Both the position numbers and the translations under genes were made by a program. Shown here in pieces: positions 1-46,345 of a stretch of 46,345 nucleotides of DNA (positions are counted from its first letter, which is position 1; each line of letters begins with the position of its first letter). The DNA is from Desulfuromonas sp. GTDB lineage: Bacteria > Desulfobacterota > Desulfuromonadia > Desulfuromonadales > Desulfuromonadaceae. The DNA lies in assembly GCA_021162745.1 (NCBI GenBank), contig JAGGYC010000067.1, positions 1-46,345 of the forward strand, written 5' to 3'. The notes under the pieces are model-generated. The model was given only the letters and a program-made list of their open reading frames with translations. It was not told where the DNA came from and ran no database searches.

Positions 1-947
1 ACATCATCACCATCGATGCCGATGCCCAGCACTACCCTGAAGACCTGCCGCTCTTTTTTCAGGCCATCGCCGAGCAACCGCTGGCGATCCATGTCGGTTA
101 TCGTGATTTTAGTGTTAAGGGTATCCCGCGCAGTTCGATCTTTGGTCGCCATTTCTCCAATTTCTGGTTGCGGGTTCAGACCGGTTGTCGGATTGGTGAT
201 GCCCAGAGTGGTTATCGGGCCTATCCGTTAGCACTCCTCGATCATTTACAGTTTACCGATTGCCGCTACTCCTTTGAGGTTGAAGTGTTGGTCAAGGCCT
301 GTTGGGCAGGGGTGCCGTTGTCGGATGTGTCGATTCAGGTCTATTATGCGCCCGGCAGCGAGCGGATCTCCCATTTTGACAAGGTGCGTGACAATGTGCG
401 GCTGTCATGGTTAAACACTCGTCTCTGTTTGCGTTCGATAGCGCCATGGCCCCATAAACGCTTGATCAAGGGGGGACTCAAGGGGGATTGGCCGGTGGTG
501 ACATGGCGTCAGCCGTTGCAGTCGTTGCGCAATCTGTTGGCTCTCAATGTCACGCCGCGGCGTTTGGCCTGGACCATGGCGTTTGGCGTGTTTCTCGGTA
601 CCTTGCCGTTGATTGCCTGTCATACCGTGGTTACCCTGTTTGTGGCTGGTTTTCTCGGCTTAAACCGCTATCTGGCCGTTGCTGCCGGTAATCTGTGCAT
701 GCCGCCGCTGGTGCCGGCACTGTGTATCGAAGTGGGCTACTATCTGCGCCATGGCCAGTGGCTGACGGATATTAATGTTCAAACCCTAGGGGCGCAGTGT
801 GTGCAACGGGTATGGGAATGGTTTCTTGGTTCATTATTAGTCGGGCCGCTGTTGGCTGCCGTCGGCGGTGTCGTGGTTTATCTGGTCGCCAGCAGCTTGG
901 TTGGAGAACAGCAGACCTCTGCAAATTCTATCGATGGGCGCTCGTGA
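1..947 (+). CDS. Glycosyltransferase family 2 with C-terminal DUF2062 membrane domain (5' end outside window)
   Basis: The reading frame is open from base 3, so the start lies upstream of the window. The visible N-terminal part carries the GT-A sugar-nucleotide motif ITIDADAQHYPEDLP (DxD region). It is followed by GDAQSGYRAYP, as in dolichol-phosphate-mannose-synthase-like GT2 enzymes. After about residue 165 of the visible part comes a DUF2062 domain with two or three hydrophobic segments (motif NVTPRRLAWTMAFGVFLGT). Such fusions probably transfer a sugar to a lipid at the inner membrane face. The stop overlaps the next start by one base (TGATG), so the two are co-translated. Together with the following acyltransferase, ACP and ketosynthases it resembles the lipid-tailoring genes of aryl-polyene-type clusters. 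The substrate is unknown. Confidence 0.85.
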   Translation, partial: IITIDADAQHYPEDLPLFFQAIAEQPLAIHVGYRDFSVKGIPRSSIFGRHFSNFWLRVQTGCRIGDAQSGYRAYPLALLDHLQFTDCRYSFEVEVLVKACWAGVPLSDVSIQVYYAPGSERISHFDKVRDNVRLSWLNTRLCLRSIAPWPHKRLIKGGLKGDWPVVTWRQPLQSLRNLLALNVTPRRLAWTMAFGVFLGTLPLIACHTVVTLFVAGFLGLNRYLAVAAGNLCMPPLVPALCIEVGYYLRHGQWLTDINVQTLGAQCVQRVWEWFLGSLLVGPLLAAVGGVVVYLVASSLVGEQQTSANSIDGRS

Positions 948-1852
948 TGACGACACAGACAACACAATCAGCAGCGCAAAAGCCGCTGGGTACAAGCTTT
1001 GGTTATCAGGCCTTCTATCTGCTGATTCGTGGCGGTGGTCGGCGTGCCGCTTACGCATTGCTCTATTTTGTTGTCGGTTTCTATGTGTTGTGTCGGCCCC
1101 AGGTGCGCGAAAGCTGTCGCCCTTATGTTCAGCACCGTTTTCCCGCGAGCGGAGCCGATGCCCTGTGGTGGCACAGCTACCGTATGGTGCTGGCCTTTGG
1201 CAAGGTGCTGGTGGATCGCGCCGTGGTGGGGATGCTCGGTCCCGACCGCTACCGGGTGACTCTCGAAGGTCGTGAGCAATTGCTGCAGATTCGTAACCAG
1301 CGTCAGGGGATGATTCTGATGATGTCCCATGTCGGCTGCTGGCAGGTCGCCATGTCGGCGCTGAACTTTTTAGAGGAACCGGTGCATATGCTGATGCACC
1401 ATGACAGCGACAGCCTGGAACGCCACTACTACGAATACGCTGAACAGGAGTGCCCCTATCGGACCATCGATCCACGCGGTTATCTCGGTGGGGCGTTGGA
1501 GATGCTGGGTGTGCTCAAACAGGGGCAGATTCTGGCGGTGATGGGGGATCGATTACCGCCGCAGGAACGTAACAGTGTTACCGTCGATTTTCTCGGCGGT
1601 AAGGTCGCGATACCGTTCAGCCCCTTTCAGCTCGCTTCGGCAACGGGGGCACCGGTGGTGGTGATGTTGACCCGTAAATGCAGCGCTGATCACTACGAAA
1701 TGGTGCTTGCCGACGTGATCGAGGTGCCGTCGGGACTCGGGCGTAAGGCTGAGAGCTTTGTCCCCTATGCGCAACGTTATGCTGATATTCTGGCGGGGTA
1801 TTGCCGGGATAATCCGTATCAGTTTTTTAATTTTTTTGATATGTGGCAGTAA
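947..1852 (+). CDS. LpxL/HtrB-family lysophospholipid-type acyltransferase
   Basis: A protein of 301 aa. The ATG at 947 shares one base with the upstream stop, and no better Shine-Dalgarno site is visible. An N-terminal hydrophobic segment (AAYALLYFVVGFYVLC) anchors it in the inner membrane. The motif MMSHVGCWQVAMSAL is the HxxxxD/E-like active-site block of the lipid A acyltransferase family; here the usual HxGNWE reads HVGCWQ, so the acidic partner is replaced by Gln. A second block, AVMGDRLPP, matches the family's Gly-Asp-Arg motif. In aryl-polyene and related clusters, homologues attach an acyl chain to a lipid or sugar acceptor. Here it is coupled to a GT2 enzyme and should act on the same product. 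The Gln at the acidic position makes activity less certain. Confidence 0.8.
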   Translation: MTTQTTQSAAQKPLGTSFGYQAFYLLIRGGGRRAAYALLYFVVGFYVLCRPQVRESCRPYVQHRFPASGADALWWHSYRMVLAFGKVLVDRAVVGMLGPDRYRVTLEGREQLLQIRNQRQGMILMMSHVGCWQVAMSALNFLEEPVHMLMHHDSDSLERHYYEYAEQECPYRTIDPRGYLGGALEMLGVLKQGQILAVMGDRLPPQERNSVTVDFLGGKVAIPFSPFQLASATGAPVVVMLTRKCSADHYEMVLADVIEVPSGLGRKAESFVPYAQRYADILAGYCRDNPYQFFNFFDMWQ

Positions 1853-1853
1853 T

Positions 1854-2054
1854 TTAGAGCAGTGCTTTAAGAAAATACATAAAGAACATTGTCAGGAGAA
1901 ACTTTGTATCCAGACCATCCAGCAATTGTTTGATGTAGATGAATTAGTTAGAGAGTGCTTAGCTTGTTCGCTAAAGTACGATGTTTTATTGGCAATAGAA
2001 GAAAGCAGATACGTAACCGTTGAATTGCTTTTATCGTGTTTGGAGCTTTCATGA
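1854..2054 (+). pseudogene. Possible 3' remnant of a gene formerly upstream of the Mrr-like gene
   Basis: After the acyltransferase stop, a frame without ATG or GTG starts runs open to a TGA at 2052-2054. That stop overlaps the ATG of the next gene as ATGA, the pattern of translational coupling. The translated tail (for example IQTIQQLFDVDELVRECLA) looks protein-like and is more AT-rich than the acyltransferase. It has no usable start except inside the acyltransferase. I read it as the truncated end of a gene that once preceded the restriction gene. Chance openness of about 200 bases cannot be excluded. Confidence 0.25.
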
Positions 2055-3217
2055 CCAAAAAAAACTACATTGTACGCATGCCGTTATTTCCAATTTACAG
2101 TGAGGCTAAAGCCCTCATAGATATTTGGAATGGTATTCCTCGTTCTACTGTTAGCGGTATGATCAAGGCCATTGTCGAGCAGACTGGCACACCGCAAAAT
2201 CCCGTCGATTGGACCGACCCCGACACGTGGATACCGGAAAGGCTGAAAGGTGATTATGCAAAGCTGGCTGCTGAGGTTTGGCTGCAAAGTGGTGGTACGG
2301 TCAATCCGCGTCATACCTATGGTTCGTATCTCTTTATCAACGCTTACGAACTGCTGACGGAAGACCACGCCGGACTTTACCGGCTATCTAATAAAGGACA
2401 GGGGTTCATTGACGGCCATAAAAACGTGATCATGGAGATTGATGAACTGGAAGGCATTCCGCAACTTCTCGGTATACTGGCTCCTAAGACCACCGCTAAG
2501 CGCGTCGATCTGCTGGATGAATGGAGCAGTTTTCTCGATGATAATTCTAAATTCAATTCGGCAAGTACATTCAAGGATACTCTGCGGCGACGTATGATGA
2601 ATTTGATAGATCGTGGTTTTGTCAGCAGGGAAGGAAATATCTATACCATCACCGAGAAGGGGCGTGAATATGCTTCGGGGTTTTCTCAGGTTGTCAATGA
2701 CCCGAAGCAAGAGGTTGCGCGGGTTGTCAGTGAATTCAACAATGCGCAACGAAAAGTTCTGCGTGACCAGCTTAGCATCATGAATCCGTATCGCTTTGAA
2801 CACTTGGCAAAAGAACTGCTCGAGGCGATGGAGTACCAAGACGTTGAAGTTACCAAAGCCAGCGGCGATAAAGGGGTGGATGTAATCGCTACGGCGCAAT
2901 TCGGCATCACTACCGTCAAGGAAGTTGTGCAGGTGAAAAGACACCAAGGAAATATTGGTCGCACCGTGCTTGATCAATTGCGTGGTGTATTGCCGTTGCA
3001 TGGTGCAATTCGTGGAACCCTGATCACCTTGGGAAAATTCAGCAAAGGGTGTAAAAAAGTTGCTGTTTTCCCGGGCGCTGCACCAATCAGCCTGATCGAC
3101 GGTGACAAGCTGATTGACCTGTTGATTGAAAATAAAATTGGCATCAAAGAACAGAAAGAGATCTTGATTCAGGTTGATGAAGCTTATTTTGCTGATGAGG
3201 AAATATCTGAAAGCTGA
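2051..3217 (+). CDS. Mrr-like type IV restriction endonuclease
   Basis: A protein of 388 aa. ATG 2051 is preceded by GGAG with 5-base spacing. The N-terminal two thirds look like winged-helix DNA-binding modules (about residues 1-100 and 150-220, ending ...YTITEKGREYASGF). The C-terminal domain, about residues 245-365, is the Mrr catalytic fold. It shows the PD-(D/E)XK residues in GDKGVDV (Asp277) and QVKR (Gln294, Lys296), so the nuclease core looks intact. Mrr proteins cleave methylated foreign DNA. It lies just downstream of a biosynthetic acyltransferase and next to two decayed genes typical of restriction loci, which marks a defence module inserted into the biosynthetic operon. The exact modification recognised cannot be told. 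Confidence 0.85.
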   Translation: MTKKNYIVRMPLFPIYSEAKALIDIWNGIPRSTVSGMIKAIVEQTGTPQNPVDWTDPDTWIPERLKGDYAKLAAEVWLQSGGTVNPRHTYGSYLFINAYELLTEDHAGLYRLSNKGQGFIDGHKNVIMEIDELEGIPQLLGILAPKTTAKRVDLLDEWSSFLDDNSKFNSASTFKDTLRRRMMNLIDRGFVSREGNIYTITEKGREYASGFSQVVNDPKQEVARVVSEFNNAQRKVLRDQLSIMNPYRFEHLAKELLEAMEYQDVEVTKASGDKGVDVIATAQFGITTVKEVVQVKRHQGNIGRTVLDQLRGVLPLHGAIRGTLITLGKFSKGCKKVAVFPGAAPISLIDGDKLIDLLIENKIGIKEQKEILIQVDEAYFADEEISES

Positions 3218-3249
3218 AGGGCATTGGGGATAGGGGCTCTAGCTCTTGA

Positions 3250-3530
3250 GGAATCTGTAAGTGGTTTATGCTCGGGTTCATTCTTGAAGCAGTCACAACG
3301 ACCCCCCCCAAGTCGCCCCTCAAGTGACCCTCCAAGTCAGACAGCTGCTGGAGGTTATGCAGGGTGAAATGAGCCGCGAAGCGCTGCAAACTGCTTTTGA
3401 TTTGCAGGATTGTAAATCGTTTCGCGAGCGTTATCTGAAACCGGTCCTGGCGGACGGGTTGATAGAGATGACCATTCCCGACAAGCCAAACAGCGGCTTG
3501 CAGAAATATCGTCTGACAGATAAGGGGTGA
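3250..3530 (+). pseudogene. C-terminal remnant of a Fic/AlbA_2-type protein with winged helix
   Basis: The last 68 codons (3324-3530) encode a winged-helix tail, FRERYLKPVLADGLIEMTIP followed by DKPNSGLQKYRLTDKG. I recognise this from the ends of Fic-family and AlbA_2/RecG-like ATP-binding proteins. Upstream, another frame reads FILEAVTTTP and then joins QVAPQVTLQV across a run of eight C at 3302-3309. Six C would keep one continuous frame through the usual PQVxPQV linker, so the tract marks a frameshift. No further 5' part remains, because a stop in that frame lies at 3247-3249. The whole is a dead fragment of a gene normally found beside type I restriction genes. Confidence 0.6.
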
Positions 3531-3580
3531 CAAGGGTTGGAGCGGGGGCCGCTGGTTACATATGGCGAGATGAAGACTCT

Positions 3581-4741
3581 ATGAGAGTATCCGAGAAAAA
3601 CATGAAAGGCAAAACAATGGATATGCTTATTAACTCAAAGGGGAATTCACTGTTTGACCGTGTCGCTTCTATTCTTGAGCAGGCGCGAGGCAATGTCGTC
3701 CGTTCGATTAATTCCAATATGGTCCTGGCCTACTGGTTGATCGGGTGGGAAATTGTACAGGAGTTGCAGGGTGGTGAAGACCGGGCGGAGTATGGCAAGA
3801 AGGTTCTGGAAGCTCTTTCAGGACAACTGAATATAACGTATGGTTCCGGCTATTCTGTTCCAAATTTGCAAAATTTCAGAAAGTTCTACCAAATATATCG
3901 TGACCGCATCAAGATTCAGTACCCGGCGGGTACTATTTCTAAAAAATTACCTTCTGATATGCCGAGCGACGAATTGACGCAAGGCTTTTCCCCATTGCTC
4001 TCCTGGTCGCATTACCGAGCGCTGATGCGAATCAAAGATGAAAAAGCCCGTTTTTTCTATGAATTGGAAGCGGTTGAATGTGGTTGGAGTAAAGCCCAAT
4101 TAGAGCGCCAGATTCAGTCGTCTTACTATGACCGCATTTTAGACAATCGCGGGGAGGAAGGGGTCATTGCCATCAAGCGGGAACGCCTGCCCAGAGAACC
4201 TCTTTTGGCAGAAACCATTCTGAAATCCCCTTATGTGCTGGAGTTCCTCGGGCTTCCTGATTCAGTAAGTCTGCATGAAAGTACGCTTGAGCAGTCGATC
4301 ATCGACAATCTGCAAGCCTTTTTACTTGAACTCGGCAAGGGGTTTTCTTTTGTCGCCCGGCAAAAGCATATCCGCTTTGACCATGAAGATTTCTATATCG
4401 ATCTTGTCTTCTATAACTTCATGCTCAAGTGCTTCCTGCTGATTGATTTAAAAATCGGCAAGCTGACCCACCGGGATGTCGGGTAAATGGACGGCTATGT
4501 CCGCCTGTTCGAAGATCGTTTCAAGGTTCCGGGCGATAATCCGACTATTGGCTTGATCCTCTGTTTGGACAAGAGTGAAGCCGTTGCAAAATACTCGGTT
4601 TTAAATGAGAATAAACAGATCTTTGCCTCGAAATACTTACAATTCCTGCCCAGCGAACAGGAGTTGAAACGGGAAATTGAAAAAGAGCGCAAAATGATTG
4701 AAGCAGCGATTAAAGAAAAAACCGAAGGTGGAAACTCATAA
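3581..4741 (+). pseudogene. DUF1016 (YhcG-type) PD-(D/E)XK nuclease, interrupted by an in-frame TAA
   Basis: The N-terminal DUF1016 domain starts near NSLFDRVASILEQARGNVV. The C-terminal nuclease domain includes FSFVARQKHIRFDHEDFYID and LIDLKIGKLTHRDVG. A TAA at 4484-4486 then stops the frame, and translation would resume in the same frame with MDGYVRLFEDRFKVPGDNP to a stop at 4741. In family members I recall a Gln at this position (GQMD), so a single CAA-to-TAA change explains it. The stop removes the last 84 residues, including part of the nuclease core. ATGs at 3581, 3602 and 3617 are all possible starts; none has a strong Shine-Dalgarno site. The family travels with type I restriction loci. 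It is probably non-functional unless the stop is read through. Confidence 0.75.
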
Positions 4742-4808
4742 ATTACAACTTTTCGGTAAAAGCGGACGGAGTAAGGGCCGGGAACGCTGTTTACAAATCT
4801 GAAGTTCA

Positions 4809-4818
4809 GGGGGGGGGG
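4809..4818 (+). repeat. G10 homopolymer tract
   Basis: Ten consecutive G follow the DUF1016 remnant, about 170 bases before the first ACP gene. Tracts of this length slip easily during replication. No gene is seen across it. The rest of 4742-4985 shows no clear RNA gene or confident promoter. Confidence 0.6.
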
Positions 4819-4985
4819 ATGTCTCCCGCATAGTTGATTTCTACAATGTTGATATGGTGAATTTGAGTCGGGTAATAGTGGAAGAAGGATAGTGTTGCCG
4901 CCTCTCATTTGGTATAACCCTTGCGATAAACAATCGTGAAAATTTGATGAATGAAGCAGATTTTTTTAATAGGAGAACAAAACGT

Positions 4986-5237
4986 ATGACAACCAAGGAA
5001 AAACTCAAGCAGATTCTGGTGGAAGATCTCAATCTTGAAGATATTACCCCCGAAGAGATTGGCGATGACGAGCCGTTGTTTGGTGAGGGGCTGGGTTTGG
5101 ATTCCCTCGATGCCGTTGAGCTGGTGGTGCTGGTACAGAAGCACTTTGGCGTTGAGATCAAAGATATGGAAGAGGGGCGTCCTGCTCTGCAATCGGTCAC
5201 TACTCTGGCGAACTTTATCGATAACAACCGGGAGTAA
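4986..5237 (+). CDS. Acyl carrier protein (first of two in the locus)
   Basis: A protein of 83 aa. The ATG at 4986 follows AGGAG (4971-4975) with 10-base spacing; an in-frame ATG at 4944 would add a non-homologous leader. The motif GLGLDSLDAVELVVLVQKHF carries the phosphopantetheine attachment serine (Ser40). The acidic four-helix carrier-protein pattern is intact. It lies 5 bases before the ketosynthase and is presumably loaded by a phosphopantetheinyl transferase outside the window. It resembles the ACPs of aryl-polyene or other type II clusters more than the housekeeping AcpP, because a partner KS/CLF pair follows and fabD, fabG and fabF are absent. Confidence 0.9.
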   Translation: MTTKEKLKQILVEDLNLEDITPEEIGDDEPLFGEGLGLDSLDAVELVVLVQKHFGVEIKDMEEGRPALQSVTTLANFIDNNRE

Positions 5238-5242
5238 CCCTG

Positions 5243-6445
5243 ATGCCAACACGCGTTCCGGTCACCGGGATCGGTTGCTTATGTGCTGCAGGCAACACGC
5301 TGGATGAGGCGGTAGCCTCCATGTTGTCCGGCCAGCGCCATGGTAAACCGCCAGCTCGCTTTACCACCACTCATGTCGATCGCTTTCCCGTGTTTTGCAT
5401 TGAGGATGAGTTTGAACAGGTTTCCGACGTCGAGATGCTGCGCACCACGCAGCTCGGTCTGGCCGCAGCCGTGCAGGCCGTTCGCCAGTCGGGCTGGGAT
5501 CTTGATCAGCTCAGGGAACTGCGGGTCGGTGTCTGTATGGGCACAACCGTCGGCAGCGCCATGAACAACGAGCGCTTTTACTCTGAATACCGTAATGGCC
5601 ATACGCCTGATATGGGGCCGATCAACTGTTTTCTTAACAGTAATCCGGCGGCGGCCATCAGTCGTCATTTTGGTTTGAACGGGCCGTGCCAGACCATCGT
5701 CAACGCCTGTTCGTCAGGTACCGATGCGATCGGCTTGGCGTCGTCATGGTTGCAGGCCGGTTTGTGTGATGTGGTTCTTGCCGGTGGTGCCGATGAGCTG
5801 TGTCGCACCACCTATAATGGTTTTGCCTCGCTGCAGATCAGTGCCCCGGTGTTGAGTCGTCCCTTTGACGAGACGCGCTGTGGGCTTAATCTGGGTGAAG
5901 GCGCGGCGGTTTTGGTGTTGGAATCGCAACGGGTGCAGCAACAACGGCAGATGCGTGCTAAGGGTTATGTGATCGGCTATGTGCTCGGATATGGCAGTGG
6001 TACTGACGGTTGGCATCTTACCGCACCGCATCCCGATGGACGGGGCCTGAAACAGGCGTTGGCCGAGGCTTTTACCACCAGCGGTGTTGAAAAAGAACAG
6101 CTGGCGTTTATCAATTGTCACGGCACCGGCACCCGCGATAATGATCGGGTCGAGAGTAAGGTACTTGGCGAGGTGTTGGCGCAGATCCCATTTCATTCAA
6201 CCAAAGGCTACACCGGTCATACGTTAGGGGCTGCGGGTGCCATCGAAGCCGCCTTTACCCTGGCTTTCTTGCGGGATGGCATCATCCCGGCCAGTGCCGG
6301 TTTCAGTCAGATGGACCCGGAACTGTCGGTCATTCCGGTGACGGAACCGACAACGATTGTCAAAGAGTTTGCCCTGTCGGAGTCGTTGGCCTTTGGTGGC
6401 AATAATGCGGCCCTTATCCTAGCCAGAGGGGAGGCAGGCGTATGA
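5243..6445 (+). CDS. Beta-ketoacyl-ACP synthase (KAS II/FabF-like), catalytic subunit
   Basis: A protein of 400 aa, the usual length for a KAS II-type enzyme. The catalytic triad is complete: Cys156 in VNACSSGTDAIG, His293 in NCHGTGTRDND and His326 in GYTGHTLGAAG. It should perform decarboxylative Claisen condensation of malonyl-ACP with an acyl-ACP. The C-terminal FGGNNAAL block is also present. It overlaps the next ketosynthase homologue by four bases (ATGA), the coupling seen in KS-CLF pairs of type II polyketide and aryl-polyene systems. The starter unit and chain length cannot be read from the sequence. The ketoreductase, dehydratase and ligase partners are not in the window. Confidence 0.9.
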   Translation: MPTRVPVTGIGCLCAAGNTLDEAVASMLSGQRHGKPPARFTTTHVDRFPVFCIEDEFEQVSDVEMLRTTQLGLAAAVQAVRQSGWDLDQLRELRVGVCMGTTVGSAMNNERFYSEYRNGHTPDMGPINCFLNSNPAAAISRHFGLNGPCQTIVNACSSGTDAIGLASSWLQAGLCDVVLAGGADELCRTTYNGFASLQISAPVLSRPFDETRCGLNLGEGAAVLVLESQRVQQQRQMRAKGYVIGYVLGYGSGTDGWHLTAPHPDGRGLKQALAEAFTTSGVEKEQLAFINCHGTGTRDNDRVESKVLGEVLAQIPFHSTKGYTGHTLGAAGAIEAAFTLAFLRDGIIPASAGFSQMDPELSVIPVTEPTTIVKEFALSESLAFGGNNAALILARGEAGV

Positions 6446-7539
6446 ATCGCTTAACTTGTCCCGTCGCGATTCAGGGCCTGGGCTGCGTCGGTGGTTTCGG
6501 CTGCGGCATTGATGATTTTTGTCACGCCCTGGTAGCCGGGAGCTGTGCCCCGACCCTCAGCAGTGAACAGCATGCCGACGGTTTGGCCTATGGGCCCGCT
6601 TATCTGGCGCAAACGGACACGCTGACCGACTTTGTCGCCAAGCGTTCGTTGCGCCGTCTTGATCATTACGCGCGGATGGCATTGCTCGGCGGTTGCCTGG
6701 CTCTCGAAGATGCCGGGATCGCTGGTGAACAGAGAGAAAAGGTGGGGGTGATGGTCGCCAGTGGTTATGGTGCCTCAACCACCACCTTCAGTTTTCTCGA
6801 TTCCGTGCTCGATGACGGCGATCATTGCGCCTCACCGACCAATTTTTCCAATTCGGTTCACAATGTCGCTGCCGCCTATCTGTCCATGCAGTTGGGGATG
6901 CTGGGGCCGAATCTGACCATCAGTCAGTTTGAGATGTCGATGAGTTCGGCGCTATGCAATGCCGTGTGCTGGTTGCAGCAGGGGCGCGTGGATACGGTGC
7001 TGGTCGGCGGTGTTGACGAGCATTGTCCGGTGCTCAACTATTGTTATCAGCGTTATTTCGCTACCGTGGACGGTGGCCAGACGAGTGCGAAGATTGAGCC
7101 GTTTGTTTTTGACCGCCAGACGGCCATTCCCGGCGAAGGGGCTGGTTTTCTGGTATTGAGTGCTGATCCGGATAAGGCACGCTATGGGATGATCGACGGC
7201 GTTGATGTCGGGCATATGCGTCAGCCGACGTGGTCGGCTGACGACCTGTTGCTGGTTGGCGCCGATGGCCATTGCAATTGTGGTCAGTGGTACGAATCGA
7301 TCGCTGACCATCATCAAAATCATCGACTAGCCAGCTGTACCCCGGTGTATGGTAGCCAGCCGACGGGACAGGCGTTTGATCTGATCGCGGCCGCATTGAT
7401 GATTAATGATCAGCGATTATATGGCCATACAACCGGCCATACAACCATGGCCGACAGCGACACCATTGACAGTGTCACCAGTCTTAAGGTCGCCGCCGAT
7501 GGTCAGTATGGGGCGGTACATATGGTAAAGGGGATTTAG
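6442..7539 (+). CDS. Ketosynthase-like protein without catalytic residues (chain-length-factor-like)
   Basis: A protein of 365 aa with the thiolase fold of ketosynthases (PVAIQGLGCVGGFG at the start, FVFDRQTAIPGEGAGFLVLS in the middle). Where the KS has its active-site Cys, this protein has FEMSMSSALCNA (residues 163-174), with Met or Ser in place of Cys. The two catalytic His positions also align to other residues (GADGHCNC and YGSQPTGQA). The changes match chain-length factors, which dimerise with the KS and shape the product tunnel. The ATGA overlap with the KS supports a 1:1 partner. A degenerate FabB/F relative with another role is the alternative. Confidence 0.8.
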   Translation: MNRLTCPVAIQGLGCVGGFGCGIDDFCHALVAGSCAPTLSSEQHADGLAYGPAYLAQTDTLTDFVAKRSLRRLDHYARMALLGGCLALEDAGIAGEQREKVGVMVASGYGASTTTFSFLDSVLDDGDHCASPTNFSNSVHNVAAAYLSMQLGMLGPNLTISQFEMSMSSALCNAVCWLQQGRVDTVLVGGVDEHCPVLNYCYQRYFATVDGGQTSAKIEPFVFDRQTAIPGEGAGFLVLSADPDKARYGMIDGVDVGHMRQPTWSADDLLLVGADGHCNCGQWYESIADHHQNHRLASCTPVYGSQPTGQAFDLIAAALMINDQRLYGHTTGHTTMADSDTIDSVTSLKVAADGQYGAVHMVKGI

Positions 7540-7544
7540 GGGCG

Positions 7545-7976
7545 ATGCGCAAGCAGGATGTACCTCAGGATGAAGGTGTTCTCGATGATGAACGGGTGGT
7601 CAGTTACGCCCTCGACAGCGATGGCCAATACTGCCTGACCTCCAGTGTCGGCTGGGATCCGGTCAACTGTGCCAACCGGCTGGCTTGGCAGGATATTCAA
7701 TTGCAACTCGATGGAGTGCGCCGGCAGATTGAGCGTGGTGAGCTGAGTGTTTTGGCCTATTATATGACCCGCGCCCAGATGGATGTCGCCTTGTTGGCCA
7801 GCTACTCGGGGGTCCCCCGCTGGCGGGTACGCCGCCATCTTAAGCCGAAGGTGTTCAGTAAACTTGATGCCAAGGTGCAGCACTGTTATGCCCAGTTGTT
7901 TCGTGTTACCACCGCACAGCTATCCCAGTTGCCTGCTGAAGATGCGTTACCCATGGCCGAGGAGATCCCCTCATGA
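7545..7976 (+). CDS. Unrecognised 143-aa protein with a possible helix-turn-helix
   Basis: I do not recognise this family. The ATG at 7545 lies five bases after the chain-length-factor stop with a GGGG just upstream. The gene overlaps the BtrH-like gene by four bases (ATGA), so it is part of the same translational unit. There is no signal peptide or membrane segment. The middle, TRAQMDVALLASYSGVPRWR followed by VRRHLKPKVFSKLD, resembles a helix-turn-helix. The segment before it (WQDIQLQLDGVRRQIERGEL) is amphipathic. It might be a regulator or a small scaffold for the KS/ACP/BtrH enzymes. The operon position favours a pathway role. Confidence 0.75.
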   Translation: MRKQDVPQDEGVLDDERVVSYALDSDGQYCLTSSVGWDPVNCANRLAWQDIQLQLDGVRRQIERGELSVLAYYMTRAQMDVALLASYSGVPRWRVRRHLKPKVFSKLDAKVQHCYAQLFRVTTAQLSQLPAEDALPMAEEIPS

Positions 7977-9016
7977 TGATTGATTTTCCTCACCGTCAAT
8001 CGGCCCACTGCGAAAGCGGGGCGGTCTCCAGCTTGCTCACCCATGCCGGTCTGCCGATCTCTGAAGCGATGGCCTTTGGTTTGGGGGGCGGCTTGTTTTT
8101 CGGTTATGTGCCCTTCGTCAAACTCAACGGTTTTCCCCTCACCACCTACCGTTGCCGTCCCGGCGGGATTTTTGCCCGGGTGACCAAAGGGCTACAGTGT
8201 CGGGTTATCCAGAAAAAGTATCGCCAGCCGCAGCAGGCGATGGCTGAACTCGATGCTCTGCTGGAGCAGGGGATTGCCGTCGGCTTGCAGACTAGTGTCT
8301 TCTGGCTGCCATATATCCCGCCGGCGCTGCGGTTTCATTTTAATGCCCACAATCTGATTGTCGTCGGCAAGGAGGGCAGCCGCTACCGGATCAGCGATCC
8401 GGTGATGCCCGAGCTGGTGTGGTGCGAGGCCGAGGATCTGGCCCATGCCCGTTTTGCCCAGGGTGCCTTGGCTCCCAAAGGTCGCTGCTATTATCTGGAG
8501 GGGGAACCGCAGATTACCGATCTGCGTCAGCCGACACTGCGCGGCATACAGATTGTCTGTTGCGACATGTTGGCGCCGGTGCCGATCGGTGGCATCCGTG
8601 GCATGCGTTATATGGCGCGTAGCATGCGCCACTGGGAACAGAAATACGGCAAGCGCAAGTCGATCTCCTGTCTGGCACAGATGATTCGCATGCAGGAAGA
8701 GATCGGTACCGGTGGCGCCGGTTTCCGGTTTATCTACGCCGCATTTCTACAGGAGGCTGCTGGGCTGTTCAATAATGCTGAATTGAAGGAAATGGCCGAC
8801 CGTCTAACCCTGATCGGCGATGGCTGGCGCGAGGTGGCCGTTGAAGCCGCCCGCTGTTGCAAAGGGCGCGATGAAAACGTTACTCTGGACAGTTTGGCCG
8901 ACAAAATTCTGCTGCGCGCCGATGAAGAGGAACCTTTCTTCTGTGAGTTGCGTCAGCTGAGCAAAACATTGCAGCGCCAACTCAAAGATGGCCAGCCGAA
9001 GGGGAAAGCATCCTGA
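7973..9016 (+). CDS. BtrH-type acyltransferase (BtrH N-terminal and DUF4872-like regions)
   Basis: A protein of 347 aa. The N-terminus, HCESGAVSSLLTHAGLPISE, is the hallmark of BtrH N-terminal domains, papain-like enzymes that move an acyl group from a carrier protein to an amine. The candidate nucleophile is Cys13, with His126 (NAHNLIVVG) and Asp142 (ISDPV) as partners. The C-terminal part (about 200-347) fits the DUF4872 region. BtrH itself transfers the side chain from ACP BtrI to ribostamycin in butirosin synthesis. Here the donor would be one of the two ACPs. It overlaps the 143-aa gene (ATGA) and the ABC ATPase (TGATG), so acyl transfer is likely linked to export. The acceptor is unknown. 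Confidence 0.75.
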   Translation: MMIDFPHRQSAHCESGAVSSLLTHAGLPISEAMAFGLGGGLFFGYVPFVKLNGFPLTTYRCRPGGIFARVTKGLQCRVIQKKYRQPQQAMAELDALLEQGIAVGLQTSVFWLPYIPPALRFHFNAHNLIVVGKEGSRYRISDPVMPELVWCEAEDLAHARFAQGALAPKGRCYYLEGEPQITDLRQPTLRGIQIVCCDMLAPVPIGGIRGMRYMARSMRHWEQKYGKRKSISCLAQMIRMQEEIGTGGAGFRFIYAAFLQEAAGLFNNAELKEMADRLTLIGDGWREVAVEAARCCKGRDENVTLDSLADKILLRADEEEPFFCELRQLSKTLQRQLKDGQPKGKAS

Positions 9017-9765
9017 TGGCTGAAGCCATTCTCACGGCAACAGCCTTGCAGAAATGTTACTGCGGCCAGTCCTCTCCGGCGGTGAACGGGCTTGATTTGA
9101 TGCTTGGCAAGGGGGAGTTGTTGGCGTTGTTGGGACCGAATGGTGCCGGTAAGACCACCACCCTGTCGCTGTTGTCAACGCTGATGCGCCCCGATAGCGG
9201 CACACTGACCATTGACGGTGTCGATGCCCTCAAACATGCTGAGCAGGTGCGTCATCTGATGGGGGTGGTACCGCAGGATCTGGCGCTCTATCCAACCCTG
9301 ACCCTGCATGAAAACCTTAACTTCTGGGGGCGGTTGTATGGCCTGAGGGGTCGCAGCCTCCAGCAGCGGGTGGATGAATGTATTCAATTTACGGCATTGG
9401 AAGGGGTGTTGAGCCACCGTATCGATACTTTCTCCGGTGGTATGAAGCGGCGTGCCAATCTGGCCGCCGGTATTCTCCATCAGCCGCAGATACTGTTTCT
9501 GGATGAGCCGACCGTCGGTATTGACGCCCAGTCGCGCCATCTGATTCTGACCAACCTGCGTCAGCTTAATGCTCAGGGGATGAGCATGATCTATACCAGT
9601 CATTATATGGAAGAGGTCAGCCAACTCTGTCAACGGCTGGTGGTGATGGATGAGGGCGTGTGGGTGGCTGAGGGCAGTGTTGAACAGCTATTGGCTGAGC
9701 ATCCTGACTGTGATCATCTTGAAGAGTTGTTCCTGAAGCTGACCGGCAAGCAGTTGAGGGACTAA
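9016..9765 (+). CDS. ABC transporter ATP-binding protein
   Basis: A protein of 249 aa. Walker A is GPNGAGKTTT (residues 40-49), the Q-loop GVVPQDLALYP, the signature FSGGMKRR and Walker B ILFLDEPTVGID, followed by the H-loop YTSHYMEEV. All catalytic residues are present. The type fits CcmA/DrrA-like ATPases that pair with ABC-2 permeases to export lipids, drugs or polyketides. Its start overlaps the BtrH-like stop by one base. The matching permease gene begins 534 bases downstream because a long repeat lies between them, so the natural operon has been split. Confidence 0.9.
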   Translation: MAEAILTATALQKCYCGQSSPAVNGLDLMLGKGELLALLGPNGAGKTTTLSLLSTLMRPDSGTLTIDGVDALKHAEQVRHLMGVVPQDLALYPTLTLHENLNFWGRLYGLRGRSLQQRVDECIQFTALEGVLSHRIDTFSGGMKRRANLAAGILHQPQILFLDEPTVGIDAQSRHLILTNLRQLNAQGMSMIYTSHYMEEVSQLCQRLVVMDEGVWVAEGSVEQLLAEHPDCDHLEELFLKLTGKQLRD

Positions 9766-9795
9766 ATGGTGATAGACTGCCAAAACAATGGTGTT

Positions 9796-10230
9796 GCACC
9801 AACAGGGTTCTGCATAACGGTGCCACGGAAAAAGTAGAGAGCGATAAACAATCAAGCTACTCAACGCCGTAGCTCATAAAAAGAGAAAACTCAGTCGACC
9901 TAAAGGGCGACTTGCCGCCAAGGTGAAGCATAACGGAAAGCGACTCATCGTAAGTGGGTCTGCGACCCCTAGAGGGCAGGTTTTAAAAGCTATTTCTTTG
10001 CTCACTTTCTTTGCAAAGCCCCAAAGAAAGTGTGTCGGCTGCGGGACGAAACCCGCGAACTTGATCTTGGTTTTAAAGGGTTTCGGGTCAGCAGTTGTCG
10101 GGTTACGCTTCGCTAACCCGACCTACAAAATTACCACCGAGGAGCCCGAAAAAACTCGCTGCGCTCAAACAGTACCGGGCAAAGCACTCTCGTTGACGCT
10201 CATTACGTTCAGCGGCGGCAAACGGGGTAA
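9796..10230 (+). repeat. Long dispersed repeat, copy 1, with several hairpins
   Basis: This copy shares long identical blocks with 14796-15150. The first 43 bases (9796-9838) equal 14796-14838, and 9908-9948 equals 14910-14950; further blocks surround the hairpin. An 11-bp perfect stem (10003-10013 with 10022-10032, loop 8) is followed by GCGGG/CCCGC and the hairpin GTCGGGTTA...TAACCCGAC at 10097-10122. No gene is supported here: the open frame running through it to 10303 has a composition dictated by the repeat. It separates the ABC ATPase from the permease and fills the gap 9766-10299. Confidence 0.8.
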
Positions 10231-10299
10231 CTTGTTACTCAACAAGTATAAGTTGGACAAAATAATCTATTCATCTAATTTTTTTTACGAGACTATTGA

Positions 10300-11637
10300 A
10301 TGATATATCAAGTATGGGCGGTTATCCTTAAAGAACTCCAGTTGCTGCGGCGTGATCGTGGCGGCCTGGCGGTGCTGTTTGTTATGCCGGTGGCGTTAGT
10401 GTTGATTGTTTGTCTGGTGCAGGACAACATTCTTAAAACATCCGGTGCCGGTCATGTCGATGTGTTATTGCTCGATGGTGATCAGGGGGAGTTTTCGCAG
10501 CGCCTGCACCAGCAACTGCTGGCTCAAGGATCGTTCCGTATTAACCACATCACCGCTGGCGGCGACTATCAACAGGCCCGCCGCCAGGTGGATGATGGCG
10601 ATTACCAGATTGGGATCTATCTGACACCAGGGTTCTCCGAACAACTGCATGAGCAGGTTTATCGTCGCGTGCGTCATGCTCTTTCGGGGCAGGATCCATC
10701 GGAGCTGGATCAAACACTACAGGCAGGGAAACCCGCATTGCAGGTCGAATATTTTTTTGATCCGGCCGTCCAGGGTGGACTGCAGGCCGGAATTGCCGGT
10801 CTGTTGCAGCAATTGACGGCTGCTGAAACATTGAAGATTCAGATGGAGGCCTTCCGGGCCTTGCTGCCGGCGTATGTTGAACGTCATGTCAGTCAGCAGC
10901 TGGGTTCGATGTTTGCTCAAGCTTTGGCACAGAATCCCCTTGAAATTAATCTGCCTGATGAGGGTGAACCGCTGGTTGAGGTGAGCAGGGCGACCAGCAG
11001 TGGGGCGGACTTTGTCATGCCGACCTCCGTTCAACATAATGTTCCGGCCTGGTCGATGTTCGGCATCTTCTTTATTATTTTACCGTTGTCTGCGGTGTTG
11101 TTGCAGGAACGGGCTCAAGGGGTCTTTCTCCGTCTGCAACTGGTTCCGGGACATGCTGTCGGCTTGGTTGTCGGTCGAGTATTGGCCTATCTGTTGTTGT
11201 GTATGGTGCAGTTTGGCCTGATGTTGTTGGTTGGCTACTATCTATTGCCCCAATTGGGTACTGATACATTGAACTTTCACGGTCAGATTCCGGCTTTGTT
11301 CATTATTGCCCTGTGTGCCGGGTTAACGGCCTGTGGCTTTGGTATGCTGCTCGGTGTCTTTGCTCGCAGTGAGCAACAGGCCAGTTTAACCGCTGCCGTG
11401 ACGATTGTTATCGCCGCCGCTTTGGGTGGCATCATGGTTCCTGTCTATCTGATGCCATCGTTGATGCAGAAAATTAGTATTTTATCCCCCCTTGGTTGGG
11501 GATTGGATGCTTTCCAAATAGTGTTGCTGCGCGGGGGATCATTGACCGACACTTTGCCGCAGTTGTCGCAATTGCTTGGTTGTTCAGCTCTGTGTTTTGT
11601 CTTGGCATGGCGTGGTTTGAAACGCCGGCGTTGTTAA
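10300..11637 (+). CDS. ABC-2 type transporter permease
   Basis: A protein of 445 aa. It has an N-terminal membrane segment (LAVLFVMPVALVLIVCLV), a large extracytoplasmic domain of about 210 residues and then at least five membrane segments, starting near WSMFGIFFIILPLSAVLL. This is the layout of ABC2_membrane_3 permeases (YhhJ/YbhR/DrrB-like). The conserved LPLSAVLLQERAQGVFLRL stretch is typical. It should pair with the upstream ATPase to export the product of the ACP/KS/BtrH pathway. No clear Shine-Dalgarno precedes ATG 10300. The repeat has replaced the natural junction, so expression relative to the ATPase is uncertain. Confidence 0.85.
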   Translation: MIYQVWAVILKELQLLRRDRGGLAVLFVMPVALVLIVCLVQDNILKTSGAGHVDVLLLDGDQGEFSQRLHQQLLAQGSFRINHITAGGDYQQARRQVDDGDYQIGIYLTPGFSEQLHEQVYRRVRHALSGQDPSELDQTLQAGKPALQVEYFFDPAVQGGLQAGIAGLLQQLTAAETLKIQMEAFRALLPAYVERHVSQQLGSMFAQALAQNPLEINLPDEGEPLVEVSRATSSGADFVMPTSVQHNVPAWSMFGIFFIILPLSAVLLQERAQGVFLRLQLVPGHAVGLVVGRVLAYLLLCMVQFGLMLLVGYYLLPQLGTDTLNFHGQIPALFIIALCAGLTACGFGMLLGVFARSEQQASLTAAVTIVIAAALGGIMVPVYLMPSLMQKISILSPLGWGLDAFQIVLLRGGSLTDTLPQLSQLLGCSALCFVLAWRGLKRRRC

Positions 11638-11675
11638 ATTAAACCTGATTCAGTGAGTACAATGGGAGTGGTGTT

Positions 11676-11942
11676 ATGAGTAGGGAAGAGCTGTATCGAG
11701 AATTACAAAATTTGATCATTGAAGCTTGCCATATTCAGGAAGATTTTCCTGAATTAATCGATGCCGATATCTCACTGATCGGCCCGGATTCACCCCTTGG
11801 TCTGGATTCGCTCGATGCCGTAGAAATTGTTGTCGCGGTGCAGCGCCATTTTGATGTGCGGATTGGCGGTGAAGAATCGGGTCGCCAAGCGTTAGATACT
11901 CTGCGTGCGTTGGCAGAATTTGTAGAATCTCATCGTAAATAG
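11676..11942 (+). CDS. Acyl carrier protein (second in the locus)
   Basis: A protein of 88 aa with GGGAG (11664-11668) before ATG 11676. The phosphopantetheine serine is Ser45 in GLDSLDAVEIVVAVQRHFDV. Its core is closely similar to the first ACP, and it has a longer, more divergent first helix (YRELQNLIIEACHIQEDFPE). Paired ACPs are common in aryl-polyene and type II clusters, where one carries the starter and the other the growing chain; that split is not proven here. It ends the locus: about 260 bases later a new promoter drives a phosphate transporter. Confidence 0.9.
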   Translation: MSREELYRELQNLIIEACHIQEDFPELIDADISLIGPDSPLGLDSLDAVEIVVAVQRHFDVRIGGEESGRQALDTLRALAEFVESHRK

Positions 11943-12015
11943 TTGCTGGTTGGTTCGGGACGGCTCCCTCGATTTATGAGGAGACTTTCGATAAAAAAAA
12001 GATGCTTTTTTGCAG

Positions 12016-12044
12016 TTGTAAAACGGCGTCGCCTCAGTTATATT
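12016..12044 (+). promoter_or_regulatory. Candidate sigma-70 promoter for the phosphate cotransporter
   Basis: TTGTAA at 12016-12021 and TATATT at 12039-12044 are separated by 17 bases, in the gap between the second ACP and the Na/Pi gene. The leader of about 150 bases to the start holds no recognised riboswitch. Prediction by eye only. Confidence 0.45.
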
Positions 12045-12200
12045 CGCAACGTTTCAACCGGAAGCTGATCGACCGTTAGTATTGTCCTGCGTCAGGCGCA
12101 GGTGATGTGGATCAGCGTCATAGAGTGTCGTTCCCTACATTCGAGCGGAACATCCGTTCGTCGTCTGTCTGAGATGGCAGACAACCACTGGAGGTTCGCT

Positions 12201-13889
12201 ATGTCGGTGTTGTTAAGCCAGCAGCTAATATTCGGTTTGATGGGTGGTCTCGGCCTGTTCCTGTTCGGCATGAAAATCATGTCGGAAGGACTGCAGAAGA
12301 TTGCCGGTAACCGGATGCGCAAGATCCTGGCTGCTCTGACTAATAATCGTTACGTCGCGGCATTTGTCGGTCTGGCGGTAACAGCCATTATTCAATCCTC
12401 AAGCGCAACCACCGTCATGGTGGTCGGCTTCGTTAATGCCGGATTGATGTCGCTGGTTCAGGCTATTGGTGTCGTTCTTGGCGCCAACGTTGGTACCACG
12501 GTAACGGCGCAGTTGATTGCCTTTAATATCACCAAGTTCGCGCTGCCGGCCATCGGTGTCGGTGTCGGGTTGAAGCTGTTTTCCAAGCGTAAAGACTGGA
12601 TCTATATTGGCGAGATTATTCTCGGCTTCGGTATCCTGTTTTACGGCTTGTCGGTGATGAAGAGCGCCTTTGATCCGGTAAAGACCAGTGATGAGTTTCG
12701 CCATATCTTTACCCTGGTTGGTGATAGCCCGCTGTTGGCTGTTGCTGTCGGTGCCATTCTCACGGTCATTGTCCAGAGCAGTAGTGCCACCATCGGTATT
12801 ACCCTGGCTCTGGCAACCAGTGGCCTGCTCAGTTTCGAAGGCAGTATGGCGTTGATCCTCGGTGAGAACATCGGTACCACCATTACCGCCAACCTTGCCG
12901 CCATAGGTACCAATATTGCGGCACGGCGTACGGCAATATCTCACTTCTTGTTCAATTTTCTTGGCGTCGCCTACATGTTGCTCCTCTTCCCGTATTTTCT
13001 CGATTTTATCGAGTGGTTAACACCGGGGAACGCTGATTTTGTCGTTGTCACGCAACAGCAGGCAACCAATCTTGGGGTGGCCATTGGCGATAAACCCTAC
13101 ATTGCTCGCCACATTGCCAATACCCATACCCTGTTCAATATCCTCAATGTGGTGATCTTCTTGCCGATTATCGGTTTGCTGGCCAAACTGGCGACCAAAA
13201 TACTGCCTGGTGACGATGTTGAGGTTGATTACCATCTCAAGTATATCGACAGTCGTGTCTTGAATACGCCGCCGCTGGCGATCAGTCAGGCCCGTGCAGA
13301 GACCACCCGCATGGCATCGCTGTGTCTGGAATGTCTCGATGATACGCTGGTCTTTATGAAGACCAAAGATACCCGGTTAATTGAAGGTTTGAATAAAAAA
13401 GAAGATCTGATTGATCTGCTACAGCGTGAGATTCTCGATTTTTTGGTCGCGGTGTCGCAGCGACCGATTTCGCAGGAACTTTCAAAAGAGATTTCATCGC
13501 TGATGCACATGGTCAACGACCTGGAAAAGGTTGGCGATTATTGCGAAAACCTGTGGGAGCTCGGCCAACGGAAAATTGATGAAAAGATCACGTTCTCGAA
13601 GATGGCTATCGATGAATTTGATGATCTCGCGGGTAAAACCCGCGCGTTTCTCGCTTTTATCCAGCAGTCCTTGGAACATAAGGATACGACGATTGCTGAG
13701 AAAGCCCAGTTCATGGAGAATCAGATTGATGATCTTGAGGCGACTCTGCGTGCGCATCATATCTCTCGTCTTAACACTGGTGAGTGTTCTGTGACACCGG
13801 GATTGATCTTTATTGATATGTTGCATAATTTTGAAAAAATCGGTGACCATACCCATAGTGTTGCCAAGGCGATTCTCGGTAAAAAATAG
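12201..13889 (+). CDS. Na+/phosphate cotransporter (NptA/PNaS family) with PhoU-like C-terminus
   Basis: A protein of 562 aa. ATG 12201 has GGAGG six bases upstream; upstream in-frame ATGs would add a non-homologous leader. Two inverted Na_Pi_cotrans repeats are visible, each with the QSSSAT signature (AIIQSSSATTVMVVGF and VIVQSSSATIGITLAL) and a GxNxGTT block (GANVGTTVTA, GENIGTTITA). The C-terminal 200 residues are PhoU-like helices (for example MVNDLEKVGDYCENLWEL, MLHNFEKIGDHTHSVAKA). It should take up phosphate with sodium across the inner membrane. The stop overlaps the GTG of the Ppx-like gene by one base, which suggests a phosphate/polyphosphate operon. Confidence 0.9.
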   Translation: MSVLLSQQLIFGLMGGLGLFLFGMKIMSEGLQKIAGNRMRKILAALTNNRYVAAFVGLAVTAIIQSSSATTVMVVGFVNAGLMSLVQAIGVVLGANVGTTVTAQLIAFNITKFALPAIGVGVGLKLFSKRKDWIYIGEIILGFGILFYGLSVMKSAFDPVKTSDEFRHIFTLVGDSPLLAVAVGAILTVIVQSSSATIGITLALATSGLLSFEGSMALILGENIGTTITANLAAIGTNIAARRTAISHFLFNFLGVAYMLLLFPYFLDFIEWLTPGNADFVVVTQQQATNLGVAIGDKPYIARHIANTHTLFNILNVVIFLPIIGLLAKLATKILPGDDVEVDYHLKYIDSRVLNTPPLAISQARAETTRMASLCLECLDDTLVFMKTKDTRLIEGLNKKEDLIDLLQREILDFLVAVSQRPISQELSKEISSLMHMVNDLEKVGDYCENLWELGQRKIDEKITFSKMAIDEFDDLAGKTRAFLAFIQQSLEHKDTTIAEKAQFMENQIDDLEATLRAHHISRLNTGECSVTPGLIFIDMLHNFEKIGDHTHSVAKAILGKK

Positions 13890-14848
13890 TGCCTGCTGTT
13901 ATTGATGTTGGTTCGCACACCGCTCGGCTACTGATTGCCGAGATGCTTGATGGCGAACTGAATGTCATCCACTATGAACATGTCATTACCCACCTGGGTG
14001 AAGGGGCCTCGCTTGCGTATGGATTAACATCGCAAGCGATGGTTCGCACCCTGTCTGTTTTGGAATCCTTTGCCCGTACGATACGAGACCTCGACCACAC
14101 ATCGGTTCGTGTGATCGGTACACAAGTGTTGCGTGTCGCTGTAAACCATCAGTAATTTGCTGAACAATTGTTGCTACGCACCGGTTTAATCTTGGAAATT
14201 GTCGATGGTCAGCAAGAAGCCTTACTGATGGCGACCGGCGTATTGGCAGCCCTTTACCCGCCTCTACAGCGTTGTGTGATATTCGATATCGGTGGTGGCA
14301 GTACTGAGCTTGTCTGTGTGGAGAATGGTGTGTTACGTTTCCAGCGCAGTTGGGCTGTGGGTGTTGTTCGGCTGCTGGACGAGCCGGATCCCGTTTCTGG
14401 CGTGTCCGCCATGCTCAGTGAACTCAAACAGCAACTTCAACACTGTCAATTGTGGCCGCAGGTCTGCAGCGACGACTGGACCTTGGTGGGTATGGCTGGA
14501 ACGGTGACCATTCTTGCTGCTGCCCAGCTGGAGATGACACATTACCAACCACAGCGGATTAACAATGTTCATCTGAATCGGCAGCAACTTGATCGTCTTG
14601 ACCGCAAATTATCCAAATTGAGTATCGCTGAACGGGAGGCTCTGCCGGGGATTGAGACTGGTCGCGGGGCGACCATTGTTCCAGGTGTGCAACTGGTTTT
14701 GCGGCTGCTCGAATTCTTTGACCACGATGAGCTGGTGGTGTGTGATGCCGGTTTGTTACAGGGTGTGTTTCATAGTACGTGGGGCGAACAACGCAGCACC
14801 AACAGGGTTCTGCATAACGGTGCCACGGAAAAAGTAGATACCGACTAA
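13889..14848 (+). pseudogene. Ppx/GppA exopolyphosphatase-like gene, interrupted by TAA; 3' end within a repeat
   Basis: The GTG at 13889 overlaps the upstream stop (TAGTG). The ASKHA phosphatase motifs are present: AVIDVGSHTARLLIAE at the start and VIFDIGGGSTELVCVENG later, and the acidic GQQEA site is intact. A TAA at 14153-14155, just after VRVIGTQVLRVAVNHQ, splits the frame; translation continues without a shift as FAEQLLLRTGLILEIVDG. The family has a continuous chain here, so a nonsense mutation is likely (CAA to TAA would fit). The C-terminal 17 or so codons, from 14796, lie inside the long repeat also found at 9796. Intact, the enzyme would degrade polyphosphate or pppGpp. The result is probably inactive. 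Confidence 0.75.
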
Positions 14849-15150
14849 ACAACTAAATTATTCAACGCCTCAGTCATGAAAAACAATCAAATCAGTCGGT
14901 CGTAAGATCCGACTTGCCGCCAAGGTGAAGCATAACGGAAAGCGACTCATTGCCGGTGGATTTGCGACCTCCAGAGGGCCGGGTTTTAAGGCCATTTTTT
15001 GCGTACTTTTTTGTGGTCCGTCAAAAAAGTACGTCGGCTGCGGGACGAACCCCGCGACCTTGATCTTGGTTTTAAAGGGTTTCGGGTCAGCAGTTGTCGG
15101 GTAACCATCCCCGTTGACGCTCATTACGTTCGGCGGCGACAAACGGGGGG
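14796..15150 (+). repeat. Long dispersed repeat, copy 2, with hairpin
   Basis: This is the second copy of the element at 9796. The first 43 bases are identical and further identical blocks follow. Its main hairpin has a 12-bp perfect stem (15002-15013 with 15022-15033) and again an 8-base loop. The stem sequence differs from copy 1 on both arms, so pairing is kept. The repeat begins inside the Ppx-like gene and supplies its stop codon. No gene is seen in 14849-15295; the rest of the gap holds the iorA promoter. Confidence 0.8.
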
Positions 15151-15204
15151 CTGTTCCTGACAATTCCATGATGACAGAATTCAAGTAGCTTTTGTCGCCT
15201 TCAA

Positions 15205-15234
15205 TTGACAAGAGGAAGGCGCATCAATTATAGT
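15205..15234 (+). promoter_or_regulatory. Candidate sigma-70 promoter for iorAB
   Basis: TTGACA (15205-15210) matches the -35 consensus and TATAGT (15229-15234) is one base off the -10 consensus, with an 18-base spacer. It lies about 60 bases before the iorA start and just after the long repeat. Confidence 0.6.
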
Positions 15235-15295
15235 CAGCGTTTGATTTTAATGTTTACAGTTATCGATTGTATCGAACAAACCTGTGAGAGGATAT

Positions 15296-17062
15296 ATGAG
15301 TAAAGAGATTTTATCCGGCAATGAAGCCATCGCCCGTGGTGCCTATGAGGCCGGGGTTAAGGTCGCTGTTGCCTATCCGGGAACACCGAGTACCGAAATT
15401 CTCGAAAATACCGCCAACTACCCAAGCATGGATTCGTCATGGGCACCGAACGAAAAAGTTGCCCTTGAAGTGGGCATTGGTGCCTGTTTTGGTGGCGCTC
15501 GCAGTCTGGTCGCTATGAAACATGTCGGCCTCAATGTTGCTGCCGATCCACTGTTTACCCTGTCATACACCGGTGTGCGTGGCGGGCTGGTCTTGGCGGT
15601 TGCCGATGACCCTGAGCTGCATTCTTCACAGAATGAGCAGGATAGTCGTCATTATGCCCGGGCGGCAAAAATGCCGATGTTTGAACCATCCGACAGTCAG
15701 GAAGCGCTGACCTATACCCGTTTGGCTTTTGAGGCCAGCGAACAGTTTGATACGCCGATCTTCTTGCGGACGACAACGCGAATTGCCCACTCAAAATCAA
15801 TTGTTGAAACCGGCGAGCCGGTAACCGGGCTACCGGAGCCGAGTTTGGAGCGTGATCCGGCCAAATTTGTCATGCTACCAGGCAATGCCCGCAAGCGGCA
15901 CTATGTGGTTGAGGAGCAGCTGGAGAAGATGGCCGAGTGGTCCTGTTCTCAGTCGTTCAATCAAATTGAGGAACGTGACGGTGATGTTGGTGTGATCACT
16001 GCTGGTGTTTCTTATCAGTATGCCCGCGAAGTGTTACCTGAAGCATCGGTGCTGAAGCTTGGTCTGGTTTATCCGTTGCCCAAGACGTTGATTGCCGACT
16101 TTGCCAAGCGCTTCAAGACCCTGTATGTCATCGAAGAGCTGGAACCCTTCATTGAAGATCAGGTTCGGGCGATGGGAATCACAGTGATCGGCAAGGATTG
16201 CCTCCCCATCTGCGGTGAGTTGACACCGGGGCGGGTACGCAGTGCCATCAGCGGTAAGGAGATGGTCCCCGCATATACCACAGAGATCACGCTGCCCAAT
16301 CGCCCACCGAACATGTGTCCCGGTTGTCCGCACCGTGGCGTTTTTTATGCTCTGAAACGGTTAAAGGCCTTTGTTACCGGTGATATCGGTTGTTATACTC
16401 TAGGTTTCATGCCGCCGTTGTCCGCCATGGATACCTGTGTGTGTATGGGGGCCAGCGTTGGTAATGCAACGGGTCTCAATAAGGTGCTCAAAGGAGCTGA
16501 TAAACAGAAGGTGGTCGGCGTCATTGGTGATTCAACCTTCCAGCACAGTGGCATCAACGGCTTGATGGATATGGTTTACAATGGCTCGACGGCAACGCTG
16601 GTGATCCTTGATAACAGCATTACCGCCATGACCGGTCGTCAGGAAAACCCCGCCTCGGGCTTTACCTTGGCCGGGGTGGAGAGTCCATGTATCGATCTGG
16701 AACAGTTGTGTCGCAGTGTCGGCGTCAAGCATGTGCGTAAAGTTAATCCCTGGAATCTTGAAGAGACCCGTCTGGCGATCAAGGAAGAGATGGAGCGGGA
16801 AGAACCCTCCGTTGTTATCACTGAAGCGCCATGTATTTTAATTAAGCGTGATGTCGGTCAGCGCAAAACGCCTCTGGAGATCGATCCAGACAAGTGTACC
16901 GGTTGCAAAGCCTGCCTGAAGATTGGTTGTCCGGCTATCGAATGGCAGCCGGATGCCGGTGAGCGTGGCAAAGCGGTTGTTAACGAACTGCTGTGTGTCG
17001 GCTGTGGAATCTGTGATCAGTTGTGTGCGTTTGATGCATATCGTGAGGTGAAAAATGGCTAA
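15296..17062 (+). CDS. iorA: Indolepyruvate:ferredoxin oxidoreductase, alpha subunit
   Basis: A protein of 588 aa. ATG 15296 follows AGAGG at about 6 bases; the GTG at 15284 is an upstream alternative. The N-terminal pyrimidine-binding domain begins GNEAIARGAYEAGVKVAVAY. The thiamine diphosphate domain is marked by VTGDIGCYTLG and VIGDSTFQHSG...ILDNSITAMTG. The C-terminus carries two 4Fe-4S motifs, CTGCKACLKIGCP and CVGCGICDQLC. The enzyme oxidatively decarboxylates aryl-2-oxoacids from aromatic amino acids to aryl-acetyl-CoA and reduces ferredoxin, in the cytoplasm. The iorB start overlaps its end by eight bases. The downstream aryl-CoA ligases and ACT protein complete an aromatic amino-acid catabolic module. 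Confidence 0.97.
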   Translation: MSKEILSGNEAIARGAYEAGVKVAVAYPGTPSTEILENTANYPSMDSSWAPNEKVALEVGIGACFGGARSLVAMKHVGLNVAADPLFTLSYTGVRGGLVLAVADDPELHSSQNEQDSRHYARAAKMPMFEPSDSQEALTYTRLAFEASEQFDTPIFLRTTTRIAHSKSIVETGEPVTGLPEPSLERDPAKFVMLPGNARKRHYVVEEQLEKMAEWSCSQSFNQIEERDGDVGVITAGVSYQYAREVLPEASVLKLGLVYPLPKTLIADFAKRFKTLYVIEELEPFIEDQVRAMGITVIGKDCLPICGELTPGRVRSAISGKEMVPAYTTEITLPNRPPNMCPGCPHRGVFYALKRLKAFVTGDIGCYTLGFMPPLSAMDTCVCMGASVGNATGLNKVLKGADKQKVVGVIGDSTFQHSGINGLMDMVYNGSTATLVILDNSITAMTGRQENPASGFTLAGVESPCIDLEQLCRSVGVKHVRKVNPWNLEETRLAIKEEMEREEPSVVITEAPCILIKRDVGQRKTPLEIDPDKCTGCKACLKIGCPAIEWQPDAGERGKAVVNELLCVGCGICDQLCAFDAYREVKNG

Positions 17063-17636
17063 AGTAACCAATATTCTGCTGGCTGGTGTCGGTGGACAAG
17101 GGATTTTGCTGGCGAGTGAGGTACTGTCTGAGGTGCTGATGCTGGCTGGATACGATGTGAAGAAGAACGAGATCCACGGCATGTCGCAGCGTGGCGGCAG
17201 TGTTAGCTCTCATGTTCGTTTTGGTGAGAAGGTCTATTCGCCGATTATTCCCGAAGGGGAAGCCGACATGCTGTTCGGTTTTGAACTGCTGGAAACCTAT
17301 CGCAATCTGCCGTTTCTGAAAAAGGGTGGTCAAGTGATTGTCAATCGGCTGCAATTGATGCCACCTTCGGTGGCGACGGGGATGGAGCGCTATCCTGAAA
17401 ATCTGGAGCAGCTGATTGCGGATCAAGTGAGCGACTCTCAGGTTGTTGACGGCCTTGAACTGGCCATTGAAGCAGGCAATGCGCGGACGGTCAACATCGC
17501 ACTGCTGGGTGCGTTAGCGAATAAGTTGGATATTGAGCAGAATCTCTGGATTCAGGCCATGGAAAAGATGGTTCCGGCCAAGTTCCTGTCGCAAAATCTC
17601 AAAGCGTTTGAACTTGGACGTCAAGCGGCCAACTAG
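17055..17636 (+). CDS. iorB: Indolepyruvate:ferredoxin oxidoreductase, beta subunit
   Basis: A protein of 193 aa, typical for IorB. The family's opening motif, ILLAGVGGQGILLASEVLSE, is followed by NEIHGMSQRGGSVSSHVRFG, both diagnostic of the gamma-type domain of 2-oxoacid:ferredoxin oxidoreductases. It forms the alpha2-beta2 enzyme with IorA. It starts inside iorA (8-base overlap), so the two are translated in step. A large hairpin element follows before the CoA ligase gene. Confidence 0.97.
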   Translation: MAKVTNILLAGVGGQGILLASEVLSEVLMLAGYDVKKNEIHGMSQRGGSVSSHVRFGEKVYSPIIPEGEADMLFGFELLETYRNLPFLKKGGQVIVNRLQLMPPSVATGMERYPENLEQLIADQVSDSQVVDGLELAIEAGNARTVNIALLGALANKLDIEQNLWIQAMEKMVPAKFLSQNLKAFELGRQAAN

Positions 17637-17648
17637 ATAAAAGGTAAT

Positions 17649-17780
17649 TATTCAGCATCTCCATAAGGGTTTGTGCTACCCATGGAAAGGGTATCTGTCG
17701 CCCGGATGGCGACAGCTAAGTCCCATGGATGGATTTATATGCCCCTTGGTATAGGTGGCACAAACCCTTTTTGCTGAATA
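17649..17780 (+). repeat. Intergenic palindromic element A (nested stems)
   Basis: TATTCAGC (17649-17656) pairs with GCTGAATA (17773-17780). AAGGGTTTGTGCTACC (17665-17680) pairs with 17754-17769 with one G-T wobble. An inner hairpin CTGTCGCC-CGGAT-GGCGACAG lies at 17695-17715. It fills the gap between iorB and the first paaK. Element B (19133-19256) has the same TATTCAGC start and inner TGTCGCC/GGCGACA hairpin but different arms. Confidence 0.75.
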
Positions 17781-17817
17781 GTCACAAGTAGATAACCATC
17801 CTTGAAAGAGGTGAAGT

Positions 17818-19119
17818 ATGATCTGGAACGAGGATTTTGAAACATTGCCACGCGAGGCTATCGAGGCTCTGCAGTTTAAACGACTGAAACAAACCCTTGA
17901 TCGGGTTTACGCGACAGTCCCTTTCTATCAGCAGAGTTTCAAAAAAGCGGGGATAACGCCAGCGGATATCCGTTCATTGAGCGATCTTCAAAAATTGCCG
18001 TTTACCCTTAAGCAGGATATGCGCGACAACTATCCATATGGCTTGTTTGCTGTTCCACTCGATCAGATTGTCCGTATTCATGCCTCGTCGGGGACGACGG
18101 GTAAGCCGACGGTTGTCGGTTACACCAAGCGCGATATTGACACTTGGTCGGAATTGATGGCCCGTTCATTTGCGGCTGCCGGTGCCAGCCATGGCGATGT
18201 GATCCACAACTCTTACGGCTATGGTCTGTTTACTGGCGGGCTCGGTGCTCATTATGGTGCCGAACGTCTCGGTGCCTCGGTAATCCCGATGTCGGGCGGT
18301 AATACCAAAAAACAGATTATGATCATGCAGGACTTCGGTTCAACCGTGATCACCTGTACGCCATCTTACAGTCTCTATCTGGCCGAGGCACTGACTGAAG
18401 AGGGTGTTGACGTCAATGATTTGAAACTGCGGGTTGGTATCCTCGGTGCCGAGCCGTGGAGTGAGGCGATGCGTACGGAGATCGAAGCCAAGCTTGGAAT
18501 CAAGGCTATCGATATCTATGGTTTATCCGAGATTATGGGGCCCGGTGTCGGCATTGAATGTATCGAAGCACAGAACGGTCTGCATATCTGGGAAGATCAT
18601 TTTATTCCTGAAATCATCAACCCCGAAACCGGCGAAGTGCTGCCGCACGGTGAAAAAGGGGAGTTGGTGATCACCACCATCACCAAAGAGGGGATACCGA
18701 TGATCCGTTACCGGACGCGCGACATCACCCGTATCCTGCCCGAACCTTGTATTTGTGGCCGTACTCATGTTCGCCTTGAACGCCTCAGTGGTCGCAGTGA
18801 TGACATGTTGATTATCCGTGGCGTCAATGTGTTCCCGTCACAGATCGAAAGCGTCCTGGTCAAGATCAAAGGCGTAGAACCGCATTATATGCTGATTGTT
18901 GATCGGGAAGGGACTCTTGATACCCTCGAAGTTCAGGTTGAGGTGAATGAGCAGACCTTCTCCGACGAAATCAAGGTGCTACAGGACCTGAGTTCGATGA
19001 TCCGCAAGGAGATCAAGGATCTGCTTGGGATCACCTGTAATGTTCGTCTGGTGGAACCGAAGACCATTGCCCGTAGTGAAGGCAAAGCACAGCGGGTTAT
19101 TGATCGCCGTCCGAAGTAG
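17818..19119 (+). CDS. paaK: Phenylacetate-CoA ligase (first copy)
   Basis: A protein of 433 aa, the usual PaaK length; AGAGGTG lies eight bases before ATG 17818. The AMP-binding loop is [14 protein letters not shown]. The adenylate-forming core continues with [15 protein letters not shown] and [11 protein letters not shown], and the C-terminal lid has [20 protein letters not shown]. It activates phenylacetate or another arylacetate with ATP and CoA. In this position it would interconvert the acids and CoA thioesters made by IorAB. It is flanked on both sides by related hairpin elements and followed by an ACT-domain protein. A second copy lies downstream. Confidence 0.95.
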
Positions 19120-19132
19120 GTTTATCCGTAAC

Positions 19133-19256
19133 TATTCAGCGAGCAGAGGTCGCAACACCCATTTCAAGGGACGCCGATTGTATTACGTGTGGCCATTCCT
19201 GGGGCTTGATGTCGCCATCCATGGCGACAAATACCCTTAAAATGGGCATTGCGACC
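19133..19256 (+). repeat. Intergenic palindromic element B
   Basis: TATTCAGC (19133-19140) is followed by GGTCGCAACACCCATTT (19148-19164), which pairs with 19240-19256 at 15 of 17 positions. An inner hairpin TGTCGCCAT-CC-ATGGCGACA spans 19210-19229. The layout matches element A, but the outer arms have an unrelated sequence, and the closing GCTGAATA is absent. It fills the gap between the first paaK and the ACT gene. Confidence 0.7.
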
Positions 19257-19310
19257 CCTTCTGTCAATGTACTAATTACCTCTTTTTACCATTCAATTCT
19301 GGGGGAGACG

Positions 19311-19742
19311 ATGAAAGTAGAACAGATTTCAATTTTTATCGAAAACAAGTCCGGTCGTCTGGCCGAAGTCACACAAGCCCTGGGCGATAGTGGCATAAAT
19401 ATCCGCGCCTTATCATTGGCGGATACCTCTGATTTCGGTATCTTGCGACTGATTGTTGATAAAACGGATCAAGCCAAGCAGTCCTTAAAAGAGCGCGGCT
19501 TTACGGTTAACAAGACTGAAGTGGTTGCCGTTGAAGTGCCCGATTGCCCGGCAGGTCTGGCGGGAATTCTCAAGGTTCTCGATGCGGGGAATGTCAATGT
19601 TGAATATATGTACGCCTTTGTTGAGCGCTGCGGTGGTAATGCGGTGATCATCTTCCGCTTTGATGATCCTGAAGCAGCGATCAAGGTGTTAACTGAGAAT
19701 AATATCCATGTGTTGGAAGGAGAGCGGGTCTACGGCATGTAA
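19311..19742 (+). CDS. Double ACT-domain protein of the aryl-CoA locus
   Basis: A protein of 143 aa with GGGGGAG about five bases before ATG 19311. An upstream in-frame ATG at 19206 would run through hairpin element B, so I reject it. Two tandem ACT domains are visible: [20 protein letters not shown] at the start, and [20 protein letters not shown] about residue 75. ACT domains bind amino acids. Stand-alone double-ACT proteins beside iorAB and paaK probably sense aromatic amino acids, but no DNA-binding or catalytic domain is present, so the output is unknown. It lies between the two paaK genes. Confidence 0.9.
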
Positions 19743-19761
19743 CCCGTCGCTTAAAACAATC

Positions 19762-21087
19762 ATGATCCAGAATGAAAATAAAACGACGAATATTTGGGAT
19801 CGCGATAACGAATGCATGTCGCGTGACGGTCTTGAAACATTGCAATTGGAACGTTTGCAGCAGACCTTGAAACGGGTCAATGAGCATGTTCCCTGTTATC
19901 AGAATAAATTTTCTGCCCTGGGCCTTTCTGTTGCCGATGTGCAATCCCTCGAAGATCTGCGCAAGTTGCCGTTTACCACCAAGGAGGATTTGCGCCTCAA
20001 TTATCCGTATGGCATGTTTGCCGTACCGATGCGGGACGTGGTGCGTATTCACTCTTCATCCGGCACCACCGGCAAGCCGACGGTTGTCGGATATACCCGC
20101 AATGACCTGAAAATCTGGACCCAGCTGGCAGCCCGTTTTATGACCGCTGCCGGTGTGACCCCTGATGATATTGTCCATATCGCCTTTGGTTATGGGCTGT
20201 TCACCGGTGCCTTCGGACTCCATTACGGTGCTGAAGAGATCGGCGCCTCGGTAATTCCTATTTCGAGCGGCAACACCGATAAACAGATCATGATCATGCA
20301 GGACTATCAGTCCAGTGCGCTGGTTTGTACCCCGTCCTATGCCATGACTCTGGCTGACCGGATGGAGAAGCAGGGGATTGATCCGCACCGTTTATCCTTG
20401 AAGGTCGGGTTGTTCGGTGGTGAGCCGTGGAGTGAAGAGATGCGGCGTGAGATTGAGCAACGCCTCGGCATCATTGCAACGGATAATTACGGCTTGTCGG
20501 AAGTGATGGGGCCGGGTGTGGCCGGCGAATGTCAGCACCAGTGCGGCATGCATATCTTTGAAGATCACTTTATCGCCGAGATCATTGATCCTGAAACGGG
20601 AGAAGTCTTGCCGCGAGGATCGATCGGAGAGTTGGTGCTGACCAGTATTACCAAGGAAGCCTTTCCTATTATCCGCTATCGTACCCGAGATATTACGCGA
20701 CTGGATTATGAACCCTGCGCCTGTGGCCGTACCCATGTGCGGATGATGAAAACCATGGGCCGTTCCGACGACATGTTGATCATCAAGGGGGTCAATGTAT
20801 TCCCGACCCAGATCGAAGAGGTGTTGTTCCAGGTTGAAGGTTGTGAGCCCCACTATCAACTAGTGGTTGAGCGTGACGGCACCATGGATACCCTTGAGGT
20901 GCAGGTTGAAGTGAATGAGCGGATCTTCTTTGACGAAATGAAAAAACAACGCGCTTTTGTCAATATGCTGGAGAAACGTCTGTTGTCGATATTGGGAGTT
21001 GGTGCCCGGGTTAAACTGGTTGAACCTTCAAGTATTACCCGTCATGAAGGCAAAGCGAAACGGGTCATCGACAAGCGCAACTCGTAA
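19762..21087 (+). CDS. paaK: Phenylacetate-CoA ligase (second copy)
   Basis: A protein of 441 aa. The ATG at 19762 aligns its [18 protein letters not shown] with the first copy's [18 protein letters not shown], so I prefer it although no Shine-Dalgarno site is visible; earlier in-frame codons lie inside the ACT gene. The same motifs are intact: [47 protein letters not shown] and [20 protein letters not shown]. The copies are clearly paralogous. They may differ in substrate (for example phenylacetate and indole- or 4-hydroxyphenylacetate) or direction; sequence alone does not decide. The gene ends the aryl-CoA locus. Confidence 0.95.
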
Positions 21088-21154
21088 CAAAAAAAGGCGA
21101 TGATTTCCCTTGACTTCAATTGCCAAATGCTGGACAATCCGCTTCGTTGATTGT

Positions 21155-21231
<77 letters not shown>

Positions 21232-21245
21232 TTAAAAAATCATTG

Positions 21246-21276
21246 AGCACTTAGGAGAGATCCTGAGTGCTTTTTT
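21246..21276 (+). terminator. Rho-independent terminator after tRNA-Pro
   Basis: AGCACTTAGGA (21246-21256), loop GAGA, and TCCTGAGTGCT (21261-21271) form an 11-bp stem with one G-T wobble, followed by a T run. Confidence 0.85.
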
Positions 21277-21566
21277 GTGTTTAATCCAGCAAGTAAACCA
21301 AATAAATTCTCTTCAGTATCCTCCTCTATATTCAATTTGATGTAGATCTTTTCTTTTAATGGATTAGTGATGATTATTGTGTGAAATCTCATCAGTTGAA
21401 TTGGGTTTTGTGGTAGTCTGTTCGCCGTGTTCAATCAGTCATATCGCGTTTCCCCCCGTATTCTGACGCAGTTTGAATGTCTGCCGACAACGGGGATTAA
21501 TTATGCTTGTATGTTACTCGATTGATTCTGTTGATTTTTTTATTTAATTAATCTTTAAGTGGTGGT

Positions 21567-21582
21567 TGGTCTAATCTTTGCT
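21567..21582 (+). promoter_or_regulatory. Possible sigma-54 (-24/-12) promoter for the chemosensory operon
   Basis: TTGGTCTAATCTTTGCT has GG (21568-21569) and GC (21580-21581) exactly ten bases apart, the invariant sigma-54 spacing, about 50 bases before the cheY-like start. The -24 half (TTGGTCT) deviates from TGGCAC. The rest of the gap 21277-21633 shows no gene I can support; a 64-codon reverse frame there overlaps the terminator and looks spurious. Confidence 0.35.
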
Positions 21583-21633
21583 TCAGATGCAGAGGATACA
21601 AGAGGAACCACACGACCTATTATGGGAGAAATT

Positions 21634-22002
21634 ATGGCTAAAATTCTTGTTGCAGACGATAGTAAGACGGAACTGGCATATTTGCTTGATGCACTCAAGG
21701 GCACCGGACACGATATTGTGACTGCAGTTGACGGTAAAGAAGCCGAGGAAAAGGCCATGGCCGAACCCTTTGATTTGATTATCCTCGACGTGATAATGCC
21801 GAACAAGAATGGTTTTCAAGTTTGTCGTTCACTTAAAAAGAAACCCGAATTTAAAGATATTCCTATCATCCTTACGACATCAAAATCGGGTGAGAGTGAT
21901 AAGTTCTGGGGAAAAAAACAAGGGGCTGATGAATATATTACCAAACCCTATGAACCCGTTGAGATCTTGCTTGCCGTCAAGAAATATCTGGGAGGTGCCT
22001 AG
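21634..22002 (+). CDS. CheY-like single-domain response regulator
   Basis: A protein of 122 aa. GGGAG lies five bases before ATG 21634; the in-frame ATG at 21622 is an alternative. Receiver residues: Asp8/Asp9 (LVADDSK), phosphoacceptor Asp52 (IILDVIMPNKNG), the conserved Thr in ILTTSKSG and Lys in YITKPYEP. It resembles PilG/PilH-type regulators rather than flagellar CheY. It is the first gene of an eight-gene chemosensory operon, and its stop overlaps the next start. Confidence 0.92.
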   Translation: MAKILVADDSKTELAYLLDALKGTGHDIVTAVDGKEAEEKAMAEPFDLIILDVIMPNKNGFQVCRSLKKKPEFKDIPIILTTSKSGESDKFWGKKQGADEYITKPYEPVEILLAVKKYLGGA

Positions 22003-22529
22003 TGGATCTGGCTTCGGTATTCATAAAGTATGCTGCTGAGGGTACCGGCCAGCTGGCACTGAAATTTGCCGATACTTCTCATCTATGCAAGGTTGCTGTT
22101 GAGGACGGAGAGGCTGTATTTATCAAGCTTGGTACGATGTCTCCAGAGGAAACTTTAGAGTATATTCGTGATAAACAACTTGTTGAGGCGAGTTTTATTA
22201 AGGGCTTTCGTGCTCGGAAGCACCTGCTTCAACCCATTACTCAGCAATTAACCGGCGGAATTGCCGTTGAAATTGATTCATCGTTGCATTCGGATAAGCG
22301 TCATATTGTTACCGCAACAATCCCAGGAATAACCATTTCAAAACTACTTAATGATTATATTGACATTGTCGGCCCCCTCGGGGTCGTCATGACGGAAAAC
22401 TACATTAAAAAAATCGGTTATGTTCAGGGCGCGGAAATGGGCGCGTTAGAATACTCGGACCTTGTTAAACAATTAATTGTTGATATACCGGAGTCGCTTA
22501 GAGGTGAATTTATAACCGTTCACAGCTAA
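22002..22529 (+). CDS. Unrecognised 175-aa protein of the chemosensory operon
   Basis: GTG 22002 overlaps the cheY-like stop (TAGTG), with GGGAGGTG about four bases upstream. There is no signal peptide or membrane segment. The N-terminal 60 residues (LKFADTSHLCKVAVEDGEAV) resemble DUF4388/PATAN-type sensory modules found in gliding and chemosensory regulators. The C-terminal region, IVGPLGVVMTENYIKKIGYV, recalls a regulatory tail seen in other Geobacter-type proteins; I cannot name it. Its position between a receiver protein and a heme sensor suggests an adaptor between receptor and kinase. Confidence 0.7.
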   Translation: MDLASVFIKYAAEGTGQLALKFADTSHLCKVAVEDGEAVFIKLGTMSPEETLEYIRDKQLVEASFIKGFRARKHLLQPITQQLTGGIAVEIDSSLHSDKRHIVTATIPGITISKLLNDYIDIVGPLGVVMTENYIKKIGYVQGAEMGALEYSDLVKQLIVDIPESLRGEFITVHS

Positions 22530-22580
22530 TAAGCGGTCTGGTTTTTGTTTTGAATAAATTTTTGGTGGGTGGAGGCTACT

Positions 22581-23462
22581 ATGCTGAAGAATATGTCAAT
22601 TCGTAAGCGAATTGTTGTGATGTTGGCCGTTGTTTATATTGTTTCTCTTGTAATCGCTGTAGTGGGTGGAGGGTATGTCCTCCGCCGTGATGCGATTCGA
22701 GAAGCGCAGGAGAAGACTGATCTGTTTGCCACAGTCATGTCCAGTTCAGCGCGATATCTACATAATGAAATTCGACCTAAGGCTGAAGAACTCGTCCCGG
22801 AAGATGCTTACTTTCCTGAAAGTGGCGTTGGTGTTCTCATGCTGACCGAAGTTGCCCGCTACATCCAGAAAGAATATCCTGAGTATATTTTTCGCTTTGC
22901 TTCACCCAATCCATTAAACCCGGACAGTCTTGCTGATGAACTGGAAGAACAGGTTATTGCCGGTTTTGAAAATGGTGATTTTGAAGAATGGAAAGGTGTC
23001 GCTGAACGCGATGGTATCAGTTTCTATGCGGTTGCAAAACCATTGACGGCAGGATCGGATTGTATCCATTGCCATGATACTCCTGATGTTGCTCATCCGA
23101 GCCAGGTTGAAGCTTATGGTACCCGGTCTGGTTATGGTTATCTTGAAGGTGATGTTGTCGGCGCACGATTTATCTATGTGCCTCTCGAAGCCGTTCGGGC
23201 TCAGGCGATCTCGCGTATCAGCTATTTTACCGTTGCCTTTAGTATCTTCTTCTTACTTGTCTTGTTTGCCGTTGACCGTTTTATCGTCGGCAGTGTCGTT
23301 AAACCGATCGAGCATATCGTTGAGGTTTCTGAGAATATCAGTCGCGGCAAACTCGATTGTGAATTTGATGTGAAAACCAATGACGAAATCAAGCTCCTTG
23401 CCGATGCTTTCGAACGGATGAAAGTTTCCCTGGCTAAGGCCATGGATATCCTTCGCCAATAG
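22581..23462 (+). CDS. Heme-c DUF3365 (Tll0287-like) sensor with HAMP domain and no output domain
   Basis: A protein of 293 aa; GGAGG lies five bases before ATG 22581. Membrane segment 1 is at about residues 11-34. A periplasmic DUF3365-like domain follows with a heme-c site, CIHCH (Cys161, Cys164, His165). Membrane segment 2 (ISYFTVAFSIFFLLVLFAVD) is followed by a HAMP domain ending ADAFERMKVSLAKAMDILRQ, where the protein stops. The family senses redox state or gas through heme. Usually a kinase, cyclase or MCP domain follows the HAMP; here none does. The signal may pass to the separate MCP or CheA in the same operon. Confidence 0.88.
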   Translation: MLKNMSIRKRIVVMLAVVYIVSLVIAVVGGGYVLRRDAIREAQEKTDLFATVMSSSARYLHNEIRPKAEELVPEDAYFPESGVGVLMLTEVARYIQKEYPEYIFRFASPNPLNPDSLADELEEQVIAGFENGDFEEWKGVAERDGISFYAVAKPLTAGSDCIHCHDTPDVAHPSQVEAYGTRSGYGYLEGDVVGARFIYVPLEAVRAQAISRISYFTVAFSIFFLLVLFAVDRFIVGSVVKPIEHIVEVSENISRGKLDCEFDVKTNDEIKLLADAFERMKVSLAKAMDILRQ

Positions 23463-23492
23463 TCGATTTCAGAAAACAAGGGAGTTATGTGA

Positions 23493-24803
23493 ATGTCCGA
23501 AAACGCGAATAAAACAATTCTTGTTGTTGATGATTCTCCAACGGTTAGGCGACTGGTTGAGCTGGTTCTTAATCAGAGTGGCTATACGGTTGTCAGTGCC
23601 GAAGACGGCGAACAGGGGCTCGAACTCGCTAAAAAATATGTTCCGGCTGTGGTTCTTGTCGATTTTGTAATGCCTAAAATGAATGGTCACATGTTCTGCA
23701 AGGCCCTACGTGAAGATGAAACCCTTAAGAATGTTCCGGTGATTTTGATCTCGTCAAAAAGTGAAGCGATCGGTCATGCTTTTGAAGAAAGTTTTGGTAT
23801 TGTTCACTACTTCACCAAGCCTTTCGAGCCTGAAGATCTTGTCGCTAAATTGAGTGAGGTTCTTGAGGGGAGAGACGCTGCAATTGATGCTAGTGCTGAT
23901 GTCGCTGCGACAGCTGGCGGGGCTGCAGGTTCCGGCTCTGCACCGTCAATGGAAAATGTTGATCAGCTTCTTGATTCCCTGCATGACCGATTCGACAAAG
24001 TAGTTCGGAATTATTTCCAAAAAGATTTTCCCGTGTTGATGAAAAATGTCATGTCGGACACGCTGAAGGAAACCGGTCTGATTAAGCACCAGACTCTCAT
24101 CATGTCGGGTGATTTGACCCGGCTGGGACTTCCTGAATTGTTGTCATTTTGCGCAACGACGCGTCAAAGCGGTCGTTTGACGATCTTTTCTGATGATACC
24201 TTTGCTGAAATTTTTATTGATTCTGGGTGTTTTGTCTTTGCTACAGCAAGCCAGAAAGGAAAGCATCGTTTCTTGACGGATTTGATCTGCAAGGACAATC
24301 GTTTTTCATGTGATTCTCAATCGCTGCAACGGGTGGTTGAAGATGCGCGGTCGACCAATACCCCCGTAGGGCGAGCCCTGGTTGAAAAAGGTGTTATCTC
24401 TGAAGATGATTTGATGTATTACCTGCGCCAACATGCTCAGGATGCATTAAACACTGCTCTGTACACGTATGAAGGCAACTTCTTCCTCGAGAAAGATGAT
24501 CTGCCGTTTAATCTTGAAGATATCAGTTTCAGAATTCCGATGCATGAAGTTCTGCTGGTGGGTGTGCGTGATCTTCGTCTCAGTGAAGAATTCAAGAGTG
24601 ATGATCTGTGTGTTACCCGTCTGCCGAATTGTGCTGATGTTGCCCGGGATGGTCTACTCAGTGATGAAGAACAGAGTTTGATGCTCCTTCTCGATGGTAC
24701 CCGGACGTTAGGGGAACTGTGTAATGAGAGTCCTCTTGATGACGCGATTGTCCGTCAGTGCTGTCAGGTGCTGTATTACTCTGGATTGGCTGCCGTACGT
24801 TAG
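23493..24803 (+). CDS. Response regulator with DUF4388 (PATAN) domain
   Basis: A protein of 436 aa; GGGAG lies about 8 bases before ATG 23493. A receiver domain fills residues 8-125 (VVDDSPTVRRL, phosphoacceptor Asp57 in VLVDFVMPKMNG, Lys in YFTKPFEPE). A low-complexity Ala/Gly linker follows (about 130-150). A DUF4388 domain covers about residues 195-330 (SGDLTRLGLPELLSFCATTR). A C-terminal segment ends SDEEQSLMLLLDGTRTLGEL. Such proteins mediate output of social-motility-like chemosensory systems. The stop is followed by a 150-bp MITE before the HPt-CheW gene. Confidence 0.88.
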   Translation: MSENANKTILVVDDSPTVRRLVELVLNQSGYTVVSAEDGEQGLELAKKYVPAVVLVDFVMPKMNGHMFCKALREDETLKNVPVILISSKSEAIGHAFEESFGIVHYFTKPFEPEDLVAKLSEVLEGRDAAIDASADVAATAGGAAGSGSAPSMENVDQLLDSLHDRFDKVVRNYFQKDFPVLMKNVMSDTLKETGLIKHQTLIMSGDLTRLGLPELLSFCATTRQSGRLTIFSDDTFAEIFIDSGCFVFATASQKGKHRFLTDLICKDNRFSCDSQSLQRVVEDARSTNTPVGRALVEKGVISEDDLMYYLRQHAQDALNTALYTYEGNFFLEKDDLPFNLEDISFRIPMHEVLLVGVRDLRLSEEFKSDDLCVTRLPNCADVARDGLLSDEEQSLMLLLDGTRTLGELCNESPLDDAIVRQCCQVLYYSGLAAVR

Positions 24804-24827
24804 ATTGGCGTGATCTCAACTAACTTT

Positions 24828-24977
24828 GATGGCGTCGCAAAAAGTCCGCCCTCCTGCGTTGCAGCGTTTTTTCAAGACCTCGACATACAACATGTATGCC
24901 TTCACCCTTGAAAAACCACTACGCCTTGTAGGACGAAATTTTTGCTTAGCTATCTTATTTGTTTTTGCGAGACCATC
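24828..24977 (+). mobile_element. 150-bp MITE with 16-bp terminal inverted repeats and 6-bp target duplication
   Basis: The left end GATGGCGTCGCAAAAA (24828-24843) and right end TTTTTGCGAGACCATC (24962-24977) are inverted repeats with two mismatches. AACTTT flanks both sides (24822-24827 and 24978-24983) as a direct repeat. There is no coding capacity of its own. The long in-frame N-terminal extension of the next gene across it is an artefact. Confidence 0.8.
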
Positions 24978-25002
24978 AACTTTAGTGTGTAAGGATTTCT
25001 GG

Positions 25003-25824
25003 ATGTCAGGTATTCAGGACAGTTTACTGCCAATTTTTATCGAAGAGACAGAGGATGGCCTCGCTCTTGTGCAGAATCTTATGACTGCATGGGAAGATGG
25101 GCCTCTGGATGGCGAAATCATTGAAGAGGCTCGTCGTGCTGCTCATACGATCAAGGGGACGGCGGGGCTTGTCAAGCGGATGCGTTGCAGTGCTACGGCA
25201 AAGGACCTTGAAGTCTTTCTCGATAGTTTTATCGATAAGAATGTTCGTCTTACGGCAGAGGATATTGATCAAGTCAAATGTTTGCATGGCCAACTTGTTG
25301 AATTGCTTGACTATGCCAAACAGGGTGAATCGGAACCTGTTGAAAAGTCTTTTGAGGCAGAATCGACGTCTGTTGCTGAAACAATTGAGCAACAGGGATC
25401 GGATCTGATTAATGATTTTGCCCTGCCGTTTATGATGAAGTTGCATCAGGCGACGGATGAATTACAGGAAACGGTGAAACCTGTATGTTGTCGATTTTAT
25501 CTGGGTGGACGTCAATATTTCTTGCCGATTGAAAATGTGGTGGAAATTTCAGAAAGTGCGCAGATCACTTACTTGCCCTATGGACCGGCCTATATCCCGG
25601 GGTTGATAAACCTGCGTGGCAACGTTATTCCGGTCATTGATCTCGCTGCGTTAGAGGGGCGCACGATTGACCGTCCTAATAATTTTTTCATGGTCATTGC
25701 CATGCAGGGTATCGATTTGCTGGCATTTATCTGCGATACCATGCCGAACCTAAGTTTGAAGGCGGCAGGTCATAAGATTGATGTTGATTCTTTGTTGGAT
25801 CAACACAGTGTAAAGGCGTCATAA
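25003..25824 (+). CDS. HPt-CheW fusion protein
   Basis: A protein of 273 aa; AAGGA lies seven bases before ATG 25003. An in-frame start at 24826 would begin before the MITE, so I reject it. The N-terminal histidine phosphotransfer domain (about 5-105) has His48 in ARRAAHTIKGTAGLVKRM. The C-terminal CheW domain (about 160-262) has RFYLGGRQYFLPIENVVEIS and YIPGLINLRGNVIPVIDL. It should couple the MCP to CheA and could also accept phosphate. It directly abuts the CheA gene (TAAATG). Confidence 0.88.
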   Translation: MSGIQDSLLPIFIEETEDGLALVQNLMTAWEDGPLDGEIIEEARRAAHTIKGTAGLVKRMRCSATAKDLEVFLDSFIDKNVRLTAEDIDQVKCLHGQLVELLDYAKQGESEPVEKSFEAESTSVAETIEQQGSDLINDFALPFMMKLHQATDELQETVKPVCCRFYLGGRQYFLPIENVVEISESAQITYLPYGPAYIPGLINLRGNVIPVIDLAALEGRTIDRPNNFFMVIAMQGIDLLAFICDTMPNLSLKAAGHKIDVDSLLDQHSVKAS

Positions 25825-28083
25825 ATGGGTTTTCCTGAATCTGCACGAAGTATCTTTTTTGAAGAAGCTGACGAGCATCTTGGCATTCTTGAATCCGGTC
25901 TTCTCGAAATGGAGGATCACGAGGAGCAGGGGACCGTCGATGTTGGATTAATCGACAAGTTGTTTCGTTCTGCTCACACCCTCAAGGGTGCGTCAGCTCT
26001 ACTTAAATTCAACACAATCAGCGAAATCTCTCACGAACTCGAAAACCTACTCGAAAGCTTTAAGGCCGGTTCTGTCACGCCTGATGGTCGATTGCTCGAT
26101 GCCATGTTGTCGTCGCTTGACACCATGCGCAATCTGCTACAGATGACTCATCTGCCGGATTATGAACAGACGGCAATTCTGCATGGTATGCAAGCTTGTC
26201 AAATGTTGCAGGCTGCTCAATCGGGCGATTATGATGAAACCGGTTCTGTGGACGCTATCGCGGACGCTTCAGGCCATCATTTGGGCAACAGTGTCAAAGT
26301 AGGTGTTGATAAGATCGATCAGATGATGAACTTGCTTGGTGAAATGACCATCACCAAAACTCACTTGCTGGACCAGTTGGGTTCGGTTGAGGTGATGAAG
26401 GATGAGATCGATTTTGCGCGTGAGCGGTTGTTGCGTGAAGTGACCGTTTTTTCAGAACGGTATGAGTATACGAACCCCGAGGAGAAGGGTGACGAGGATA
26501 GCTCTGAGTCGACGATTTCAGATTTTGATGAGCTGGAGTTTGACCGTTACGATGAACTTAACCTGTTCTCACGTAAATTGCAGGAAATAAGCAGTGATAT
26601 TAACGAGGCCGTTATCTCTATTCGTAGTTTCTTTGGTCAAGTCAGTGTTGATGTTGAGGCTATTGATCGAATGACGACTGAAATGAAAGAACGTATTTCA
26701 GAAATCAGAACACTGCCTGTCGATTATCTATACCAGCGCTTTCGGCGTTCTATCCGTAATCTATCCCGTGATGCAGACAAGCAGGTTGAGTTACGGCTTG
26801 AGGGTGGTGACACACGACTCGGGCGAACCATTATTGATGGTCTGTTTGATCCTTTGGTTCACGTTCTGCGAAATGCCGTTGCCCATGGCCTTGAAAGCCC
26901 TGAAGAACGTAAAGCCAATGGCAAGGCTGAAGTCGGTGTCATTAAGATCACTACGGCACGTCGAGGCAATTCAGCAACAATAACGATCTCGGATGATGGT
27001 CGCGGCATTCAATTGGAAAAAGTACGTGCAAAAGCGATTGATCTTGGCTGGGTGACACCGGCAGACAAACTGGATCGTCAAGGTTTGATCGATATGATTT
27101 TTCGTCCTGGTTTCAGTACGAAAAAAGAGGCTGATGACACCTCGGGTCGTGGCGTTGGTATGGATGTCGTGCTTGACCGCCTTTCATCATTGAACGGAAC
27201 CGTTGATGTGCAAACGGTAGAGGGGGAGGGGACTGAGTTTATTCTACAGATTCCTCTGTCGCTGATTATTATCAACGTCATTCAGTTCAGACTGGGCAAA
27301 CAGTTTTTTGTTTTACCCTCGACACTGATCGAAGAGATACAGGATGTTACAGCTCTGCAGATTGTTGATGACCACGCTATCCGTCAGGGCGAAAGTTATC
27401 GGATTATTGACCTGAACGATAAATTTAATGTCCCGATGACGGATAGTTCGCGTCAGTGTGTTCTTTTCGTCCGTACCCTGGGGGCTCGGCTGGGATTAAT
27501 GGTCGAAGAGATTGTCAGTCAGGAGGACACCGTTATCCGTCCTTTTGGGCAGTTACTTGCCGATATGCCATGTTTTTCCGGAACAAGTGTCTCTGGTGGC
27601 GGTGATATTCGCTTGGTTATTAATCCGACCCGTTTGTTGCAAGTTATCGATCAGATTCAGCATGTCGATGTGCCGCTACGGGGAACACAAACATCCATGC
27701 CCAGCGTGAAGCGTGCGCGGGTTCTCGTGGTCGATGATTCATTGAGCGTGCGTAAGTATGCTTCGCTGATACTGGAGGCCAATGGGGTGGAAGTGTTGCT
27801 CGCAACCAATGGACATGAGGCGCTTGAGGTGCTCGATGAGGAACGTGTTGATATGATTTTCACCGACCTTGAGATGCCGGTTATGCATGGCTACGAATTG
27901 CTCAATGAAATTAAACGTCGAGATAATTTGAAGATGATTCCAACCGTGGTTATTACCTCAAGATCTGGAGCACATCATCAGCAAAAAGCGTTTAGTCTTG
28001 GTGCCGTCGGTTATTTAATTAAACCATTTGATGAAGATGCGCTGATCGGACTGATTCGCGAGCACACACTCTGTACGATCTAA
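25825..28083 (+). CDS. cheA: Hybrid CheA histidine kinase with receiver domain
   Basis: A protein of 752 aa starting right after the upstream stop. Domains in order: HPt (about 1-105) with His51 in RSAHTLKGASALL; dimerisation and linker (about 165-320, with an acidic coiled-coil insert EKGDEDSSESTISDFDELEF); HATPase with the N box LRNAVAHGLESPEER and G box SDDGRGI plus GRGVGMDVV; a CheW regulatory domain (about 485-620); and a receiver (about 635-750) with Asp in IFTDLEMPVMHG. This is the ChpA/FrzE-like layout. It phosphorylates its own receiver and CheY-type partners. No cheR, cheB, cheC or cheD is present in the window. Confidence 0.95.
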   Translation: MGFPESARSIFFEEADEHLGILESGLLEMEDHEEQGTVDVGLIDKLFRSAHTLKGASALLKFNTISEISHELENLLESFKAGSVTPDGRLLDAMLSSLDTMRNLLQMTHLPDYEQTAILHGMQACQMLQAAQSGDYDETGSVDAIADASGHHLGNSVKVGVDKIDQMMNLLGEMTITKTHLLDQLGSVEVMKDEIDFARERLLREVTVFSERYEYTNPEEKGDEDSSESTISDFDELEFDRYDELNLFSRKLQEISSDINEAVISIRSFFGQVSVDVEAIDRMTTEMKERISEIRTLPVDYLYQRFRRSIRNLSRDADKQVELRLEGGDTRLGRTIIDGLFDPLVHVLRNAVAHGLESPEERKANGKAEVGVIKITTARRGNSATITISDDGRGIQLEKVRAKAIDLGWVTPADKLDRQGLIDMIFRPGFSTKKEADDTSGRGVGMDVVLDRLSSLNGTVDVQTVEGEGTEFILQIPLSLIIINVIQFRLGKQFFVLPSTLIEEIQDVTALQIVDDHAIRQGESYRIIDLNDKFNVPMTDSSRQCVLFVRTLGARLGLMVEEIVSQEDTVIRPFGQLLADMPCFSGTSVSGGGDIRLVINPTRLLQVIDQIQHVDVPLRGTQTSMPSVKRARVLVVDDSLSVRKYASLILEANGVEVLLATNGHEALEVLDEERVDMIFTDLEMPVMHGYELLNEIKRRDNLKMIPTVVITSRSGAHHQQKAFSLGAVGYLIKPFDEDALIGLIREHTLCTI

Positions 28084-28126
28084 ACGTTTCGCGGATTACG
28101 TTTATTAAAAGGGAGGCCGTTCAATT

Positions 28127-29950
28127 ATGGCAAAAATTGCAGCAAAGCCACTTACAATCAAGCAGATTTCCGGACGAAGCGTTGCGTCGTTGGCGTTTCT
28201 GACGGTTTTAGTCTTGGCGATGAGTGTTGGTGTTTACTATTACCTTACTCAACAAGCTAAAGAGAGAACGCAGCAGAGTATTGCTCGGTTGACAATTACA
28301 GAAGAGTTAACGCGGAGTATTTCCCATTTGCAAGTTCTCGAAGGGGACTTGACGATGGCTGCTGTTCAGCGCAATCAGAAGGCTATTGCCGCTCGATCTG
28401 ACGTGCTGCTCGATCATCTTTCGTCCATTGATGATCAAATAGATCTTCTGGTTGAAATATCCGAGAATAGTCGTCTCGAAATTAAAAAAGTTACGGCAAT
28501 GCTGGTCGAAATCTTTACAGATATTTCGATTGAAGTAGAAACGCTGGTCGAACATCTGCAGGATGGGGATTCTATCCAGTCGCATGCTGGATTATTCGCC
28601 AAGTATAATCAGGATGTTCGTGAGCTTAACAACAGTATTGCTCAATTGCGTAAGCTGTTCGTAAAAGTCATTACCTTGCAACATCAATTGACACGCCAAA
28701 ATCAGATCTATTACAGTGGCGCCGCTGCCATGTTGGTTCTATTGATCCTTTTTGTTGTGCTAGCGTTCCGCTGGAACAACCGGATGGTGGTCTCGTTAGG
28801 GCAATTGCGTAAGAGTATCGAACGAATCAATAGCGGTGACTTCTCAGAGGTTGAGATTGCCGCCAAGGATGAGATTGCCGCAACGGCATTGATGTTTAAC
28901 CAAACCCTTGACCAGTATAAAGATGCCATTATCGCCGATTCCGAGCGTGAAACGACTCAAGAGAATTTGATCAACTTCCTTGAGGTTGTTAGTGAGGCCG
29001 CGGATGGTGATTTGACGATGAAGGCCCCTGTTACTGCCGATGCGTTCGGCTCCATTGCGGATGCATACAACCTGATGGTTGAAAGTTTATCGGCTCTGCT
29101 GACCGATACGCGTAAGAATGCTAATGACGTAGGCGAGCAAACGAAAAACCTCATCCAAAACTTTTCCGAAATGGAGATGGGGGCAGATATGCAGTCGATA
29201 CAGGTTGAAAAAGCGATTGAAGCGGTTCGAAGCTCAGCTGTTGCTGCAAATGCGATCTCGAAAAAAGCGGTACTCGCGCAACAGACATCAGCTCAGGTGG
29301 ACGTCGTTACCGAGCGCGGTAGTGGCTTGGTTACGGATAATATCGAAGGCATGCAACTGATCCGTGTGACGGTGCAGGTAATCAACAAGAAGATGAAGTC
29401 ACTCTCTGAGCGTTTGTTGGAGATTGGCACCATCTCTCAATTGATTTCGGAAATTGCAACCCGGACGACCATTCTGGCGATGAACGCTTCGATAGAGGCA
29501 TCGCGCGCCGGCGAACAGGGTCGTGGTTTCCTGGTTATTTCTGATGAGATTAAACGTCTGGCGGATAAATCAGCTGAGGCGACGAAGCAGATCAACGGTG
29601 TTATCAAGTCGATCCAGACTGAAGCCGGTGAGGTTACTGCTTCACTCGAAGAAGAAACTAAAACCGTTGAAGGGCAAACCCGGCTTGCCCAGGATACCGG
29701 CGATGCGTTCCAGGCTATTCAGGAGGCGATCCAAAAATCCAAGTCGGTTGTCACTGAAATTTCTACACTATCCAATGACCAGTTGGAGATGACGAATAAC
29801 GTTGATTTGTCGATGACGAAAGTTGCTGAGATCTCTGAACTGATTCTTAATCAGGTAAAAGATTCAGCGCTGATCACTACAGGTCTGACCGAGCAATCTA
29901 CTGTCCTGTTAAGTTCAGTCGACACGTTTCGTCTTACCGAAGACGATTAA
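28127..29950 (+). CDS. Methyl-accepting chemotaxis protein, PilJ-like
   Basis: A protein of 607 aa; GGGAGG lies upstream of ATG 28127. Two membrane segments (about residues 22-44 and 198-220) enclose a small helical sensor region. HAMP follows, then a helical linker (about 275-330). The signalling tip reads ATRTTILAMNASIEASRAGE followed by QGRGFLVISDEIKRLADKSA, as in PilJ-type receptors. With the heme sensor and cytochrome c of the same operon, it probably receives a redox-related signal; this is inference. Confidence 0.9.
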   Translation: MAKIAAKPLTIKQISGRSVASLAFLTVLVLAMSVGVYYYLTQQAKERTQQSIARLTITEELTRSISHLQVLEGDLTMAAVQRNQKAIAARSDVLLDHLSSIDDQIDLLVEISENSRLEIKKVTAMLVEIFTDISIEVETLVEHLQDGDSIQSHAGLFAKYNQDVRELNNSIAQLRKLFVKVITLQHQLTRQNQIYYSGAAAMLVLLILFVVLAFRWNNRMVVSLGQLRKSIERINSGDFSEVEIAAKDEIAATALMFNQTLDQYKDAIIADSERETTQENLINFLEVVSEAADGDLTMKAPVTADAFGSIADAYNLMVESLSALLTDTRKNANDVGEQTKNLIQNFSEMEMGADMQSIQVEKAIEAVRSSAVAANAISKKAVLAQQTSAQVDVVTERGSGLVTDNIEGMQLIRVTVQVINKKMKSLSERLLEIGTISQLISEIATRTTILAMNASIEASRAGEQGRGFLVISDEIKRLADKSAEATKQINGVIKSIQTEAGEVTASLEEETKTVEGQTRLAQDTGDAFQAIQEAIQKSKSVVTEISTLSNDQLEMTNNVDLSMTKVAEISELILNQVKDSALITTGLTEQSTVLLSSVDTFRLTEDD

Positions 29951-29982
29951 TACATCCCCCAATCCAGCGAAGGAGATTGAAT

Positions 29983-30303
29983 ATGAAAAGAGTTTGTATG
30001 GCGTTGTTCTGTGTTCTGCTCGTGATGGTTTTTTCTGTACCGGTAATGGCGGCAGGGAATTGGCGTGATGGTAAAAAGATTTATAAGTCAAATTGCATGA
30101 GTTGTCACAAGCGCGGCGGCGAGGCTAAACGTCTTAAACTCAATAAATTCAGCAAGGCTCGCTGGACCAAATATTTCTCTGAAGAAAAAAAGGGCAAGCA
30201 TACTGAACCTTGGGGGGAACTGACGGAAGCGCAAAAGAAAAACCTTCTCAAGTACTTCCATAAATACGCTAAGGATGATAAGCAAATTCTTGGTTGCGGT
30301 TAG
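29983..30303 (+). CDS. Small periplasmic c-type cytochrome, one heme
   Basis: A protein of 106 aa; AGGAG lies seven bases before ATG 29983. A signal peptide (about 1-24, cleavage after VMAA or VMA) precedes the mature chain. The heme site is CMSCH (Cys38, Cys41, His42) in KIYKSNCMSCHKRGGEAKRL; a distal Met ligand is not obvious. It is very basic (many Lys). As the last gene of the chemosensory operon it could donate electrons to, or be sensed by, the heme-c DUF3365 protein. A strong terminator follows. Confidence 0.85.
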   Translation: MKRVCMALFCVLLVMVFSVPVMAAGNWRDGKKIYKSNCMSCHKRGGEAKRLKLNKFSKARWTKYFSEEKKGKHTEPWGELTEAQKKNLLKYFHKYAKDDKQILGCG

Positions 30304-30316
30304 TATTATCTATCTT

Positions 30317-30346
30317 AAAAGCCCTGCAGAAATGCAGGGCTTTTTT
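30317..30346. terminator. Bidirectional terminator between the cytochrome and acyl-CoA synthetase genes
   Basis: AGCCCTGCA (30320-30328), loop GAAA, TGCAGGGCT (30333-30341), with AAA before and a T run after. It serves convergent genes on both strands. Confidence 0.9.
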
Positions 30347-32207
30347 ATTCACTGGTACTGATGTCCGCTTCGACAACAAAGCGTTTAATCTTGCGCGTGG
30401 TTGTCTTCGGGAATTCATCATCCCTCAGGGTGAATTTTTTTACTCTCTTATAGTCTGCCAACTGCTTGCCGATTTTAAGGACTTCACCGCGGATCAGTGC
30501 CTCTATCTGTTTCATGTCGAGAGGGTAGCTGCCCTGCTCCTGGGCGTGGTTATCGATCATTTCCTGATCCGGGTAGATCTGGGCATGAACCTCTTCTGCT
30601 GCCGGGCCGACTTTGTGACCGTAGATCATCACCTCTTGAATGAACGGACTGCTGAGTAGTTCGTTTTCAATCTCTTCCGGGTAGACATTTTTACCGTTGG
30701 GGGTGACGATCAGGTTTTTGACCCGGCCACAGATGGTCAAATAGCCGCTGTTGTCGACCTTGCCCATATCTCCGGTATGGTACCATCTATCAATCAGAAC
30801 TTCTGCTGTGGCTTCATCATTTTTGTAGTAGCCTTTCATGACGTTGGGACCCTTGCAGATGATCTCGCCGATACCTTCCTCGTTGGGCTGGTTGATCTTG
30901 AGCTGAACTGAGGGGAGGGGGTGGCCGACCGTACCAAGTTTCATCTTGCCGGGTTGTTCTGCCGTGATGACCGGTGCTGTTTCGGTGATGCCGTAGCCCT
31001 GATAGATCATAATGCCGAACTCTTTGAATTTTTCAGCGACAACGGGATCCAGTGCGGCTCCACCGCTGACAAAAATTGTTCCCGCACCAAGGGTTTCTCG
31101 TACTCTTTTAGCAATGACATTGCGGGTCAAGGGGAGCGAGTAGAGGGTCTTTGATAATTTCTTGCCGTTGATGTTTTTCATGATGCGATCAAGAAAAATT
31201 TTATACACCGCAGGAACGGCAAGTAAAAATGTTGGTTTGACTTCAGCCAGGTTTTCTCCAAGCTTTTTTAACGATTCTGCAAATGAAATGGTTCCACCTA
31301 GGGTAAGGGGTAGTAATATTCCGCAAACTTGTTCAAAAACGTGATTAATCGGCAGGAATGACAGGGTGTGAATGTTTTTATCTAGCTGGAAATGGGGAAT
31401 CAAGTCTTTGATGTTTGATGTGATGTTGCCATGACTGAGTATGGCTCCCTTCGATCGTCCTGTTGTTCCTGATGTGTAGAGGATGATTGCGGTGTCGTCC
31501 GCGCAGAGGGAGATGGGTTTAAACGCCTGGTTGCCGTCAAAGGTATCAAATGACAGCAAGATCCCTTTTTTCTGCGCCTCTTTAATTAAGTTGGCCGTTG
31601 GTGAAAACAGGTCCTGAGCTGTGGCGTGATCCGTTTGTTGTAATGGGGCCGTCAAGAGTTGATGGGCTTTGTTGGCGAGGGTTTCCAGTTTGGTCGCTTG
31701 TTCACGCGGGATGCTGAAGTTGTTAACCAGTTGGTGCCACTCTGTAATTAGGTCACCAATGATGGCAAAGGCTTCATTGTCGATGATTTTATTTTGAGAA
31801 TCGTTGTCCATGACAACAATATATTCAAGTTCGGGGAGATTGGCGCGCAACTCAAGTAAGTCTTCAACGAATTCCTCAATGGTAAAAACAACCGTTGCCT
31901 CGCTGTCAATCAGGACGTGACGTCGTTCGTTTTGTTTGAGTTCTTTGTCGACGGGGACAGCTACGCAGCCATATTTCAGAATTCCAAGATACGATGTCAT
32001 CCAGCGAATCGAAGAAGGTGCCAGGAGTGCGATGTGGCTATCCTGTTTGATACCGAGATTTTTGATGCCCGACGCTACCATGTCCGAATCGAGCCACAGG
32101 TCGGCATAGCTGATACTGCTCCAACGTTTATTTCGTTTTTCTCTTAATGCGCTTTGGTTGGGGTGGTTCTGGCAACTCAGCTGTATTAGATCAATTATTG
32201 TGCTCAC
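30345..32207 (-). CDS. Long-chain acyl-CoA synthetase (FadD-like AMP-binding ligase)
   Basis: A protein of 620 aa. On the minus strand, GTG at 32207 is preceded by GAGG five bases away; a farther in-frame ATG at 32264 has no such site. Motifs include the ATP/AMP loop IILYTSGTTGRSKGAILSHG, then YQGYGITETAPVITAEQPGK and YHTGDMGKVDNSGYLTICGR, and the C-terminal lid VKNLIVTPNGKNVYPEEIE. The catalytic Lys region is KTTTRKIKRF. It activates long-chain fatty acids to acyl-CoA (or acyl-AMP) in the cytoplasm. It lies alone on this strand and is probably transcribed independently. Chain-length preference is not visible. Confidence 0.92.
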   Translation of the reverse strand: MSTIIDLIQLSCQNHPNQSALREKRNKRWSSISYADLWLDSDMVASGIKNLGIKQDSHIALLAPSSIRWMTSYLGILKYGCVAVPVDKELKQNERRHVLIDSEATVVFTIEEFVEDLLELRANLPELEYIVVMDNDSQNKIIDNEAFAIIGDLITEWHQLVNNFSIPREQATKLETLANKAHQLLTAPLQQTDHATAQDLFSPTANLIKEAQKKGILLSFDTFDGNQAFKPISLCADDTAIILYTSGTTGRSKGAILSHGNITSNIKDLIPHFQLDKNIHTLSFLPINHVFEQVCGILLPLTLGGTISFAESLKKLGENLAEVKPTFLLAVPAVYKIFLDRIMKNINGKKLSKTLYSLPLTRNVIAKRVRETLGAGTIFVSGGAALDPVVAEKFKEFGIMIYQGYGITETAPVITAEQPGKMKLGTVGHPLPSVQLKINQPNEEGIGEIICKGPNVMKGYYKNDEATAEVLIDRWYHTGDMGKVDNSGYLTICGRVKNLIVTPNGKNVYPEEIENELLSSPFIQEVMIYGHKVGPAAEEVHAQIYPDQEMIDNHAQEQGSYPLDMKQIEALIRGEVLKIGKQLADYKRVKKFTLRDDEFPKTTTRKIKRFVVEADISTSE

Positions 32208-32387
32208 ATCTACCTCAATGAAGATGGAATGGTCGTTAATAAAATAGCCTGAATTCAATAACAATTCAGGGCAATGAGTCTAGCTGTGGCGGTAGCATTT
32301 TAGCAAGGGGAAATGTATGTTGTTTGGAGTGAGAAGCTTATTCCTTTTGTTCAATTGGCGCTGGCAGTAAAAAAGCGAGAAAAGTAC

Positions 32388-32416
32388 TTGACATTGTTGA
32401 ACCATTTTTGTAAAAC
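32388..32416 (+). promoter_or_regulatory. Candidate promoter of tRNA-Val
   Basis: TTGACA (32388-32393) and TAAAAC (32411-32416) with a 17-base spacer, 20 bases before the tRNA-Val gene. The -10 box is weak. Confidence 0.5.
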
Positions 32417-32436
32417 TTGCCTCCGTTACAGCATGC

Positions 32437-32511
32437 AGGCACGTAGCTCAGTGGGAGAGCACCTCCCTGACACGGAGGGGGTCGGCGGTTCAATCCCGCC
32501 CGTGCCTACCA
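32437..32511 (+). tRNA. tRNA-Val (anticodon GAC)
   Basis: A cloverleaf of 75 bases. Acceptor AGGCACG pairs with CGTGCCT and CCA is encoded. The anticodon stem CCTCC/GGAGG holds the loop CTGACAC with GAC at the anticodon; the T arm is GGCGG-TTCAATC-CCGCC. It precedes thrS by about 70 bases. Confidence 0.95.
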
Positions 32512-32538
32512 TTTAATATCGGCTGTTACTAAAGTAAC

Positions 32539-32565
32539 AAAAGGCATCCTGTGGGTGCCTTTTTG
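32539..32565 (+). terminator. Terminator-like hairpin between tRNA-Val and thrS
   Basis: AAAAGGCATCC pairs with GGGTGCCTTTT, followed by T residues. A perfect TGTTACT-AA-AGTAACA palindrome lies just before it (32524-32539). The hairpin ends about 20 bases before the thrS start, so it could also act as a leader regulator of thrS; there is no T-box. Confidence 0.6.
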
Positions 32566-32584
32566 TGTATGTGGAGAGGAAATA

Positions 32585-34501
32585 ATGAGTCAAATATCAA
32601 TACAGCTACCTGACGGTTCAAAACGGGAGTACCCAGTAGGAATTACGTCGATTGAAATTGCTCGCTCTATTGGTGAGGGTCTGGCCAGGCAAACCGTTGC
32701 AGCACGCATTGACGGTGAACTTAAAGATCTGAATATTGCCATCAACTCCGATTCCACTGTTGAACTGATTACCCTTTCCAGTCCTGATGGACTGGAAGTT
32801 TATCGTCATACCGCAGCCCACGTCATGGCTCAGGCAGTGAAAGAGCTGTTTGGTCAGGATGTTCAGGTGACCATTGGTCCGGCTGTCGATAATGGTTTTT
32901 ATTACGATTTCTATTGCGAAACCCATATCTTTACTCCCGAAGACTTTGATAAGATCGAAGCGCGGATGAAGGAGCTGGTAAAGCAGAATCTTCCCCTCGA
33001 ACGTAGTGAGATGAGCAGTGCGGATGCTGTGGCGCTGTTTAAAGAGATGGGGGAGAACTTCAAGGTTGAACTGATTGAAGATTTGGGTGTCGAAACCGTA
33101 TCTCTGTATCGTCAGGGAGATTTTGTTGATCTTTGTCGTGGTCCTCATCTGCCGTCAACGGGTCGGCTTAAGGCCTTTAAATTGACGAGTGTCGCCGGTG
33201 CCTATTGGCGTGGCGATGAAAACCGTCAGATGCTGCAACGTATCTATGCCACAGCATTCCCCGACAAAAAACAACTCAAAGCTCATCTGCAACGTCTCGA
33301 AGAGGCTCGCAAGCGCGACCACCGTAAGCTGGGTAAGGAACTGGATCTATTCTCATTCAGTGAAGAAGCCGGTGCCGGTCTGGTGATCTGGCATCCCAAG
33401 GGTGCTATGTTGCGGACGATCCTTGAAGATTTTGAACGCCGTGAGCATCTGCGTCGCGGTTATGATCTTGTTCAGGGTCCGCAGATTCTCCGTACTGATT
33501 TGTGGAAAAAATCTGGTCATTACGAGAACTATCGCGAAAATATGTACTTCACCGAGGTGGAAGGGCAGAGCTTTGGCATCAAGCCAATGAATTGTCTGGC
33601 CCACATGCTGATTTACAAAAGTAAGATGCGTTCCTATCGTGATCTTCCTCAACGATACTTTGAGCTGGGCACTGTGCATCGCCATGAAAAATCCGGTGTG
33701 CTGCATGGCCTGACCCGTGTGCGTGGTTTTACGCAGGATGATGCCCATATCCTGTGTATGCCGGAACAGCTTGATGCCGAAATTAAAGGTGTTCTTCGCT
33801 TTGTTCAAGAGGTGATGGGGATTTTCGGTTTTGAGTTTGAGATGGAGCTCTCCACGCGCCCTGAAAAATCGATCGGTAGCGATAGCGATTGGGAGCAGGC
33901 GACAAGTGCATTACTTGGTGCCCTTAAGGATTCTGGACTCCCTTACGAGATCAATGAGGGTGATGGCGCTTTTTACGGCCCAAAGATTGATATTAAGCTC
34001 AAGGACGCCCTTGACAGGTATTGGCAGTGTGCTACAATCCAGTGCGATTTTACACTACCCGAGCGCTTTGATCTGAATTATGTCGGTCGTGATGGGGGAA
34101 AACACCGACCGGTAATGCTTCATCGAGTTATTCTTGGCTCGATAGAGCGTTTTGTCGGTATTCTCATTGAACACTATTCCGGCAGCTTTCCATTGTGGAT
34201 CTCGCCAGTTCAAGCCGTTGTTATTAATGTAACGGATAATCAACTGGAGTACGCTGAAAAAGTTACAGCTCAGCTGCGTGAGGCCGGTGTACGTGTGCAA
34301 GCGGATGTCAGAAACGAAAAGCTTGGTTTTAAGATTCGCGAAGCACAGCTGCAGAAGATTCCTTACATGCTGGTTATCGGTGATAAGGAGATGGAGAGTG
34401 GAACATTAACTCCGCGTTTCCGTACCGGTGAAAATCTTGAGCCCATGACGCCGGACCAGTTTTGTGATTTTGTTCATGAAGAGTGTAAAAAATATAACTA
34501 G
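32585..34501 (+). CDS. thrS: Threonyl-tRNA synthetase
   Basis: A protein of 638 aa, close to the usual length; GAGAGGA lies upstream of ATG 32585. An N-terminal TGS domain ([16 protein letters not shown]) precedes the editing domain with [15 protein letters not shown]. The catalytic class II core has [15 protein letters not shown], then [20 protein letters not shown], and the anticodon-binding domain closes with [17 protein letters not shown]. It charges tRNA-Thr. infC follows with its Shine-Dalgarno site overlapping the thrS stop. The order thrS-infC-rpmI-rplT-pheS-pheT-ihfA is the conserved translation operon of many proteobacteria. Confidence 0.98.
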
Positions 34502-34512
34502 GAGGTGGCACC

Positions 34513-35028
34513 ATAGCTAAGCAAGAGACAAACATAAATCGCGCGATTCGTGCCCGTGAAGTCCGTGTAGTTGACGATGCTGGTGAGCAGCTCGGTGTCA
34601 TGCCAGTAAAGGATGCACTTGAGGTTGCCATGGAACGTGGTCTTGACTTAGTCGAGGTGTCCCCGTCTGCCAAACCACCCGTTTGTCGGATAATGGATTA
34701 TGGCAAGTTCAAGTATCAGCAGCAGAAACGCGCTGCTGAAGCTAAGAAAAAGACTGCGCGCGTTGAGTTGAAAGAGGTGAAGCTTCGGCCTAAAACTGAA
34801 ATTCACGACTTTAAAGTCAAGGTTAAAAACGTGCGTCGTTTTCTTGATGCCGGAAACAAGGTCAAGGTGACCATCATGTTCCGCGGTCGTGAAGTGACAC
34901 ACCCTGAATTCGGTCGTGAGTTACTTAAACGTGTTGCTGAAGAAGTAGCAGACATTGGTGTTGTTGAATTCTTCCCAAGTATGCAGGGACGTTTCATGCA
35001 TATGGTGATGGCACCGAACAAAAAATAA
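34513..35028 (+). CDS. infC: Translation initiation factor IF-3, ATA start codon
   Basis: A protein of 171 aa. The frame starts IAKQETNINRAIRAREVRVV, matching the family's IAKE..INxxIRA opening, and the codon for the first residue is ATA at 34513-34515, seven bases after AGGAGG (34500-34505). An ATG start at 34600 would remove 29 conserved residues, so I choose ATA. IF-3 genes are known to use rare non-ATG codons (ATT in E. coli), which lets IF-3 repress its own translation; ATA fits that logic. The C-terminal domain motifs KLRPKTEIHDFKVKVKNVRR and VTIMFRGREVTHPEFG are intact. Confidence 0.95.
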   Translation: MAKQETNINRAIRAREVRVVDDAGEQLGVMPVKDALEVAMERGLDLVEVSPSAKPPVCRIMDYGKFKYQQQKRAAEAKKKTARVELKEVKLRPKTEIHDFKVKVKNVRRFLDAGNKVKVTIMFRGREVTHPEFGRELLKRVAEEVADIGVVEFFPSMQGRFMHMVMAPNKK

Positions 35029-35081
35029 GCGCGTTTCACTGAACGGGTGATGCGTAATTGGATCAACGAAGGAGATGGGGA

Positions 35082-35279
35082 ATGCCCAAGATTAAAACAA
35101 ACCGTGGCGCGGCTAAGCGCTTCAGCAAGACAGCTACTGGCAAAATTCGCCGTAATAAAGCGTTTACCAGCCACATCCTGACCAAGAAAACCACCAAGCG
35201 TAAGCGTGACCTGCGTCATGGTACGCTTGTATCTGCAGCAGATCATAAAAATATCAGTTGCCTGATCCCCTACCTGTAG
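35082..35279 (+). CDS. rpmI: 50S ribosomal protein L35
   Basis: A protein of 65 aa; ATG 35082 follows GGAG. The family opening [20 protein letters not shown] is exact in pattern, and [20 protein letters not shown] follows. It is very basic, as expected for a ribosomal protein. It lies 53 bases after infC. A gap of about 120 bases precedes rplT, with a weak AACAGT/ACTGTT pairing and no gene. Confidence 0.97.
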
Positions 35280-35402
35280 GGAACAGTCAACTCGGCTTTA
35301 AGTCCGTGAACTGTTGGGAAACAATTGTCTCCCCCTTCAGATCCGGCAGTGACGATGCTGTTTTGGTGTTGTCGCTTATTTTAAACATGCAAGGAGTACA
35401 AG

Positions 35403-35759
35403 ATGCCGAGAGTAAAAAGAGGTTTTAAAGCGAGACGTAGACGTAATAAAGTTTTAAAGTTAGCCAAAGGTTACCGTGGCGCACGTAGCAAACTGTTTCG
35501 CAGTGCTACCGAAGCGGTTGACCGGGCTCTCAATTACGCCTACCGTGACCGTCGTGTTAAAAAACGGGATTTCCGCGCACTGTGGATTGCCCGTATCAAT
35601 GCGGCTTCACGACTGAATGGTTTGAGCTACAGCCGTTTGGTTTATGGCTTGAAAAAAGCTGAGATTGGTCTGGACCGTAAGGTTCTGGCTGAGATCGCTG
35701 TAACCGATCCTGCAGCATTCAGCGCAGTGGTCGAAAAAGCCAAAGCTCAGATTCAGTAA
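35403..35759 (+). CDS. rplT: 50S ribosomal protein L20
   Basis: A protein of 118 aa; AAGGAG lies upstream of ATG 35403. It opens [20 protein letters not shown] and contains [20 protein letters not shown], both diagnostic. L20 binds 23S rRNA during assembly and, in E. coli, represses rpmI-rplT translation. A strong terminator follows, which separates the ribosomal part from pheST. Confidence 0.98.
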
Positions 35760-35769
35760 GGAACACCGA

Positions 35770-35804
35770 AAAGAGATGAGGGTTTTCCTCATCTCTTTTT
35801 TTTT
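35770..35804 (+). terminator. Rho-independent terminator after rplT
   Basis: AGAGATGAGG (35772-35781) pairs with CCTCATCTCT (35787-35796), followed by a run of nine T. Confidence 0.92.
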
Positions 35805-35816
35805 GCATTGTCTGGT

Positions 35817-35840
35817 AATGGAAGCCCTGTGGCTTCCATT
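35817..35840 (+). promoter_or_regulatory. Second hairpin in the pheS leader
   Basis: AATGGAAGCC (35817-35826), loop CTGT, GGCTTCCATT (35831-35840): a perfect 10-bp stem between the rplT terminator and pheS, with no T run. It may be a leader structure affecting pheST; no leader peptide rich in Phe was found. Confidence 0.4.
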
Positions 35841-35885
35841 ATTTAGTTTATAGCACGTGGTTTAGATGTGTGATCAAGGGGTCTT

Positions 35886-36902
35886 ATGAAGGAAAAACTC
35901 GATGCGATGTTGGTCGCAGCCAACGAAGCAATGGCTGCAGCTGTCGATGAAGCTGCGCTCCAGGATATCCGTGTCAGCTATTTAGGTAAAAAAGGGCAAC
36001 TCACTTCGATTATGAAGGGGATGGGTGGTCTGTCGGCTGAGGAGCGTCCGATCGTTGGTGCCGTGGCAAACCGTGTTAAAGATCAGGTATTCGAAACCTT
36101 CGAGGCCCGGCTCAAGAAGCTTAAGGCTGAGTTGATGACGTCGCGGCTAGAGCATGAAAAAATTGATGTGACGCTGCCGGGTCGCCGCAATGACAGTGGC
36201 ACCAAGCACCCCGTCACCCTGGTGACGGAAGAGTTGATTGATATCTTTTCTGCTTTAGGGTTTTGTGTTGCTGAGGGCCCTGAGGTCGAGCAGGACTTTT
36301 ATAACTTTGAGGCGCTGAATATCCCTAAAGACCACCCTGCACGTGACATGCAGGACACTTTTTATATCAATGATGAAGTTGTTCTACGTACCCATACGTC
36401 ACCCGTTCAGATCCGTTCGATGCTCAAGCAGCCACCCCCGCTACGAATTATCGCCCCGGGAACTGTTTACCGCCGTGATTCTGATATTACCCATAGCCCG
36501 ATGTTTCATCAGATCGAAGGCTTTATGGTTGATGAAAATATCACTTTTGGTGATCTGAAAGGGGTGCTGACAACATTTATCCATGAATGTTTTGGTAAAA
36601 AAGTCGGTGTCCGTTTTCGGCCATCATTTTTTCCGTTCACTGAGCCCAGCGCTGAAGTTGACATTCAATGTGTCATCTGTGGTGGTAAAGGCTGCCGTGT
36701 CTGTGGAAACTCCGGTTGGTTGGAAATTCTCGGTAGTGGTATGATCGATCCTGAGGTGTTTAAATCTGTTGAATACGATTCGGACTGTTATAGTGGTTTT
36801 GCCTTCGGGATGGGGCTGGAACGGATTGCCATGCTGAAATATGGTGTTAATGATCTACGTTTGTTCTTTGAAAATGACGTACGGTTTTTACGCCAGTTTT
36901 AA
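35886..36902 (+). CDS. pheS: Phenylalanyl-tRNA synthetase, alpha subunit
   Basis: A protein of 338 aa, typical length. GGGG lies about 5 bases before ATG 35886. The N-terminal coiled coil is followed by class II motifs: motif 2 around [20 protein letters not shown], and motif 3 in [19 protein letters not shown]. The Phe-binding block, [18 protein letters not shown], is intact. It forms an alpha2-beta2 enzyme with PheT. Upstream of the gene lie a terminator and a hairpin, so it probably has its own promoter or attenuation control. Confidence 0.98.
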
Positions 36903-36938
36903 TGTTGGCGATCGGTTCGAAACGATTTGATGACCCAT

Positions 36939-36962
36939 CTGCTTCAACCGTAGTTGAAGCAG
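36939..36962 (+). promoter_or_regulatory. Hairpin between pheS and pheT
   Basis: CTGCTTCAAC (36939-36948), loop CGTA, GTTGAAGCAG (36953-36962): a perfect 10-bp stem 24 bases before the pheT start and without a T run, so not a typical terminator. It could stabilise the transcript or tune pheT translation. Confidence 0.4.
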
Positions 36963-36986
36963 TGCGATGATAAAAGGACATATGTG

Positions 36987-39404
<2,418 letters not shown>

Positions 39405-39506
39405 CCCTTGCGGCGTCAAAAGGGCTGTGTTATAAACCCTTTAAAATCAATGTTATAGGAGCTTGGCGACAGGCTTCTGGTGAATTATTTATATGTTGGA
39501 GGTACT

Positions 39507-39788
39507 ATGACAAAAGCGGATCTTGTGGAAAATGTTTACTTCAAAACAGGTTTTTCAAAGAAGGAATCCGCTGAGATTGTCGAATCTGTTTTTGAGCTGA
39601 TTAAAGATACGCTCGAAAATGGCGACAAGATCAAGATTGCGGGTTTTGGCAACTTTGTTGTCAAACAAAAAGCAACGCGTCGTGGTCGTAATCCACAGAC
39701 TGGTGAAGAGATTGAGATCAGTTCTCGTAAAATTCTCACGTTCAAGCCCAGTCAGGTTCTTAAAACCGCTATCAACGAAGAGGCCTGA
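39507..39788 (+). CDS. ihfA: Integration host factor, alpha subunit
   Basis: A protein of 93 aa; GGAGG lies six bases before ATG 39507 (a farther start at 39480 has no such site). The HU/IHF fold is clear: MTKADLVENVYFKTGFSKKE, then GFGNFVVKQKATRRGRNPQT and GEEIEISSRKILTFKPSQVL. It bends DNA as a heterodimer with IhfB, supporting sigma-54 promoters among others. Location after pheT is the same as in E. coli. Confidence 0.95.
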   Translation: MTKADLVENVYFKTGFSKKESAEIVESVFELIKDTLENGDKIKIAGFGNFVVKQKATRRGRNPQTGEEIEISSRKILTFKPSQVLKTAINEEA

Positions 39789-39820
39789 TCCAGTCCCTTT
39801 CGTTATAAATTTACTAACTA

Positions 39821-40162
39821 ATGAATGCTGAGATCCCGGACAAGCTATTTTTCAAAATCGGCGAGGTTGCATCGATAACCGGTGTAAAGCCTCATGTGCT
39901 TCGATATTGGGAGAGTGAGTTCGGGTCCTTTTCCCCTTCTAAAAGTCGTACCCAACAGCGACAATATCAAAAAAAAGATATTGAGCTCATTCTTCAGCTT
40001 AAAGATCTGCTCTATAATCAAGGGTTTACCATTGCTGGTGCCCGAAAAACGCTCAAAGCTGCCAAGAAAAATAAAATGACATCTGTATCGGTCAAGTCAG
40101 ATCGGGAGCATCTGCTGCAGTTGCGAGAAGAACTTCGTGATCTGAGAGCCTTATTCCGTTGA
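39821..40162 (+). CDS. MerR-family transcriptional regulator
   Basis: A protein of 113 aa. The winged helix-turn-helix [20 protein letters not shown] is followed by [20 protein letters not shown], typical of the short MerR proteins found after ihfA in Desulfuromonadales. A short coiled-coil tail ([16 protein letters not shown]) suggests dimerisation; there is no ligand domain or metal-binding Cys. Its stop overlaps the surE start by one base, so it shares a transcript with surE-pcm. Its targets are unknown. Confidence 0.9.
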
Positions 40163-40935
40163 TGACTACAGCAACGCAGAATCGTCCATTGATCATGGTG
40201 ACCAATGATGATGGTGTACTGTCGTTGGGGTTGCAACAGCTGGCCGACGCTCTTGCTGAACTAGGCGAGGTTGTCATTGTCGCTCCTGATCGTGAACGCA
40301 GTGCTGCCGGTCATTCCATGACCCTGGACAAACCTGTCCGTGCCGATCGCATTCGCTCCAACTGTTTTGCTGTCGATGGTACACCCACCGATTGTGTCAA
40401 CTTAGGTGTGCATGGTTTGTTGCCGCGACAACCGGATCTTTTAGTTTCCGGAATCAACAAAGGGAGCAATCTGGCTGACGATATCACCTATTCGGGGACG
40501 GTGGCTGCGGCCATGGAGGCGATGTTGATGCAAGTGCCTGCCCTGGCTGTTTCTCTAGATCTGGTTGGTCTGGTCGACGTGCCGGATTTCAGTTACGCCT
40601 GTCGCTATGCGCGGCATTTTTCTCAGCAGATTCTGTTAAATGGTTTACCATCAGACACGTTTCTCAATATGAATATTCCTCAGGGATGTCCGAAAGGGGT
40701 TCGTTTAACCCGGCAGGGCAAGCGGGTCTATGATAATAAAATAGAGGTTAAGCGTGATCCGCGTGGCCGTGACTATTACTGGCTGGGAGGCAATCAATTG
40801 GGATTTGTCCGTCAAACAGAGTGTGATTGTGGCGCGATTGCCGATGGCTATGTTTCTGTGACACCGCTTCACCTTGACCTTACCAATTATCAATCCGTTA
40901 AACAGTTGTCGAACTGGGATCTTTGTCTCCTGTAG
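40162..40935 (+). CDS. surE: 5'-nucleotidase SurE
   Basis: A protein of 257 aa. ATG 40162 overlaps the MerR stop (TGATG). Metal-binding Asp16 and Asp17 lie in IMVTNDDGVLSLG, and the downstream blocks APDRERSAAGHSMTL and VSGINKGSNLADDITYSGTV are complete. SurE removes phosphate from nucleoside monophosphates in the cytoplasm and is linked to stationary-phase survival. Gene order surE-pcm-nlpD-rpoS is conserved from enterobacteria to deltaproteobacteria. Confidence 0.97.
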   Translation: MTTATQNRPLIMVTNDDGVLSLGLQQLADALAELGEVVIVAPDRERSAAGHSMTLDKPVRADRIRSNCFAVDGTPTDCVNLGVHGLLPRQPDLLVSGINKGSNLADDITYSGTVAAAMEAMLMQVPALAVSLDLVGLVDVPDFSYACRYARHFSQQILLNGLPSDTFLNMNIPQGCPKGVRLTRQGKRVYDNKIEVKRDPRGRDYYWLGGNQLGFVRQTECDCGAIADGYVSVTPLHLDLTNYQSVKQLSNWDLCLL

Positions 40936-40967
40936 TCGTATTTACTGCCTTAAGAAAAGTTATCGAC

Positions 40968-41612
40968 ATGGATTATTCAATAGCCCGTCGCCGCATGATC
41001 TCACAACATGTTGTGGCACGCGGAGTCCAAGATCAGAACGTTATCAGTGTCATGGAACAGATTCCTCGGCATCTGTTTGTCGAAGAAGCATTGCAAAGTC
41101 AGGCTTACACAGACTATGCACTGCCGATCGGTGACAAACAGACCATCTCGCAGCCCTATATGGTTGCAGTGATGAGCGAAGCGTTGCAGCTCAAAGGCGG
41201 TGAACGGGTGTTGGAGGTTGGCACCGGTTCCGGTTATCAGGCCGCAGTGCTGTCTAAGCTGGTGGCCCATGTCTACAGCGTTGAGCGTATTGCCAACCTC
41301 GCGCGGCGGGCTCGGCGTATTCTCGACCAGATTGGCTGCTCCAATGTTCATATCCGGGTGAGTGACGGCACCAGTGGCTGGTCCGACCAAGCCCCGTTTG
41401 ATGGCATTATCGTTACCGCCGGTGCACCACAGGTGCCAGACTGCTATCGTGAGCAACTCGCTATCGGTGGCCGGTTGGTTATCCCTGTCGGTGGCGCCGA
41501 CTACCAAGTACTTAAACGGATCACTCGTATTGAAGAGGATCGCTACGACGAGGAAGATCTGCTTGAATGTCGTTTTGTTCCTTTGATCGGCCAGCATGGT
41601 TGGAGTCGCTGA
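40968..41612 (+). CDS. pcm: Protein-L-isoaspartate O-methyltransferase
   Basis: A protein of 214 aa. I choose ATG 40968 because MDYSIARRRMISQHVVARGV matches the family's N-terminus and length; an upstream frame would overlap surE. The SAM-binding motif is VLEVGTGSGYQAAVLSKL and the substrate block is GDKQTISQPYMVAVMSEAL. It repairs isoaspartyl residues in aged proteins using S-adenosylmethionine. It follows surE by 32 bases. Confidence 0.96.
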   Translation: MDYSIARRRMISQHVVARGVQDQNVISVMEQIPRHLFVEEALQSQAYTDYALPIGDKQTISQPYMVAVMSEALQLKGGERVLEVGTGSGYQAAVLSKLVAHVYSVERIANLARRARRILDQIGCSNVHIRVSDGTSGWSDQAPFDGIIVTAGAPQVPDCYREQLAIGGRLVIPVGGADYQVLKRITRIEEDRYDEEDLLECRFVPLIGQHGWSR

Positions 41613-41614
41613 TT

Positions 41615-42211
41615 TTGACACGCCATTTCCGTCGTCTCTATGCCTGGGTACTCCATTGGGCCGATTCCCGTTACGCCGTTATGGCCCTTTTTTTGCTCGC
41701 TGTAGCAGAATCCTCGTTCTTTCCCATCCCGCCGGACGTTTTGCTGTTGGCATTATGTCTGTCCGTTCCTCTATCCTCGTTTCGCTATGCGCTGTTATGC
41801 ACCGCCGGCTCCATTGTCGGCGGAATGCTCGGTTATATGATCGGCTATGGTTTTTGGCAATGGACAGCGGAGTTCTTTTTCCGCTGGATTCCAGGTTTTA
41901 CCCCGCCGGTCTTTGCCCATATGCAGGAGCTGTTTCACCAGTATGATTTCTGGTTTGTTTTTTTAGCCGGTTTCACCCCCATTCCCTACAAGATTATCAC
42001 CATCGGCGCCGGGGTTTTTCATCTCAATTTCGTCATCTTTATTATTGCATCATTGGTCAGTCGAGGATTACGCTTCACATTGATTGCCGCCATGGTTTAC
42101 CGTTATGGCGATGTGGCCCGCGTCTACATTGATCAAAATTTCAATAAGCTCACAATTGTCTTTGCTGTTTTGCTCGTTGGTGGGTTTGTCGCTATCCGTT
42201 ATTTGATGTAG
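41615..42211 (+). CDS. DedA/YqaA-family membrane protein (SNARE-associated type)
   Basis: A protein of about 198 aa. I choose TTG 41615, two bases after the pcm stop, with GGAG (41602-41605) nine bases upstream; a further upstream start would overlap pcm. It has about four or five membrane segments. The DedA-type blocks are AVAESSFFPIPPDVLLLALC and LAGFTPIPYKIITIGAGVFH. DedA relatives move or flip lipids and support membrane homeostasis. The position between pcm and nlpD, where E. coli has no gene, is notable. Substrate unknown. Confidence 0.85.
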   Translation: MTRHFRRLYAWVLHWADSRYAVMALFLLAVAESSFFPIPPDVLLLALCLSVPLSSFRYALLCTAGSIVGGMLGYMIGYGFWQWTAEFFFRWIPGFTPPVFAHMQELFHQYDFWFVFLAGFTPIPYKIITIGAGVFHLNFVIFIIASLVSRGLRFTLIAAMVYRYGDVARVYIDQNFNKLTIVFAVLLVGGFVAIRYLM

Positions 42212-42248
42212 ATATTCCGAATAATCCTTATTGGGAAAATGGAATCTG

Positions 42249-42983
42249 ATGCGTCTTTTTTGTCTCATGCTGTTCACACTCTGGTTTGTTTCGGGTTGTT
42301 CCCCGCCCGGAGTTCGCCATATTGTGCAACCGGGGCAGACGTTATATCGGATCAGCAAAACATATCAGGTACCGGCAGAGAAGATCATTGCCTATAATCA
42401 TATAAAAAATCCGGCGCAGATTCGTGTTGGAGAAGCACTGTTGATCCCCGGAGCAACATCTACCCGCACCGTTCCAGTTGTCCCACCTGCCCAAAGAACG
42501 CTTACGGTACAAAAAAAATCAACGCGTTTGCCGCCGAAAAAAACGAAAAAAATTGTCAAATCCAAGCCTGTTGTAAAAAAAAGAACATCCTCTGTTGCGG
42601 TAAAACCACGCAAAGGAGCGCTTAACTGGCCGGTTAGAGGTAAGGTCGTCAAGTCCTTTGGCGTTAAGAATAACGTGCGAAATAAAGGGATTGAAATCGC
42701 CATCAAGGTCGGTAGCCCGGTACGCTGTGCCGGTGCCGGTCAGGTTATTTACAGTGGCTCCGGTATCAAGGGCTATGGTCATCTGGTGATTATCAAACAC
42801 AGCCATGATCTTTACACTGTTTATGGCTACAATCAGGCCAACCTTGTCAAATCTGGAACCTATGTCAGTGGCGGCCAGAAGATTGCCCTGTCCGGGGTTG
42901 TCCCCAGCGGCGACTATGGCGGGCTTCACTTTGAGGTTCGACAAGGAAATAAGGCAGTGAATCCGGCTTTTTACTTGCCTTGA
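42249..42983 (+). CDS. nlpD: NlpD-like lipoprotein with LysM and degenerate M23 (LytM) domain
   Basis: A protein of 244 aa. ATG 42249 gives a lipoprotein signal with lipobox FVSGC (Cys18). A LysM domain (HIVQPGQTLYRISKTYQV) follows, then a Lys-rich linker and a C-terminal M23 domain (GKVVKSFGVKNNVRNKGIE to the end). The metal ligands look changed: the family's GxD block reads KGIEIAI (Asp to Glu) and the HxH block reads GLHFEVR (first His to Gly). This matches NlpD/EnvC-type proteins that activate amidases instead of cutting peptidoglycan themselves. It is upstream of rpoS, as in E. coli. Confidence 0.92.
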   Translation: MRLFCLMLFTLWFVSGCSPPGVRHIVQPGQTLYRISKTYQVPAEKIIAYNHIKNPAQIRVGEALLIPGATSTRTVPVVPPAQRTLTVQKKSTRLPPKKTKKIVKSKPVVKKRTSSVAVKPRKGALNWPVRGKVVKSFGVKNNVRNKGIEIAIKVGSPVRCAGAGQVIYSGSGIKGYGHLVIIKHSHDLYTVYGYNQANLVKSGTYVSGGQKIALSGVVPSGDYGGLHFEVRQGNKAVNPAFYLP

Positions 42984-43055
42984 TGCGAGCAATTCAATAT
43001 TCTGTGAATTACTTTTAACTGTTTTAATCGTATAGTCGTTTTGGGGAGAATGAAT

Positions 43056-43946
43056 ATGGCGTCTGAGGGATCGACAAAGAAAAAGACCGTTAAAAAAACA
43101 AAGCGTTCTTCTGAACGTGAAGGTGCCACCGATGATGCTATCAAGTATTATCTACAGGATATCCAAAAGTCTAAACTGTTAACAGCAGAGCAGGAACGTG
43201 CCCTGGCAACATGCGTTGAATCAGGCGACGAGGCAGCAAGGGCCAAAATGATTGAATCCAACCTGCGGCTGGTTGTAAAAATTGCCAAGCGTTATATGAA
43301 CCGTGGCTTGCCCTTTCTTGACCTCATTGAAGAGGGCAATATGGGCCTCATCAAAGCGGTAGAACGGTTTCAGGTGTCAAAGGAGTGTCGTTTCTCCACC
43401 TACGCGACTTGGTGGATTCGTCAATCCATAGAGCGGGCACTGGTTAACCAGAGCCGTACCATCCGTTTGCCGGTTCATGTTTCAGATAATGTCAATCGTA
43501 TGCTCAAGGCGACAAAAGAGGTGCTCAAGCAACTCAACCATGAGCCCAGCGAAGAAGAGATTGCCGACGCCATGGGTGGAACCGTCCAAGAAGTTCGGCG
43601 CTTGCAACAACTGGTGAAAAAAACGTATTCTATCGAACACCCGTTGGGCGAGAACAACAACTATTCGCTCATAGATACCATCGAAGATTCATCCGTGATC
43701 AATCCAGCCGATTTGCTGGAAAATCGCGATCAGTATTCGTTTATCACCAAATGGTTGGAAAGTTTAAAAGACAATGAACGCGAGATCCTGATGTTGCGTT
43801 TCGGCCTCAATGACTGCGAACCCGAAACCCTTGATACTATCGGCAAGCGTTATGGTGTAACACGTGAACGCATTCGGCAGATCGAAGCAAAAAGTTTGGA
43901 AAAACTTCGGCGCATAATGCGCGAAGAATCCGATGAAGTCGCCTAA
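43056..43946 (+). CDS. rpoS: RNA polymerase sigma factor RpoS
   Basis: A protein of 296 aa. GGGGAG lies seven bases before ATG 43056; the ATG at 43050 is too close to it. Regions are complete: 1.2 [20 protein letters not shown], 2.1-2.4 [20 protein letters not shown] and [18 protein letters not shown], region 3 [12 protein letters not shown], and 4.2 [20 protein letters not shown]. It directs stationary-phase and stress transcription. The upstream neighbour nlpD and the shared order with E. coli support the RpoS assignment over other sigma-70 paralogues. A Lys/Thr-rich N-terminal extension precedes region 1.2. Confidence 0.95.
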
Positions 43947-43969
43947 TAATTTATTTTGGAGTATTGACG

Positions 43970-44485
43970 TTGGAAGAATTGAAAAATATTATTCGTGATG
44001 TCCATGATTTCCCCAAGAAGGGAATCGTCTATAAAGATATTACGACCTTGTTATCTGATGGTAAAAGTTTCCATCGCATGATCGACCTGATCGCCCATCG
44101 TTATATCGGCCAAAAAATTGATAAAATTGTCGGTGTCGAAGCGCGTGGATTTATTCTCGGTTCGGCACTCGCTTATAAATTAGGGGTTGGCATTACCCTG
44201 GTACGCAAACCGGGTAAATTGCCCTATAAAACCATTAAAAAAACCTATGATCTTGAGTACGGCACCGATACCTTGGAGATGCACGAAGATGCGTTCCTGC
44301 CCGGTGAGCAAGTGCTGATTGCCGATGACCTGCTCGCCACCGGCGGCACCGTGTCAGCTGTCGTCGAGCTGGTAGAAGAATTGGGCGCCGAAGTGGTTGA
44401 ATGCGCCTTTCTGGCCGAGCTGGACTTCCTCAATGGTCGTGATCGCTTGCCCGAAGGTAAAGTGTTCAGCCTGCTCAACTTCTAA
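43970..44485 (+). CDS. apt: Adenine phosphoribosyltransferase
   Basis: A protein of 171 aa. TTG 43970, eight bases after GGAG (43958-43961), gives the family's opening (M)[21 protein letters not shown] 43964 is too near the Shine-Dalgarno site. The PRPP motif is [18 protein letters not shown], and the [20 protein letters not shown] block is present. It salvages adenine to AMP. It follows rpoS by 23 bases and may share its transcript. Confidence 0.96.
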
Positions 44486-44495
44486 GCGAAAACCC

Positions 44496-44525
44496 TTGCC
44501 TTAATGGCAACGGGTACGTTATAAA
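44496..44525 (+). promoter_or_regulatory. Candidate promoter of tRNA-Arg
   Basis: TTGCCT (44496-44501) and TATAAA (44520-44525) with an 18-base spacer, ten bases before the tRNA. Confidence 0.5.
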
Positions 44526-44535
44526 TATCGCCCTT

Positions 44536-44612
<77 letters not shown>

Positions 44613-44620
44613 ATAAAATC

Positions 44621-44657
44621 AACCCCTTAGCTGTTAAAGCTAAGGGGTTTTTGTTTT
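44621..44657 (+). terminator. Rho-independent terminator after tRNA-Arg
   Basis: AACCCCTTAGCT (44621-44632), loop GTTAA, AGCTAAGGGGTT (44638-44649): a perfect 12-bp stem followed by T-rich sequence. Confidence 0.93.
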
Positions 44658-44670
44658 TTTGATCCTTGAT

Positions 44671-44707
44671 GTTGTCGCTTGACAACAGTGCCATCGGCGA
44701 GGATAGT
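44671..44707 (+). promoter_or_regulatory. Promoter candidate overlapped by an inverted repeat, upstream of the RDD gene
   Basis: TTGACA (44679-44684), a 17-base spacer, and GATAGT (44702-44707). The inverted repeat GTTGTC-GCTT-GACAAC (44671-44686) covers the -35 box and could be an operator. Confidence 0.4.
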
Positions 44708-44791
44708 AAAGGTTGTTTATGAAGTATTTATCATGCTTTGAGCAGTATGTCGGTTTCGACAAAATGATCCTTTATCCTTTGGGGGGAGTGC

Positions 44792-45241
44792 GTGAATAAT
44801 CTCGAATATGCAGGTTTTTGGATCCGTACCGCAGCCACATTGATTGATACCGCATTGCTGCTTATTGTTACCATGCCACCCTTGTTGCTGATCTATGGGC
44901 AAAATTACATGCTCAGCGAAGCCTATGTGCACGGTAGCTGGGATTTGCTGTTTAGCCATGTCATGCCGGCCGTGGCCGTTATCCTGTTCTGGACGTATAA
45001 ATCCGCCACCCCTGGGAAAATGGCATTCAGTCTTACCTTGGTTGATGCACAGACAGGTGGCAAGCCGTCAACCGGTCAGTTGATTGGTCGTTATTTTGCC
45101 TATCTCGCTTCGTTACTACCCTTGGGTTTTGGCTTGATCTGGGTTGGGATTGATAAGCGTAAGCAGGGATTGCATGACAAGTTGGCGGGGACGGTGGTTG
45201 TGCGGAATATGGTTAAGGAGCCGGTGCGGTTTGATGGCTAG
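44792..45241 (+). CDS. RDD-family membrane protein
   Basis: A protein of 149 aa. The GTG at 44792 follows GGGGGGAG. It begins EYAGFWIRTAATLIDTALLL, the R-D-D pattern that names the family, and has about three membrane segments with KSATPGKMAFSLTLVDAQTG and GLHDKLAGTVVV in place. RDD proteins are inner-membrane proteins of mostly unknown role, some linked to cation transport. No partner gene is adjacent. Confidence 0.88.
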   Translation: MNNLEYAGFWIRTAATLIDTALLLIVTMPPLLLIYGQNYMLSEAYVHGSWDLLFSHVMPAVAVILFWTYKSATPGKMAFSLTLVDAQTGGKPSTGQLIGRYFAYLASLLPLGFGLIWVGIDKRKQGLHDKLAGTVVVRNMVKEPVRFDG

Positions 45242-45328
45242 GAGGGGAGGCATAAGTCCGTTTGTTAAACCTGACCCTATTTTTCTTTACGTGATTGAAT
45301 CGCCAAGTTGCGAACTGGGAGTGGTACT

Positions 45329-45742
45329 GTGAATAAAATTAAGCAAAGACTTAAAGATTTCCTGTCTGGCGAGCTGGTATTAGATATGGACGAAAACACT
45401 GCAATTCTCGGCCAGTTTCAAGGGATCGTTGACGCAGGAATTGAAGCTGATGCCGACGCCATGATTGTTGCGCGTAGAATCGGCAAGCGTGTTGTTGCGG
45501 TCGGTGTTGTCGGTAAATCTTTACTACAAGGGGCGGCCTTGACGGCTTATCTCGAAAAATATTTGGCTGACGCGGATGGTTTGGATCGTCACATTACCGG
45601 CATGGTCGATTATCTTTACAAAGATCTTGTTGTGAGCAAGGCGGCGAACCTGATGTTGAGATCCGGTGATCTACGTTGGAGATCTTTTGTGCCAGTGAAA
45701 AACATTGATGAGGTGTTGTCAGCGGCGACCACTGTTAACTGA
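45329..45742 (+). CDS. Hypothetical 137-aa protein
   Basis: I do not recognise this family. The GTG at 45329 with GGGAG about 8 bases upstream is the best start; an earlier in-frame TTG at 45308 lacks a site. The protein is soluble with alternating short strands and helices (LDMDENTAILGQFQGIVDAG, then RRIGKRVVAVGVVGKSLLQG). There is no signal peptide, membrane segment, or Cys cluster. It lies between the RDD gene and an IS256-family remnant, so it could belong to the chromosome or to transferred DNA. Confidence 0.6.
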   Translation: MNKIKQRLKDFLSGELVLDMDENTAILGQFQGIVDAGIEADADAMIVARRIGKRVVAVGVVGKSLLQGAALTAYLEKYLADADGLDRHITGMVDYLYKDLVVSKAANLMLRSGDLRWRSFVPVKNIDEVLSAATTVN

Positions 45743-45784
45743 TTTTTGCAACAGTGTCTTACTTGTAAAAGCTCCGATTGTGAA

Positions 45785-46159
45785 GAGGGTCAGAGTATGT
45801 AAAGCATTTTGTGTAAATGTTTTTTCTAATAAATTGGCATTCTGTCTTCAAACATGATGGAAAAACGATTCATAGCAGCTTTCCAATCTCTTATCGGTCT
45901 AGTCCATCTTTTAGCGATGTTATTCAGTGCCAAATAAAGCAACTTAAACATGGCGTCATCGTTGGGAAATGAACCTCGGTTTTTTGTTACTTTACGCAAC
46001 GACATATTCAATGATTCAATCGCATTTGTCGTGTAAATAACTTTACGAATTTCTGCCGGATATGCGAAAAACAGGGTAATTCGCTCCCAGTTCCTGCGCC
46101 AGATCTGACTGATTGAAGGATGTGTTTTATCCCATTTTTCTTCAAATTCACTTAAGTAT
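45785..46159 (-). pseudogene. IS256-family transposase, C-terminal remnant and element end
   Basis: On the minus strand the frame ending at 45826 encodes the IS256 (Mutator) C-terminus: AIESLNMSLRKVTKNRGSFP, then NDDAMFKLLYLALNNIAKRW and RPIRDWKAAMNRFSIMFEDR. The transposase part extends to about 46159 (YLSEFEEKWDKTHPSISQIW). There it is cut by the end of another element, so the N-terminal half with most of the catalytic residues is missing from the window. Bases 45785-45825 probably hold the element's outer end. Confidence 0.85.
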
Positions 46160-46345
46160 GATGGTCTCGCAAAATCCTCAAAACAGCTAACATGTCGAAT
46201 TAACTACAAGAAATCAGCTTTTCAACTTCCATCCATTGTGTCTTACGTGCTAAGATAGTCAAGTAAATCAATGCTTTGCTTGGAGTATTCATGATTCACG
46301 TCAAAGACCACAAACAGATGGACATGTTCAATCCCTTTGAACACT
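46160..46345 (+). mobile_element. 5' end of a second insertion sequence nested in the IS256 remnant
   Basis: The end GATGGTCTCGCAAAA (46160-46174) abuts the broken transposase and matches the right terminus of the MITE at 24828-24977 (reverse complement) over 15 bases. A leader and a transposase start follow; the window ends inside the element. Its family is tentative. Confidence 0.65.
46291..46345 (+). CDS. Transposase N-terminus (partial, runs off the window)
   Basis: ATG 46291 with GGAG five bases upstream opens MIHVKDHKQMDMFNPFEH, which I recall as the start of IS4/IS5/IS1182-like DDE transposases in Geobacter-type genomes. Only 18 codons are visible, so family assignment is tentative. 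It is the gene of the nested element. Confidence 0.5.
   Translation, partial: MIHVKDHKQMDMFNPFEH

Follow-up and report, generated by a model that had tools for sequence, protein, structure and literature searches.

A flexirubin-type aryl-polyene/dialkylresorcinol cluster in a Desulfuromonas genome, with a B12-binding radical-SAM protein in the position of DarA

The first 11,942 positions of the window (the whole stretch of DNA analysed, 46,345 nucleotides of contig JAGGYC010000067.1 from Desulfuromonas sp.) are part of an aryl-polyene/dialkylresorcinol (DAR), or flexirubin-type, cluster, a kind already known; judged by this locus, the bacterium stands closest to anaerobes of the Desulfuromonadaceae type. 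What is new is a genome without DarA in which a B12-binding radical-SAM protein, here RSx, is encoded directly before DarB, and this suggests a different way of finishing the same ring. The assignment follows from the identities of DarG and DarH, the gene run shared with Flavobacterium johnsoniae, and the ammonia-lyase, ligase, reductase and dehydratase genes upstream. The full reading, in which the locus would be the polyene/DAR junction of such a cluster with RSx in place of DarA, seems to us reasonably probable. The features are:

1..947, +, C-terminal portion of a GT2-DUF2062 protein, read in frame from base 3 (Pfam DUF2062 48.1 bits, above cut-off)
926..1852, +, LpxL-like acyltransferase of the aryl-polyene cluster type (Pfam PF03279, Lip_A_acyltrans, 43.4 bits, above cut-off)
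2036..4741, +, inserted nuclease island, outside the pathway
2036-3217, +, Mrr-type endonuclease in the island (Mrr_cat 98.6 bits)
3527-4741, +, DUF1016-like gene in the island, broken at 4484-4486 by an in-frame stop
4944..5237, +, ACP1 (NCBIfam NF006617/PRK09184 74.7 bits, cut-off 70; passes Pfam as well)
5243..6445, +, ketosynthase KS2, Cys-His-His intact
6442..7539, +, CLF2, a chain-length-factor-like dead ketosynthase lacking the Cys and both His
7545..7976, +, DarG family protein, 143 aa (NCBIfam NF053536, DarG_fam, 134.8 bits, cut-off 70)
7973..9016, +, DarH, putative BtrH-related acyltransferase (NCBIfam NF053550 458 bits, cut-off 300; passes BtrH_N and DUF4872)
9016..9765, +, ABC transporter ATPase (Pfam ABC_tran 110.7 bits)
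9796..10106, +, dispersed intergenic repeat of ~300 bp between ATPase and permease
10300..11637, +, ABC-2 type permease (PF12698 98.4 bits)
11676..11942, +, ACP2, belonging to the DarGH-ABC module and conserved in position (NCBIfam ACP families; PRK09184 46.7 bits, below cut-off)

All of the genes named in an earlier, sequence-only reading (GT2-DUF2062, LpxL-like, the ACPs, the ketosynthase and its dead partner, BtrH-like, ABC) were found where it had placed them. The run is broken by the nuclease island, which is not present at the corresponding junction of L051, L034, L039 and L109. The LpxL-like gene is syntenic at these four loci and at L050. The name DUF1016 for the split gene of the island is the family that we take it to be. 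The repeat between the transporter genes has a second copy at 14796-15105 (82.8%) and another on contig C70 (85%); the open reading frame at 9923-10303 that overlies it is probably not a gene.

The GT2-DUF2062 gene is truncated by the contig edge, and its N-terminal part lies on C70, which is joined to the window by an exact 127-base overlap (C70:13364-13490). Upstream, on C70 and on C74, whose join is less certain, are a ketoreductase (KR), two hotdog dehydratases, a FlxY-like ligase, an ammonia-lyase, a thioesterase, LolA and MMPL; the reductase, dehydratase and ligase predicted to lie before base 1 are thus located. The ammonia-lyase, on C70, scores 555 bits with Lyase_aromatic and 477 with FlxA (equivalog cut-off 700), and the ligase 481 bits with FlxY (equivalog cut-off 520). 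Of the polyene half, the ketosynthase with dead KS/CLF partner, ACP, KR and dehydratase are present. KS2 keeps its active-site Cys (NACSSG) and both His (CHGTGT and GHTLG), all three being missing from CLF2, which bears out the pairing of an active ketosynthase with a catalytically dead partner; the F. johnsoniae counterpart of CLF2 likewise lacks the Cys and both His. Of the DAR half, DarG and DarH are present with the ABC transporter and an ACP in conserved order.

The flexirubin (flx/dar) clusters of F. johnsoniae (locus L082) and Chitinophaga pinensis share with the window cluster not only the DarG-DarH-ABC-ABC2 run and ACP-KS-CLF, but also the KR, ammonia-lyase, dehydratases, thioesterase, LolA and LpxL-like gene. 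In those organisms DarA-DarB is in or near the cluster, whereas ours has no DarA, has its RSx-DarB on another contig and carries three additional B12 radical-SAM genes. In the arcuflavin (xanthomonadin-DAR) system of Azoarcus sp. BH72, darE (a 'BtrH-like peptidase'), the ABC transporter genes darF (ATPase) and darI (permease), an ACP and a KS stand in one dar operon, as here (PMC3949708), but the starter there is of the XanB2 type and darA is present, as against an ammonia-lyase and RSx here. The BtrH-like and ABC genes, which had been thought foreign to aryl-polyene-type clusters, thus belong to the usual equipment of the DAR half, in flexirubin as in arcuflavin clusters. The view of a single biosynthetic locus akin to aryl-polyene clusters agrees with the upstream genes and the recurring gene order. 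A literature search for aryl polyenes together with Geobacter or Desulfuromonas found nothing on point.

The structure model of DarH (pLDDT 91.5) has a papain-like fold, and its residues C13, H126 and D142 are invariant (alignment A1). The papain-fold enzymes CtaG (Z 23.9), CcbD (Z 21.6) and AziU3 (Z 24) match it along some 290-310 residues (Z 20-24) at an identity of 11-15%, and the mutated positions of CtaG (C11, H128, D144) are of the same kind and in the same order as the DarH triad. The AlphaFold model of DarG (pLDDT 85) has a C-terminal helical region with a weak HTH likeness, and its Foldseek matches, all with E > 0.03, are weakly HTH-like as well. Transfer of an acyl group from ACP to an amine had been proposed for the BtrH-like enzyme; we judge a resorcinol hydroxyl, giving a flexirubin-type ester, to be the likelier acceptor. 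Consequently, of the two products that had been suggested, an acylated glycolipid or a polyene, the former gives way to an aryl-polyene-DAR ester as the likelier one.

The DarB of this organism is at C145:12057-13196 (StlD/DarB subfamily 565 bits, cut-off 450; 468 bits with the narrower DarB model, cut-off 550), with RSx encoded directly upstream, while DarA gave no match anywhere searched in the genome. RSx replaces DarA in position here and in about thirty relatives, and the four relatives that stand nearest to the cluster of the window likewise have RSx-DarB. DarB occurs in 33 of 395 genomes of the phylum, with RSx directly upstream in 19 and DarA in 14 (one a contig-edge fragment), never with both or with neither. 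The RSx scores are bimodal: 19 genomes have at least 620 bits, all of them with RSx directly upstream of DarB, and the next scores 324. The distances of RSx and DarB correlate (Mantel r 0.76, 31 pairs, 0 of 2000 permutations). On the DarB tree the swap of DarA for RSx is one event, so this exclusivity does not amount to 33 independent observations. Exceptions are L102, where neither DarA nor RSx was found beside DarB, and L175, whose DarB begins close to a contig edge.

In Pseudomonas chlororaphis the resorcinol HPR needs DarA, and a DAR-making genome without DarA therefore needs a substitute. RSx would most likely take over this aromatase role. Whether it is an oxygen-independent, cobalamin-binding radical-SAM aromatase, unrelated to the flavodoxin-like DarA, that converts the cyclohexanedione of DarB to a dialkylresorcinol is to our minds evenly balanced, and the same even chance attaches to the analogy with HemN replacing HemF or BchE replacing AcsF. 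DarA is present elsewhere in the phylum, most of whose members are anaerobes (in 14 of the genomes sampled and also in Desulfurivibrio, L112), so an anaerobic life is not enough by itself to impose such a swap. It also weighs against the aromatase reading that RSx resembles HpnR (184 bits) and BchE (113 bits) only far below their cut-offs, which leaves the sequence silent on methylation versus oxidation. Another B12 radical-SAM protein, RS2 (TIGR04072 687 bits, cut-off 360), occupies in the Bacteroidales loci L093, L107 and L125 the slot held by DarA-DarB in F. johnsoniae; these bacteria have DarA-DarB elsewhere (L170-L172), and RS2 is thus not a DarA substitute. A search of the open literature, outside which most subscription journals lie, found no paper joining flexirubin, radical SAM and anaerobic life.

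Alternatively, RSx could be a tailoring B12-dependent C-methylase acting on the DarB cyclohexanedione or an acyl substrate, with no aromatisation, the polyene ester then forming on a non-aromatic or methylated ring. The best curated match, HpnR (cut-off 650), is a C-methylase. The nearest solved chains include tryptophan C2-methyltransferase and TokK, yet also OxsB and the apramycin oxidoreductase (6fd2), neither of which is a simple methylase. With RSx in the position of DarA and never found together with it, we consider this alternative rather unlikely.

Still less likely is a cluster whose sole product is an aryl polyene or a Desulfotalea-related polyunsaturated lipid, with DarGH-ABC transferring the polyene to a glycerolipid or sugar and RSx-DarB serving an unrelated pathway. 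The ladderane-type clusters of Kuenenia and Desulfotalea have, as here, a TIGR04072 B12 radical-SAM gene (the ladderane-associated family of RS2), several FabF paralogues and a phenylacetate-CoA-ligase-like gene, and similar clusters and polyunsaturated hydrocarbons are reported for D. psychrophila, with Geobacter and Pelobacter also noted (Rattray et al. 2009). They also have a phytoene-desaturase-like gene, to which the FAD enzyme on C74 (95 bits with the CrtD model, far below its cut-off of 550) is a candidate counterpart. Aryl compounds are not mentioned in that paper, whereas the ammonia-lyase, DarGH-ABC and DarB of our organism mark an aryl-polyene/DAR pathway. The location of RSx-DarB on a contig other than that of the cluster would suit an unrelated pathway; however, DarB-RSx abuts the DarGH-ABC-ACP module in many relatives, and DarH and DarB co-occur tightly (of 297 genomes, 19 have both, 2 only DarH, 2 only DarB and 274 neither; Fisher P 1e-25, with kinship not corrected for). 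G067 and G130 have DarH and no DarB in the sample. Finally, a chance neighbourhood of unrelated genes, for which the interrupting island might speak, has a negligible probability and is refuted by the recurrence of the order KS-CLF-DarG-DarH-ABC-ABC2-ACP in other genomes, Desulfobacterota-type and Bacteroidota alike.

For the flexirubin-type reading, we infer every catalytic step and the product from what was observed: gene content, synteny, active-site residues, the predicted fold of DarH, the absence of DarA and the RSx-DarB linkage. An aryl-propenoate would be made by the ammonia-lyase on C70, activated by the FlxY-like ligase and extended on ACP to an aryl polyene by the KS/CLF pairs, KR and hotdog dehydratases, while LolA, MMPL, GT2-DUF2062 and the LpxL-like protein may serve lipidation or outer-membrane delivery. 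DarB would condense two acyl chains to a cyclohexanedione, with RSx as putative aromatase in DarA's place; DarH, through its papain-like Cys-His-Asp triad, would then transfer the ACP-bound polyene to a DAR hydroxyl, and the ABC transporter would export or flip the product.

These results place flexirubin-type biosynthesis in Desulfuromonadales-type bacteria and give the seemingly odd BtrH and ABC genes a role in the pathway. Clusters earlier compared with ladderane genes are now tied to aryl-polyene/DAR chemistry, and one testable enzyme swap is indicated, that of DarA for a B12 radical-SAM protein.

All of the genes named in the sequence-only reading of positions 1-11942 are found in the window, and the puzzling combination that it described there (a ketosynthase and dead partner, a BtrH-like protein and an ABC exporter) is explained: the locus belongs to a cluster type that is already known. 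In the NCBIfam assignment the 143-aa gene belongs to the DarG family and the BtrH-like gene is DarH, both of which are components of flexirubin/dialkylresorcinol (DAR) clusters. The flexirubin species F. johnsoniae carries in a single cluster (L082) HAL, KR, KS3, ACP, LpxL, DarA, DarB, dehydratases, DarG, DarH, ABC, ABC2, TE, KS1, CLF1, ACP, KS2, CLF2 and LolA, and its CLF2 counterpart lacks the same three catalytic residues as that of the window. For the dar operon of Azoarcus, too, a BtrH-like peptidase is listed, along with ABC genes (PMC3949708).

The reductase, dehydratase and ligase genes predicted to lie upstream of base 1 do exist, as the gene content of two other contigs of this 2.9-Mb draft genome (in which the window is contig C94) makes clear. 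The first 127 bases of C94 are identical to the last 127 of C70, an overlap of the sort that k-mer assembly leaves between neighbouring contigs, which places C70 directly upstream of the window. Contig C74 meets C70 within a tandem array of 10-bp units (98% over 115 bases); given the nature of this contact, the join is unproven, though probable. A tandem array of GCTTGATAGT (L003:1-116 and L026:2-116) stands upstream of the ammonia-lyase gene, at a break in the assembly. The features that concern us are as follows.

C74: KR, two KS, a phytoene-desaturase-like FAD enzyme, a PlsC-like acyltransferase and a FlxY-like ligase
C70: aromatic ammonia-lyase, two hotdog dehydratases, LolA, MMPL, thioesterase, another KS whose partner is truncated, three B12 radical-SAM proteins and the beginning of the GT2 gene
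Window 2036-4741: an Mrr-type gene and a DUF1016-like gene split by a stop, outside the pathway
Window 5243-6445: KS2, Cys-His-His retained
Window 6442-7539: CLF2, without the Cys and both His
Window 9796-10106 (outside the pathway) and 14796-15105: a dispersed intergenic repeat of about 300 bp
C145 10750-12048: RSx, with B12-binding and radical-SAM domains
C145 12057-13196: DarB, the cyclohexanedione synthase, on the same strand as RSx and 9 bases downstream of it

With respect to synteny, the order DarG-DarH-ABC-ABC2-ACP is seen again elsewhere in the phylum and in 80 loci from a genome collection, where it often adjoins KS2-CLF2 and, in several Desulfobacterota-type genomes, RS1-RS2-RS3-GT2-LpxL-ACP1 as well. 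Since some relatives (e.g. L031, L033 and L035) have the module with no adjoining KS2-CLF2, its tightest partner is DarB and not the KS pair. Among 297 genomes, DarH and DarB occur together in 19 and each occurs alone in two (P 1e-25, without correction for kinship). Three adjoining B12-binding radical-SAM genes (L003:9018-13121) are kept beside GT2-LpxL-ACP1-KS2 in several relatives, and one cluster of genome G229 has three DarG-DarH pairs in succession (L044:6924-11431). In three Bacteroidales clusters (L093, L107 and L125) a ladderane-type B12 radical-SAM gene occupies the DarA-DarB slot and DarA-DarB lie elsewhere; the same clusters have a second DarG-DarH-ACP on the opposite strand.

The residues C13, H126 and D142 of DarH are invariant in our alignment, and its AlphaFold model (pLDDT 91.5) matches AziU3, CtaG and CcbD with Z of 20-24 across roughly 300 residues. 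The CtaG entries carry the changes C11A, H128A and D144N, the same residue types in the same order as the DarH triad. Together this supports the predicted acyl transfer from a carrier protein, for which the acceptor, by analogy with flexirubin chemistry, would be a DAR hydroxyl.

The second gene of the nuclease island at 2036-4741 is a putative DUF1016-type gene. The island occupies the LpxL-ACP1 junction, where L050 has an AAA-ATPase/HNH-like gene (4753-6483) and L051 has nothing; with different nuclease-type genes in different relatives, the junction may be a hot spot at which defence-like genes insert. The dispersed repeat, with further copies at L003:8644-8921, L026:6574-6724 and L135:8375-8520, lies between genes at several places on the pathway contigs, the longer copies being 76-85% identical. 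The window also contains a 1-kb duplication (17983-18974 against 19954-20942, 67% identity) and an L20-Deltaproteobacteria ribosomal protein leader at 35302-35396 (Rfam RF03126, 47.5 bits).

The new element is the probable replacement of DarA, the aromatase of the DAR pathway, by RSx, and it lies outside the stretch taken up in the sequence-only reading. We found no DarA in this genome. When the sample was extended from 297 to 395 genomes, DarB was present in 33 of them; RSx scores left a clean gap (620 vs 324 bits), and by coordinates each of the 19 RSx genes above this gap lies immediately upstream of DarB. The remaining 14 DarB genomes have DarA in that position (13 full, with a contig-edge fragment in G046), and none of the 33 has both. 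Some RSx genomes do have weak flavodoxin-like matches elsewhere, at 84 bits or less. A single genus can hold both types (DarA in G357, RSx in G376). RSx-DarB was also found in five further loci (L054, L057, L064, L078 and L109) and in eight further genomes, among them the four nearest relatives of the window's cluster. The RSx-linked sequences of the DarB tree fall into a single group (SH-aLRT 92) nested inside the DarA-linked ones, suggesting that the swap probably occurred once and spread afterwards. RSx distances correlate with DarB distances (31 pairs).

DarB-type enzymes produce 4-carboxy-2,5-dialkylcyclohexane-1,3-diones (PMC5515871), DarA has been named DAR-aromatase (PMC3949708) and the P. 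chlororaphis resorcinol needs DarA (PMC6403133). The main rival to an aromatising RSx is that it methylates, because its nearest curated family is HpnR. A swap of this kind would be comparable to HemN/HemF and BchE/AcsF. The relatives are anaerobes; a purely oxygen-based argument is weakened by the retention of DarA in other members of the phylum (e.g. Desulfurivibrio L112). Most simply, RSx, standing in the place of DarA, would supply the aromatisation.
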